Shown piece after piece: positions 1 to 64,000 of a stretch of 64,000 bases of DNA. The stretch is from Talaromyces rugulosus (Eukaryota; Ascomycota; Eurotiomycetes; Eurotiales; Trichocomaceae). The position numbers and the translations under genes are program-made. Within the stretch, counting starts at the first letter, position 1, and each line of letters begins with the position of its first letter. Where the stretch lies: positions 5,154,001 through 5,218,000 of the forward strand of contig NC_049564.1 of assembly GCF_013368755.1 (NCBI RefSeq). Direction: 5' to 3'. The notes under the pieces are model-generated. The model made no database searches. It had not been told where the DNA came from and saw nothing but the letters and a program-made list of their open reading frames with translations.

Positions 1-1074
1 AAAGGGAATGGACGAAGAAACTAACCACCAGTCGTCAAACCGCACTGCCTTCACGTTAATGCCGGTTTCTTTCAGCACCTTTGTCGATAGCTGTGTGTTG
101 TACGGCCTCTGGACGGCGGCGTTCGGGTCGTTCCCCTGTTTGTTCGCAATCATCCCCGGTATCTCCACGCCCAGGATCTTTGCGAATCGCTGCGCGATTT
201 CATACTTGGTCATTCTCTCCTCGGCAGAAAAGTGAAGGATCTTGGGCAGCGACTGAAGATTCTTCTTATCCTTGATATACCGCACCGCGATATCGTTGCA
301 CACTCGACCCACGTCTTGCGTGTTTGTCGGAAACCGCTGGGCCCAATCGTCCATCTTGAGACCTGCGTCGGCATTCTTGGTCTTTTCGACCGCGTCGAGG
401 ATCGTGTTCACTGCGCTTTCACCGTTTGTCTCGCTTGGCCCGTATAGAACAGGCACTCGGAGCACGACGCCGAGGCCGCTCGTCTTGGTGACGTCTAGCA
501 CGGCCACCTCGCCATCACGCTTCATCTGTCCGTAGATATTCGTGGGTTTTGGCTCAGCATCGGTTTCATAGGGTGCTTCACCCTCGACACCGGGGAATAC
601 GTAGTCTGTTGAGATGTAGATGAGCAGGATGTCGCGAGACGAGGTGAGTTCTGCCAGGTATCGTGTTGCCTCAACATTGATTCGGCGGGCTTGTTCCGGA
701 TTGTTTTCACAGGCATCAGGCTGGCGGTTTGCGGCACCTTTTTAGACATAAGATATTAGCAGTTTGGCTAAATAATAATTGCGAGCGCAGTAAGAGGAAG
801 ACAAACAGTGTACAACAACCTGCGGCCTAGGAGAATTCCCAGTCAATTAGCCTCAATTAACACCAAAGTTTAATAAAACAAAACTATCTCACTTGGACTC
901 GTCCAACAGCCTCTTGATCTCCTGCGGATCCTCCAAATTGATCTTGAGAACGGTGGGCGGTTTGGCGCGGTTGAAGCCCTGGCCGACAGTCAACCAGCCG
1001 GCCTGCTTGAATGCCTTTGTGACTTCGCGCCCCAGAAGGCCGGTAGCCCCGGTGATCAGAGCTGTATGAGACAT
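1..1074 (-). CDS. MAT2B/RmlD-like NAD(P)-binding reductase, 3' end cut by window
   Basis: Short-chain dehydrogenase of the RmlD substrate-binding family, close to the regulatory beta subunit of methionine adenosyltransferase (MAT2B) and dTDP-4-dehydrorhamnose reductase. Exons are 893-1074, 807-826 and 1-737, giving 313 codons with no stop inside the window. The N-terminus carries the Rossmann motif TGATGLLG. The joined exons read HCAANRQPDACENN, then STDYVF, then the catalytic YxxxK as YGQMK. The middle exon is only 20 nt and supplies PQVVVH; introns are 66 and 69 nt. Without this micro-exon the conserved VVVHCAAN strand is lost, so I am confident in it. Whether it modulates S-adenosylmethionine synthesis or reduces a sugar nucleotide cannot be decided from sequence. 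The start ATG at 1074 is the only one that gives the complete Rossmann fold. Confidence 0.88.
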
Positions 1075-1336
1075 TTTGTAGGCAGCTTGGATGAGAAGAA
1101 TTAAGAATTAGTAAAGTGAAGAAAAGTGCGTGCTGGATGCTGGATGCAAGCTGGAATTATTGCGTTGCCCCGCGGTGGGGACAAGCTCGATGCGGATGAC
1201 GTCTACAGTCGAACAAGCTCTTTATCCACTATACACCGGAGTGCGACTAGAGAATGAAGAGGAAAAGAAAGAAGTCTTTTTATTGGCAGTTATTTACAAC
1301 ATGGAGCAGTTATAGCAGGGTATACATCAATTGGGT

Positions 1337-3044
1337 CTAGATATATTTGTACGGATTCATAATCCCGTTCTATACCATCATTAGCATCCGAAATACCATG
1401 CATAGTATAGTAGTAGTAGTGAGAATGGAGACTTACCGGGTCATAAAGATTCTTCAGCTGCTTCATCAGCTTGATATTGGTCTCGTTCTGGCTGTAGCCG
1501 ATAAACTCCTTCTTGGCAACTCCGAGTCCGTGCTCGGCACTGATGCTGCCATTGCGCTTTGCGATCCATTCGTATACCCACGGCTCAATGGCCTTTTCGA
1601 CCTCCTTGGTGTATTGTCGGACCGAAACGTTCAAATGCAGATTCGAGTCTCCCATATGACCGTATCCAACAACAGCACGGACGGGGAATGAGTCGTCGTC
1701 GCCCACGAGCCCTTTCTCAGTCAGACGGGCTTTGCAGTCGTCGACAAGCTGGTAGAGCTCAGGCAGGGGGATAGAAACGTCGTATTTGTAGGTTCCGCCG
1801 AGATGGCTGAGGGCTTCGGTGATGCCTTCACGCCACCGCCAGAGCGACTGCACTTGTGTTTCGTCTTGGGCAAGGACGCCGTCTGCAACAATGCCTTCGC
1901 CCAGGACGTGCTCGAGGAAGGTTTCCAGCTTGGCGATGTCATGCTCGGCATTGGATCCGCTGGTTTCGATGAGGCAGTAGAAAGGGTGCTCCCCTTCAAG
2001 AGGCTGTTTGTTGCCAGTGGATTGACGCACCAACGCCTGGCTGCGACCGTCCATCAATTCAAAGGCAGAGAGGATTTCCGAGAGCTGGCCCTTGGCTTCA
2101 CGGAAGGCTTTGCGGACCTGTTCGAAGCTATCCAAGCCAAAGTACGCAACATTGACGGCTTTTGGGCGAGGCGGGCAAATAATAGAGACACCAGTGATGA
2201 TACCAATAGTACCCTCGGCACCAATCAACAGCTGCTTGAAGTCATAGCCAGTATTGTTCTTGCGCAGCTTCGACAGGCTGTCTACGATAGTTCCATCTGG
2301 TAGGACGGCTTCCAGTCCCAGCACAGTACCGTGAAGACTGCCATAGCGAAGGAGACGGAGACCTCCAGCGTTGGTCGCGACGTTTCCACCGATATGGCAC
2401 GATCCCTTGGCTCCGAGGTCCAATGGGAAGAGATGGCCTCGCTCGGCGAGATACGAATCAGCAACCTCCAGAATGACACCTGCATCGGCAACAAGGACAC
2501 CGGACTCGTCATCAAACGAGCGGATCTGGTTCATGCGAGCTGTGTTGATCACGATCTCATCAAACACAGGCACAGAGCCTCCGACCAAGCCCGTGTTTCC
2601 ACCCTGCGGCACAACGGCCAGTTTGTTCTCATTGCAGTACTTTAATATCTTGCTCACTTCTTCCGTAGTCCCGGGCTTCAGCACGAGTCGAGTCTGTCCG
2701 CCGTATTTGCGCATCCAGTCGCCGTTGAAAGGCGCGAGGTCGTCCGTGGCATCGGTGGTAACGCCATCGATAATTGCCGATTCGGAGCCGAGCAGTTCTT
2801 TGAAGTGCTTGACATGCTCCTCCGTCACCTGCGCAAATGTAGGATCTCGCTTGATTTGAGGATACGCGGCGGCGGTCAGTTGGATTTTCTTGGAGGCGTC
2901 AGCGGGCGTGGCGGCCGTGACGCTGAAAGGGCGCGAGTTCGCGACCGCGATCGACACAATCGACGACGACGGTCTTGGTGAACAACGATATCTAGGCACT
3001 CGAGCCCTCCGCAGGGCAGCTGTGATACCCCGAGAAGTCGACAT
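1337..3044 (-). CDS. Mitochondrial FAD-linked D-2-hydroxyglutarate/D-lactate dehydrogenase
   Basis: Oxidises D-2-hydroxyacids (D-2-hydroxyglutarate or D-lactate) with FAD and passes electrons on in mitochondria; Dld2/D2HGDH family. Exons are 1437-3044 and 1337-1369 (546 aa). The 67-nt intron has a clear TGCTAAT branch point, and splicing replaces a frame-shifted tail by [10 protein letters not shown], the usual end of the family. The FAD-binding PCMH motif reads [15 protein letters not shown], and the C-terminal FAD-oxidase domain has [13 protein letters not shown] and SAEHGLG. The first about 40 residues are Arg/Ser-rich without acidic residues, as in a mitochondrial presequence. I chose the ATG at 3044 (context CACCATG) over the in-frame one at 3089. 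It lies 262 nt from the start of the MAT2B-like gene on the same strand. D-lactate versus D-2-hydroxyglutarate preference is not resolvable here. Confidence 0.9.
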
Positions 3045-4711
3045 GGTGTGTTGTTGTGGCAGTGGAAGATTTTCAAAAGTTGTAAGCACCAGTCGTCAGA
3101 CGCGGGAAATTTGTAGTATCAGGAACAGCCGCCGCCGGTTGCGGAGGCTCGGCTGATTCTCGGAAATGCACCCCGAGTGAAGTGTTTTCCGACATTATTG
3201 ACTTTATTTATTGCTGCATTATCTAGACAATTTCGGAAATTGATCTGACTATTGTCAATTGCATCTGCATGCCAATATTTTATACTTATATGCCTATCCA
3301 ATGTTTTTTTCATGATATGCATGGCAAGATCTAGCATTTGAACTACATATCAATATATAAATGTACTCCGATGTCAGGAACTTAACTACCTTGATATTCC
3401 ATTTCACTATCAACATCAATTGATTGAATCATTCTATTTAATCGACATACTTGTGTCGCTGTGGATCAATTTTACCTTCCCTTGTTTCACATGTTCGCTC
3501 CATCAATCGGCTGGTTAATCTCTAAGTATATTCGTGATTACAAGAAATTGAATTCACTGCACAACATTGAAAGGTTGCTCCATGGCTAGGAACATTTGAA
3601 TTGCTTGATGAAATTTCCTTCGTCCTGCTTGTTCAATGGCCTCCAATAATTATTGTTCGACACCATCGGCAATATAAATAGATGTTTGGGGAGTGGGGGA
3701 GCGAAGGATTACGCTTGTTACAATCCCTTGAAGGAGCTAAGACCCCATTGTGCATCGTTTTTACCCCAGATTATAATTAGATTGTAACCAAATAAGTGTG
3801 ACTCTGGTTGCATCTGTGGCATTTTCATTCATCCCACTAAGCGGCATATGCAATGCACAACAACACAGCAAGGAATGCCTTTCTGGTATATCTTGTCGTG
3901 AATAACCGTCATCGTGTGACCTTCCATCTGCAGCGACTTGAGGCTATAGCAGTATAGCGTAACATTCCATCTGCAGCTGTAAAAACAAGGATCAATTGTG
4001 TTTTTCGAGGGATGACAGTGGCGGGGATGGCTTCCACGTCCTACTGATATCAGTCCATGCGAGAGCTCCGCATTCCAGTGGCTAGCGTGGTAGATAGCCT
4101 TTCTCCGACGCCAGTTCGTGACGATTGATAGGAGAATGACACCAGGTGATTGATGTCTGTCATGTCATGACTCGTGAAGACAGTTGGAAGTTGGACCTCG
4201 AGCTGTTGATATATAGCAGCACGGATAGCGAGGTGCAAGAATCGAAGAGCGCAAAGAAGCAGTCGGAGCTGCAACGATAAGATTCCTTCCCATAACGCCG
4301 AACGAGAGCGGCCAATAATTGAACTTAAACAGGAGCGAGTACAGAAGATCTGGTCGGACCATCCCTTGATTGAGTCAAATCAGTCTCGAGCAGGCAAGGC
4401 GCGGCCGATTATTGCAGACGCACTAGCCGCATCGGGGACTAGCGCGGCCCGTTGCTCGGGGCGACCGTGTTTCCTCGGCGGAGAACCGAAGCTCACCTCC
4501 TCCTAGTGCTCTATCGCAGCTGCGAGCTCGTCGGGCTGGAAAACTAATTGAAATAATTACACTTCTCCCCCCTTTTCCCTTCCCCGATCGCAGACTTCCT
4601 GGCCCTTCCATCTCAAGCGCCGGTTCGTTGCTGGAATTCTTCTGCGCTGCGTCTTCCCGGCACTACAGGTTGTTGCTTGTTTATGCGGTGCAATTGGGCT
4701 CTGCGCACAAG
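3045..4711. other. Intergenic, divergent promoter region
   Basis: About 1.7 kb between the divergent dehydrogenase and kinase genes. It is AT-rich up to about 4.0 kb and has a pyrimidine-rich run near 4561-4585, which is the likely kinase transcription start area. No convincing gene, repeat or RNA was seen. Confidence 0.6.
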
Positions 4712-6784
4712 ATGGCGGTCGACAGCAGCATGGCGAGCCGATACCAGGTGATGGAGGAACTGGGCAGTACGTTATCCTCCAATTGGTCGAGTGTGTCTCA
4801 GTCACAATGCTTACGGTCCTTCAGGTGGTAGCTTCGGCACGGTTTACAAAGCCATTGAGAAGGCTTCGGGGGATATTGTGGCTATCAAACATGTGAGTGA
4901 TTTTTCTCGTCTGTCTGACTCTGCCCGCAACTAACAATTGGCTGCTCGCTAGATCGATCTAGAGTCGAGCGAGGACGACATCGCCGAGATCCAACAAGAA
5001 ATCTCGGTCCTGGCCGCATGCGCAAGTCCCTTCGTCACCCAATACAAAGCCAGTTTCCTGCGAGGTCACAAGCTATGGATTGTCATGGAGTACCTGGGGG
5101 GCGGTTCTTGCTTGGACCTGGTACGTCATCGAGGCCTTGTCATCCGATCGAAAGGTGGAATTTGCTTACAGGTTCTAGATGAAACCCGGTATCGTCGATG
5201 AAACATACATTGCGATTGTCTGCCGGGAACTGCTTCTTGGATTGGACTACCTGCACCGAGAAGGAAAGATCCACCGCGATATAAAAGCAGCCAACGTTTT
5301 GCTCTCGCATTCCGGAAAGGTCAAGCTGGCAGATTTCGGAGTAGCTGCCCAGCTCTCCAACATCAAGTCGCAAAGAAACACATTCGTCGGAACACCATTT
5401 TGGATGGCGCCTGAGGTGATCCAGCAGTCGGGATATGATTTTAAAGCTGATATTTGGTCACTCGGTATTACCGCTATGGAACTGGCGAATGGAGAGCCAC
5501 CTCACGCCAGCACGCACCCGATGAAAGTGCTTTTCCACATCCCCAAAGCCCCGGCCCCCCGCTTGGAGGGCAACGAATTCAGTCAAAGTTTTAAAGACTT
5601 TGTCGCCCAGTGTTTGATCAAGGATCCTGATCGCCGGCCGACAGCAAAAGAGCTTCTCAAACACAAGTTTATCCGCTATGCAGGAAAAACAGAGGTATTA
5701 CAGGAATTAGTCCAGCGTAAGCAAGACTGGGACAATGGAAAGGACTTGGAGGACGATACCAGATATTATGCTGAGACTCTGTAAGAAACTCGTGGCATGC
5801 AATGTTTTTTGTATCGAAACTGACTCTTTTGCTAGTACTACCTTTACACCGAAAGAAGAAGATGACGATGGGTGGGTGTTTGACACGGTCAAGGCACCAA
5901 CTATGAAGAAGCCGTTTATTGCCCAAGACTACTGCGACGATCCTTTTGTGACGACAGAGGAGCTTAGTACAATGACTCCTCAAACCGTATCCAAGCCAGT
6001 TGCGAACTCGACTGTGCGTCGGACGCCTGCGGCAGAGCAATCCCCGTCTATTAAACGGGCCAACACAAAGCGCAGGTCCAGTGGTATCAAACAGCCACTT
6101 GGATTGAACCTGAGTTACGGAAACAGTCCTTCTACTGTGCGCCAGTTCCGCCGAGTATCAGACCGCACTACGAACGACTCGGCACAGAGCTACAACTATC
6201 CCCCGGGGATGGACGAGAACGCAGGCGCCAAGACTTTGTTTACCGATCCTGTTCCTAACAGCAAGGAGGCCCAACTAGGACGAAGGGCATATAGCAAGGG
6301 AATCGGAATTGCTTGCCAGGAGATCCTATCAAATACGGGAGACCAGGAAAAGAGAGAAGCAATCTCGCGGCTGGCTGAGGCTTTCAGTGACCTAGAGATG
6401 GTTGACCCTGAGGGACTTTACCATATAATTAAGATGTCCAACGAGAAGATGCAAAGGTAAGAATTTCTCTGCTGTTGACATGGCCAAGATTTTTGACAAC
6501 TAACTACTCGGCTCAGTGATTCCAAGCTTTCTTCACTCATCCCCGAGCCAGTGCAATCGGGATCGCCTCAGAAGCCCAAGCTCGTCCTCGCTCAGAACAA
6601 CCCTCATCTCAAGAGTCACCGACGTCGGCAGTCCGAACAGATCCCGGTTGACACGAGCTTGAGCCCATCACTGGCCAACTTGCCTGGACAGAGCGCCCCC
6701 GGTATGGACCACACCAAACAGCTAGCTGATGTCCTTTACCAGCGATGGAGTGAAGGCCTCCGCAACCGATGGCCGGCCATTTAG
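4712..6784 (+). CDS. Ste20/germinal-centre family Ser/Thr kinase (Sid1/SepL-like)
   Basis: Protein kinase of the GCK (MST-like) branch of the Ste20 family. Fungal members act in septation and morphogenesis signalling. Six exons: 4712-4766, 4825-4892, 4953-5120, 5179-5780, 5836-6456, 6517-6784 (593 aa). The kinase domain fills roughly residues 10-270: glycine loop GSGSFGTV from about 18, ATP lysine K40 in VAIKH, catalytic loop [10 protein letters not shown] with D131, DFG at 149, and the Ste20 signature GTPFWMAPE near 168. The remaining half is Ser/Arg-rich, with a conserved helical segment ([20 protein letters not shown]) near the C-terminus. All introns are 55-60 nt and phases match. [15 protein letters not shown] after the lysine resembles Sid1/SepL, but Kic1/Nak1-type assignment is possible, so no symbol is given. 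Confidence 0.92.
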
Positions 6785-8044
6785 GCATCTCCAATCCTCA
6801 GTCCGATATACCCTCTGTTCTAATACCCGCCTTTTCCTTGTCCTATATAACACAAGAGTTCCGTTCATTGTATAACATTTCCGTCGTTACCCGAGATACC
6901 CGACCCATCCTCTCTTTTGAAATTTTAAACACCGCCGAAGCAGATATTCGCCGTTGGCGCCACTTATGCCTCACCTATACCTACACTCTCACTCACCCTC
7001 TCACGCTCACTCTCTCTCATCGAAGAATGACTCTTCTTCTATAGTTCATCACCGCTTTATGAGATGCTGTGATCATTTCTTCCTGGAAACCACTGTCCCC
7101 CAAATGCACACTGCACTCCGAAGCGTGTCCACCATTGTATTATTGGAGTTCGGTCTCATGATTCGCTTCTATCTTCTTTTCTCCAGGAACTTGCACGGGC
7201 AAGTTCGTCTGAGAAGGTCAAGTTTTAAATTTTCTTCTTTTTTCTCTGCTGATATTTTGGTCTCATTATTTGCCTCAAATCTTTTTGTACAACTTTCTAA
7301 CCTGATCGCCCCTGATGTTTGTTGCTGCGCGGGAGGCAGACTTTTAATCATCCAGTCGGCTTGCATTTTGGTGTTTTCGGATTCTTTGATAGATATTGCG
7401 GGACGCCCTTGTGTACTGTATTTTTTTATGCTCATGTCCATACGTTTAAGGTGTTATTGGAGGACGTGGACGCTGTGCAGACAGATAGCTATGTCTGATC
7501 GTGCCATGTATGTAGAATAGACAGAGAGTACCGAATTAAAATCATTCTATATTTAATAGTATTTTTTTCAAAATCTGACTGGTATCCTACATGTAGTTAG
7601 GAAATAAATCATATTTCGCTGGCGCCATCCTATCTATCACACTAACAATTCCAATTACCGTACTCTTTCGCGTTCCATGAACCGAGCAAGAAAGCGTAGT
7701 CCTTCATTCCAATGGCTTGTGCGGGTCGATCATTAAGTGCCCAAAGCTTTTTTCAAATTTGATTCTTTTTCGAGTACGACGCTAAATCCAACTAGAGCTC
7801 TTAACGCTAAACCCTTTTTTGTAGAGAGAGTCATCAACAGTGACTCGCCATTCATTAGGGCAAGATTTTTAGAGATACAAGGTATCGAATGTAATTTTTA
7901 CAGAGATTTTAAATAGTCCTAATTACCAGTGGAAATCGATCATTCCTTGATTCCTCTCCTCTCGAATTCTTGCCCAACTATCTATATACAGCTAAAGGAA
8001 CGGCCAAAAATTGACCTATCGTTTATCCAAGCCCATCCATCATC
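6785..8044. other. Intergenic: kinase 3' region and next promoter
   Basis: About 1.26 kb. The first 700 nt are T-rich and probably hold the kinase 3' UTR. A 188-codon open frame at 6954-7520 shows no domain and I treat it as chance. The 7561-7980 part is AT-rich. No other feature is supported. Confidence 0.55.
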
Positions 8045-9208
8045 ATGACAGACAAAAACCCTAGAGACCAAAATCCGACTATGAAGTCCCTCGCAATCAA
8101 GGAATACTGCACGCCTGATCAATACGCCATACTGACATTGCCAGTCCCAAAGATAGAACAAGCGGACCAACTGCTCATCAAAGTGCATGCTGCATCCATC
8201 AATCCAATAGACGTTAAAGTAGCTGTTGGCGTTGCAAAACGGGTTCGGTCTGAACAGTAAGTTATTCCCAACATAACAAGGAAAACAAATTCTCATTGCG
8301 GTGTGCCCACTAGGTTCCCATTCAAAATCGGATACGATGTCTCCGGGACCGTTATTGCAGTTGGAACAGAAGTCGCCATTTCCTCCCCCGATCTAACACC
8401 CGGTACTGAAGTATACACTCGTCTCCCAGAGGAATGCCGGGGTGCTGTTTCGGAGTATGTCGTCTCAACGATTTCAGCAACGGCAAAAAAGCCTCAAACG
8501 ATATCTCATGCCGAAGCTGCGTCTATACCGTTGGCGTCATTGACTACCTTTCAGACATTCGAGACGGCTGCCGAACATTTTAGGGATAGTAATGGTTTGG
8601 CTGGCAAGACGGTACTTATCCCCGGAGGTCTTTCAGGAACGGGAACTGTGGCCGTTCAATTGGCCAAGCGGGTGTTTAAAGCAGGGCGAGTGGTCACCAC
8701 GCTGTCCACATCAAAAATCGGCCGAGTCAATGGACTACTTGGGGAAGACGTACTAGATCAAGTGATTGACTACACCAAGCAAGACCCGTTGAAAACCATT
8801 ACACCTGGCTCAGTGGATTTTCTGTACGACACCATGGGTCAAGGCGTCTCATACCTCCCCCTTATGAAAAAGGGAGGCATCATCGTGTCCATCAGTGGAC
8901 CACCATTCGGACCAGAATTGAAAAAGATTATGCCAATGATGCCGACGGGTATTAGATGGATGCTGAATGCGGCCGGTGGTGTTCTTCGGTTCAAAGCGTA
9001 CATGTATTCTGTTACTTATACATGTCAACTCATGAAACCCAGCGCGAAAGACTTGAATAAACTGGCTGGTTGGATTGATGAGGGTAAAATTAAGCCCGTG
9101 GTCGGCCTAAAGGCTGCCTTTGGTGATTTGGAGAAGGTGCGTGAGGGTTGTCAACAAGTCTATTCTGCAAAGGGCGGTATTGGGAAGTTTGTCATCGAGA
9201 TGGATTAG
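8045..9208 (+). CDS. Zinc-independent MDR oxidoreductase (quinone reductase-like)
   Basis: Medium-chain dehydrogenase/reductase of the quinone-oxidoreductase/RTN4IP1-like type, which reduces quinones or activated double bonds with NADPH. Exons are 8045-8256 and 8314-9208 with a 57-nt intron (368 aa). The N-terminal GroES-like part has AASINPIDVKVA and, across the junction, FPFKIGYDVSGTV. The Rossmann part has a nucleotide-binding stretch GGLSGTGTVAVQLAK and a typical LYDTMGQG. No structural-zinc Cys cluster is seen. An ATG 36 nt further in is an alternative start. It converges on the bZIP gene with only 82 nt between stops. Regulation by that factor is possible but only suggested by proximity. 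Confidence 0.88.
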
Positions 9209-9290
9209 TTAGCTAATCGGTTATGTACTGTATCTAGATAGATATTTTTCTTTCTTTCATTTAGCTAGAAATAGCACAAGTTCATTGCCG

Positions 9291-10605
9291 TCAAAGCAAA
9301 TCCTTTTCCGTAATCATGAAAGCCTTAGGATCCAGTCCCTCAACCAATTCTGGGAACTCCTTCCAGAATGCCTCCAATATAACCCAATTGTGCACATTAG
9401 AAGCCCTCTCCAAGAGTGAAACGTCAATACGAAACGCCTCATCTTCGGATTCAAACGAAGGAAAATTAGTATTGTGTGTACCGCGGATACGACACGTGCA
9501 GAAAAGCAAGCCAAAGACTTCATTTTGCCAGTATTTTGAACCATGCTTGATGAGATTATCGCGAACCTGCGGCCACATAATGTAGTCAATCAGATTGGCA
9601 TGCGGAAATAAGAGTTGCATCATAGTTGGCTTCAGTGCAGGTGGAACTCGACTGTAATTTTCTTGGGATGGGTCAATGGTCCACTATACATACATAGGTA
9701 AAATTAGCAAAAGATGATTATAAAGCCAGGATAAAAAAAATACAAGTATTTACCCGGGAGAAAAGGTAACTATTCCAACTAATGGCAAGCCTCTCGGGTC
9801 GCCGCATGACACTTTGTGATGTTATCCGAAAGAAAGTATTGGCAAGTTCATTCAAAGATCCACCAAGCATCAAATCAACAACTTTGGGATAGGGTGTGCA
9901 AAATTTAGCGAAATCGGACTGATCTCGTACTTGTCGAATTGCAAAATCAAGTGGTTTCCCACAATCGTGGGTGTTAATTTGCACTGGTAGTCTTTGCCAT
10001 TCGGCGAGAGATAGCACATTTGATAGTGATAAGTCTGTAAAGCTTTCTGTGGAATATTCACGAGAAGAGGAAGGCGAGGAGGAAGAAAGTAGATCTCGTC
10101 CAGCTTGAGAATAGCTGTTCTCTGCATTGTTATATGAAGCTTTTTCTGTGTCAGGTCTCGGATTAGAGTTACTGTTACTGGACTGTTCTGAGCCATCACA
10201 GAACATAATCGATAGAGTCTTGGTATCGGTAATTCCGGTCAAAGGCAAAATCACCTTATCAGAACTATTTATTAACTGTGACGAGCTACTTTTTTCTTGA
10301 GAATGGTCTCTTTTCAAGGAAACCCACGAGGCCATGAATTCATTAACCACGGTCACATGTTTCTTCAGAGCTTCATTTTCCGATGTAATCTCTCTCAACT
10401 TGTCGGACAGGTGGCGGGCATCCTCACTTGAAGTTGAACTTTGCGACAATATCCTCACTTGCTGCTGCAAGTTTCTATTCTCATTTTGAAGACCCAGTAT
10501 AGTTTCTCTCTCCTTCAAGCGTTTCCGTCTTTGGTTTTCGCGATCCCGTTCGCGTTTTCGTCCCTGGTCAATAGTTGTTGTTTCACGACGCTTTGGACTC
10601 GACAT
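9291..10605 (-). CDS. bZIP transcription factor with DUF3425
   Basis: Two exons, 9754-10605 and 9683 down to 9291, separated by a 70-nt intron (414 aa). The N-terminus carries a basic region (RENQRRKRLKERE) followed by leucine/heptad-type spacing (ILGLQNENRNLQQQVRILS), which is the layout of fungal bZIP factors. The C-terminal part matches the DUF3425 pattern: a LIDYIMWPQVRDNLI core with preceding HANLIDY and a final acidic stretch. Splicing joins SYLFSR to WTIDPSQENY, a typical DUF3425 junction. The start at 10605 is the first ATG; the upstream frame has only a TTG. DUF3425 bZIPs often control stress or secondary-metabolism genes. Its target here is unknown; the convergent MDR gene is the closest candidate. 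Confidence 0.85.
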
Positions 10606-11739
10606 TTTCCAATTGCGATTTTGATACTTTTGAGGCAATTGATAACAGCTTCAAATTATAGATGAAATTCTGTTGCGGAAGCAACGGCAACTAAAATACT
10701 AGTGTTTGTGATGGTTGCATTGAGCTGGTTACGTAAACACTCCGTTATTCACTGATTAACTTTGTATTTATTATTTACTTAACTTGTTTATTCAAGTTTT
10801 ACAGGATTGCCCAGCTTCTGGGCTATAAAATTCACTTTGTATTGTAACAAGTTAGAAGTGTCAAGTACCTTTCAAGCGTACAATACCTTTATTTAACTGT
10901 TTATAGTGATAAGATGATCTAGATTATATCTATATCTTTATTGACAACATGCATCCGAAAAAATGTCATCATGCCTGGTAGTGTCTAGAAGCATCCACCA
11001 TTGCTTGATTGAATTTTATTGTGCCATTTACTGTTACTATAAAGGTGGTTTAGCACATTGTCTGGGCCATGAGCGTCAATCAACCTGGCTAGCTATTGTT
11101 TCTCCGGCGCTATTCTATTTCACGTGGGGCTGCTGCTTGCCAATCTAATTTATAGAAAGTTCCCTGTGGAGTGAGAATGGCCACCATCTAATCTGGTTTT
11201 GGGTCGCTCTTAATATCAATTGATATCAAGGGATGGCCCAAAGCCCTTAGACCGTCAACGATAGTCAGCAATCATCAACAGAATATTCGCCAGTTTTGCA
11301 AAATCCACAGGCTTTATTCTTGGAATAACCACGCAGGCTAAAGTGTGACTTTGACACTAACTTGCCTTTTTTAATTGAAGAATAATTGCGTATATTTATA
11401 GAATTGTCCAGGCTTCTTCTGCCCCTGCGCCCCGTAAACAACTGCGCCCCACAATAACGGGCCCGCGTCCAACCAGCGCCCGGCGTTTCGTCTAATTTAA
11501 CGACGGCTAACCAGCCTCGGCCAGGCCGTCCCTGACTGACTGTTTCCTCTCCCCTTGTATCTTCTCTCTCTCTCCTCTCTCTCTCTGTCATTCTGTGTTT
11601 TGTTTTCTCGCCTGCTTCACGACCTGTTTCTCTCTCTCTCTCTCGCCCTGTTTTGTTTTGCTGTTAGCAATGATTTAGTGCCCGCCGGCCTGTCCACACA
11701 CCACTCGTCTCCCCCTTACCGCATGCAGGCTGGCCCTCC
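10606..11739. other. Intergenic, divergent promoters; CT-rich leader
   Basis: AT-rich on the left. From about 11540 to 11660 it becomes strongly CT-repetitive (TCTCTC runs), the usual transcription-start context for the gene at 11740. An out-of-frame ATG at 11723 lies 17 nt before the main start. No gene is seen. Confidence 0.55.
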
Positions 11740-13537
11740 ATGGAGACTGCCAACCATGGACCTGACCCAGAGTCGCCACCACCGGAAGAGAAGCCGCCCG
11801 CAGCCATGGAGAAGAGACCCAGCCTGCCGACTCGCCCGAACCTCGCTGCCCGGCACGCCAAACGCCTGACGCTCAGCTTTCCAATCGTTCCCCCGCCGGC
11901 GGCCGTCCGATCAGAGCTGTCATCGCCCTCAGCTGTTACCCCGGGCACCCCTGTCACCACCGAAACACCCCGGACCGCCATGTCTTCGGGCCTGCCGTCG
12001 CTGGACTCGGTGATTCCGGGCAGTGACGAGTCGCGCGAGCCCTCGGATCTGCTCACCGCGATAGCCTCCCAGGAGCGGAAAGTCCTCGAGCTGCGCGAGG
12101 AGCTGCAACGAGCCGAAACGGAGCTGACCGGGCTGAAGAGACAATGGGTCATGAGCGAGAGGCAGAAGAAGCGAACCGAGATCAACCATCACGCAGAGGC
12201 CATGAAAGCAATGAAGCCCGCCGATGCTCCCGCCGATGAAGCCTACAAGACCTCCGAAAGCCCAATCCTAAGCCCAACCACGACGGACCCCGTCCCCGCT
12301 CAAATTAGGCGAAGCAAGGAGTTGGAGAGAAGGCATAGTCTTCGCTCTACACAAAAGGGCAACGCGTCGGTCTCTTCCAATGGCCGCAGGGTTTTCGCTG
12401 GCTCGAAACATACTCGGACACTCTCTTTACTCTCCCCGGAAATGGGCGTTGTCAAGACCCCGTTCCCGATGAAGGACGAGGCAGACCAAGAGATCGGTAT
12501 CACCAGACACCCCCGATCTGCCACCCTGCCGTCGGTGGAACGAGCCGAAGTCTCGAGACCTGCCGAGCCTGTCGAATCCTTGCAAGACGACACAGCGAAT
12601 GAATGGCGACGATCTATGCCACCACCCTCGAAAGACGCTCTCTTGCGCACCGGCCGACAAATGGCATCTGATTTCAGGGAGGGCTTATGGACGTTTTTGG
12701 AGGATATCAGACAGGCCACGGTCGGGGAGGAAGCGATCAATGGCAACGAATCGCGGTCATTACATCCTTCGGCTAGCGGTCCTCGACGCACCAGCAGCGG
12801 CCAACGTAGTGACCGCAGCGTGACACCATCTCGGAATCGCGAGCAACCCGACGCCCTCGGGCGTACGGATTCTTCCCTTTCTCTGTCCAAAGGAGCAGCA
12901 AAGAACTCTGGTAAACCCACTTCTCCGGCGGACGTGGAGACATCATTTTGGGGTGAATTCGGAGTTGATACGCCGGGGCAGAAGTCCAAGACAAAAAATG
13001 TCGACGCCAATACCCAGCCCGATCCAAAACGTCCCGCAAACTCGAAACAACCCGACGAGGCGGATGACTGGGACAGCTGGGACTCGCCCCAACATGGCAA
13101 ATCGCATACCCCGTCTTCTAGCCGATCGACCATCAACTCCAAGAAGGACCAGTCTCCATCGACTCAACTCAGCAGCCCGAGAACCAGCGCCAGGTGAGTC
13201 AAGTCAGTGCTGTGGATGCGTTTATCGATATGGTCTCTTTTTTTTTCCCTCCCATTTCTTTTCATCCTGAGCGTTTAGTTTTCTTTCGTTGTAGTCATGT
13301 TGGCTGACATGGCATAGTTTTGGGGATCGGAATATGGATGGAGGAGAACGACGTCGGTCCGAGAATATCCCTTGGCCAGCCTTGACCAAGTTGTCACCTT
13401 CCAAACTTACACGGACAGCGTCCAATCTGATGGACGAATGGGAAAAGAGTCTCACCTCATCTATAGACGGTAGTCAGAAGGCAGAGTCCCCTCGACTAGC
13501 CCAACAGTCGGACCAAGATGATTGGGAAGCCTTTTGA
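11740..13537 (+). CDS. DUF4048 fungal protein, mostly disordered
   Basis: Exons 11740-13193 and 13318-13537 (557 aa, 124-nt intron). Residues about 1-100 are Pro/Ser-rich with a basic RPNLAARHAKRLTL motif. A coiled coil follows around residues 105-150 (ERKVLELREELQRAETEL), then a long Ser/Arg/Pro-rich disordered region. This composition and the conserved LSFPI segment fit fungal DUF4048 proteins. The C-terminal third carries three acidic aromatic motifs: SFWGEF, DDWDSWD and a terminal DDWEAF. These resemble short adaptor-binding WxxF-type peptides, though that is inference. The start has context CCATGG. An overlapping upstream ATG in another frame (11723) opens a 49-codon frame and could lower initiation. 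No biochemical function is known to me. Confidence 0.78.
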
Positions 13538-14195
13538 ACATATATTGAGATCCCCCTTCTTTTGGATTTCCTGCACATAAATTTTGATGAAAAGACACAC
13601 GACCTATATTAAGACGTTGATCTGCTTGTTTTGATGGTGTTTTGCACCGGATGGCATGAATAACGAGACAAGAATTCCTTCGCTGTACTATAAATTTGTT
13701 TTCTTGAACGCCCGTTGCCTGGGCTCTACTTTTGTCTTTTTCTTTCGATGTTGATATGAAGATAGCGAACTTGCCAGCTAGTTGCCTATATTGTGAATAT
13801 ACTGTCGAATATACCGATTTGCCATATAAACTTTTTCAGTTAAGTAATTGGACAATTTACTGTATTTTCTGAGATTCCCCGTACTACTACTATATAACTA
13901 TTGCGCAAGTTGTCTGCAGCGCTAGCCGTATATTTTTTTAAAGTTTTGTCCTCCGACCGCGCGGAAGAGCTGCGGCGAAACTTGCATTTCATTTTACTCC
14001 ACGACCACGTCCCTCTCTTCTTCATATCGCTGTTATTGATTCAATATTCGTATCAGTAAAGTGTTTCGCATCCTTTTCCCGACTTTCTGGTCCCTGTTAG
14101 TCAGCCGAGACATCTCTCCCGAATCTCCTTGTCGCATATCCGTCCATCTCCGTCCAGCATCGTTCAATCCCATTTGAAATAGCAACAATTCCACG
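13538..14195. other. Intergenic
   Basis: 658 nt between two genes on the same strand, AT-rich with a poly-T stretch. It holds the 3' UTR of the DUF4048 gene and the tim22 promoter; nothing else was recognised. Confidence 0.5.
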
Positions 14196-14887
14196 ATGAG
14201 TATCCCCGGAATGCCACCATTTGGTACCCCTGGAGCCGGGGGTAATCCGCAAATGGAAGGCTTGAGTGAGAAGGAACAGTCTATGGTCAAAATGGTGAGC
14301 GCCCTCTTCTCCTTTTTTTTTTTTAACACGTGCGCGCCGTGTTCTCGGAGTGCAACCTTTGCTAACTGAAATTTCCTGGTTAGATGAATGGTATAAGCGA
14401 GTCTTGTCCCTTAAAAGTTGCGATGTCTGGTATTGGTGGTTTTGTCCTGGGTGGTGGCTTTGGATTGTTTACAGCTGCCGTATGTTGATTTTTTTTTTTT
14501 TTTCACAAACCACTTCTCGTACCATCAGGATACTAACCGTCGCTGAAATAGATGGCATACGATACCCCTCTTACGACCACAGGCCAAGAAATTAGCAGTC
14601 TTCCTTTACGTCAACAGCTCAAACACGGGTTTAAGGACATTGGTAATCGGGCATACTCCTCCGCAAAAAATTTCGCGTACATCGGTGCCGTCTACGCGGC
14701 CGCAGAGTGCACCATCGAAGGTCTGCGCGCAAAGAACGATATTAAGAACCATGTTGCCGCGGGATGCATCACGGGAGCCTGGCTGGGTCGCAACGCTGGT
14801 CCCCAGGCTGCTGCGGCTGGCTGTGTTGGCTTTGCAGCTTTCAGTACGGCGATTGAAGCGTATATGCGGATGCCCTCGGAAGAGTAA
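14196..14887 (+). CDS. tim22: Tim22, carrier translocase of the mitochondrial inner membrane
   Basis: Channel-forming subunit of the TIM22 complex, which inserts carrier proteins into the mitochondrial inner membrane. Three phase-0 exons: 14196-14294, 14384-14479, 14552-14887 (176 aa). The Tim17/Tim22/Tim23 hydrophobic segments are visible: [19 protein letters not shown], then [20 protein letters not shown], then [19 protein letters not shown], then [19 protein letters not shown]. The landmark MAYDTPLTT opens exon 3, and [14 protein letters not shown] is the family core. Length is normal. Two Cys residues (ESCP and AECT) match the conserved disulfide pair of Tim22. The N-terminal 30 residues are Gly/Pro-rich. 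Introns contain long T-runs. Confidence 0.95.
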
Positions 14888-15782
14888 GGCAATCAATTGC
14901 CAAGGATTCTCGGAGCTGTTGAGGTAATGCTGGATATTGAACTTTTAGTATGCTCGTTTTGGATGGCGCGGTTCGGATTTTCTTTTTTTTTTTTTTTCAT
15001 TCTATGATAGATGGGATTCAGCATTGTCGGCGTTTAGGGTTGGGCTTTCCACTCATGTGTTCCTGATGTACATTAACAAATTATACCTTTTCTAGACAGA
15101 AGGGTTAGAGGTTCGATACGATTGTATATTTAGAATAATTCAGATAACTTATTTGCATCATGACCAGTTGACAAGTACACTTGTTGCTTTCATCGTTCTA
15201 CCAAGGCATAACAATTGATGAGAGGAGCTGCAGAACACCTCTTTGCATTGCGTCATATAAGTTTTTGAGTCAATCAATGAAAATAAAAATGGCAACAGGT
15301 TTTACGTACCTGTCTACCGGGTTTCAAGTTCATCTTAAACTAGATGAGAGGCAGCGAGGCTGGAACCAAGAATAGCCAGAGTGATCAAAGACTTGATAGA
15401 ATCTATGGTTCTTTTTAGTAAGTAGCTCAATGAACATTTGAATCTTACAATGTGTTTATTCTAAGCTTGTCGTTTGCATACAAGGATGTCAGGAGTGATA
15501 TGGTATAAACTGGCTAGTTCAGATGTGAGAAATGGTAATATCAATAGTATTATCGTCAATAAAGTGCTTATAGTCCAATACTTTTTCAAATGTTAGTCTC
15601 GCAATGCGATTATCAGGCGGGTATAGTCTTAAGCTAGAGTCGTGTAGCTCGGCTATTCGAATTTACAATGTTAATCCTGGTCAATTATCAGAGGGTAAGA
15701 AGAATGCACAAGTCTTTTCTAAACTTCCAGACAAAGGCCATTATGAATAAGTTTATGCATGAATTATAGTTTATTTTACATC
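14888..15782. other. Intergenic between convergent genes
   Basis: 895 nt, AT-rich, holding the two 3' UTRs. The string GGTTCGATAC at about 15110 resembles a tRNA B box, but no cloverleaf can be built around it. No gene supported. Confidence 0.5.
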
Positions 15783-16968
15783 TTATGGCAAGACAATGTA
15801 CTTCTCCAGATGTTTGGGAATAGCACCACGGAGATTCTTGCTCTGTAGCCACTTCTCAGAGAAAAGCCGGTCCGCATACCGATACGCGCCATCGCACAGA
15901 ATAGTAACGACAGTGTTACCCTTGCCCAGTTTCTCGGCAACCTCCTTGGCGGCTACAACGTTCAGGGCAGAACTAGCACCAAGGTAGATACCTTCCTCAT
16001 CCAGGCAGCGGTACACCATCTCGATGCTCTTCTCATCGCTAATATTTAGTGAGCCATCGACAAGGTCGATGTCAGGCTTCAGGTTTTCCGTAATACGGCC
16101 TTGGCCAATACCCTCAGTAATGCTGCTTCCGCTCCGTTCAATGAGTTTTCCTCCGCTCTGGATGTAGCTATGAAGCACACTGCCAGGGGGGTCGGCAAGG
16201 TAGCTTTTAACTCGTCCATCGCTGACTGTTTTCAGATAACGGGTGATTCCCGCGAGTGTGCCGGCCGTGCCAGTTGCGCATGTAAAGGCATCAATCTTCC
16301 CTTCCGTTTGTGCCCAGATTTCGGGACCGGTCGTTTCAATGTGGGCCTGACGGTTTGCAGTATTGTCGAACTGGTTGGTCCAGACAGCATTCTCGAGAGA
16401 TTCGGCATGGCGGCGAGCTTGGTGGTTGTAGTTTTCTGGGTTGTCGAATGCGACAGCTGGTACGGGATAGACCTCTGCGCCTAGCAATCGCAACAGGTCA
16501 ATCTTGCCTTGGGATTGCGTGTTGGGCATGTAGATGACAAGCTTGTATCCCTTGGACCGGCAGACGTGGGCAAGCCCAATGCCAGTGTTTCCGGCAGTTC
16601 CTTCGACAACAGTACCTCCTGGGCGCAATAAGCCCTTCTCCTCGGCATCTTTCACGACATACAAGGCAGCGCGATCTTTGACGCTACCTCCCGGGTTCTG
16701 GAACTCGGCCTTGCCCAGGACGTTGCATCCCGTCTCCTCCGAAAGACGTTTGAGCCTGATCAGCGGCGTGTTTCCAATGGCTATAAGGCACAAAAAAAGT
16801 AATTAGCCCTCCTACTCTAGGCTTCATAGGGAGCTGTCATCTATTCTTACCTTCCGTAAGGCCATTGACCCACCCTTGGGCTGTCGAAACCTTGGTGTTG
16901 TAGGCTGTCGAGGCTTCTACGCTGCGCAGAGCCGTCGTGGCAAACGTACGGAGGCCGCGTCTAAACAT
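15783..16968 (-). CDS. cysB: Cysteine synthase (O-acetylserine sulfhydrylase)
   Basis: PLP enzyme that joins sulfide to O-acetylserine to make cysteine. Exons are 16851-16968 and 15783-16780 (371 aa, 70-nt intron). The PLP lysine is K74 in [10 protein letters not shown]. The phosphate loop is GTAGTLAG, and [13 protein letters not shown] spans the splice junction. The first about 35 residues ([16 protein letters not shown]) form an Arg-rich amphipathic leader typical of mitochondrial targeting. Length and leader fit Aspergillus CysB, so I use that symbol with reserve; a paralogous mitochondrial cysteine synthase is the alternative. It is divergent from the condensin gene with 403 nt between starts. 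Confidence 0.88.
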
Positions 16969-17371
16969 CATGAAAAGCCCTGTTTCTTAAATGGCCGTGT
17001 CGCGTTCAGAGTCGACGCATGGACGAGTTTAATAACTGGCGTCCTGCGCCGAAGATCGGGGTTCGATGTTAGTCAGCAGCGCGGGCAGGAGGCCAACCCT
17101 TATCTTATCGCAAATATTATATAAGCTTGTTCTTTTTCGGACTAGTGCAAGAAAGACCGGATCGGGCTAGCTTTGTTTACGTCCCGCACCTGCTGTTTAC
17201 GTCTCCGCCCGCAACAACAATCGTCGAATATGCAACATTGAGAGCGACAACAATCACGCCACAAACAGTCGCCCAGCTACTCGGTTATACATGCGAACGA
17301 ACTGGCCATTTACGACTTGTTTCTGAATCATCAGTATTCGCATCATCCTCACAGCATAGTGACCAGCAACC
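16969..17371. other. Divergent promoter cysB / condensin
   Basis: 403-nt shared upstream region with a TATATAA-like string near 17118. Nothing else specific was seen. Confidence 0.5.
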
Positions 17372-20300
17372 ATGCCCAGCCGCGCAATAAGCGGTCCAGC
17401 TTCTGCTGGTACGCGCAAAACATCTGGACAAAGCGCTGCGTCTTCGAAACGAGCATCTTCTGTGACTCCATCCGTCGCTGTTCCTGAGGAGCCTGCGCTT
17501 CCGACGACGTCAACACACCTTCGCGCAGATGTATGCGCAATTTTCGCAGATTCCCAACGATCCACAACCGGGCACAGAAAGCTCGTTGTACGCCTACGCA
17601 AAGTACAAGAGCTATGTTGCGGCATAGCTTCAACTAGTAAATCGAAAAAGGACCAAGAAAATCAGGAAAGGGAAATCCCCTCGAGCGATGAGACACTCGG
17701 CGAGCAGGAATTCAATGCCGAGCTGACTCGTTGCATTCTTCGCATTCTGCCAATTAAGAAATCCGAATCCGTCGGGGACCGGGTGATTAGATTTCTTGGG
17801 CTTTTCTTGAATCATGCTGGAGAAAAAGGTGATATTTTTAGGCCCGGACTCTTTCTGGCGAAAGGCTAACTTTTTCATAAGATAGCGAATTGTTTAACCC
17901 GGCAGATGTCGATGAAACGCAAATGTTTCCAGAAACTCCCACTACGCGACTGACCCTAGCTATTACATCGATGGTCGTTCCTCTTTTGGCGGCAAAGGAT
18001 AAAATAGTCAGATATCGTGCAGCACAGCTCCTCTCGCACCTCGTCAACTCGCTGGACTCGATTGACGACGATGTCTATCGTTTAATCCGAACGGGACTTT
18101 TGAAGCGTATTCGCGACAAAGAAGCGACAGTGCGAGTTCAAGCAGTACTTGGTCTTGCGCGTCTTGTTGGAAACGAGGGCGACGGCGAAATGGAAGATAC
18201 AACGGCAGCTCTTCTGGACAAACTCCTCGATATTCTCCAGAATGATGCAACAGCAGATGTGCGCAAAACGCTGTTACTCAATTTACCTTTAAGCCACAAA
18301 ACTCTTCCATACTTACTTGAAAGGGCTCGAGACTTGGACGCTGCTACTCGCCGAGCATTGTATTCTCGTCTCCTTCCTACCTTGGGTGATTTCCGCCATT
18401 TATCTCTATCTATGCGTGAGAAGCTCCTTCGCTGGGGCCTTCGCGATCGAGACGAGAATGTGCGAAAAGCAACCGGAAAACTATTCTACGAGCGATGGGT
18501 CGAAGATTGCGCTGGAAACAAGCCATCCGAAGAAGGTGGCCCCGTCACTCAGGTCTCAGCGCCTAATATTTCCGCGCTTTTGGAACTACTGGAGCGTATC
18601 GACGCAGTAAACTCCGGTATGGAAGGCGGTGTTGCACACGAAGCAATGCGAGGTTTCTGGGAAGGCCGGCCTGACTACCGCGAGGAGATCGTCTTTGACG
18701 AAGAGTTTTGGCAAGGACTCACCGCAGAGTCCGCCTTTCTAGCTCGCAGCTTTAATGATTTTTGCCGAGTGGAAAATCTGGCCAAATATGACAGCCTTGC
18801 AGATGATAAAATGCCTGAAGTCACGGCTCTTGCATTCTTCCTTCAGAAGTACTCATCGGCTCTACTTGTAAAGCTTAAAGAGTCTGCTGCTAGTGGTGAG
18901 AACAACGAGGAAGATACTATGGAACTTGAGTTCGTCGTCGAACAACTACTTCAAATTGCCATGACTCTGGACTACTCTGACGAAGTTGGTCGACGGAAGA
19001 TGTTCGCCTTGCTACGAGAGAATCTCGCCATACCTGAATTGCCGGAATTATGCACAAAGCTCCATATTGAGGCACTTCGAAATGTTTGCGGGCCCGATGC
19101 TGCAGCCGAATCCGAGTTCTGCAGTGTAGTCCTTGAAGCTGTTGCTGAAGTTCACGACGCAATTGTAACTGAAGACAGTTTTGTGTCGGCACGTTCTGAA
19201 CTCAGCGACGATGGTAACTCTCGGGCTAGCCGCGAGCGATCTATGACCCCTGCAAGTGACGCCCCCTTTGACAAGGAGAAGGCGAAAGCGAAGGTCCTCC
19301 GAGAAATCATGGTCAACATGAAATGTCTTCACATTGCACAGTGCATGTTGCAAAATGTGGAAGGGAATCTTCAGCAAAACATGCATTTGGTCACCATGCT
19401 AAATAACCTTGTCGTTCCTGCTGTACGAAGCCACGAGGCACCCATCCGTGAGAGAGGTTTGGAGTGTCTCGGTTTGTGCTGCTTACTTGATAAGGTGAGT
19501 GCTCGCACAAAGTCTTTTTTGATATATTTGGCTAACCGAGAATTCTAGACCCTTGCTGAAGAAAATATGATGCTGTTCATCCATTGCTTTACCAAAGGAC
19601 ACGAGGCACTACAAGTGACAGCCTTGCAAATCCTGGCTGATATGCTCACCGCTCACCCGGGACTTTTGGCCCCAGTTGTGCAGCCAGACAGCGATACCGT
19701 GACCCCTCCTCCTTTCCAGAGGACGCTTTTGAAAGTGTATGCAAAAGCGTTGAAGTCTTCATCTCCGGCTGATGTGCAGTCTGGCGCTGCAACCGCTTTG
19801 TCTAAGCTGCTTCTTTCCAACACCTTCACGCCTTCCGGACCGAACGTCCCACCTGCGATCAAGGAATTGAACGAGTCATCGGTTGAGGCACTGCTACAAT
19901 CGTTGATTATTTCTTTCTTCCACCCTCGCACGCGAGAGAACCCTGTTCTTAGACAAGCTCTGACGTATTTTTTCCCCGTGTATTGTCACTCGCGTCTTGC
20001 AAACACTGAAAGGATGCGGCGGGTTGCCGTTCCTGTCGTACGCGCTGTCTTTGGTGCGGCAGAGGAATTCTTCTCGCTTGAAGCCGAAGAGGATAGTGAT
20101 GGTGACATTGATGAGACTATTGGCGAGCGCGAAATCAAGGCCCTGATGACGCAAGTTGTCGGCATGCTGGTGGAATGGACTGATGAGCGACGTGTGGTCG
20201 GACTCGGGGGTGAAAACGTACTTACGGGCGCGCCTGCTAGTTCTAGTGCTCATGGCTACGTTCACCTAGCCTTGGTCAGGGACATCCTCGAGCGGATCCT

Positions 20301-20862
20301 CGGAGTGAGCAAAGGTCCTAACAAGTGCACGAAAGAGGAGAGGAAACTGCTCCTGTCCATGCTTAGCAAGGTGTATATTTCCCCCCCGACAGCAACACCG
20401 GCATCTCGTGCTGGCTCTCGAGTGCCGGAGACAGCAAGCGAAGACGCCTTCCGTGCCAGTAACCGAAGCACTCGTGAAGAGATAGACCCGGAGAATGTCG
20501 ACCTCGCTGAACAAGTCAAGGAACTTATCAACGAAACTCTCGAAGACAACGCGCCCGACGCAGCTAGTCGCAATGCTCTAGTCAAGGTCAAGAACACGAT
20601 TTTGAAAATCCTGGCGTTTGCCGCTCAACAAACTGCTACCAGCAAGGAAGCAGGACGCAGTACTCGAGCTAGCACAGTGGAAACAGACTTTACCGATGCC
20701 GCCGGATCCAGACAAGCCTCGGTTGAGCCGTCCGTGATCGGTGGTCGCGGAGCTTCAGTTGCTGTTGATGAAACGATCATGGAGGTTGACGAAGAGGACG
20801 AGAATGATGATAGCCGGGGAACTGTGATCAAGAATGAGATGGGTAGTGAGGAGCCGGAATAG
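17372..20862 (+). CDS. Condensin complex subunit 3 (Cnd3/Ycg1, CAP-G)
   Basis: HEAT-repeat subunit of condensin, which with Brn1 binds DNA and drives mitotic chromosome compaction. Exons: 17372-17828, 17882-19494, 19549-20862 (1127 aa; introns 53 and 54 nt). Early conserved region: IFADSQRSTTGHRKLVVRLRK, then RCILRILPIKKSESVGDRV. Exon 2 reads as HEAT helices (VVPLLAAKDKIVRYRAAQLL, LLKRIRDKEATVRVQAVLGL, LRDRDENVRKATGKLFYERW). The C-terminal Cnd3 domain has VVPAVRSHEAPIRERGLECL and TLAEENMMLFIHCFTKGHEA. The first acceptor used is the AAG at 17879-17881; the nearby TAG at 17885 would shift the frame. The last 100 residues are acidic and Ser-rich, a likely regulatory tail. Confidence 0.95.
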
Positions 20863-22187
20863 GCAATTAAATGCAATACCCTTATATTCGAGCATTGGGC
20901 ATGACGTTTTGATTATCATTTTTTATAATTGTCTGGGTTTGGTGTTTATGGTGGCTACGAACATAGATCAACCGTGTTGTATATGTAAGAGGCTTATGAG
21001 TTGTATTGTTTTTGATGAACATCGAATTCTATTGTATATTTTAATTTTATTTTGGAGGATATATCAATTGACAAGTTCTATTAATTGGGAGAGTAAGGGT
21101 GTGTAGCAAACGTACAGCATTCATTATTGGGTTATATAGGCCAGTTGATGGAACATCTTTTGATATCCTAATACAACATTGAATTGGTTGGTCCAGTCAC
21201 TCATGACAGGGGGGATATGAATAAGCTCTCTGTACACACGGTGTATTTATTGGTAACAATAATGCTTTTCCTCCTTCTCTACCTGCCAAAATCAATATAC
21301 CAAGATGATAGAAAGAAAAGAAAATTACCCCTTGTATGTTTCTCTCAAGCTATAAACGAGAAGCTTGTATTTACCCAAATTGTCCAAAAATGAAAAAGAA
21401 ACAAAAAATATAATCAAGTCGCTTTGAAAAGGAATAGCCCCAACACCCACCCATCCATCCCATTTCCCCTTCCTCCTTTTTTCTTTTTCCAAAATACAAG
21501 ATAAAAAAAAAAGAGAGAGAGAAGCCAATATCAGAATATCCAATCCCACATCATTGGTATCCATTTCCATGGCGTTTTTTTTCCTTCCTTTTTTTTTTTT
21601 TTTGCTAGAACAACTTTGTAGCAGGCTATGTCCATTCTATAGCATCGATAGGACGACCGCGCCTTTTTAACTGAGACCCATTTTTCTTTCCAACCCATGC
21701 CATGCCATGCATCGCTCAAATAACATCAAAGTATTGTTCCACCAAGACCAACCGAGAATTGTATATATACCAATTGGCACTTGGAGATCGTGGATGTCAG
21801 TTTATCACACACCGTATTCCGAGGTTGATCATCCAATTCTGATCCCCAGTTCTGAACACAGCAACGGCCAAAAAGAAAGAAAAAAAAGAAAAAAAGTACA
21901 GCTCATCATGACAATGAATGAAAAAGGGTAAAAGATAACACAAAAGAAAGAGAAAGGGAGAAAAAAAAAAAAAAGAAAAAACGCAACCCTCTGAAGATCA
22001 GCGACCAGCCAGCCAGCTCCTTCCGACCAAATGCACCAAACCAAGAGTTCCTTATACATTTACGCATCAATAACGTAATACACAAGCCACACCTATGCCA
22101 ACGAGAAAGCAGACACACAGATATAGACATTTAACTTGGGGCAAAATGCGCGAGAAAAGGAAATAAATCCAAGCAGGGAAGAAACGC
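20863..22187. other. Intergenic between convergent genes
   Basis: 1.3 kb, AT-rich with several A or T homopolymer runs (around 21587-21603 and 21961-21974). Contains both 3' UTRs. No gene supported. Confidence 0.5.
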
Positions 22188-24225
22188 TCATGCGGGAGAC
22201 TTGTTTGAGTTTGTGCCATTACGACGGCCATGACCATCGTCATTGACTGTCAGCCCGCCAAGTCCTGTGGACAGAAAAGCGAAGGGGTCGTTTGAGCCAT
22301 CGTTGGCGTAAAGGTTGCCATTGGAGGCACTCGAATGGGGACCGTGATCAGCCCCTGTGAAAGCCGCCTGAGTCGCCGGGTTGCCGAAAGAAGCCGCTGA
22401 GTGAGATGCGTTGGCCGAGCCATAACCGGCATTCATCTGGCCCATTGGGGGATAGGGGGCAGGGGCATTTCCAAGGCCGGACGGAAGAGCATAGTTGCTG
22501 GGAGGAGCGCCAAATTGCTGTCCAAAGCCACCGAATCCGCCACCACCTGAGGCGAACGACGCAGGGGCAGGGGTGCTTGTCATTGAGCCAGGTCCCATTC
22601 CAAAGCCCGAAGGCGGTTCCATGGGCGAGGAGTAGGCAGAGTCAGCCACGACAGCTGCTCCAGAGCGTGGTGCACCGCAGCGAAGACAATTAGTGTTCTT
22701 TGCGAAATTGTGGTAGCCACAGCCTTCGGAGCCACATTTCCAATCACCAGCACGGAAGGGCACAACACCTCCGTTACCGCCCATACGAGAGTGGCCCATG
22801 CCGTGTCCACCGTGGTGGTTCATAGGAGGCATCATGTTTGGGGGGCCGTAACCATAACCATAGTTCATAGGGTCGGGAGCAGCACCAACAGCGGGGAATG
22901 AGCAACGGAAGCAAGCAGTTCGTCTTTGGAAGTTGGAGAATCCACAAGATGGACAGGTCCAGTCACCAGGTCGAGGGCGGTTCTTGGACGGGGGGAACGG
23001 CGTAAGAATTTCAGCAGCACGGTCTAGAACACGGCTAGATGAAGGAGAGACCTCAATGGCTTTCTCGTTGAGTGCTCGGCCGTTCATGCAAAGACTTTCA
23101 GCGGCCTAGATGGTGGGAAAAATGGTTAGCAACATACACAAACCCAAAGACAAGGTAGTAGGCGGAGGGAAAGAAACGAACCTCTTCGTGGGACGAAAAG
23201 ACAGCAAACCCGGTACCAGTAGGTTTGTGTTGGTCTGGAGTGCGTAGAGTCCAAAAGGCAATTGGACGACCACCGAATTGGGTGAACCAGCTTTCCAATT
23301 CCGACTGGGTGGTATCGTGCGGCAGGCCGCTCATGTGAAGGACCTTGCTACGTTCGGCGAGGAAAGCACGAACGTCAGCGCGAGCATCCATGGGGCGCGT
23401 GAGAATCTCGGGATGCTCATGAGAAGGCTGAGACTTGCGGATGAGTCCTTTGAGAACGCGAGCCAGTGTGACGGCTTCCTCCATTGCGCGACGGGGAGAG
23501 GCCGGGGCGAGAGCCTGCAGGTGGAAAGGCAAGTTGTGTTTGATCGGGGCCGAGGACTGTACGGGCTCGACTTCTAGCGCAGCGCAGATGTTGGACAGAG
23601 AGCTGGGGCCAAAAGGCAGAGACTCTGGGTGGTGTGTCTGCCATCTCTGATATTCAGTGCGCAGGTCGAAGGTGCGCGAGTGCTGGAGGTACGGGGGCAG
23701 AACGACGGACTTGTCTCGGGCCTCACGGGGCAATTGTACACGAAGATCCCAAGAGTCGAGGGTCACGAAAGAGAACTCCAGGTTCTTGGAGACGAGGTGT
23801 TCCTGAGCAAAGGCATCGAAGCGATTGATGGCATCCCGGAAAGTTCCAGCGTTGCGGACATTTTCCCAAGTGAGGGTGGTTAGGCTCGCTGGATCCGGTG
23901 TGTCAGTTACAATGGTGTTGTTGTTTTTTTAGGACAGCAGACTTACTGCAAAGGGGAGTGATGGGAGTGTTGACAGGCTTGACAAGAACGCTCTCTCGGT
24001 GCAACTGCAGGCCTCGGTCAGCGGGAACAGGACGGGGGGGACACCCATTGGAGCGATCAGTCAGCGTACCTCGTCGCAGGTCTTGGTATCGAGCAGGATC
24101 CAGCCGAGTTCAATGACCTCTGCAGAGTCCTTGGTGACGTAGACGCCATGTTCGTCGCACGTAGTCGCGACATGGATGACGATATAGCGGTCCAGCTTTG
24201 GGATGGAGGACGAGACGGCGGCCAT
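22188..24225 (-). CDS. Nrp1-like RNA-binding protein: degenerate exonuclease fold, RRM, two RanBP2 zinc fingers
   Basis: Probable cytoplasmic/stress-granule RNA-binding protein, similar in layout to yeast Nrp1. Exons: 24070-24225, 23947-24004, 23182-23888, 22188-23105 (612 aa). Residues about 12-200 resemble an ERI1/RNase-T DEDDh exonuclease (LDRYIVIHVATTCDEHGVYV; FVTLDSWDL). The usual D-x-E of motif I is H-x-A, and motif III lacks its His and Asp, so I infer no nuclease activity. An RRM follows (SKVLHMSGLPHDTTQSELES to TGFAVFSSHEEAAESL), then two RanBP2 fingers (GDWTCPSCGFSNFQRRTACF and GDWKCGSEGCGYHNF with later CLRC). A Gly/Ala/Met-rich low-complexity tail ends the protein. Residue positions are approximate. 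Confidence 0.87.
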
Positions 24226-26046
24226 GTCTCGTTATGTCCGGCCGGGCAAAGTGCCAGGGGAAGAGTCGGAGAAGAGAGAAAGAGAGCGACGAGGCGGAGA
24301 CGTCTCTGCCGAAGGAGCACGAGACGAAGAGAGCGATCACGACAGCGACAGTCGTGATCGGAATTGGGGGGGGGGGAGGGAGAAGAAGAGTTGGGAAGGA
24401 CTGGAGAAAGAATCCAAGGGCGAGCGAGGTTTGAGTTGTGCAGCGGAGAGAAAAAGCTGTGCTTGAAGCTGGTGGAGCGTGGGCCGGCGGGCGGGCCCAC
24501 GCCCAAAAAAGTTTCGGGCGGCCGAGATGTCACATAGTATTTATTGTTATTTGCTATTTGCTATTTTATTCTTATTATTACGTTTATGTATGGGGTATAT
24601 ACGGAGTAAACTCCATCTGACACGGTGTCCTGCATCTGGATGTGCGCAGAGTAAATTATTATCGATCGATCGCACGGCGGAAGGGGACTATATTCCGACA
24701 TGGGCAGATGCATTATTATTGTTGTCATGATATGTATTACATGTCATGTACATGTAATTCATCAATTGCACGTGTTCTCAACATGTGGAATCCCATCAAT
24801 GTTGTATTGTCATACGTGTATCGGCGTATCACTATAATAGTCTCCCGTTTATATATCGTGCTGTATACTTTCACAATAATATCAAACCACCGATGTCTCC
24901 CTGCCACCTTACTAGAAACAACACTCGACACGCCCGAACAAAGCGAACAGCAATAATATCATTCTTTATTATTATCATTATTACTCCGTGCTTGTCAACA
25001 ATCCATGCACGCCCCACAATTTCGGGGTTCCGGCGGCTTTCGATTCGATGGCCAGCAGCCGAGTCGACTCTGAACAGTCCATTAATAACTCTCTGACCGC
25101 TCTTATCGTTCGTTCGTTTGGTACAGAGAGCCGCTTGCTGCGAGAGAATCCGAACAAGCCAAGACTACGAGCAAATCCCACTGCTGGATGCCGCCAGACT
25201 GTCTCGTCTCTTGGCTGATGCCGTCTTTTCCTACAACACCAATCGATATGCCTCGACCATAGACAGCATCTGGGTAGCAATTGATGATGATTGAGGCAGC
25301 AACTCGATGACGCGGCATTGAGGCCTTATCGTGGTGGACTAGTTAGTTAACTGGTTAGATGCCCCGAAGGAGCACCGGAGAACCTGAGAGCTGCCAGCCT
25401 TTGCGGCACCATCCTGCTACCAAGAGGAATTGCCATCCCCAACTGTAAACGACAAGAAATTGACGATTAATCATTAATGTGATTATTTTGTCCGACATCA
25501 AAACATCTCCGGCTGGTCCAAGCTCTTTCCCCACGTGGTAGCTTCCGGAGTCGCCGGCCATGCCGGTGATTGGCTGCTTTACCAACACTGTTGTTGTTCT
25601 TCTTCTTCTTATAAACTCGGGAAACTTGAATGTTTTCAATAAAAGGAGAGAGAGGGGAGAAAGGATGGTCTCTGAGAGAAGAGTGTAGTGTAGAACCGGG
25701 TGACCACGACTATCTTGGATATACCACAGGAATGGCCCATCAGCCTGTGCAAAACCGCCAGTACACATGATTCTATTAAATAAAATAGACGAATAAAAAA
25801 TGGGACAATAACAGCAGTAAATAAATGCCAGACAGAAATGTGAACAAGCGCGGCTTAGCGCGCGGCTAGCGGCTGGCCAGAGCTCTGGAGGCAACCGCCG
25901 CCTTCGCGTCCCTGTGCTTCGTGAACATCCGTCATCGCAGCATCCAACTGCAAAGCTTCACAGTCCTCTATTTGCGATCTACTACTTTGATATTGCGTCT
26001 GCCTCAAAGCTTCTTGGCGCTTGTCCCCCAGCAATAAACCACAAGA
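24226..26046. other. Intergenic, divergent promoters
   Basis: 1.8 kb between the Nrp1-like and proteasome genes. Contains a 10-nt-plus G-run near 24366-24376 and AT-rich DNA from 24540 to 24980. A stretch at about 25130-25290 stays open on the plus strand and reads protein-like (EQIPLLDAARLSRLLADAV) but has no start or domain, so I do not call it. The 179-codon minus-strand frame at 25355-25894 starts at TTG and looks like chance. Confidence 0.45.
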
Positions 26047-27088
26047 ATGGCGTCCGGATACGACAGAGCTCTCTCAGGTATGTAGTCCATGAGCTGCCGA
26101 ATCGATCAGGATCTCACTAACAAATCAAACAAACAGTCTTCAGGTAGATTCTACAGCCCACTGCCAGCATGATAACCCCTACTGACCCTTGCAAAGTCCC
26201 GATGGACACGTCTTCCAAGTCGAATATGCTCTCGAAGCGGTGAAGCGAGGTAGATGCTTCCCCAGCTCCCCAGCTCCCCGGATGCAGCACAGTACTGAAC
26301 ACACCCAACTACAGGAACATGCGCTGTCGGCGTCAAGGGCAAGGATATCGTCGTGCTAGGATGCGAGAAGCGGTCGGCAATGAAGCTCCAAGACACCCGA
26401 ATTACCCCGTCAAAGATTGGCTTGATCGACGGCCACGTCTGCCTTGCCTTTGCCGGTCTCAACGCCGACGCTCGAATCTTGATCGACAAAGCCAGGCTGG
26501 AGGCCCAGTCACATCGTCTGACGGTCGAGGACCCCGTGTCGATCGAATACATTACGAAATATGTCGCCGGCGTTCAGCAACGTTATACACAGAGTGGTGG
26601 TGTGCGCCCGTTTGGAATTAGTACATTGATTGTCGGCTTTGACAAGGGTGACGACATCCCCCGTCTCTACCAAACCGAGCCATCTGGGATTTACTCGGCA
26701 TGGTCAGAATCTACCTGCTAATTTATTAAACTCGGATGCTGACTACGGCTGCAGGAAAGCCAACGCCATTGGGCGTTCGAGCAAGACAGTCCGTGAATTC
26801 CTCGAGAGGAACCATAAAGATGACATGGACCGTGAAGCTACCCTTCAGTTGACAATCAAGTCGCTACTGGAGGTGGTACAAACCGGAGCCAAGAACATCG
26901 AAATCGCCATCATGGCTCCCGGAAAGTCCATCGAGATGCTCCCGACTGAGGAGATCGAATCGTACGTCAAGAACATCGAGACCGAGAAGCAGGAAGAGGC
27001 TGCCAAGAAGAAGACTGGCCGACCAGGAACCGGCACTGCGGCCATCTTGACGCGGGCCGGCACCACTGGTGAAGGTTCTGAGAGCTAG
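26047..27088 (+). CDS. 20S proteasome subunit alpha-4 (Pre6/PSMA7)
   Basis: Alpha-ring subunit of the 20S proteasome. Five exons: 26047-26077, 26137-26143, 26197-26249, 26315-26702, 26755-27088 (270 aa). Exon 2 is a 7-nt micro-exon (TCTTCAG) between introns of 59 and 53 nt. With it the start reads [20 protein letters not shown], the alpha-subunit signature; without it VFS is lost and the frame breaks. Then come [37 protein letters not shown] and [19 protein letters not shown], which identify alpha-4. It ends in a Lys/Glu-rich tail plus a Gly/Thr-rich extension. Low paralogy risk: RPFG with [11 protein letters not shown] is typical of Pre6. Confidence 0.95.
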
Positions 27089-27342
27089 ACGCACTGAGCC
27101 TCATCTATGACTGTTGTTGGGAATAAAACAATGATTTTTCTATAAATCAGCTAATGAACATTGAAATTGTTTACATGCGCTATTTCTGTGCAAAATGGCC
27201 GTACAGCGGCACCGAATTTATTTATTCCATCCACGTAGAGGTGGACACGTAGGAACGAAACGAAAAAAAAAAGAAAAGAGCCCGTAGAAACGCCACAGAA
27301 CCAGGGTCATTCGTGTCATCATGATAGTAGTTTTGTTGAACC

Positions 27343-28071
27343 CTAGCCCAATCGGTCTGCTGCTTTGTCTCCGATACTGAAGATGGACTTTTCCACGTCG
27401 CCGCGCACACGTTCGTCCTTGAGCATCCTGCATGACAGTCAGTTTATAGGTGTTCGTTGCATTTATAAGATCGAGGAAAGGGCGTACTTTGCGTTCATCC
27501 GAACGTCGTCGCCTTCAACTTGCAGCGCGGCCTGAGGCGTTTTGGCATCGATCACGAAATGGTTGTCGCAGTGTGGGCAGTATTCATCACTAGAGCGTTT
27601 GTGTCAGCCACAGGCCACAAGATGGCGCGCCAGTTGTATAAATAGATGTGCCTCACCTCTCCTCAAACTCGGACGTATCTTTCCGGAAGCATTTCTTGCA
27701 CTTTTTGCACGCAAACGTCTGCAAAATCACTCAGCATGGCGCCAGAAGCGCATGGATATTTGACGTACCATGTCAAAGGATTGCACCAAAGGGTGGGTTT
27801 CCTGCTCTTGGTGGCATTCTGCGCAGTCGAACCATTTCCGACCTAGCCAGTAATCAGCACCTGGGCGAATAGACACAGACCACCGGACAGATCGAGGCAC
27901 GTACAGCATGGCGACCGGATTGCAACTTGGGCGTTGAGAATGTGTTTACTAGAACAACTCGGAGTCAGTCCATCGATCTCTTTGTCGGTTGATATGCGGG
28001 GGAAATCGCCAGGAGGGGCGGCGGACTGGCAAGGGGCGCTGTTTTCTTCCCTTTTTTGGCACTCACCACAT
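27343..28071 (-). CDS. CHY-type zinc finger protein (Hot13-like), six exons
   Basis: Small zinc protein related to Hot13, which helps keep Mia40/Erv1-imported proteins of the intermembrane space zinc-free. Exons: 28067-28071, 27905-27948, 27769-27842, 27657-27718, 27488-27589, 27343-27427 (123 aa). The first coding exon is only ATGTG; joined to exon 2 it gives MCKHILNAQVAIRSPCC, so the first ligands (C2, H4) come from the junction. The remaining CHY ligands follow in order: CC, WFDCAECH, THP, FACKKCKKCF and EYCPHCDNHF. All phases close to one frame ending DRLG. Introns are 60-120 nt. The start depends on the 5-nt exon, for which I found no alternative ATG in frame. Confidence 0.85.
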
Positions 28072-28781
28072 GTTGGCGAAATCCTGCACGCAAATAAAAT
28101 GGTCCCTGTCGCCAGGCTGGGTCGGTCGAATGGCTCCTCCACTGGGCAATTAGTACCGGAGGGATTGAACAGTGGACGAGGAACAACACTCCCGGCCAAC
28201 TCTTTTTTTCTCCCTGCTGGGGATCTGCGGCCTTAGCGGACGGGGCCCATCCCGACTTTCCAGCAACAACAAAGCATCCAGTGGCCAGGGGCATGCTGCT
28301 CTTTTATTGCATTGCTGATTGTCTGGCGCATTCCTCGTCCTGTCCGCCATCACACCCCCGAATTAATCCCAACTGGCATGACCGCAAAGAACCCGCATCC
28401 TTCACTTGCCAAAGCAGCGGGCACGTAAGTAGCTGGAAGCTCCCTCCGTCGTCATCTATGCCATGAGACATGTCGCGGTGGCTGTGCTGCTGACCCCGGT
28501 GGCCTGACTCTCTCTCTCTCTCTCTCAGGTCCATACATACGTCTTTCGCTTCGTTTTCTTTGCAGCAGTGTCGCTCCGTGCTACTCCGTGTCGTGATTCC
28601 AACAGCACAGCCTAATTCCATCCATCCACTATAATTGTGTCCAGGCTGCTACCCCACGTTTCAACGCCGTCATCGCAGCGCCGCGCAAACCTACCTTTTT
28701 TCCACTCTCGAGTACACGGTGCCGGAGGGGCCTGTCGGCACATGGTTTAGCTCTACTCTAGCAGGCTGGTTCCCCAGGGTT
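28072..28781. other. Intergenic, divergent promoters with CT repeat
   Basis: 710 nt between the CHY and 5-phosphatase genes. Contains a CT dinucleotide repeat at 28508-28526 and otherwise mixed sequence. No gene is supported. Confidence 0.5.
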
Positions 28782-31700
28782 ATGGACGATAAAAGAAGGA
28801 GGGGGGTTGAGGACGCCGATGACGAGCCTCAGGTAAGTTTAATAGCGAACGTCCGTCCTTGTGTGTGTGTGTGTCTCTAATTGTTATTTTGGAATATACA
28901 GAGGCCAGTCTCGTCCCTACTTTCCCATTTCGAGCATCTTTCCTACTCCAAAAAAGATTCCTCCGCCGGAAACGGAACGCATCGTGAGAATGCGACCCGG
29001 CAAAGAACGCAAGACGCAGATGATGCACAGCCAACTGTTCGCGCGTCCATGGACGTGCCTCGTCGCTCGCCCTGGCTGTCTCAGGACAGCCCTCGAAACG
29101 GCCTTTCTAGAAATGTCACCGGTGGAGGATGGAATAATAATGTCCGACACGGACAACGGTCACCTGGTCCGCTAAAGCACGCCCGGCCGATGTCGATGAG
29201 CGTCCAATCTTCGCCGCAGCCAACGTCGACGTCGACGTCGACATCGACACCGACACCAGCGCTGACTATAGAGTCTCCTCAGTCTCCTCCTCGGGCCCCG
29301 GAGGTGAGCTATGCTGGTGGGAATTGGCACTCTCTTGCGCCCGAGAACCCGGATTTGTCTCCCAAATCAGCATCATGGCAAAGCCCCCCGCATGTGTTAC
29401 GAGCCACAAGCCCAGGTTCTCCCTTTGGAGGCTCCGTGGGTGTTCCGCAATTGTCACGAGACCCTTCTCCCATTGGAAAACAGAAGAGCACATCGGTTCC
29501 TCCTCCTGTCAACAGAGCCGACAAACCAAAGGTGCCTGTCAAACCCGCAAATATCTCCTCCTCCCACCTTCACCGCGGCATAGGTAGCCTGGTTCCTGCT
29601 TCAGCCAAAGATTCAAAGGACCCTCGCATCTCGCCATTTAGTACACCTCCCAGCAGCCCGGAGAAAAAGCCGGCCAAGGAGAGCACGCGATCTAACAAAT
29701 CACCTCACCCCATTCTGTCTGCTCGTACGACACCCGAGCCTCTTTCCTTGCCGCCTCCTATTGACAGATATCCTCGGACGCCGACGCCAACATCACGCTC
29801 CTTGGTGGTTACCACGGAGCATGGTTCCACGAAGCCGAAGCGACCTCCCGAGCCCCCAGGCCACCTCAGGTCAATCAGTCATTTCACCTCAACGATACGT
29901 GATGCTCGTGATCTTGGATTTACTAGACACAGTATATCCCAGGACACTGACGACCCGGAAAGAAGACCTTCGTTGCCACCTCGCGATGGTCTGCGGGGTA
30001 GGTCGGTGCGAGATATCCCAGCGACTGGGTCCAGACACACTGAACTTCCCCCACGAGCATCACTTGATTTACCTGTGAGGAGAACGCCAACGGCAACGGC
30101 CTCTTCACAACGCCTTCCGAGGATTGATACAAACCAACAGTTTGCCCCTCCGCCCCGTAGACAGACTGCCGCCATCGGTGGCAAGTCCCCGATGGAAACA
30201 CCGCAAAGTTCCAAGAGCCGCCAGTTTTCCTTGCCCGAAACGCGACAAGCTCCCTCAATGGCGAAACAGTCACCGAGAAATGACGACTCTGAAGAGGAGG
30301 GATACCTGGAAGACGCTCCAGTGCCCAGGACTGATTTTCCGGACTCCTCTCAGGTCAATCGGCGCCCCCCGGTCTTCAAAGATGGGCCACTTTCCATATC
30401 GACCAAATACGATACACGCGAGTTTGACGTATGCGGAAAAAATGTCTGCACGACTGGTTATTTGACCCGTGTATGGGACCTGACCACCGGGGAACAAAAA
30501 TTGAATATCAGTCATGGGGAGACTGTCAAAGCCCTTTCGGTGGCATTCAAGCCGGGTACAGGGCTTGGGGATGAGGGGACCCGGGTGTGGGTTGGGACAA
30601 ACCATGGGGAGTTGCATGAAATCGACATCGCCTCGCAGTCAATCGTGGCCTCTAGATCATACCCATCCAGACGCGAGATCATCAAAGTATACCGACACAA
30701 GAAGGAAATGTGGACCTTGGATGATGAAGGAAGGCTACTAGTATGGCCACCAGATGAGACGGGCACGCCGAATCTCAAGTACAGCTACGATCAGCCGCCA
30801 GACCGTGTTGCTAGGGGACATACGTTTTCCATGGTTGTTGGTGATACCCTCTGGCTTGCCACTGGTAAAGACGTGCGGATTTACCGACCAAATGCTCACG
30901 ATGACTCGTTCCACGTCCTAAAGAAGCCGCTGGGAGCAAACCACACTGGTGAAGTGACCTCGGGGGTGCATGTCACCAAGGACGGCGGACGGGTATACTT
31001 GGGCCATGCGGATGGAAAAGTCACCGTGTATTCGTTGGAGGACTATTCGTGTCTGAATTGTGTCAATGTGAGCGCCTACAAAATTAACTCGTTGGCGGTG
31101 GTGGGGGACTATCTGTGGGCTGCGTACAAGACCGGAATGGTTTATGTCTATGACGTTTCCACCTCTCCCTGGACAGTCAAGAAGGATTGGCGTGCTCATG
31201 AAAGCCCCGTATGTGGTCTTGTACTTGACCCAAGCGGGCTGTGGACGATAAATCGGTTGCAAGTAATCTCTCTGGGTACAGACAACTATTTGCGTTTGTG
31301 GGATGGTATGCTGGAAGAGGACTGGCTTGGTGAGTGGATTCATTCTTAAACAAATTCTTTGCTAACCAGTTTATAGAAACTCGCATGCAGAGTAGAGACG
31401 GCGAGTTCTGCAACTTTCGGGAGATACGAGCTACGATTGTGACTTGGAACGCCGGGGCTTCTGTTCCCCGGGACCTGGGCAATAACAGGTTTATCCATGA
31501 AGCGATTCACCCGGAAAATCCTCCGGAGATTTTGGTTTTTGGATTCCAAGAATTGGTAGACCTTGAGAACAAGAAAATCACAGCTAGTAAGTGACGGCCT
31601 TTTTTTAAATAATCATAGAAGCCTGGGGCAAACATTGACGATTCCACAGAGAGCTTGCTTATGGGAAGCAAGAAGCGCGAAAACAACGACAAGGAGCATA

Positions 31701-32769
31701 TGAGCCGGCAGTACCGTGTCTGGCGAGATCATCTGATGGCTTGCATCAACGACGCAATGCCTCTTGAAGAGTCGTATACTCTTCTTCACACGGCGAACCT
31801 TGTGGGCTTGTTCACATGCGTTTTTATCAAGCAAAAGGAGCGCGACAGGGTTCGTCACGTCAGCGGCGCGGAGGTCAAGCGTGGAATGGGGGGTCTGCAT
31901 GGGAACAAGGTGTGTTTTTTTTAGTCTTACGGGCCGAGTCCGATACGTATGTATTCTGATCGATTTAGGGCGCTTTGATTCTACGGTTTATCTTGGACGA
32001 TAGCTCCTTGTGTTTTATCAATTGCCATCTGGCAGCTGGCCAAACGCATACCGCACATCGGAACAACGACGTCGCAGGCATTCTCGAGGCGCAATCTCTC
32101 CCACCCGAACCCAGTCTGACGGCGCGAGCCGACCTCTTTGTCAACGGCGGCGACGGTAGCATGATTCTCGACCACGAAATCTGCGTGTTGAACGGAGATC
32201 TCAACTACCGAATCGACGCAATGCCTCGGAACGTGGTAGTCGAGGCAGTGCGCCAGAACAACCTCCCCAAACTACTCGAGCGCGACCAACTCCTCGCGTC
32301 CAAGCGAAAGAATCCAAACTTCCGCCTGCGCTCGTTCAACGAGGCCCCCATCACGTTTGCGCCTACGTACAAGTATGATGTCAATTCGGATCAATACGAT
32401 ACCAGCGAGAAGAAACGGTCGCCGGCCTGGTGCGACAGGGTCATGTATCGGGGTATGGGCAAGATCAAGCAAAGCGAATACCGACGCCACGAAGTACGCG
32501 CATCCGACCACCGGCCGGTCAGCGCCTCTTTTAAGATGCGAGTCAAGACTGTGCTGCCGCAGGAGAGGACGAGTGTCTGGGAGACGTGTCGAAAGGAGTT
32601 TTCCAAGGAAAAGAGGAGGCTGGCTTGTGATTCGAGGTGAGTTTTTATTGCTATACCTGAAGGGTTTTTGCTAATTGTTTTTAAAAGTATTGAGTATCTG
32701 GTCAATGTGTTGGGCATGGAGCGCGAAGAGGCACGCAGAGTCATAACTTCCGGCGGTTCCTCCAAGTAG
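28782..32769 (+). CDS. WD40-like plus inositol-polyphosphate 5-phosphatase
   Basis: Predicted phosphatase removing the 5-phosphate from inositol phosphates or phosphoinositides. Six exons: 28782-28832, 28902-31329, 31377-31586, 31650-31909, 31969-32636, 32688-32769 (1232 aa). Residues about 20-480 are Pro/Ser-rich and disordered, including a TST-coding repeat near 29224-29260. A WD40-like beta-propeller fills about 490-825 (VCTTGYLTRVWDLTTGEQ, VWVGTNHGELHEID, VYLGHADGKVTVYS, NYLRLWDGML). The IPPc domain follows, with VTWNAGA, VFGFQELVD, NCHLAAGQ, LNGDLNYRID, PAWCDRVMYRG and ASDHRPVSA, so every catalytic motif is present. A short UBA-like helix (VNVLGMEREEARRVI) ends it. Domain order resembles plant FRA3-type 5PTases rather than yeast Inp51-53. 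Confidence 0.9.
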
Positions 32770-33220
32770 AATAAGAGCAATCTGCAATGCATTGTTAATG
32801 GCGTAATATAGTGTTTTAGACCTGTCACGTTTTTGAATTTTACAGGCATAGGCATGGGCGAGGGTGCGAGAGGGAGGTTCAACTGCTTGAGGAGTACTGT
32901 GTACATACCGACGACGACTATGAGATATGATAGAAAAGCGGTTGTTGTTATTATTACTATTTTATTATTCAAGAATAAATTCAAGTATCATGTATATTTA
33001 TTGTACATATGTGGATTAAACCAGTTTGATATTATTTACAAGCACAAGCCTTTAGATTGTGAATGCATGATGCATGATGCATCATCGTGCATATGTACTC
33101 CCGCGTTAATTGTTCTGCTCGAGTTTAATTTTTTTTATTTCTGTACACAATGCATCAATCAGCACCCGTTATGGCTTTATCAAGGCTTGAAAAAGGACAT
33201 CACCAGTTTTAGCGACAGCC
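32770..33220. other. Intergenic between convergent genes
   Basis: 451 nt, very AT-rich from 32940. Contains three overlapping copies of ATGCATGA forming a palindromic patch at about 33063-33084. No gene supported. Confidence 0.5.
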
Positions 33221-33328
33221 TCAGTTAGGAATACATACCCCGCAGCCCTTGCAGGCGCAGTTGTTGTCGCAGGTACAAGTGCCGGAGCCGGAGCAGGGGC
33301 AGCTTTGGTCGGTACAGTTGCAAGGCAT
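33221..33328 (-). CDS. Metallothionein, 35 residues
   Basis: Tiny Cys-rich metal-binding protein. One 108-nt frame encodes 35 aa with ten Cys at 3, 5, 10, 12, 18, 20, 24, 26, 29 and 32, in CxC pairs (CNC, CPC, CTC, CAC) plus CGVC. No aromatic residue is present. This is the pattern of fungal copper/zinc metallothioneins that sequester Cu(I) or Zn(II) in the cytosol. A TATAAAT box lies 51 nt upstream. The 3' end is the only uncertain point: GTATGT directly after GGCTGCGG, followed by CCTAAC, could be a donor and branch point, giving a spliced longer tail. The ten-Cys core holds either way except the last Cys. Confidence 0.82.
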   Translation of the reverse strand: MPCNCTDQSCPCSGSGTCTCDNNCACKGCGVCIPN

Positions 33329-34743
33329 TTTGTTGCAGTAGAAATTTTAATTTTGATTCAAGTATTTTGCTTTAGTACATTTATAATGGAACATGGAAGC
33401 TTCTTATATAGACGGTTCGTGGCGGGGATGTTCAAAGTATGGTCATCATAGCGTCAACTATGTCATAGACTGCTTGAGATATCGCTTGTGGCGAATTTTT
33501 GGGAAATTGGGTTCACCAACAGCATTGATAACATAAACATGTACATGGTTGGTATATTGAACATTGAATGATAGATAGGCAGTCGTTCCTGTGGATCGAT
33601 ATAGTGCGTCGTTTTACCTGGGACTATCTACATCTTTACCAGGAAAGAATTGGTAATTAATAAGTAATATTAATATTAATATAACTACTATTGATTCCCT
33701 GTCAAGAAGAACCACCGCTGAGTGAGACTGACCTGGCGAGTGAGAAAGCCCTCGTGCTGACGAGAGCAAATCACCATTGTTTGCCAGCTCGTGCATGGGC
33801 GAGTGGATCGTCTTAGCTGCTCTTTACCACTGCCACTACTACTACTATTGACTCGTGCGGTCAGTAACTTATTCCTAATTAATTGATATCTGGTACCGTA
33901 GTAACCGCCCGAGAGATCCTCGTGACTCCTCGTCACCAGCTGACTCCGCAATGATCTGCCCAGCAGGACTCGAGAGACTCTGGAACTGGACAATAGACGC
34001 CGTCAGCCTGTAACTACGTGTAACTGCGACCTTGTAAGAATAATATGCATAGGGATGGATCCGCCGTCCCCGTCAGTCAGAGAGTGGAACGTGACACGAT
34101 AGTTATCAAGCTGCGAGTAGTTGCATACCAGACAAGCTGCCCGACGACGCCTGTTGGTTGACTGCAAGGCAAATACTCGCCGCCATCATCACTTGGAGCC
34201 AGTCTAGTAGAAGAGGGGTGAAAAAAGAAGAAGAGCAAGAAGAAGAAGAAGAAGAGAGCGCTGGCGTGCTCGCAGTCCCCCAAACGGCCCCACGAACGAC
34301 TCAACCAGTCGAGTCGCTCCTGCCCGCTTATTAGTGCTATCTTATCTCACCTCCGCCATCCTCACGTCCTCAACCTCCCCCAAACGCCCTCTGACCAAAC
34401 GCCCTCCTCCTCTGCCCCTGCGCCGCCGAAATCCAGTCGCCTTTTTGGGTGCGTGTCTGCCTTGCTTCTACCAAACCCTGCGGTGCCTGCTTTCTCGCCG
34501 CTCGAACCGCTGTCCAGGGCGATAGTCATCAGAGAGAGCTGCACAGCTGAACCTCTGCTTCGCACCTCCCATCGCCCCGAGGGAGGAGCTTCTGCCACTC
34601 CAAGACTCCAGGTATATTCTTCTGTGCTGTTAGCTTGCTTTGCGGCCTGCTTTTGTCTGCTCCCTCGTCATCCCCAGCGTCGCTGATCGTTCCAGCGTGC
34701 ACCTGTCTTGCGTGTGGCTACTCAACCTCAACCTTTTTTTTAA
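33329..34743. other. Intergenic, divergent promoters; probable Gid7 leader
   Basis: 1.4 kb. A GA-rich run lies at about 34221-34256, followed by a pyrimidine-rich stretch (34340-34390), the likely Gid7 transcription start zone. No ATG occurs on the plus strand from 34058 onward. Possible 5' UTR intron donors (for example GTATAT at 34612) exist but I cannot confirm one. Confidence 0.5.
33379..33385 (-). promoter_or_regulatory. TATA box of the metallothionein gene
   Basis: TATAAAT on the minus strand, 51 nt before the metallothionein ATG, the expected place for a strongly inducible fungal promoter. Confidence 0.55.
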
Positions 34744-35274
34744 TTCCTGTTATCCCGCAAGCAAGCCTGCTCACCTGGTTCTTCCCCGGAGCCAGGCCGA
34801 AGGCAAACTTCCATCTTCGTCCTGGCAGACCACTCTCCCCAAGATTCCCCTCCTTCTCTCGCCCCCGACCACCCCGAAACGCCCAACACCACTACTACCA
34901 CTGGCTCGACTACCCTGTCTGCCGCGGTTGACCTCGATACCCTAGACCAAACTCCGACTTCTTCTTCGTCGACTCCTGCCCATCTGTCTTCTTCCCGCGA
35001 GCCCTCCGGAATCCAAGCCAGTCAAATTTCTCGTTCGAACGTTGATCTAACATCCTCGGCAGACACCGTCTCACAGTCCCGCCGCCGCCGCCGCCGTCGC
35101 CACTCCGACTTGTCTTCCTCGGAGCCATCGGATACTGCTAGTGGTCTGGACGACGGAAGCCGAGGGCTGCCTTCTTCTCGCGAGGAAATTCAATCTGCGG
35201 GCTCCCGCAGAATCCAACTATCCGGCCGAACCGACGGCCGACCGCCTTCTCCCAAGCGCAGGCGTTTGGCAAAC
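34744..35274 (+). other. ATG-less open frame continuous with Gid7 coding sequence
   Basis: This frame is open for 177 codons and runs directly into the Gid7 frame without any in-frame stop. It contains no ATG. Its translation is Ser/Thr/Pro-rich with a poly-Arg patch (SQSRRRRRRRHSDLSSSEP) and a second basic patch (SPKRRRLANM) just at the first ATG. Such basic Ser-rich leaders are common in WDR26-type proteins, so part of it may be translated from a near-cognate codon or joined to an upstream exon. Confidence 0.5.
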
Positions 35275-37376
35275 ATGCGGTCCGAGGATGCATCATCAAC
35301 AAGAACAAACGGCCGGTTCGACACATCAAACGGGCTGGCTATGAGCCCTCGGGGCAAGGCCAGCAGAGCCGGGTCGCTGAACGGGAAAGCATCCGCCCAC
35401 CCCAACGGACAAACGGCGACCAACGGCTCGGTGAAATCGCCCGTCTTGTCACCAACATATTTCGGCCACGACCGAGAGGAAGTTACCCGGATTTTAATAC
35501 AGAGCTTGCACGATCTGGGGTATAGTGGTGCTGCGGCTTCTCTGTCGAGAGAAAGTGGCTATGAGCTGGAAAGTCCAGCAGTGGCCGCCTTCCGTAGTGC
35601 CGTGCTGGATGGGCAATGGGCAGAGGCGGAACATGTTCTGCTGGAATCCTTTGACGTAAGCGACGCCGATGATGAGCCTTCACCGCCAGCATGGGGGAAG
35701 CTTTCTCTCGCCGAAAGCGCCGACAGGAACGAAATGCTCTTTCTTCTACGACAACAAAAGTTCTTGGAGTTCCTCGAGGCTCGAGATCTAGGGGCTGCCT
35801 TGATGGTTCTTCGCCAGGAACTCACGCCCTTGAACCACAATATCGCACAGCTCCATGCTCTGTCAAGGTAAAAATCGTCGCCCACCTTTTTACAATGAGT
35901 AAGCAGCTAATAATGCACAGTTTATTAATGTGCCCCATTGAACATTTACAAGAGCAGGCTGGCTGGGACGGCTCAATAGGGTCGTCCCGGGAATTGCTCC
36001 TCTCAGAACTCTCCAGTAAGTTCGTTGTTATGTAGTTAGTTTCTAAATGCTAACTTGCACAGCTTTCATATCCCCCTCCGTGATGATCCCAGACCACCGT
36101 CTTGCCGTCCTTTTGGACCACGTGAAGCAAAATCAGGTCAACCAATGTGTCTACCACAACACTGCATCTGTGCCTTCTCTGTATTGCGATCATATCTGTG
36201 ACCGAAACGCATTCCCGCGCCACACCACTGTCCAACTCACCAAGCACACTGACGAAGTTTGGTATGTCGAATTTTCGCATGATGGAACGAAACTTGCCAC
36301 AGCAAGCAAGGACCACTCCGTTATTATATACGACGCAACGGACAACTTTTCTATTATCCATAGATTGCTGGAGCACGAAAAACCCGTGGCCTACGCTACG
36401 TGGAGTCCGGACGATTCGAAATTGATCACTTGCTCTCAAGACAAGAAGGCTAAAGTGTGGGATGTTGAGGTATGGGTTCTCACCAACAAAAAGAGTTTGC
36501 TTCATTTGACTAACTTCTTTAGACCGGTCGGTGTTTGTTGACCATCGAACAGCATTCCGAGCCCGTGACTGCAGCTGCGTGGGCTCCTGATGGCGAATCC
36601 TTTGTGACGGCTTCACTAGACTCCAAGGCGCAACTTTGCCATTGGGGGATGCGAAGCCATCGACCATTATATGTGTGGGCCGGGGGCTTTCGAGTACAAG
36701 ACTGTGCCATCACACCGGACGGCTCCCGATTAATTGCTGCTGATGAGATTGGAAAACTGCACGTGTACAATTTTGAAACACATGCCGAAGAGTACTGTCT
36801 TCCGCTGAGGAGTAAAGCCACGTCAGTAAGTGTCAGCAACGATTCGAAACACATCCTGATCAACATGGCCGAGGGTCAAATCCACCTCGTCGACCTCGAA
36901 ACAACCGAAATAGTGCGTCGTTTCCGTGGCCAAAAACAGGGAGAATTTGTAATCCGAGGCGGATTTGGCGGGGCTGCAGAGAACTTCGTCGTCAGTGGAA
37001 GTGAAGGTAGGCTAGCCCAGTCGAGACCAAAAGAGGACGAATTGGCGCTAATAGCACTGTATAGATTCCCATGTCTACATTTGGCACAAGGAGAATAGTA
37101 CCCTTGTGGAAGTATTGGAGGGGCATACAAAAGGCTGTGTGAATGCTGTCTCTTGGAACCCTACTAATGCGAGCATGTTTGCATCTGCTGGTGACGACTG
37201 CATCGTGCGAGTGTAAGATTGACCTTTTTTGCCTTTGAAATTGTACCCCTACTAACCCATGCTCTAGCTGGACTCGTGAATCGCCTAGTGAATCTAGCTT
37301 TGGGAAAAACAGGCTGTCCGCATCGAACGGATTCACCCGAACGAGCGCCCTTCGATCGACGTCGGGTCTTTTTTAG
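35275..37376 (+). CDS. Gid7/WDR26-type WD40 subunit of the GID/CTLH ubiquitin ligase
   Basis: WD40 scaffold of the GID/CTLH E3 ligase that marks gluconeogenic enzymes for degradation in yeast. Exons from the first ATG: 35275-35867, 35921-36015, 36063-36469, 36523-37006, 37065-37212, 37268-37376 (611 aa). The LisH-CTLH part reads REEVTRILIQSLHDLGYSG, then ESPAVAAFRSAVLDGQWAEA and LLRQQKFLEFLEARDLGAAL. Repeats follow (HTDEVWYVEFSHDGTKLATA, VAYATWSPDDSKLITC, DKKAKVWD, HTKGCVNAVSWNPTN, DDCIVRVW). All introns are 47-58 nt and phases agree. The true N-terminus is uncertain: the frame stays open 531 nt upstream without an ATG. Confidence 0.9.
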
Positions 37377-38117
37377 AGGCCCCTCTCCAGGAAGTTCAGA
37401 TAGACTCTGAACTGTGTTCCAGTTCCTGGCGATACTGAGAATGCATGCAGCGAGGGGCTTAATTATATGACGTTGTGGCAGCTCATGGAGTTCCATCAGC
37501 AAATCACATGAACCACCCCATTCATCCATTATATTCGGAATTACAAACCCCACGCCTTGGCTTCTGATTTTATATTGTCTTTGCATATATTCGACTGCAC
37601 ATTTTACCTCGAAATTCATTCCAGGGCCCTTTGGTCGAAATCCAGAGCACTAGTACAGCACAACAATTTGATATTTGGAGGATGGTCTCTATTTCTTGTT
37701 CTCCTTTTGAGACGCTCATATGGGGAATCTACAACCTAGAGGGGTATGATTGGGGCCACTGCCGGTCAAACCGGAGTTATTGTTTCCTTTTTATCCATTT
37801 ATTACCATGGATTTTTGCCGTATCTCTTTTGGTTCTTGGCCGGTATATTTTGATAGCTTTGCGTCTGGTGTCAGCCATGACGAGACTGGTCTGTTTCTCT
37901 ATACGATATAATACGATCTTTATCAATTGAAGCAAATGTACCAGCTGGAGTTTAGATGGTGAGCAGCTTAGCAAGGTGAATACGATAACAATAAAACCTG
38001 GAAGTCTGATGTCGATGAGTCAATTGGAGTACATGTGTATACATATGTATCAGCGCTGTCAAGTGTATAGCACTTGAGTACACATATATAGTATGTATTC
38101 ACTAGGTTCCAAATGTC
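37377..38117. other. Intergenic between convergent genes
   Basis: 741 nt of AT-rich DNA holding both 3' UTRs; short open frames show no domain. Confidence 0.5.
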
Positions 38118-39697
38118 TCATTTTTGCCCTTCCGACCTTAATATGGCCTCGGTAGCCTTCAAAGCTCCCGTGATCGTAAAAGAAACAACCGGCGAGAGCA
38201 TGTACATAACCTACAGCCAGTCAGTTTTTCCCCATCAGGGTCAAAGTACATACATACGGCCAAAACCTTTGCAATCGCCATCTTCTCCAATTCTGATACC
38301 TCGCCTAGCTCGGTCAGCCCCGAGATGATCAGGGCCGGCGGTCCGGTCGGCATCACCATCATACTGAACCAAAGGATTGGGTCGCGTGGGAGGATTTTCG
38401 TGTAGCGGATGAATAGATAGAGGGATGAAATGCTGATTCTGCATGATCTGGTGTGAGTATATATATATATATATATATATATCGAGCAATAAAGGCGAGT
38501 AAAGAGTAAGAAAGGGGATACACACGCTGGCCAAACGATCAAGCGGACGCAAAAAATCACGAGAAGAGCTCTCACTGGAACATTTCCCGAGTGTTTGGAG
38601 CGTCGCATCTTCTCAAAGCTGACGCCGAGTTTGCATCCAACCAAGAAAACCTGGAGACTGGTGAACAGGCCGCCGATATTCTCGATGCTGGAGGTCAGCC
38701 ATGCGTGAAAGATGCCGCCATCCTCGTACGATGCGAAAAACGCGTGATGGAGTTTCGGCACTAGCCCGACAAGAACACCAGTCACTGTGCAAAGAAGAGC
38801 AGCATCGAGAAACGGTGAATCGATTGCGTTTAGGCCTCTTCGCAACGTTTTGGGGAAGAATGAGAATATGTAGCGTATTGCACTGTGGGTGTTGTGTCGT
38901 GCAATCTGTACACGGGTTGGTAGGAGGGAGGTATGTTCGTTGGCTGCTTCTTCCTCCTCTTGCTCTGTTGGCAAGTGAGTGGCTCCATTGCAGGTGTTGT
39001 GGTTATTGTTACTGCTGTTATCTTGCTGCTGCTGCTGCTGCACGTTCGTCGTTTGATTCTCCGAGTCAACGTCGTCTTCCGGCTGCCGATTACGGCCCTC
39101 GTTGCCCATGTCACGCAACATGCGCGGTCCGATTGCGTACGAGATTGTCTTTGTAGTCACTGCACAGACGAGAAAGTAAGACTGGGCACGGTTCACCGCG
39201 TCTTTTTGGGTTTGCCCGGGAGGAGTGATCAAGCTCAAACTTCCGGTGGACTGCAGAGTCTCCAGGAGGAGAAGGGGCAGGGAGCTGGTGTTGTTAGAGG
39301 ACACTGTGGGAGTCACCCACTGAGGGAGCCGGAGTAGTCGTGAAAGTATATAGCCCATGACGACGGATATAGCCGTGTATGAAATCGCCCATACTTTTTT
39401 GATAATCAGCGCCTTCCCCATCCTTCCGATATTATTAGAATTTGGTGGGAAAAACGCACTGAATACGGGGACATAGTTCATAGCAATTCCAATGTGTAGC
39501 TCGGACCCCAGTTTCACCATGATCAATGCTGGCAGGAAGAGCCTGACGCAAAGACCGGACATGTCGTTGATGGTTTTTTCGTGGATGATGTTGGCCTGGC
39601 GAGCGATGATGCCGTACAGCAAGGTCAGGAGCACGGATGTGCAGGCCTGCAGCGCACCCAAGAAGGGCGCCGCTGTGCCATCCTCTAGGCTAGGCAT
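38118..39697 (-). CDS. PIN-like auxin-efflux-carrier family membrane protein
   Basis: Multi-pass membrane transporter of the auxin efflux carrier superfamily. Fungal members usually sit in the ER; substrate unknown. Exons: 39460-39697, 38526-39393, 38258-38438, 38118-38210 (459 aa). The N-terminal bundle has FLGALQACTSVLLTLLYGII and LCVRLFLPALIMVKLGSEL. Exon 2 opens with WAISYTAISVVMGYILSRLL and contains NTSSLPLLLLETL. A Gln/Asn/Glu-rich loop (poly-Gln, EQEEEEAANEHTSLLPTR) separates the halves. The C-terminal bundle has MMVMPTGPPALIISGLTEL, the family hallmark. Intron 2 (87 nt) contains an AT repeat. The last intron is 47 nt, and skipping it would give an unrelated tail. A start at 39889 is possible but unneeded. 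Confidence 0.87.
38458..38482. repeat. AT dinucleotide microsatellite
   Basis: About twelve AT units inside the second intron of the PIN-like carrier gene; read through, it would encode alternating Ile/Tyr, which is a sign that it is intronic. Confidence 0.9.
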
Positions 39698-40575
39698 ATC
39701 GAAATGTGTCTGCACGCTGGAACAGACAGACGGGCTGGATGGTATTATCTCATGAGAGGCTCGCACATCGCAAAGTTGTGTTGGTTGGAGTAGCTCTAGA
39801 GAGGTCCGGATGGCGTCATGGTTACCACATGGACGAAAGGATTGATAAGCATCGATACAGTTATGCATGAAGATGTGGAATCTGCGCAAAAGACATTATC
39901 TCTGTTGGAGCGCGTGTTGATGATGGCATCGTCGTCTTCGTCAGATCACATAGAAGCGCGATTCTCTTCACGTACGACGACTCGAGCTGTCAGGACAGAC
40001 AGAAGAGCTGCCTCTTTCTCCATTGCGCCGTCCGACCATGGCATAAGACCGAATCAACGAGTCGTAGAGCTGCTCTGTGTTGTATATCATATCTTGTAAC
40101 ATGAAGGATGCTCGGGTATGACGATGACGCTATAGCATATGCTGCATACATAGCACGTCGCCGACGGGGTTAGTCAACTCGACAACAACAACGACGTAAA
40201 AAAGACACCACCACCACTCCCCTGCCACCATTGTACAGAAGCAAACAGCGTATGCTCGGGCTCGGACTGCACCTCGGACGACCTCAGCTCAAGGGCCGCC
40301 GGTCGCTGCTGGACCTGATCGCTCACGGCGCAAGCGTCGAGACGGACTTTCCCGCTTCGAGCTCTGCGACTCCACCTGACCTGCTGCCGGGGCTCCTGCC
40401 ACCGCTGCCCGCAACTCCAACAAGAACCTCACCTCCAACGTACAGCAACAACAGCAGCAACAACAGCGCGGCTCTCTCCATCGCTGCCTCCTCCAGCAGC
40501 CCCGAAATTCCTCTCGTCGACTTGCAGACGCCTGCCTCTTCTCCGCCTTTGTCGCCGTCGCCCGCTCCTCCCGCC
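39698..40575. other. Intergenic, divergent promoters; upstream in-frame ATG
   Basis: 878 nt between the carrier and V-ATPase genes. The last 324 nt are open in the V-ATPase frame and begin with an ATG at 40252. The translation is Pro/Ser-rich and unlike any V-ATPase sequence, so I keep it as leader. Confidence 0.5.
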
Positions 40576-42558
40576 ATGGCGCCCCAGTCAGGTGAAGACC
40601 AGGATGGCGCCATCTTCTCTATCTCTGGCCCTGTCATCGTGGCCGAGCACATGATCGGATGTGCCATGTACGAGCTGGTCAGTAGCCATTTCGCAGAACT
40701 CTAGCAGCCCCCGTTTACTGATTGATTCTCTCTGCAGTGCCACGTCGGCCATGACAGACTCGTCGGCGAAGTCATTCGTATTGAAGCAGATAAAGCGACT
40801 ATCCAGGTTTATGAAGAGACCGCCGGTGTCACTGTTGGAGACCCTGTCGTGCGGACGGGCAAGCCCCTGTCCGTGGAGCTGGGCCCCGGTCTCATGGAGA
40901 CTATCTACGATGGTATTCAGCGCCCGCTCAAGGGCATTTCAGAAGCATCGGGCAGCATCTACATCCCCCGTGGTGTTTCTGTGCCGGCTCTGGACCGCGA
41001 GAAGAAATGGGACTTCAAACCGACCAAGAAGGTTGGTGATATGATTACTGGAGGCGACATCTGGGGTATCGTTCATGAGAACTCCCTGCTCAACGAACAC
41101 AAAATCCTTCTCCCTCCCCGCGCTCGGGGCACGATTACCAAGATCGCCGCTGCCGGCAGCTACACCGTTGACGAGAAGATTCTTGAGATCGAATTTGACG
41201 GCAAGAAGAGCGAACATGGCATGATGCACACCTGGCCCGTCCGTGTCCCGCGACCAGTGAACGACAAGCTGCCGTCCGACTCGCCTTTCATTGTCGGCCA
41301 GCGAGTGCTGGACTCTCTGTTCCCTAGTGTGCAAGGTGGAACCGTCTGCATTCCTGGAGCTTTCGGATGCGGCAAGACCGTCATTTCCCAGTCCGTGTCC
41401 AAGTTCTCCAACAGTGATATCATTGTCTACGTTGGGTGCGGTGAGCGCGGAAACGAGATGGCTGAAGTCTTGATGGATTTCCCAGAGGTGGGTTTGATTT
41501 GCGTCAGCTAGCCTCCTATGTGTCTATTGTGCTAATATGAGTAACAGCTGTCCATTGATATCGATGGCCGTAAAGAGCCTATCATGAAGCGCACATGTCT
41601 CATTGCCAACACTTCCAACATGCCCGTGGCTGCCCGGGAAGCTTCTATCTACACTGGTATCACTGTTGCTGAGTACTTCCGTGACCAAGGAAAAAATGTT
41701 GCCATGATGGCGGACTCCAGTTCCCGTTGGGCCGAAGCCCTGCGTGAAATCTCCGGTCGTCTTGGAGAAATGCCTGCGGACCAGGGTTTCCCGGCTTATC
41801 TAGGTGCCAAGCTTGCCTCCTTCTACGAGCGAGCCGGCAAGTCTATTGCCTTGGGAAGCCCCGAGCGCGAAGGAAGTGTCAGCATTGTCGGTGCCGTCAG
41901 TCCTCCTGGTGGCGATTTCTCCGACCCCGTCACCACCAGCACCTTGAACATTGTGCAGGTCTTCTGGGGCCTCGACAAGAAGCTGGCCCAACGTAAGCAC
42001 TTTCCTTCGATCAACACTTCGGCGTCTTACAGCAAATACACCACCATTTTGGACAAGTACTACGAAAAGGAACACCCAGAGTTCCCGCGACTTCGCGACA
42101 AGATCAGGGAGCTGTTGACAACCTCTGAAGCGCTTGACCAGGTCGTGCAGCTGGTCGGGAAGTCTGCGCTGGGTGACGGGGATAAGATCACCCTGGATGT
42201 GGCAGCGCTACTGAAGGATGACTTTTTGCAGCAAAACGGCTACAGTGACTACGACCAGTTCTGTCCTTTGTGGAAGACTCAATACATGATGAAGGCGTTC
42301 ATGGGGTACCATGACGAGGCACAGAAAGCTGTTTCGCAAGGCCAGAATTGGGCTAGGATCCGCGAATCGACCGCAGACATCCAGACCGCGCTGCGAAGCA
42401 TGAAGTTTGAGGTCCCCGAGGACGAAAAGGCCGTCTCTGCCAAGGTTTGTCCATCCATCCAATTGCGGTATCGCCCGTATTTTTACTAACTTTCGCCACA
42501 GTACGAGAAGCTGCTGCAAGACATGTCGGAGCGATTTGCCTCTGTGTCTGATGAGTAG
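40576..42558 (+). CDS. vma1: V-type ATPase catalytic subunit A (Vma1)
   Basis: Catalytic subunit of the V1 sector that hydrolyses ATP to acidify vacuoles. Exons: 40576-40677, 40738-41487, 41548-42444, 42502-42558 (601 aa). N-terminal barrel: [20 protein letters not shown]. Walker A is GAFGCGKT near residue 240, uninterrupted, so the intein found in yeast Vma1 is absent. Also seen: [40 protein letters not shown] (Walker B region) and [13 protein letters not shown]. The ATG at 40576 (GCCATGG) matches the family start MAPQ. An in-frame ATG at 40252 could add 108 Pro/Ser-rich residues, unusual for this family. Introns are 57-60 nt. Confidence 0.96.
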
Positions 42559-43093
42559 GCAGGGGTCCTGCTGTAGTATATGTGACAGTCGATGTTATTA
42601 CCCAAATATTTCCTGAATAGTTACAACCGTTGGTGTTTCCCCTATCTCTGTGTAGAGCCGTAGTCAGTCAGGCAGCAGAATTATGTAGTTTGTTTGATGG
42701 CTGCCTGGCGGCGGCCCATTATTACTAAGATTGTAAGAGTGTAAGAGTGTAAGATTGTAAAATCGACGAGCACTTTTTTAGTAGTAGTAGTAGTAGTAGT
42801 AGTAGTGACTTGTTCCTGGTGACCTCGGCGGGTCATGTTATGAGCGGACTCGGGCCCGTGGCGACTGCGACCACCTGGCCCGTTAAGCGTTAAGGCGTTA
42901 GTTAGTTAACGCTGCGGCCTGCAGCAGCAGTTCACTTATCTAACACAACCCACAATAATCCTCCCCCCCCCATCAACGTCAACAGCACCGAACAACTTCC
43001 AACACCCTCAACATCTATCCCCGCCCCATCGCTGTCTGTTCTGCTGCTGTCTTGAGAGCGACTGCACGCCCACAGCTACCTCCGTCCGCCAGC
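42559..43093. other. Intergenic with GTA repeat
   Basis: 535 nt. A GTA trinucleotide repeat lies at 42779-42807; C-rich leader just before the vps1 ATG. No gene seen. Confidence 0.5.
42779..42807. repeat. GTA trinucleotide microsatellite
   Basis: Nine to ten perfect GTA/TAG units in the V-ATPase 3' region. Confidence 0.9.
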
Positions 43094-45541
43094 ATGGCAA
43101 CCTCTCCTTCTAGTGTTTCGTGCGCACTCCCTATCTGTCGGTTACCTGACCTACAACACGAACCCTGGCTAACTAAAACACTCGCACCTGCAGGATCAAC
43201 GTCAACGACCCCGGGCTGATCTCCCTGGTGAACAAGCTTCAGGATGTATTTTCCACAGTAGGAGTACGTGCCCCGTATGCGCTCGACCGCTGCCGATGTC
43301 GCCAAACTGACTGTTCTGTCCCCCTAGGTCCAAAACCCAATCGACTTGCCACAGATCGCCGTCGTCGGCTCCCAGTCGAGCGGAAAGAGTTCGGTGCTGG
43401 AAAATATTGTCGGGCGAGATTTGTGAGTGATAATGGCTACAAGCGAGCCACCTGTATCTCGTCAAAACAACGCGCTGACCTGTCTAGTCTGCCCCGAGGC
43501 TCCGGTATCGTCACCCGTCGACCCCTGATCCTCCAACTCATCAACAAACCGCCGAGCAAGCCCCAGACGAATGGTACGACAGACGAGAAGTCGGTCGAAG
43601 GCACTACCGACACTGCCGCCAATATCGACGAGTACGGCGAGTTCCTGCACATCCCCGGACAAAAGTTCTACGACTTCAACAAGATCCGAGAGGAGATTGT
43701 CCGCGAGACAGAGAGCAAAGTCGGTCGCAATGCCGGTATCTCGCCAGTCCCGATCAACCTGCGCATATACTCGCCGAACGTGCTTACCCTGACCCTCGTC
43801 GATTTGCCTGGTTTGACCAAGGTGCCCGTTGGCGACCAGCCCAAGGATATTGAGAAGCAAATCCGAGAAATGGTGTTGAAATACATCAGCAAGCCAAATG
43901 CGATCGTCCTCGCCGTCACCGCCGCCAACCAGGACTTGGCCAACTCCGACGGCTTGCAACTAGCTCGTGAAGTCGATCCCGAGGGCCAGCGCACCATTGG
44001 TGTCTTGACAAAGGTCGATTTGATGGACGAAGGCACAGATGTCGTGGATATTCTTGCAGGCAGGATCATCCCGCTTCGCTTGGGCTATGTCCCCGTGGTC
44101 AACAGAGGTCAGCGGGACATTGAAAACAAGAGACCTATTTCGTATGCTCTCGAGCACGAGAAGAACTTTTTCGAGAGTCACAAAGCATACCGCAACAAGG
44201 CATCTTACTGTGGTACCCCTTATCTGGCCAGGAAACTTAACTTGGTAAGTTCCGATCGGAGCATCCACCCGAGCAAGTCGCTGATCGTCTAGATTCTCAT
44301 GATGCACATCAAACAAACCCTTCCCGACATCAAAGGCAGAATAACTTCGTCCCTTCAAAAATACAGCTCAGAACTATCGCAGCTGGGTGACTCGATTCTC
44401 GGAAACAACGGCAACATAGTTCTGAATATCATCACAGAGTTCAGTAACGAATACCGAACTGTGTTGGAGGGTAACAATTACGAGCTCTCTTCTATTGAAT
44501 TGTCTGGAGGTGCTCGTATCAGCTTCGTGTTCCACGAGCTTTACTCCAACGGAGTCAAGGCCGTTGACCCCTTTGATCAGGTCAAGGATGTCGATATTCG
44601 TACCCTCCTATACAACTCGTCCGGTCCGTCGCCTGCGCTTTTCGTGGGCACCACCGCTTTTGAGGTTATTGTCAAGCAACAAATCAAGCGACTGGAAGAC
44701 CCTTCGCTCAAGTGTGTTTCGCTCGTCTATGATGAACTCGTCCGTATTCTTGGTCAACTTTTGAACAAGGGTCTGTTCCGCCGGTATCCAATGTTGAAAG
44801 AGAAATTCCACGCCGTGGTGATTCAGTTCTTCAAAAAGTCCATGGAGCCCTGCAACAAACTTGTGAAGGACCTCGTCAGCATGGAATCTTGCTACATCAA
44901 CACTGCTAACCCGGACTTCTTGAACGGCCACCGCGCAATGGCGATTGTCAATGACCGTCAACAGGCTAGCAAGCCCACTCAGGTTGACCCTAAGACTGGA
45001 AAGCCTCTGCCACAGCGTGCGACCAGCCCGTCGTTGGATGCGGAGCCACCCAAGGACAACGGATTCTTTGGCAGTTTCTTTGCCTCCAAGAATAAGAAGA
45101 AGATGGCAGCTATGGAGGCTCCGCCGCCGTCGTTGAAGGCATCGGGCACACTGAACGAGCGGGAGAACATTGAAGTTGAAGTGATCAGTAAGTTTAGAAT
45201 TTTTTTTTTTGTTAAGAGCATTTTACTAACGTGTCTAGAACTCTTGATCAACTCATACTTTAACATTGTCAAGCGGAATGTGATTGACATGGTCCCCAAG
45301 GCGATCATGTACACACTTGTGCAGTAAGTGTTTTATTTATAAATTATGTATGTTTTTCTAACAGTCGTGCAGGTTTTCCAAGGACGAAATGCAACGTGAA
45401 TTACTTGAGAACATGTACCGCAACACGGAGCTGGATGAACTACTCAAAGAGAGCGAATACACGATTCGCCGCCGAAAGGAATGCCAGCAGATGGTGGAGA
45501 GCTTAACACGAGCCAACGAGATTGTCGCCCAGGTTCAGTAG
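43094..45541 (+). CDS. vps1: Dynamin-like GTPase Vps1 (vacuolar protein sorting)
   Basis: Dynamin-related GTPase that tubulates and cuts membranes in Golgi-to-vacuole sorting, endocytosis and peroxisome fission. Seven exons: 43094-43119, 43194-43263, 43328-43422, 43488-44244, 44293-45187, 45239-45323, 45373-45541 (698 aa). GTPase motifs: GSQSSGKSS (P-loop), [15 protein letters not shown] (switch I), DLPGLTK (G3), TKVDLMD (G4). The middle domain follows, then a short insert rich in Pro/Lys ([15 protein letters not shown]) instead of a PH domain. The GED ends the protein ([20 protein letters not shown]). Exon 1 is only 26 nt (MATSPSSVS); its GTGCGC donor is the only phase-compatible one. Lack of PH and proline-rich tail fits Vps1 rather than classical dynamin. 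Confidence 0.95.
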
Positions 45542-45897
45542 AATAGACGGAATTCTTTTACATTTGCACGACTTGCACGATTTACAGTTTCAAAAAGGCT
45601 TCCCCCCTCGGTCTTGAGTCGTTTCGTTTTTTGGCGATGTTGGGACTTTGTTGTTGTTGATGGTGTCTGGCTTTACGTTTTTTTGTGGTTTTTATTCTAT
45701 AATTTGCTTTCCTCAAACCGCAGAGCTGCATGATGTGTTATATGACGATGCGTGTATCGTTATATCATCTACTTGTATACGATGATGTGCCTTTTATTTA
45801 TGCCCTGGCCTGACCCGACCTTTTGTTATTGTTACTTGAGCGCAATAATGATCAATTGTTAGATAACTTTATATTTCTTACATTTCTATTTTACCTG
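45542..45897. other. Intergenic between convergent genes
   Basis: 356 nt of T-rich DNA holding two 3' UTRs; nothing else seen. Confidence 0.5.
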
Positions 45898-46978
45898 TTA
45901 TTTGGCAATGCTGGATTGGTCATGTCTATAAGTATAGTACCATCCTTCGGACCCGATATCTTGCCGGACTTTGTAGTTGTCCTCAGCGACATCTAACACA
46001 GACATGTCCAAATCAACAACGATATAGCCCTCTTCGGCACCCATGCTTTTGACAGGTCCAATAAATGGAAGCACAACCCGCGACATTCCGAGGAACGTAT
46101 CACTCGGCCCCGCTGCGTTGGCGAAAATAATAGCGCATGTGTTTTCGAAGCAGCGAGATGTCAGTGTCGAGTCGAGAAAGAGGCGCTCGCTTTCTGGGTT
46201 TATTGCGAGTCCTGCCGGTGTTGCATCCAGTTTACCCCCTGAAAACTATTAACACATGGAAGTGAAATAAGGAATTGAAATTCTTACAAAAAGTAGGGAT
46301 AATGATTATCTCCGCTCCCTTGGCAATCAGCTCTCTAAACGCCTCCGGGAAAGCCAGATCCCAGCAAATTAACAAACCGACCTTACCTAGATCTGTTTGA
46401 ATAACCTCATGAGGATCAGTTCCGCTCGAAGTCAGGTGCGGTCGTTCCGGGTGCCAGATGTTTTTCTTGCGGTATTTGCCCAAGATTTGTCCCGCGGAGG
46501 AGATAAAGTATGCAGTGTTGTACAACAAAATATCGCTGTCTTCGTTTGAATTCCCTTTGTGAGACTTTGGGTGAGCTTCTATAATCGTGCCGGGGACGAT
46601 GTTGATATTCAGCTTTTTGGCGAGGGCGCAGTATGAGTCCAGGTAAGTTTTGTATTGAACTGCGAGAGATGCAAAGAGGGGGGACTCAGGGGCCCAGCCA
46701 TAGAGGTGATATCTGCATTTGTTAGTGTTATATTTCGAGAGTGAATTCAAAGGCTAGGAGACCGACTCTGGGAGAACAGCAACACTGGCGCCGTCGGAAG
46801 CAGCGGAAGTAATGTATGAAATTGCTTGAGAATGATTGTACTCGGGGTCAAGATTCTATTCCACGTATGTGCATATTAACATTTTGTTTCTGTAAGAGAT
46901 ATACTATCAGACAAATGATATGGGTAGACGTACCTTGATATGCCATTGAATGACGGCAACCTTGTGTACTGGCGCCAT
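45898..46978 (-). CDS. Nitrilase-superfamily amidohydrolase
   Basis: Carbon-nitrogen hydrolase acting on a nitrile or amide. Exons: 46934-46978, 46767-46855, 46288-46712, 45898-46238 (299 aa). The Glu-Lys-Cys triad is visible: E45 in LPEYHLYGW (built across an intron), K127 in GKYRKKNIW, and C161 in VGLLICWDLAFPE. After the triad come IIIIPTFW and CFENTCAIIFANAAG. The third intron must end at TTTTCAG (46239); the earlier TAG acceptor breaks the frame, while this one restores the usual PTFW. The second intron begins with the weak donor GTCGGT. Substrate is unknown; the family spans omega-amidases to aliphatic nitrilases, and the ICWDLAFPE loop does not settle it. Confidence 0.87.
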
Positions 46979-47638
46979 AATTAGCTGCTTTACTGCAAAC
47001 TCCGTCAGCTGTATTGCTGTGTCAGTCAGTAAAGTTAGTATCACAAATTGTCGACAGAGAATTGTAGTTGAACAAAGTTAGTACATGATGATATCGTCAT
47101 GCGTAGACGCGGGGAACAGGGCCCACTGTTATACTTACATGTGCCATCATTGGCTGTATATCGCCGAGATAGGGCAGAAGGGGCACTTTAATTGGCCTGT
47201 TCCTCCGATGCAGAAACGTTGTTCTGCTTATCTTAGTTTATCGACAATAGAACTTTCAAAACAATTGATCAATCTGGTTTTTATTCCATTCTGTCAACTG
47301 GTTTTTTGTATGGGTTTGTTGGCCGCTTTGTACAAAAGAGGTTGGCCACGAGCAGAAACGAGAGAAAAAGCCGATGCATAAAAAGACGAAAAATAATAGA
47401 CGAGCAGAAAACAAGACAATTTTGAGCATGACGCAGCAAAAACACTATGTACACAACCCGACGAGAAGAGTTGTTCAATTTTTGATCAGTGAACATAGCC
47501 AAAAAAGACACACAATGAAAAACGAAAACGGAAAAATAAACATGTAAAAGAGAGTACATGCATCAGCCCCCTAGTATTCACGTCAAGCTAGAGATATTCA
47601 CGCCCCTTCAAAACCCTAGCTGCAATCAAGTCCACAGT
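46979..47638. other. Intergenic
   Basis: 660 nt, A-rich between 47360 and 47550. No domain-bearing frame was found. Confidence 0.5.
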
Positions 47639-48013
47639 TTAAACAACATTGTTGCGGTCATAATTCGAGTCCCGGTGATAGCTGGTGCCGGTATTAGGGT
47701 TGGAGTACTCCTTGTGCACGTGCGTGGAATTGTCCAGGCCGGAGGTGTCGCGGTCTACATCACGGTGATAGTAGCGCCCGGAATCGTCCATTTGCTCGCG
47801 ATGATGGCGGCGCGTGTAGGCGTCGCGGTCGTAGTCGATATGCTGGTCATACGAGCCAGTGGTTGGATCGTACGAGGTGCGGTTGGCGCCGTATGTGCTG
47901 GCGTCGGCGGTAGTGCCATACGTGCTGGTGTCATAAGTGTTGCCATAGGCATCGGTTCCGTAGGTACCATAGTTGGAACCGTAGTTGGTGGTGCCGTAGA
48001 GGTTGCTAGTCAT
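47639..48013 (-). CDS. Tyr/Gly/Thr-rich low-complexity protein
   Basis: Single exon, 124 aa. Residues 1-55 are a run of Tyr-Gly-Thr/Asn units (YGTTNYGSNYGTYGTDAYGN). The rest is Asp/Arg/His/Tyr-rich (DYDRDAYTRRHHREQ; YYHRDVDRD). No signal peptide or membrane helix. Composition is prion-like and unlike the opposite-strand frame, which is a Val/Ile/Gly-rich shadow. I do not recognise a family. It might be a conidial or stress-linked disordered protein, but nothing in the sequence proves it. Start at 48013 (context GCCATGA) is the only ATG upstream of the repeats. Confidence 0.55.
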   Translation of the reverse strand: MTSNLYGTTNYGSNYGTYGTDAYGNTYDTSTYGTTADASTYGANRTSYDPTTGSYDQHIDYDRDAYTRRHHREQMDDSGRYYHRDVDRDTSGLDNSTHVHKEYSNPNTGTSYHRDSNYDRNNVV

Positions 48014-48593
48014 GGCGATGATGTCTTGTGAGATCAGGTTGTACTGAGTTCTTAAAAAAGTTTTAAGCCTTGGTGCTTCTCGAGAAGAGTTTGAAATTGT
48101 TGCTTAATCTAGGGATCTAAAAATGCATAAGAAGGCCGCCTTATATACCTTTCATCCACCGATACTTGCCGTCATGATAGAGTTTGACATCATGTTTGCC
48201 CCCATGGAAACCACATAGTGACCCAGTAGATCGAACCCCACGGTAGCATCTCGTGGCTAATAGGAGACGAATTATACGAATACATGCCACCACATTGTCT
48301 GTATTTGCTGGAGGCGATTGTGTGCATAAAGAATGCGCCGCCGCCACTATTACAACGTATCCACGACCTGGAACCATGCGGAGCGTCTCCTATCTCAAAC
48401 CATTGGCCTCGCGCCGTTTCGTTTCGTGGTGGCGTGGCAGAAGAATAGGTTCATCCCGAAATCTTATTATCGCTGTCCAGTAATTCTGCATGGAAAAAAA
48501 AAAAAAAAAAAAAAAAAAAATTAAAACAACGCCATTGTATCATCCGGACATTCTACTCATTCAATTTCGTATGTATGGGTGTAAAAATGCTCC
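48014..48593. other. Intergenic with long poly-A
   Basis: 580 nt. A 27-nt A tract lies at 48494-48520 just beyond the 3' end of the glucanase gene. No transposon ends or target-site duplication seen around it. Confidence 0.5.
48494..48520. repeat. Poly-A tract, 27 nt
   Basis: Uninterrupted run of A on the plus strand, followed by TTAAAAC. No adjacent retroelement sequence was recognised. Confidence 0.9.
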
Positions 48594-49873
48594 TCAAGAG
48601 GTTTGGTAAACCTTGAAACTCTTAAACTCCCAATAGGCATCTTGGAACGCGCTTGGGTTTTGCGCAACGTAGTCGGTGCAGTTGCTGGGGCACGATGCCT
48701 GGTCGGTATAACGAGCAGTGGATCCAGCGAGCGCCCCGCACAAGTCGATGTTGGCAATGATACTTTGGTTTTTGAAATGTGATGAGATGCTGCAGTCGGT
48801 GCTGGGAAAGTCGGCTGTGGCCTCACCCCAGGTGGAAGGGTCTGGGCTGCCGCTGGTGATGTCGGATGGGATAGAGTCGCGCGCGAACCACCAGATGCGG
48901 ATTCCAGCATCTCGAAGCTCAGTAGCATAAACCTAGAGCATGTTGTTAATATAGATTTTGTTTAAATGATGTCAGTTGTAATTCTTACCCCTCCGCCGTT
49001 CTTGTTGAACTCCGGCCCGTATGACGCGGTAGAGCCCTGAACACCGCATCCCTCATTCGAGTTGGTGCCATTATAGCAATTGGATGAAGTGACACTGCCG
49101 GTTTCCTTGCGCTTCACTTTCATACTGCAGTCGTCGGTCGTATGCAACGTCATGCTGTTTCCCCACGTTCCGTTGTTCACCGCTTCAACAACATCAATCT
49201 CTCCGTTCATCGGCCAGTTGCTCGAGTCAGATAGCCACAATGCTGGCCATGTGCCACAGCCGAACGGCGTGTGCAGAATGTCAAAGATGAACAAGCCGTC
49301 GTTGTACGTGTTGTTCGACTGGATCCGGACAGAGTTGCGCCCCCCTACCGTGTTAGGATACTTGGTGTCGACTTGGAGGAAGGCCGATTCACTGGTCGCA
49401 TAGGTCAAGTTTGACCACCTGGCGTTGGACTCTGCTATATAACTGATTGGGCGAGTTAGACACACATGACATACAGAATGATAAAGCCCAACTTACACGA
49501 CAAATCCAGCAGTCGGGTCAGCCGTCGACCAATAATAAAAGTTGTCAAAAAAGTTCTCCCCTTCAAAAGTATCTTTTAGTGAGTAGTTGAGCGCCGAGTA
49601 GCTCGGGTATCGGTTCGCCTTCCAGCCTTCGTATGCGCCCACAATGACAGCAATGATCACAACCACCAGCACCACTCCAGCGATGATTTGGGTGCGCCGT
49701 CTCCATCCTCGGGGGTCGAATTTGGAATATCTGCTTGCTGGCTGGGCCTCGTTGCCATCGAGGCCATGGCTGTAGGACTGAGGGATGGCAGGGTTGTACG
49801 CAGGATTGTACGGCTGCTCAGTCTTTGGGTATTGAGACTGGCTGTCGTCTAAATGCGGCATGTGATGCGACAT
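48594..49873 (-). CDS. GH16 endo-1,3(4)-beta-glucanase-like, type II membrane anchor
   Basis: Glycoside hydrolase family 16 enzyme, probably cleaving or remodelling cell-wall beta-glucan. Exons: 49497-49873, 48989-49442, 48594-48932 (389 aa). Residues 1-60 are a Pro/Tyr/Gln-rich cytosolic tail ending in RRR; a membrane helix spans about 61-80 (TQIIAGVVLVVVIIAVIVGA), so the catalytic domain faces outside. The retaining motif GEIDVVE gives nucleophile E207 and acid/base E212. Upstream is FGCGTWPALWLSD and downstream WWFARDSIP, both standard in this fungal GH16 group. Several NxS/T sites are present. No GPI signal is seen at the C-terminus, which ends EFKSFKVYQTS. Confidence 0.9.
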
Positions 49874-50859
49874 TTCGGCTTAAAGATACGTTTTTTTCGA
49901 AAGACCAAAAATCGTGTAGAAAAGCGCAGTAAAATATTGGTGAGGCCGCAAACCAATACGCGACAGAACAAACGGTATATGGAACAATTGACTCAGCAGC
50001 CCTGGTGGGTATGACCTGTTGTCTAAAAGATGTGTCAGTAAGCCTCACAGCATGCAGCGAGCAGCAGCAGAGTCATGTACCTATTCTATGTGTCAGACGA
50101 GATGGACGATGAAAGAAATAAAAGAACAAAAAGAAAGAAGCGCTGGGTTGATGTTGTGCCACAAAATAGGCAGGCACGTTGTTTGAAAGGCCCCACCGGG
50201 TCCAGGCTCAAGCTCGGAGAATCCTCGACCTGCATTATCCGCACCATCATTATTACTCCTACTACGCCTGGAACAGCAACAAGCATTACTATCCTGACAG
50301 CGCATGTTGGCTGGATGTCTATCGCCCGCGCAGGACTGGCCTGCCAGGTGAGACAGGCGCCAGTAGAGGCCAATAACAATGGCGGCCGCAGCTGCTTCGC
50401 CACAATCGCGATGAACCCGTTGCTATGCAATGTATGCTCGCTCGAAGCAAGGTGCTGACTAGCAAGCTAGCAACTCCATGCGACGCGTCATTTGTTTCAT
50501 GGTGGTGGCCTATCAATGGGCCGCGTGGCGTACTATGCTTGTCGCTTAAACTCTCTCTGTACGACTTTGTCGTCGGCCAGCTTACTGCGTCGCTAACTAA
50601 CAGGACGGAAACAGATAAAGGCGAGGAAAACGAGCTGCTCGATTGCTTGGGTTGGATTATTGAATACATCATTGCGGAATGTGACTGGCCCGCCAACCCT
50701 TGCTTCCTTGCGCCGTTGATCATAACTCATGCTATCATAACTGACATCATACCGGAAAAATCGTCGAACCGTGACTAGCATCCTTCGTGCGAGGATAGTA
50801 AGAAGAATAAACTAACAACTCTGCAATCTATCGAGGGGTTGAAAAGGGTCGAAAACAGA
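49874..50859. other. Intergenic
   Basis: 986 nt between two minus-strand genes: promoter of the glucanase gene and 3' region of the DUF3292 gene. Short frames on both strands lack domains. Confidence 0.5.
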
Positions 50860-53375
50860 TCATTGCCATGGCTTCGTTTTCTTCGCCTTCTCGCTCGGCA
50901 CGCCCAAAACTTGCCATTTGGTTTTGCTCCATCCGACAATGAGATTGAACACCTCGTCTCTCTCGGCTCGGTTCAGATTCAAAACCTCCATCCTTGTGCG
51001 AATCCCTCGTATCTCCCCGTTATTGATGGCCTGACTATTTGCCGAGGGGTTCCCCGTTTGGTCGTCGATCGAGGGGTCCAAGAACTCCAATTCAAGCCGT
51101 TCCAAGCCGGAGTCAATACCAGCCACCTTGGAGGATAAAGGGCTATTTCGCTTAGTCACCTGGGCGAGACAGCCGAATCCGTACGACCAGCGTATCTCCT
51201 GGACCAAGTTGCACTTTTTCTTCGTTGGGTCAAGAGCGGCGAGAGAATGGTCCTTTCCGATAAAGCTGAGCCCCTCAGGTGAGATGATGAGATGTCCTTG
51301 GTGACCGTGACGGAAAACAGCAAAGGATATTGAATTCTTGCAAGAGTCAATGTCGCTGTTATATCTGCCCTTGGAGGCTGTTTGATCGTGTAGTGCAGCA
51401 CGTTGTTCTTGAGTCTCAACAGCATCTTCGAAGGTTTCTTTCTGCTCAGCGGTCTTCTTCGAGTAATGACCCCCATGAGATAGCTCATGAGTGTACATTT
51501 CATGACGACGAAGAATTTCATGCTTCTGTAGAAACCCGATTGCCCAGTCCGCTATAAGTTGTCAGCATTTAGGAGTATTAAGTACACATAGGTGGGAAAC
51601 TTACAATGCGAAGGGATATCCCAGAAAACCCAGCGTACGGGACTCACAATAAATATAACGGTATCGAGGATGCCGACTAGCAATTGGCCAGCAGATGAAA
51701 AAAGTATTAATTGCAACGAACCAGAAGATCTTCATGCAATATTCCATGCTTGCAAACAACGCCACAAGCAAACAAGATGAGAAAAACAATAGAGTAGCAG
51801 CCGTTTTTGCAGGGTTGCGCCAGTGGTAGAAGCTACAAACAACAATCAGTTTTTGTTATGCATTGAATTTTAGCAGTCCACGCACTTTCGGAGCACTTCC
51901 AGAATTGCCGCGAGATCGCAGAGTTGGATATAAATAAATGGGGCTGCCTCGTCCATCAGAGGCTCAAGCCACTTCTTGCGGCCATACACATAGACCAATT
52001 CACCACAGCGATGTGCCTGAGCTCTACGATCCAGTACTCGGTTGAGGGACTCGCGCATCGATGTTATATCAGTTGGATAAAACCGCCGTTTCACCACAAT
52101 GAAAATGATATATGCGTACTAACTTGGTAAGCTTCGAAGGTAATCAATTTGAGAAATGTGCTCGACCTACCAAGAAACCAACGACGTGCTGGGTGTACCA
52201 CAAAACAGCAAAGATTGCGTACCAAAGCCCTGTTCGTCGTGGGTTCTCCCATCGGTATAAGTCTCTTAAGCTCATCAACCATGCCTGCCATGGTTCCGTA
52301 GACATGACAAGGCGCTCTACCAACGGGACAGGGTCAAATGACAGCTCTGAGGCTCCGTCGTCCTCATATCGCCCCGTGAAAGACTGTGAAAAGTATAATA
52401 AAAGCTATACATAAATCAGAATACCACGTTATTTTGTAGTAGCCGAAGCCTTACTTCGCCCAGGTAATTTTCCCATCTGAAACGAGTCTCTCCATCTTCA
52501 CCATATCTTTCACTAAAGCTCTCATCCCTGAAGCTCGGATACTGAGTCTTCAGCCATGGAGCCAGGCGGACACGCTTGATATATCTGCTTGTAATCCATG
52601 CCACTGCTAAACTCTGTCGGTGAGCTTCGAGTAATTCGACTTTTTTCCTTTGAAGTTCATAGTTTATTGCACGAGAGTCATCGTTCCAACTTTCATCAAT
52701 TTGTCCCTCTTCTCTGTTCATGTTAACCCCCCTCAGAGCATTCGTAAAGATCGTTCCATTCGTCTTTTGGTGGTCGGTACCTCTGCCTCTGGCCCGCGAG
52801 TATTCGGCCTCGAAAAGAGCATCGTACTCAGCCAAGAACTCTCGATCGGCCTGGGGTGTTAAATAAGGCCGAGTTGCCTTTGACAGGCCCTTCGCAGCTT
52901 TCCCCTGATAGTGCTGGATAATTGAACGGCGAGGATGCAGTACGCTCCTTGCTATGCCTTTGGTCGTATTTTTCGCATTCGCGTGCAACAATTTGGAACC
53001 TCGGGGTACGTTGGCCGTCGAAGGATTTTTGTGGCCAGGCACTCTCGCTGGATTAAAGGCCGGGTCATTTTTGAGAAATTCGTGCGAGATGACATGCTCT
53101 GTATTATTATTGTTTGGAGGCGAGAAATTATGGGTTGGGGGTCCTGATCCATATAGCCTGTTCTTAACAACCTGTTTACCATTTCTAGGGGCTTGTGATA
53201 GTGACTTTTGCAGTTTTCGAGATACTGCTTTAGGAAGAAACCTAGGATTGCTTGATTCTCCCTGCACGCCGATGTTTTCAATATGGGCACCTGCGTCGAC
53301 GTCCTCGATATCCGAAAGTTGCCACGTACTGCTAGTTAGTATAGGGTCCATGTTTCCTTCCGAGGTTACATTCAT
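50860..53375 (-). CDS. DUF3292-type fungal membrane protein, with shifted exon
   Basis: Fungus-specific protein of the DUF3292 kind, with membrane segments and a C-terminal GRAM/PH-like part; role unknown. Exons: 52455-53375, 52171-52383, 51886-52118, 51648-51832, 50860-51551 (747 aa). The first 200 residues are disordered. Hydrophobic segments include GLWYAIFAVLWYTQHVVGFL, AATLLFFSSCLLVALFASM and FWFVAINTFFICWPIA. The last exon is hydrophilic and carries the GRAM-like strands (GHLIISPEGLSFIG; NLVQEIRWSYGF). At the fourth junction, a TATT doubling (51648-51655) puts 43 following nucleotides out of frame. Those 43 nt read VSPVRWVFWDIPSH in another frame and end at a good GTAAGT donor. I splice them out with the GTGAGT donor to keep the frame. 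The gene may be weakly damaged here. Confidence 0.78.
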
Positions 53376-53954
53376 AGCTCAATGGAGCTGCTATGAAAGT
53401 AACAGTGATAGAATCCGGGTCAAGGACGACATTTCAGCTTCTGTGTAACTTCTACCCATGTAACTCAAGACCCCAGCCACTCCGGTCTGGTTCACAACAT
53501 ACGGTGAAGAACGAGTCAATAGAGGCATACAATAGGAAATTAGACGATGCGATAAAACTATCTGCGAAGTTTCACATGCACAGATTGACATGAAATAACA
53601 GCAAAGCATTCAAAATCGGAGAAAGGCAGGGTAATGACATCAACCCATCAATTGATTTGGGTGGATCCGGATGACGTTCGTCTGCTGTCAGACCTGCTCC
53701 TATAGATATAGATTAAAAAAACATGATTTTTCAAGAGTCCTTTTTCCCCCCTTACCATATTTAGCATTTCTGGTATATATTTTTATTTATTGTTATTTTT
53801 TTACCACGTATCTGTGTAGACAATTCTAGCCGGAGAACGGCTCAGTATACTTTCCATTTTACTATAGGTATGAGCGGTGGCCATACCGATTACATGAAGA
53901 TTTTTTTTGTTTGTTAAATAGGCTTTCTTCTAACATTGCAGCGGAACAACTTCT
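53376..53954. other. Intergenic, left edge of accessory block
   Basis: 579 nt, AT-rich from 53700. Separates the housekeeping part from the accessory block. No gene or exact CCGAWWWWTCGG copy found. Confidence 0.5.
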
Positions 53955-54631
53955 TCAATCTGTTAGACCAGGGATTTTTGTCGCCCCTAATAGACTGCCT
54001 GTTTCCGTCTTCACTGGCGCGGAAGGAATGACCACAGTCATAAAACGGCAATGAACACTACCGGTATTTTTCCATCCATGCATTGTCCCTCTTGAAGATG
54101 AAGAAAGGAGTGAAAAATGTTAGCATCCATAATCATGCTCACTATTGAGTCTTTAGGTTTGATAGAGTCCAAATCTTACCTTTGTACAAAAACGTCGCCT
54201 TCTGACAAAGTCTCCTCCACGCCATCGTCAAGAATGAGAGTGATTGATCCTTTCAAGATGACTCCATAGTCTAAGCTTTGGTTACGATGCATATACACCG
54301 GTTCTTTCGTCTGGCTTAAATCACTAGAAGCCGACAGCGGTGGAACATCGACTATCTCGCAAACAATGTTTCCTTGCGCATGCTTTGAACGGGCGAGATT
54401 TTCAGTAGAAAATTCATTTCTTGGGCCCTGTGGCTCAACGGGATAGTTGGTCGTTCGATGTATGAGATAAAACCCCGGAACTGATTGCTCATTCTCAGTT
54501 GTAATGTCTGCGCGTGGACTAACAGAATTGATATGGTCGTTATGAGTGAATACTGCCTTGCCATCTGGTGTATGCCCGGTAACTAGCCGGCGTGTTAATG
54601 GCAAATGGGGTAGAGGGTGAAAAGACGACAT
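53955..54631 (-). CDS. Cupin-domain protein
   Basis: Small beta-barrel protein of the RmlC-like cupin class. Exons 54180-54631 and 53955-54090, 89-nt intron (195 aa). Cupin motif 1 is degenerate: PVYMHRNQSLDYGVILKGS, where the first metal His pair is reduced to one His. Motif 2 reads SEGDVFVQRGTMHGWKN and is spread over the intron. This family of stand-alone fungal cupins often sits in metabolic gene clusters. It may be an isomerase, decarboxylase or a non-enzymatic binder; metal dependence is doubtful. It is divergent from the lyase gene, sharing a 364-nt promoter with an exact CCGAWWWWTCGG site almost at its centre. Confidence 0.85.
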
Positions 54632-54780
54632 TGATTTATTGTTTCGAAAACTGGATAAGAGGAGGAAGTAGACAAATAAACGATATTAAAACCACGCGTA
54701 ATTGAATCGACAAATATCCAGAAACATAAATAATAATAAATAATTATTAAAAGCCAAGTCAATATAGAGTAATGATGTTC

Positions 54781-54792
54781 CCGAAATACCGG
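54781..54792. promoter_or_regulatory. Looser CCG-N6-CGG site
   Basis: CCGAAATACCGG: outer half sites as in the cluster palindrome, inner A/T rule broken by one C. Second site in the cupin/lyase promoter. Confidence 0.45.
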
Positions 54793-54811
54793 CGACACTC
54801 ATATCAAGAGG

Positions 54812-54823
54812 CCGATTTATCGG
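54812..54823. promoter_or_regulatory. Cluster palindrome copy 1, CCGATTTATCGG
   Basis: Exact match to CCGAWWWWTCGG, embedded in the longer palindrome GGCCGATTTATCGGCC (54810-54825). Everted CCG/CGG half sites six apart, as bound by dimeric Zn2Cys6 factors. Confidence 0.7.
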
Positions 54824-54995
54824 CCACGGAAAATATCACTTCGTCCCTGAAACCGCCATAGTACAAACATATGTAATTAAACAATCGCCAAAAGTTTAAT
54901 CAATATTTTTTTCTTCTCTCGAAATGTTGAAACTATTTCCTGGCCTACAGTTTCCGAGGATACCTTAGGAATACATCCTATTACATCGACGAAAC

Positions 54996-55937
54996 ATGCC
55001 TCCTAGTCAAGAACAGAAATTATCAGCAGCAGCTCGTCTTCGGGCTAACCTCGCCGACCAGTCAAAAACAATAATTTGTCCCGGCATTTACGATGGTATA
55101 ACAGCTCGGATAGCTCTTAATGAGGGATTTGAACATATCTATATGACCGGAGCTGGCACAGCCGCAACCCGCTTGGGTGTACCGGACCTGGGACTGGCAA
55201 CTATGAATGATATGGTTGCAAATGCACGCACGATTGCATCTTTGGATCGCTCAATTCCCTTAATCGCTGATGCCGATACCGGTTATGGAGGCCCTTTAAT
55301 GGTCGCACGGACAGTTAAAGAGTACATGACTGCCGGCGTAGCAGCAATGCATATCGAAGATCAAGTTGTAACGAAGCGATGCGGCCATCTCTCTAACAAA
55401 GAGTTGGTCGATGAGGACATCTACCTCAGTCGGATTCGAGCCGCTGTGATGGCACGAGAAGAGTTGTCGGAATCGTGGCCGGGAATGGATATTGTCATTA
55501 TTGCACGAACAGACTCACTCCAGTCCCTGGGATACGACGCTGCTGTTAAACGCCTTCAAAATGCAGTCTCGATTGGTGCCGATGTCGCTTTTCTCGAGGG
55601 AATGACAACAATGGAACAATGCCGGAGTGTCTGCACCGACTTGGCACCCACCCCGGTGCTATTGAATATGGTAGCTGGTGGAGTGACACCCGATTTGAGC
55701 GCCGATGAAGCTGCAGGTCTGGGTTTTAAAATCATCATCTTTCCCGCCGTGTGTCTTAGTCCGGTTGTGGACGTAGTTACGCAGGCTCTAAAAACCTTCA
55801 AGACATCACGGAGAAATGAGGTTAGTGATTTCCAGCGGCAGACCGGTGTCAGAGGCTTTTTCAATGTCTGCCGTCTAAATGAATATTTGGAATTCGACCG
55901 TCAAGCCGGTGGGAGTTCATTTAATGGAGGAGTCTAG
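54996..55937 (+). CDS. Isocitrate lyase/PEP-mutase superfamily C-C lyase
   Basis: Mg-dependent lyase or hydrolase splitting a C-C bond of a 2-hydroxy- or 2-oxo-diacid, as in methylisocitrate lyase, dimethylmalate lyase and oxaloacetate hydrolase. Single exon, 313 aa. Substrate entry motif CPGIYDGITARIA; metal site ADADTGYGG (D92, D94); flexible loop EDQVVTKRCGH with C129; then IARTDSLQSLG and FLEGM. The Cys in KRCGH marks a lyase; phosphonate-forming PEP mutases lack it, so phosphonate chemistry is unlikely. Length (313) is near single-domain members. No organelle signal. Shares a promoter with the cupin gene. Natural substrate unknown; oxaloacetate or a substituted malate are the simplest guesses. 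Confidence 0.9.
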   Translation: MPPSQEQKLSAAARLRANLADQSKTIICPGIYDGITARIALNEGFEHIYMTGAGTAATRLGVPDLGLATMNDMVANARTIASLDRSIPLIADADTGYGGPLMVARTVKEYMTAGVAAMHIEDQVVTKRCGHLSNKELVDEDIYLSRIRAAVMAREELSESWPGMDIVIIARTDSLQSLGYDAAVKRLQNAVSIGADVAFLEGMTTMEQCRSVCTDLAPTPVLLNMVAGGVTPDLSADEAAGLGFKIIIFPAVCLSPVVDVVTQALKTFKTSRRNEVSDFQRQTGVRGFFNVCRLNEYLEFDRQAGGSSFNGGV

Positions 55938-56124
55938 AATCCTGCTAGATGTCAGAACTGGGGCTGCAGTGAATATCACTAGGCTTACTTAAGCGGACAA
56001 AATTATTGGTCATAAAGCCAGCATAGCCTTTCATAAATTTCATATTAAGTAGTTATCAATTTAATTGGCACTCGTTGAACATAAGTCCCTTTAATTGGGG
56101 TGGGGGGGGGTTATCTGGATAGAG

Positions 56125-56139
56125 TTAGGGTTAGGGTTA
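56125..56139 (+). repeat. Interstitial telomere-type repeat, TTAGGG x2.5
   Basis: TTAGGGTTAGGGTTA, the fungal telomere unit, beside a run of ten G (56101-56110). May act as a Tbf1/Myb-type box or mark an old chromosome end; also able to form a G-quadruplex with the G-run. Confidence 0.8.
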
Positions 56140-56177
56140 CCCCGGGATCGGTGCTTTCTGCCCCCGCAGGTCATATG

Positions 56178-56189
56178 CCGAGTTCCCGG
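56178..56189. promoter_or_regulatory. CCG-N6-CGG site before the regulator
   Basis: CCGAGTTCCCGG, 61 nt before the regulator ATG. Keeps half sites and spacing of the cluster palindrome but not the A/T core; possible autoregulation. Confidence 0.4.
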
Positions 56190-56249
56190 AGACCTGAAAC
56201 GTTACAGCTCCAGCGTGCATACGATATCGTCCTTTTTGTCCTGATCACA

Positions 56250-58493
56250 ATGCCCGTTCCTAGATCCAATGTAAGGAGCAAGGCGTGTGTAGAATGCAGG
56301 CAGCAAAAGGTATGTAAAGTTAAACATGCCATACTATTATCGAGCGGTCTCAGTTAACGAGTAGAGGTAGCTGCGCTGCGACGCTCATCTGGAATCCTCC
56401 GGTCCATGTTCAAGATGTCGCAAGACAGGCGCTGACTGTATTATATCCGATACATTTCGCCGAAGACCAAGAAAAACGTAACCGGCCAAAATCCCAAGCG
56501 ATTACAATATGAGATCCCAGACCTAACAAACTTACTGTTTAGGAAAGCGCAGATGCAGCGTGAGATCGATAGCCTGCGCCAGCAAGCACAAGTGCAAGCG
56601 AATCGCTCAACAGAATTGAATGAAAACATACAAGCAATATATTTGAGCTCGCCCTCCGAGCATCCCCATGAGGAAGCCGTGGTAGATAGTGACACTAGCC
56701 GTCAGCACGAGAACATTGAAGATCAAACAACTCGTTTGCAAAAGACAATAACCATACCCCGGGCTATAGATGGGCTAGAGTTGGAGTCTTATAAAATTGA
56801 TGATTGCTTCTCATTGTGAGTATCCCGTGTGATTTCCACCAACAAACAGACGCTGATGCTGAATTAGGTTTTTTAAACACTACTTCAAAACTCTTCCTAT
56901 AGTTGATCAACGAAACGATCCGAATTGGTTTTATGACTATTCACCACTTTTATTCTGGACAATACTGGCGATTGGCTCACGAAAATATGAACAGGACCCG
57001 ACAATTCTTGAGAGCTTGGGCCCCAAAGTTACCGCTTTGACAATGCAGTCCATGCTAAAACCTCACGAGCATATGAAAACAATACAGAGCTTGCTTTTGC
57101 TATGCATGTGGCCATTTCCAATGGATACAATGATCACAGATGTGTCCCTCTCTATGACGGGAGTGGCAATGCAGTTGGCCTTGCAAAATGGGCTACATTC
57201 TTTTGGACGTCGGCAAGATTTTACCGTGCAAATTACGCAAAATGAGAAACAAGATCTCTTTCGACCAAGGCTGTGGTCACATTGCAAGGCAGTCTGTCAA
57301 ATGTATGTTCTACACCTTGTATTTTCACAAAATCTCCTACTGATGGGGAGGCAAAAGCACAAGTATTGTCAATGGATTGCAGCCATCAGTAATCACCGAT
57401 GCATTTGACTTACCACCCGACCAGCAGCAAGAAGCCTTAAATATTCTTTCACCTGACATATTCTGGGCCCACAAACTACAGGGTGCTTTTACAAGAGCAA
57501 TAACGGCCTTAATGGCGCATATTTACCCTGTCACAAGCAAACCACTCTGTCCTTTAATAGATAATTGGGACAACCAGATCTTGGAAGTAGTTCAACAGGG
57601 AGGTGGATACCTTGGTAAGTAAAAGTTCTAAACCTTCATGGAAAAGTTGCGAAAGGGTTCTTACTCAGAGATAACACAGCACACGACCAAGTCTCGGTTC
57701 TCTTCATGCGCCTACATATTGGGACATTTTATTTCTACGACAACGACGAACCTGCGCGGCACAGTCGGCTCATAGCACTGTATAATACTGCGTGTTCATT
57801 TATCGACGCCGTGGCATCTGCGGATAAAAACCACGATTACGCTCTATACACCCCAGAGTTTATCTACCGGTCATTGAACCTGGCCGCTTGCGCAATTTTA
57901 CGCATATCGCGAAGCAACCTTCGTGAATATGTCGATGTAGTCATTGGTGAACGCGCCTATTTTTCTTGTATTAATGTCCTGAAACGTCGCATGATTCGAA
58001 ACAATGACCTCAATGGTCGTACTACCGGCGTTCTTACTCAGTTATGGAGAAGCCCGCAAGCATTCAAACAGAAGGACGGATCGTACAATAGCTTGGTGGT
58101 TCGTATACGAAGCCGTGGGGTATGTTCTGTCTCTCTTATCTGTAAAACTTCCACAGAATGGTATCAAGGCTGATTTTCTCGTTATAGTCTATGGGCATAT
58201 TTTTTGACTGTTTCTGGTATTGGCAACGAGAGTTCAACAACCAAATAGACCCATATTATGACCAGAGCAATACCTCACAGCCTTCTGCAACTACTAATTC
58301 CCAGGAAGGTGAAACTGTAGTTGCTCCACCTACCAGTGACCCGGGGGTCACGCCGCACATTGATCCTACCACAGTCACCGGCGATGAGCAGCTATTCCCC
58401 TTCCTAAACACTGAGTTTTTTCCGGACTGGGATTCTATGGACGGATTTCAGATCCCGTCTTTTGTAGCTGGGTTTGCGTCAATTGAGAATTAA
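56250..58493 (+). CDS. Zn2Cys6 transcription factor, putative cluster regulator
   Basis: Fungal binuclear-zinc activator. Exons: 56250-56309, 56371-56477, 56543-56815, 56868-57302, 57358-57614, 57680-58119, 58188-58493 (625 aa). Six zinc Cys over the first junction: CVECRQQK then LRCDAHLE and PCSRCRKTGADC, spacing C2C6C9C2C6C. A basic linker (FRRRPRKTK) and a short coiled coil (MQREIDSLRQQAQVQANR) suggest DNA binding as a dimer. The middle part resembles the fungal-specific factor domain (LFWTILAIGSRKY, LWSHCKAVCQ). The C-terminus is acidic with Asp/Phe/Trp (FFPDWDSMDGF), a likely activation region. Acceptors at 57357 and in the last intron were chosen by frame and similarity. The first in-frame ATG in the leader, at 56174, would add 25 residues. 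It sits inside the block whose promoters carry CCGAWWWWTCGG. Confidence 0.85.
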
Positions 58494-58815
58494 CCTTCAT
58501 GACCTGGTTGCTTGTAACTAAATAATTATTGATTTTATTTTAACATAAAACATTATTGTTGTTACTACACGTCCACATTAATTGACCGAATAATCGGCCT
58601 GAGTAAGCTTCAAGACGGCTATCGCATGCCGAAAACCCGTTCACAATGGATCTCCGCTTGTCAAGAAAGAAAAAAGCGCCTTTGATTTGTAATCTAGTGT
58701 GCCTGTACCTCGGTGAATTATGCTCATTTATTATCGGTCTTTCCAAACCACCGCACCTATGCTTCTTGTTAGACCGAATTAAAAAAAAAGGGAGAGAATC
58801 GAGAAATAGGAAACA
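58494..58815. promoter_or_regulatory. Promoter of the cluster MDR gene
   Basis: 322 nt between the regulator stop and the MDR start. Contains the palindrome at 58586-58597, about 220 nt before the ATG. Confidence 0.55.
58586..58597. promoter_or_regulatory. Cluster palindrome copy 2, CCGAATAATCGG
   Basis: Exact CCGAWWWWTCGG match, 218 nt before the MDR ATG, continued to the right by CC as in copy 1. Confidence 0.7.
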
Positions 58816-60032
58816 ATGCTGGAGCTAATAATTCATCCTGGTCCCAAGACCGAATTGATCGAGTCGTCTATTCCCGTTCCTAACGACGACCAGATTGTTA
58901 TCAGAGTGATAGTCTCCGGGAGCAACCCAAAAGATTGGAAAAGGCCAGAATGGCTAGACGTGCATATTAATCAAGGAGATGATATCGCGGGGACCGTTTA
59001 TCTAGTTGGGAAAAATGTAACAGAGTTCAAGGTATGTTTATGAATTGTTTATTTATGTATGAGAAGATGAATACTGAAGCTTAAAGCCTGGCGATCGAGT
59101 TGCTGCATTCCACGAGATCATGGGGCCTGGAGGCAGTTATGCGGAATATGCATTAGCATGGGCATCGACAACGTTTCATATTCCCCATAAAACGTCATTT
59201 GAAGGTTGCTCCCAGACTATTGAACAAACTTGATGACCACGCTAACACCGAGTTACAGAGGCAGCAACTATTCCGTGAGCTTTCTCTGTAGCATTATTCA
59301 ATATGCAAGTATCTAACTTCTGAAACTAGCCTTGCAGCAATGACAGCTGCATTAGGTGTCTTCTCGCGCCTGGAACTTTGCGATCCATGGACCCCCCGCC
59401 ACCCGGACAATCCGGTTTTGATATATGGTGGTGCGACGGCTGTTGGATCTTTTGCATTGAAATTCGCCATCAAAGCAAACGTACATCCTCTAATAGTTGT
59501 CGCCGGGGGTGGCGCAAAATACGCCGAATCACTGATTGACCGCTCCAAAGGCGATACAATCGTTGATTACCGTAAGGGTGCCGATTCCTTGGTTGAGGAA
59601 ATCCAAAGTATTCTCGGCAAGTACAAAGTAAACAAATTAACTCATGCTTTTGACACAGTATGTGCACATGGAAGCTTCAAAAACATCCTCCGTGTTCTTG
59701 ACCCAACCCAGGGTAAGGTGGCTTGTGTTCTACCTTTAACTGAGGATCAACTGCCATCATCTCCAGTCAATGCTGAGATTTTGCAAACAAATGTCCGATG
59801 TGTACACGGGCAGCCAGGAGGTCTCCCTGGAGACCCAGATTTTGGGTTCGTTTATTTCCGATACTTTGCTAAGGGCTTAATGGAAGGTTGGTTTTCTGGT
59901 CATCCTTACCAAGTTCGAGAAGGTGGTCTGGACGGAGTTGAGGGTGCACTGAGAGATTTGAAAGAGGGCAAAGCTAGTGCTGTTAAATACGTCTTTCGGA
60001 TTGAAGATACACCGGCGTTGAAACGAACCTGA
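58816..60032 (+). CDS. MDR oxidoreductase of the accessory block, with 16-nt exon
   Basis: Zinc-independent medium-chain reductase, close to fungal trans-enoyl reductase/quinone reductase types. Exons: 58816-59031, 59087-59204, 59259-59274, 59330-60032 (350 aa). The third exon is 16 nt and codes for EAATIP; the joined text reads TSFEEAATIPLAAMTAALGV, the standard MDR helix. The GroES-like part has VIVSGSNPKDWKRP, then DDIAGTVYLVG and PGDRVAAF. The nucleotide-binding turn is IYGGATAVGSFALKFA; later comes FDTVCAHGSF. Exon 2 ends in the weak donor GTTGCT. Likely reduces an alpha,beta-unsaturated carbonyl. Promoter holds one palindrome copy. Its closest partner in the window is the other MDR gene at 8 kb, but the two are not close copies. 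Confidence 0.87.
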
Positions 60033-60678
60033 ATATATTTAGAGATATGTATCTAAACACAGGCACATGCAGTATTAAGTTACAAAATTTAACTGTTCTG
60101 GGCAGTATTTCTTATTAAATAGATACTTCTACAGTATCTCTTGATGTATTAGTTCTCGGTTGATCCAAGGTTTCTATAATTAACTGCTGAGTTCAAGTTG
60201 AAATTCTCGCTGTCATCTGTCTCGCCTTTGCTGCATGTATTTCAGTATTGATATTCCTTGAACGCTCTGTATAAAACTGTCAACTGGTATTCGTCATGAT
60301 TTTTCTTAAGGAGAAAGAAACAAAACATATTTTATGCAGCAGATGTTTATGCATGCTTTAATTTTACCACAACCGCCATAAACTGCCGAAATTCCGTATT
60401 GGTTTCATTAATCTATGATGTACATAAAATTTGTATGTCTCAACACAAAATGCCAATTGATCCTCCCCGATTTTTCGGAGTGTCAATCCCCAGGTTCCAT
60501 GTTGAAATTACCCTTCTATTGTGATTAAATGGAGTCTAATGAGAACCCAGGGGTTTCAATAATTAAAAAGCGAGGAATATCACCATGAAATGAAATTAGA
60601 ACCAAAAATTGCAACTTTCGCATTGGATAAATCGAACTCTAAATTTCTTCAACGTATTAAACAAATACATTAAACACC
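60033..60678. promoter_or_regulatory. Intergenic, promoter of the tandem CMD gene
   Basis: 646 nt, AT-rich. Contains CCGATTTTTCGG at 60467-60478, about 200 nt before the ATG. No other gene. Confidence 0.55.
60467..60478. promoter_or_regulatory. Cluster palindrome copy 3, CCGATTTTTCGG
   Basis: Exact CCGAWWWWTCGG match, 200 nt before the CMD gene start. Confidence 0.7.
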
Positions 60679-61446
60679 ATGTCTCTATCGCCAGAGAAAG
60701 AAGCACTCCGCTCCCAATTCATGAGCACGGGAAGCACCTGGACTCCGGCGTTGGAAGAAGTGTTGCAGGTAGATCCTTCTTACTTCGCGGCATATCTCAA
60801 AATGCACCATGCCGCATTCAACCGTCGATGCCTTCCGCGTAAAGTCCAGCATCTTCTGATTCTGGCAGCAGATGCAAGCTGCTGCACAGAGTACGGGCCG
60901 GGTATTCGTGCCAACATGGCTGCGGCGCTCGCTGCCGGCGCAACCCAAGCAGAAGTCCTCGAGACCCTCGAACTTGCATCCGTCTTAGGGATTCACTCGG
61001 TCAGCTGTGGCGTTCCACTTTTGCACGAAGTTTTGGCGGAAGAAGGCAAACCAGCGATATTCAATGGTGAATCTCACACATGGAACAAGTACCAGTCAGA
61101 CCTGAAAGACCGCTTTACGGCTACTCGAGGATATTGGCACCCGGGTTGGAATGAAGTTCTTGCACTTGACCCCGATTTCCTCGAGGCCTATCTTGCATTT
61201 TCGGGAGAGCCATTTGATGAACGTAAAAGTGTCTTTGATCGAAAAACCAAGGAGCTGGTTTATATTTCCATTGACTCGGCTAGTACGCATATGTTTCTTC
61301 CAGGATTGAAGCTACATATCCGAAATGCTATCAAACTTGGTGCCACTCCGCAGGAGATTATGGAAGTGTTTGAACTGGCGAATTTGATGGGAATTCATAG
61401 CATGTTGGAAGGTGTTACAACATTGAAAGAGCTCACCAAAGAGTGA
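60679..61446 (+). CDS. Tandem carboxymuconolactone-decarboxylase-like protein
   Basis: Single exon, 255 aa, two AhpD/CMD-fold units head to tail. Unit 1 (about 15-120) and unit 2 (about 140-250) share a plan: W-P near the start, EVL..DP then AYL, later an ELA..GIHS..G helix (ETLELASVLGIHSVSCG versus EVFELANLMGIHSMLEG). Bacterial CMDs decarboxylate gamma-carboxymuconolactone; AhpD members use a CxxC. Here unit 1 has CC (ASCCTEYGPG) and unit 2 none, so peroxidase-type redox chemistry is unlikely. A cyclic-intermediate decarboxylase or isomerase is possible. Starts at 60679 in context CACCATG. One palindrome in its promoter. Confidence 0.87.
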   Translation: MSLSPEKEALRSQFMSTGSTWTPALEEVLQVDPSYFAAYLKMHHAAFNRRCLPRKVQHLLILAADASCCTEYGPGIRANMAAALAAGATQAEVLETLELASVLGIHSVSCGVPLLHEVLAEEGKPAIFNGESHTWNKYQSDLKDRFTATRGYWHPGWNEVLALDPDFLEAYLAFSGEPFDERKSVFDRKTKELVYISIDSASTHMFLPGLKLHIRNAIKLGATPQEIMEVFELANLMGIHSMLEGVTTLKELTKE

Positions 61447-61989
61447 TTTACGGAAGTTAACATTGAACAACATTGAAACGATCCTCTTCAAACTGGGATT
61501 TTATACCGGTTTCCTTGGGGCTGTTTTGAATACTTCATATACTTCAACAAGTTTTTATATTGGTAGAAGTACCTAGTGCCAATCCTCATGTTGATTTATT
61601 TGCTGGTTCTGATTACATCAATTGATAGTTCTTTAAAGTTCTATTTCATCCTTCTAGACTTATAATCGTTTTGATGCAGCGGGTTATAAATGGACTATGG
61701 ACACACAAAGCTCGGTATACTGGTAACTCTTCATAGAATATGCCACTGGATTTAATCCATTGAAATCCTATGGTATCTATTCTTGATTGGTTTGTCGAGA
61801 GAGCTCGAGACAAGGGTCAATGGGGAAAGCAGCTTTCCACCGTTGCGTCAGATAATTAATGTAGACTCTACCAAAGCAACAGGATATTAGCTATTTAACC
61901 TTGTTATTTCAAATGTTCGATAGAGAAACAATAGTTATGTAAAATAACATTAATGAACTAATATCAATATCCTCGGATCCTGGAGAATG

Positions 61990-62001
61990 CCGAATTTTCG
62001 G
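61990..62001. promoter_or_regulatory. Cluster palindrome copy 4, CCGAATTTTCGG
   Basis: Exact CCGAWWWWTCGG match, 364 nt before the oxygenase ATG. Confidence 0.7.
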
Positions 62002-62046
62002 AAATTTACTAAAACGTTCATTCCTGAGGTTGTGCATTAAGTTATG

Positions 62047-62065
62047 AAAAAAAAAAAAAAAAAAA
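62047..62065. repeat. Poly-A tract, 19 nt
   Basis: Between the two palindromes of the oxygenase promoter; could exclude nucleosomes. Confidence 0.85.
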
Positions 62066-62165
62066 CAAATTCAAAGATCTAATTTTTATTGTCTATGCAT
62101 TGTTGGTTTGAATTGTGTAAATGAACATAATATGATCGAAGTCATAACGGAACTCCGGCACAGCG

Positions 62166-62177
62166 CCGAATTATCGG
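62166..62177. promoter_or_regulatory. Cluster palindrome copy 5, CCGAATTATCGG
   Basis: Exact CCGAWWWWTCGG match, 188 nt before the oxygenase ATG. Confidence 0.7.
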
Positions 62178-62365
62178 ACAGCGAGTTATTTCACAAGATT
62201 CTACCGATTGATAACCGGAGACTCACGGAAATTTCGCTTTCAGACATATATGTAAAGACCGGAAAGAACAGAAATTATAAAATCGAATTAGTCGTCTCAA
62301 GGCTACTCATGCATACATGCACTAAAAACAGAAATCACAGCAAGTGTTAAGTTTTTGATACGAAT

Positions 62366-63630
62366 ATGGCTGGCCAGACGCTCCCAGAAGTGGATCACTT
62401 CGTCCCCGTCGAGTCTTCTAAAGAAGCCATTGATTTTGTTGATCTCAAAGTTCTCGACTTTTCCAAGTATGATATCGGCCCAGAGGAGCGCAAGCAGCTG
62501 GCGGAACAAGTCCGGCAGGCGATGACTACCCAAGGGTTTTTCACAATCATCAACCACGGAATCAGTCAGAGTGAAATTGAGCGTCAGGTGGACATTGGTC
62601 ATACCATTTTTAAACGCACCACGGCAGAAGAGAAGGAATTGGCTAGAGCCCCCATTGTTGAAAAGGGCTCATACTTTGGATTCAAGCCTCGCGGTCACTG
62701 GCGTTTGATAGAAGGCAAGAAAGACAATATCGAGAATTTTAACGTCTCGTAAGATCATTACCTTCAGTTATTATTGTCAAAACAGATATTTGATTTTATA
62801 TGTGAGCTGATTGAAAGATATAGCCGTGATATGGAGCAGACTCCCCAGCCTACTCCCATGAAACCCTTTATTCCAGAAATACAGAAGTTTGTGGATTTCA
62901 CACACAAGGATATTTTGTTCAAAGTAGGTGCACTAAATATTGATAAGAACAATGGGAATGGGAATGAACTGGTACCTGACTTTCGTCTTAGATATATCGT
63001 CTTTTCGCCATTGCTCTCGAGATTGATGAGGAGGACTTCTTCGTTAAGCTCCATGATTATAACAAGCACGATGAGTCGTGGCTCAGGTACATGGAGTACT
63101 ATGACGAGAAAGATCCAAAAGATTCCAATGGCGAGAAAGCTCTGTGGCTGGGGGGTCACCAAGACCTCTCAGCCTTGTCATTGCTCTTTAGTCAGCCGAT
63201 GTCCTCGCTACAGGTTCGCGATTACGACGACGATTCCAAATGGAAGTATGTCGCGCACACTCCCGGAGCTATCATCGTCAACGCCGGGGAGATTGTCAAA
63301 TGGTGGACGGGAGATTACTTCAAAGCCGCAATACATAGGGTTGTACAGCCACCACAGGACCAAAGAGGGCATGACCGGAGCAGTGTCTTTTACTTTGCAG
63401 TACCCAATGATGATGTAGTGATCAATACCCTACTCGAGGAGAGCCCGGTATTGAGGGCTGCTGGTGTTGAAAGAGCTCATAAACCGGAGAATGCACCCAC
63501 AAGCAAAGAATGGGTGAACGCACGAGTTCAAATGACTGGCCAAAAAGCCGCCTTTGGTGATGAAGGAGGGAACAAAGAGAACAGTGTCGTTGAGAAGGTT
63601 GGAAAGGTCACGACTACCTGGTTCCGTTGA
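62366..63630 (+). CDS. 2-oxoglutarate/Fe(II)-dependent oxygenase
   Basis: Non-haem iron oxygenase of the isopenicillin-N-synthase/gibberellin-oxidase type. Exons: 62366-62748, 62818-62923, 62992-63630 (375 aa; introns 69 and 68 nt). The DIOX_N part reads VRQAMTTQGFFTIINHGIS. Iron ligands are H219 and D221 in LGGHQDLSAL and H278 in KAAIHRVVQPP; R292 with S294 (DRSSVFYF) binds 2-oxoglutarate. The first intron's acceptor (after GATTGAAAG) was chosen since the earlier CAG leads to a stop. Probably hydroxylates, desaturates or cyclises the pathway intermediate. Its promoter has two palindrome copies, the most in the block. Confidence 0.9.
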
Positions 63631-64000
63631 TATAAATAATCTCCTGCTTGTTCAACCAGCTATCTAGGCAATTACTCGCAATGGATATCAATCTTGTGTT
63701 TGAGTTTGATAGATATTAAGACAGATAAGAGCATGATAAGCTTCGATTTTATTTTCGAAATCATAGATTGACTGCCAAGCCCCAAGGGGCCTTTGCCATT
63801 ATTTGGTCAATAGTTTGGTGCAGCTGTATCAATTTGGACCTAGCCTGACTTTAAATTTTAGTGTGAGCTAATATCGAGTAGTGCTTATATATGCGTCGCC
63901 TCCTTTTTGGTACAGTGATAATTTTCAGGTCTAAATATAGTACCGAACAAACTTTCCGTGTGCTTGATACGATAATTATCGCAGATCGACATTGCTAATG
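63631..64000. other. Right edge, no gene seen
   Basis: 370 nt of AT-rich 3' region. No palindrome copy. The cluster could continue beyond the window. Confidence 0.5.

Follow-up and report, generated by a model that had tools for sequence, protein, structure and literature searches.

We analyzed a window of 64,000 nt of Talaromyces rugulosus DNA (the whole stretch considered here), which carries the following block of six genes.

53955..54631, minus strand: cupin-domain protein of 195 aa (exons 54180-54631 and 53955-54090; hand-made model; Pfam Cupin_2 at 34.9 bits, above the cut-off)
54996..55937, plus strand: lyase of 313 aa from the PEP mutase/isocitrate lyase superfamily, single exon (Pfam PEP_mutase at 132 bits)
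56250..58493, plus strand: Leu3-class Zn2Cys6 transcription factor of 626 aa, in seven exons (56250-56309, 56371-56477, 56543-56815, 56868-57302, 57364-57614, 57671-58119 and 58188-58493; hand-made model, open throughout; Pfam Zn_clus and Fungal_trans above the cut-off)
58816..60032, plus strand: MDR-superfamily oxidoreductase of 350 aa (exons 58816-59031, 59087-59204, 59259-59274 and 59330-60032; hand-made model; Pfam ADH_N above the cut-off)
60679..61446, plus strand: CMD-family protein of 255 aa, single exon, with two matched CMD stretches (Pfam CMD at 65.5 bits)
62366..63630, plus strand: 2-oxoglutarate/Fe(II) oxygenase (exons 62366-62748, 62824-62923 and 62992-63630; hand-made model; Pfam DIOX_N and 2OG-FeII_Oxy on exon open reading frames [ORFs])

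The best solved relative of the MDR protein is the enoyl reductase LovC (E 1.2e-18), and the CMD protein has one solved relative, 2q0t. No leucine-synthesis enzyme is apparent among the six genes from Pfam or solved relatives, and we found no open-licence literature on this block.

A preliminary description of the window had pointed to five copies of the 12-mer CCGAWWWWTCGG in the promoters of the block, with none elsewhere in the window. All five are exact and in place, they are the only ones in the window, and all fall within the block at 54.8-62.2 kb. Four had been placed about 170 to 220 nt before an ATG, in keeping with the distances measured here from the site centre. That the 12-mer itself is the shared unit held only in part: the five copies are exact, but the unit is CCG-N6-CGG with an A/T-rich filling, and two sites, at 54781 and 56178, had been overlooked. 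Because the unit is this dyad and not the exact 12-mer, the promoter of the factor's own gene joins the set. The seven candidate sites, to which no strand is assigned, are as follows.

54781..54792: CCGAAATACCGG, second site in the cupin/lyase promoter; the 12-mer in all but one base, CCG-N6-CGG intact
54812..54823: CCGATTTATCGG, exact 12-mer in the divergent cupin/lyase promoter, 178 bp from the lyase ATG and 186 bp from the cupin ATG
56178..56189: CCGAGTTCCCGG, weaker match 66 bp upstream of the factor ATG; proposed autoregulatory site
58586..58597: CCGAATAATCGG, exact, MDR promoter, 224 bp to the ATG
60467..60478: CCGATTTTTCGG, exact, CMD promoter, 206 bp to the ATG
61990..62001: CCGAATTTTCGG, exact, distal site of the oxygenase promoter, 370 bp to the ATG
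62166..62177: CCGAATTATCGG, exact, proximal site of the oxygenase promoter, 194 bp to the ATG

For the five target genes (cupin, lyase, MDR, CMD and oxygenase) the nearest site lies 155 to 224 bp upstream of the ATG, the two sites between cupin and lyase being 31 bp apart. The site at 56178 is much nearer to its ATG than the others are to theirs, and it is the weakest of the block sites, with a G/C-richer core holding two C and one G.

The dyad also emerged from an exhaustive census of spaced triplet pairs (nominally 43,008), in which CCG-N6-CGG ranked second, after a part of the same motif; the top three dyads are all parts of it. It was counted seven times against 0.11 expected and was present in five of five promoter regions, a significance of about 1e-6 after correction for 43,008 dyads under a mononucleotide model. 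To the right of 53.4 kb, eight everted CCG-N6-CGG occur, one of them (55898) in the lyase coding sequence, whereas every other gap from 0 to 15 occurs zero to four times. The N4 gap is found three times there (54331, 55273 and 56142), the first two times in the cupin and lyase coding sequences. Between 63 and 84 kb there is no CCG-N6-CGG.

It is hardly credible that these sites are chance or repeat remnants with no regulatory role. The 12-mer was picked after the sequence had been read, and genome-wide the looser form CCGANNNNTCGG is not in excess (517 copies against 531 of the reversed control); against this stand the unbiased census and a scan statistic, by which 2.9e-9 starts with four more sites within the block's 7.4 kb would be expected. 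Within the window, CCGAWWWWTCGG occurs five times against 0.05 expected, and none of 100 dinucleotide shuffles reached five; CCGANNNNTCGG finds the same five and is weaker by itself (1.05 expected, with 1 of 100 shuffles reaching five). The flanks differ among the seven sites, which are therefore not copies of one repeat. Window shuffles, the genome count with its reversed control and the dyad census together reject a chance origin of the block sites.

The preliminary description had proposed a whole-genome count, which revealed no crowd of copies in unrelated promoters. The 12-mer occurs 33 times in 35.76 Mb (reversed-pattern control, 23), and the 28 copies outside the block, about 0.05 per 64 kb, are a chance number. 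Twenty of these 28 lie within ORFs of at least 120 aa, in stretches where such ORFs hold 62% of the bases, so that their placement is about random; none of the five exact block sites does (Fisher p 0.005). We therefore reject a genome-wide regulon built on the exact 12-mer, the outside copies being chance in number and random in placement. A second regulon at C1:2525194 and C1:2526025 was likewise discarded because both copies fall inside a single ORF of 2,883 aa. Neither the copy at C4:1925885, between the ORFs of another Leu3-like gene, nor that at C3:4827313, about 0.7 kb past the ORFs of a Zn2Cys6 gene, has a second site within 60 bp. At the locus where a second Leu3-like factor accompanies a lyase paralog, CCG-N6-CGG occurs once and the N6 gap is not enriched.

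Concentration of the sites in the block, with outside copies at the chance level and an encoded factor of fitting class, supports the interpretation as a regulon. As is typical of cluster-specific regulons, the factor gene lies inside the cluster and the cluster promoters share a motif that is rare elsewhere. We therefore consider it probable that the block sites are operators of an autoregulated, cluster-specific regulon of the encoded Leu3-class factor, acting as a homodimer on CCG-N6-CGG. According to this model, the product of 56250-58493 would bind everted CCG-N6-CGG, best in the form CCGAWWWWTCGG, with each subunit taking one CCGA half. Cupin and lyase would be controlled from their common divergent promoter, MDR, CMD and oxygenase would be under the same factor, and the factor would control its own gene through 56178. 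Activation would be expected rather than repression, presumably under the control of a small molecule.

The preliminary description had also judged a Zn2Cys6 factor in the block to fit everted CCG/CGG sites. The class is the right one, and Leu3 is the best solved match: among 19 matched sequences of solved structures, two of Leu3 are best by far (2er8, E 7e-11), the next match to the DNA-binding domain being LAC9 (E 1.3e-3). The N-terminal Zn2Cys6 domain (residues 11-51) scores 34.2 bits with Zn_clus and shows 38% identity across the aligned domain; the Fungal_trans middle domain scores 39.5 bits (cut-off 23). Everted CCG/CGG half-sites like those of the block have been reported for Leu3 of Saccharomyces cerevisiae and LeuB of Aspergillus (PMC5559640, PMC6221358). 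The spacing differs: the gap is N6 in the block, whereas LeuB is reported to bind an everted CCGN4CGG in gel shift and SPR experiments (PMC6221358) and to have a CCGN5CGG variant in common with TamA (PMC8262921). In the open-licence literature we found N4 or N5 sites but no N6 gap for the Leu3/LeuB class, and neither CCG-N6-CGG nor the 12-mer as a described motif. The targets differ as well, the block being a six-gene cluster without a leucine-synthesis gene.

A search of the genome with the Leu3 domain gave 12 matches, of which the block factor was seventh, in a comparison where the factor's domain is interrupted by an intron and the last dozen residues of the query are approximate. As six proteins match Leu3 better by this approximate measure, another protein of this class could be the one that reads the sites, and searching exon by exon gave 44 genome matches to the block factor. 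The operators might accordingly belong to another regulator, be it a paralog of the Leu3 class or a LeuB/TamA-type heterodimer, with the encoded factor only contributing or regulating something else. We regard this as distinctly unlikely: the sites are restricted to the factor's own block, whereas a general regulator should have promoters elsewhere, and yet the outside copies are at chance number. Moreover, factor and lyase genes occur together in several fungi among the matches listed.

This co-location was examined with proteins only, using all 68 relatives of the factor, the best 120 of 3,745 of the lyase and the best 120 of 901 of the CMD protein. Among the matches listed, factor, lyase and CMD sit on equally long contigs in T. 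proteolyticus, whose lyase is 87% identical to that of the block, and in A. ellipticus. In Pseudogymnoascus VKM F-4518 the locus tags of factor and lyase are neighbors; in Fonsecaea pedrosoi they are four apart. The set is not complete in every relative among these matches: A. heteromorphus contributes a lyase with neither factor nor CMD, and Penicillium hispanicum a factor (51%) with neither lyase nor CMD.

The regulon had been called private, which agrees with the chance number of outside copies; because an MFS-like promoter 3.2 Mb away has two sites, the term is perhaps not strict. These sites, CCGAATAGTCGG and CCGAAATATCGG, are 41 bp apart (C4:1973422-1973474), about 110 to 181 bp upstream of two alternative ATGs for the MFS-like gene. 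Among the 28 background sites, only this promoter has a CCG-N6-CGG neighbor within 60 bp, and of 12 close-pair places (15 rows) just this one and the cupin/lyase promoter have no more than one G/C in either core. The factor may thus also control the transporter at C4:1.97 Mb, and perhaps its P450 and reductase neighbors, for substrate supply, a possibility that we rate a little short of even. The pair was noticed post hoc, and close site pairs are not enriched in the genome (62 against 133 in the control; in a second count, 8 and 7 against 16 and 9). No site lies in the intergenic stretch separating P450 from reductase, and a third exact copy at the locus is inside the reductase ORF. The MFS assignment comes from two exon pieces whose matches score under the Pfam cut-off, and a role of the locus genes in the pathway is conjectural; by impression, we take the P450 to be CYP53-like and the transporter Dal5-like. 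Control of the transporter would extend the cluster-specific regulon, with which it is compatible.

Leu3 becomes an activator through 2-isopropylmalate. By sequence, the best solved relative of the block lyase is 2,3-dimethylmalate lyase (3fa3, 3fa4; E 4e-95 for 3fa3, nearly full length); the two enzymes share an identical TKRCGH stretch, whose KRCGH part we take to hold the catalytic cysteine. The next solved relative is oxaloacetate acetylhydrolase (3lye, E 6.9e-83). From this kinship and the analogy with Leu3 and 2-isopropylmalate, a substituted malate belonging to this pathway may serve as the signal of the regulon. A broader picture seems doubtful to us, namely a re-tuned Leu3-class sensor set apart from LeuB by the N6 gap, sensing a substituted malate consumed or produced by the lyase and reaching in trans to the transporter 3.2 Mb away. 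Bacterial loci gave no pathway hint: around 80 of 177 CMD relatives there were no lyase, no cupin, three MDR and two oxygenase relatives. A scan of viral contigs found no lyase relatives.

The arrangement resembles that of TerR in the terrein cluster of A. terreus. According to PMC4360782, TerR is likewise a Zn2Cys6 factor encoded within its cluster; its motif occurs in that cluster's promoters except those of terG, terH and terI, with several sites in a divergent promoter. The paper describes a direct repeat, TCGGHHWYHCGGH, as the TerR target and no detected coiled coil in TerR, unlike the everted sites proposed here. Factor class and gene content differ from those of the block.

The block thus offers a testable factor-site pair for a Leu3-class paralog with an N6 gap. 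If the model is true, a duplicated regulator would have parted from LeuB by half-site spacing while retaining the half-sites. The sites also delimit a six-gene pathway, and a candidate signal for it is suggested by the occurrence of a Leu3-like sensor beside a substituted-malate lyase.

The genome assembly comprises six contigs (35.76 Mb), and the window lies on contig 4. Six genes lie between 53.9 and 63.6 kb of the window, modeled by hand from reading frames and splice signals; domains were called with Pfam, on ORFs in general and on spliced models for the factor, the cupin, and the MDR oxidoreductase.

Genes of the block, in order
Cupin gene, first of the six, minus strand (hand-made model; Pfam on spliced model)
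Lyase gene, after the cupin gene, plus strand (Pfam on ORFs)
Zn2Cys6 factor gene, after the lyase gene, plus strand (hand-made model; Pfam on spliced model)
MDR oxidoreductase gene, after the factor gene, plus strand (hand-made model; Pfam on spliced model)
CMD protein gene, after the MDR gene, plus strand (Pfam on ORFs)
2OG oxygenase gene, last of the six, plus strand (hand-made model; Pfam on ORFs)

The preliminary description had listed five exact copies of CCGAWWWWTCGG, at 54812, 58586, 60467, 61990, and 62166, as the sole ones noticed in the window. An exact count confirmed this (0.05 expected; five reached in 0 of 100 shuffles). The whole genome holds 33 copies (23 of the reversed pattern), the 28 outside the block corresponding to the chance rate. 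ORFs of at least 120 aa contain 20 of these 28, in stretches where such ORFs make up 62% of the bases, versus none of the five block copies (Fisher p 0.005). A scan statistic gave 2.9e-9 expected starts with four further copies inside 7.4 kb. Two exact copies 831 bp apart at another locus (L007, 4595 and 5426) lie in one 2,883-aa ORF and were regarded as chance. Another Leu3-like factor gene has an exact CCGATATTTCGG between its ORFs (L027, 1286-1297).

Because the 12-mer had been chosen by eye, we counted all triplet pairs with gaps of 0 to 20 across all five promoter regions, nominally 43,008 dyads in total. The three top-ranked dyads were all pieces of the proposed motif, including CCG-N5-TCG (12 counts, inflated because the perfect palindrome is scored twice) and CCG-N7-GGC (8 counts, four of five regions). 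CCG-N6-CGG occurred 7 times versus 0.11 expected, in all five regions (p 2.9e-11; about 1e-6 after correction for dyad number, mononucleotide model). Right of 53.4 kb only the N6 gap stands out, with 8 occurrences versus 0 to 4 for each other gap (gaps 0 to 15), and the 20 kb rightward of the window contain no CCG-N6-CGG. The relaxed pattern CCGANNNNTCGG showed no genome-wide excess (517 versus 531 for the control), as expected if the block is its sole user.

The relaxed form revealed two further sites, so that all six block genes are covered. One, at 54781, is 31 bp away from that at 54812, giving the divergent promoter two sites. The other, at 56178, lies 66 bp upstream of the factor's own ATG and is an outlier, nearer to the ATG and with a core richer in G/C. 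For the five target genes, the nearest sites lie 155 to 224 bp upstream of the ATG; the distal oxygenase site lies at 370 bp. The factor promoter also carries CCGGGATCGG (56142-56151), an everted CCG-N4-CGG with Leu3 spacing 36 bp from the N6 site, which could be an input from LeuB. An interstitial telomere-like repeat, GTTAGGGTTAGGGTTA, occupies 56124-56139 in the same region, directly after a G run (~56100-56110).

Among solved structures, the factor's DNA-binding domain best matches Leu3 (E 7e-11), followed by LAC9 (1.3e-3); that of its A. ellipticus ortholog is likewise closest to Leu3 (E 9e-8). Since the factor ranks only seventh among 12 genome matches to the Leu3 domain, a rank to be read with its intron-split domain in mind, it is best seen as a Leu3-class paralog rather than LeuB. 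Leu3 is said to recognize everted CGG half-sites, a report attributed to Fitzgerald, 2006. The factor's Leu3-like domain and the reported sites together indicate that the half-sites and everted order suit its class. In the available text of PMC6221358, gel shift and SPR show that CCGN4CGG is bound by LeuB of A. fumigatus, which no longer binds once one CCG is mutated. In A. nidulans, according to the available text of PMC8262921, LeuB additionally uses the TamA target CCGN5CGG. In these excerpts the half-sites and their order are those predicted for the block factor, whereas the gap is N4 or N5 there and N6 at the block sites. A six-base gap for the Leu3 class was not found in the open-licence literature searched, and as far as these searches show it is new for such factors.

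Most probably, a homodimer of the factor would bind every CCG-N6-CGG site, switch the block on when a pathway metabolite is present, and activate its own gene. By analogy, a substituted malate is the first candidate for the signal, because 2-isopropylmalate is the ligand that converts Leu3 into an activator (PMC8262921, available text) and the block lyase is nearest to 2,3-dimethylmalate lyase (E 4e-95). Among the matches listed, this lyase is 87% identical to one of Talaromyces proteolyticus, which points to a Talaromyces-like mold as the likely source. The closest solved relative of the MDR is LovC; the CMD, MDR, and oxygenase identities were insufficient to fix the pathway substrate. The bacterial neighborhoods of CMD relatives (best 80 of 177) gave no clue to the pathway. 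Among the loci listed, two marine alphaproteobacterial contigs (L101 and L109) carry a CMD relative near an oxygenase ~24% identical to the block's. Elsewhere in the genome, L040 groups four genes within 10 kb (587-1425, 2676-4241, and 6568-7143, all minus, and 9059-9694, plus), encoding a Leu3-like factor, a BBE/FAD oxidase, an aconitase-family protein, and a lyase paralog 56% identical to the block lyase. From this locus, Leu3-like factors may accompany substituted-malate chemistry more broadly.

Sorting of leftover sites brought out two CCG-N6-CGG sites, CCGAATAGTCGG and CCGAAATATCGG, 41 bp apart at C4:1.973 Mb (L008, 2823-2875), ~110 to 181 bp upstream of the two candidate start codons of an MFS-like gene, two exon pieces of which match Pfam MFS_1 below the cut-off. 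Its neighbors encode a P450 and a P450 reductase whose domains are of the flavodoxin, FAD, and NAD types; no site lies between these two. This is the sole background 12-mer site (1 of 28) with a neighbor within 60 bp. Of 12 close-pair places, this one and the cupin/lyase promoter are alone in having no more than one G/C in each core. Close pairs in general number fewer than in the control. We tentatively propose, with somewhat more doubt than confidence, that the MFS-like gene belongs to the regulon in trans.

The private regulon proposed in the preliminary description is thus supported and sharpened: the block would form a cluster-specific Zn2Cys6 regulon whose sites a Leu3-class factor is predicted to read, probably with autoregulation. 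Judging from the available text on TerR, such regulons are a kind already known; the block variant, with a gap length not found for the Leu3 class in that open-licence literature, is new.
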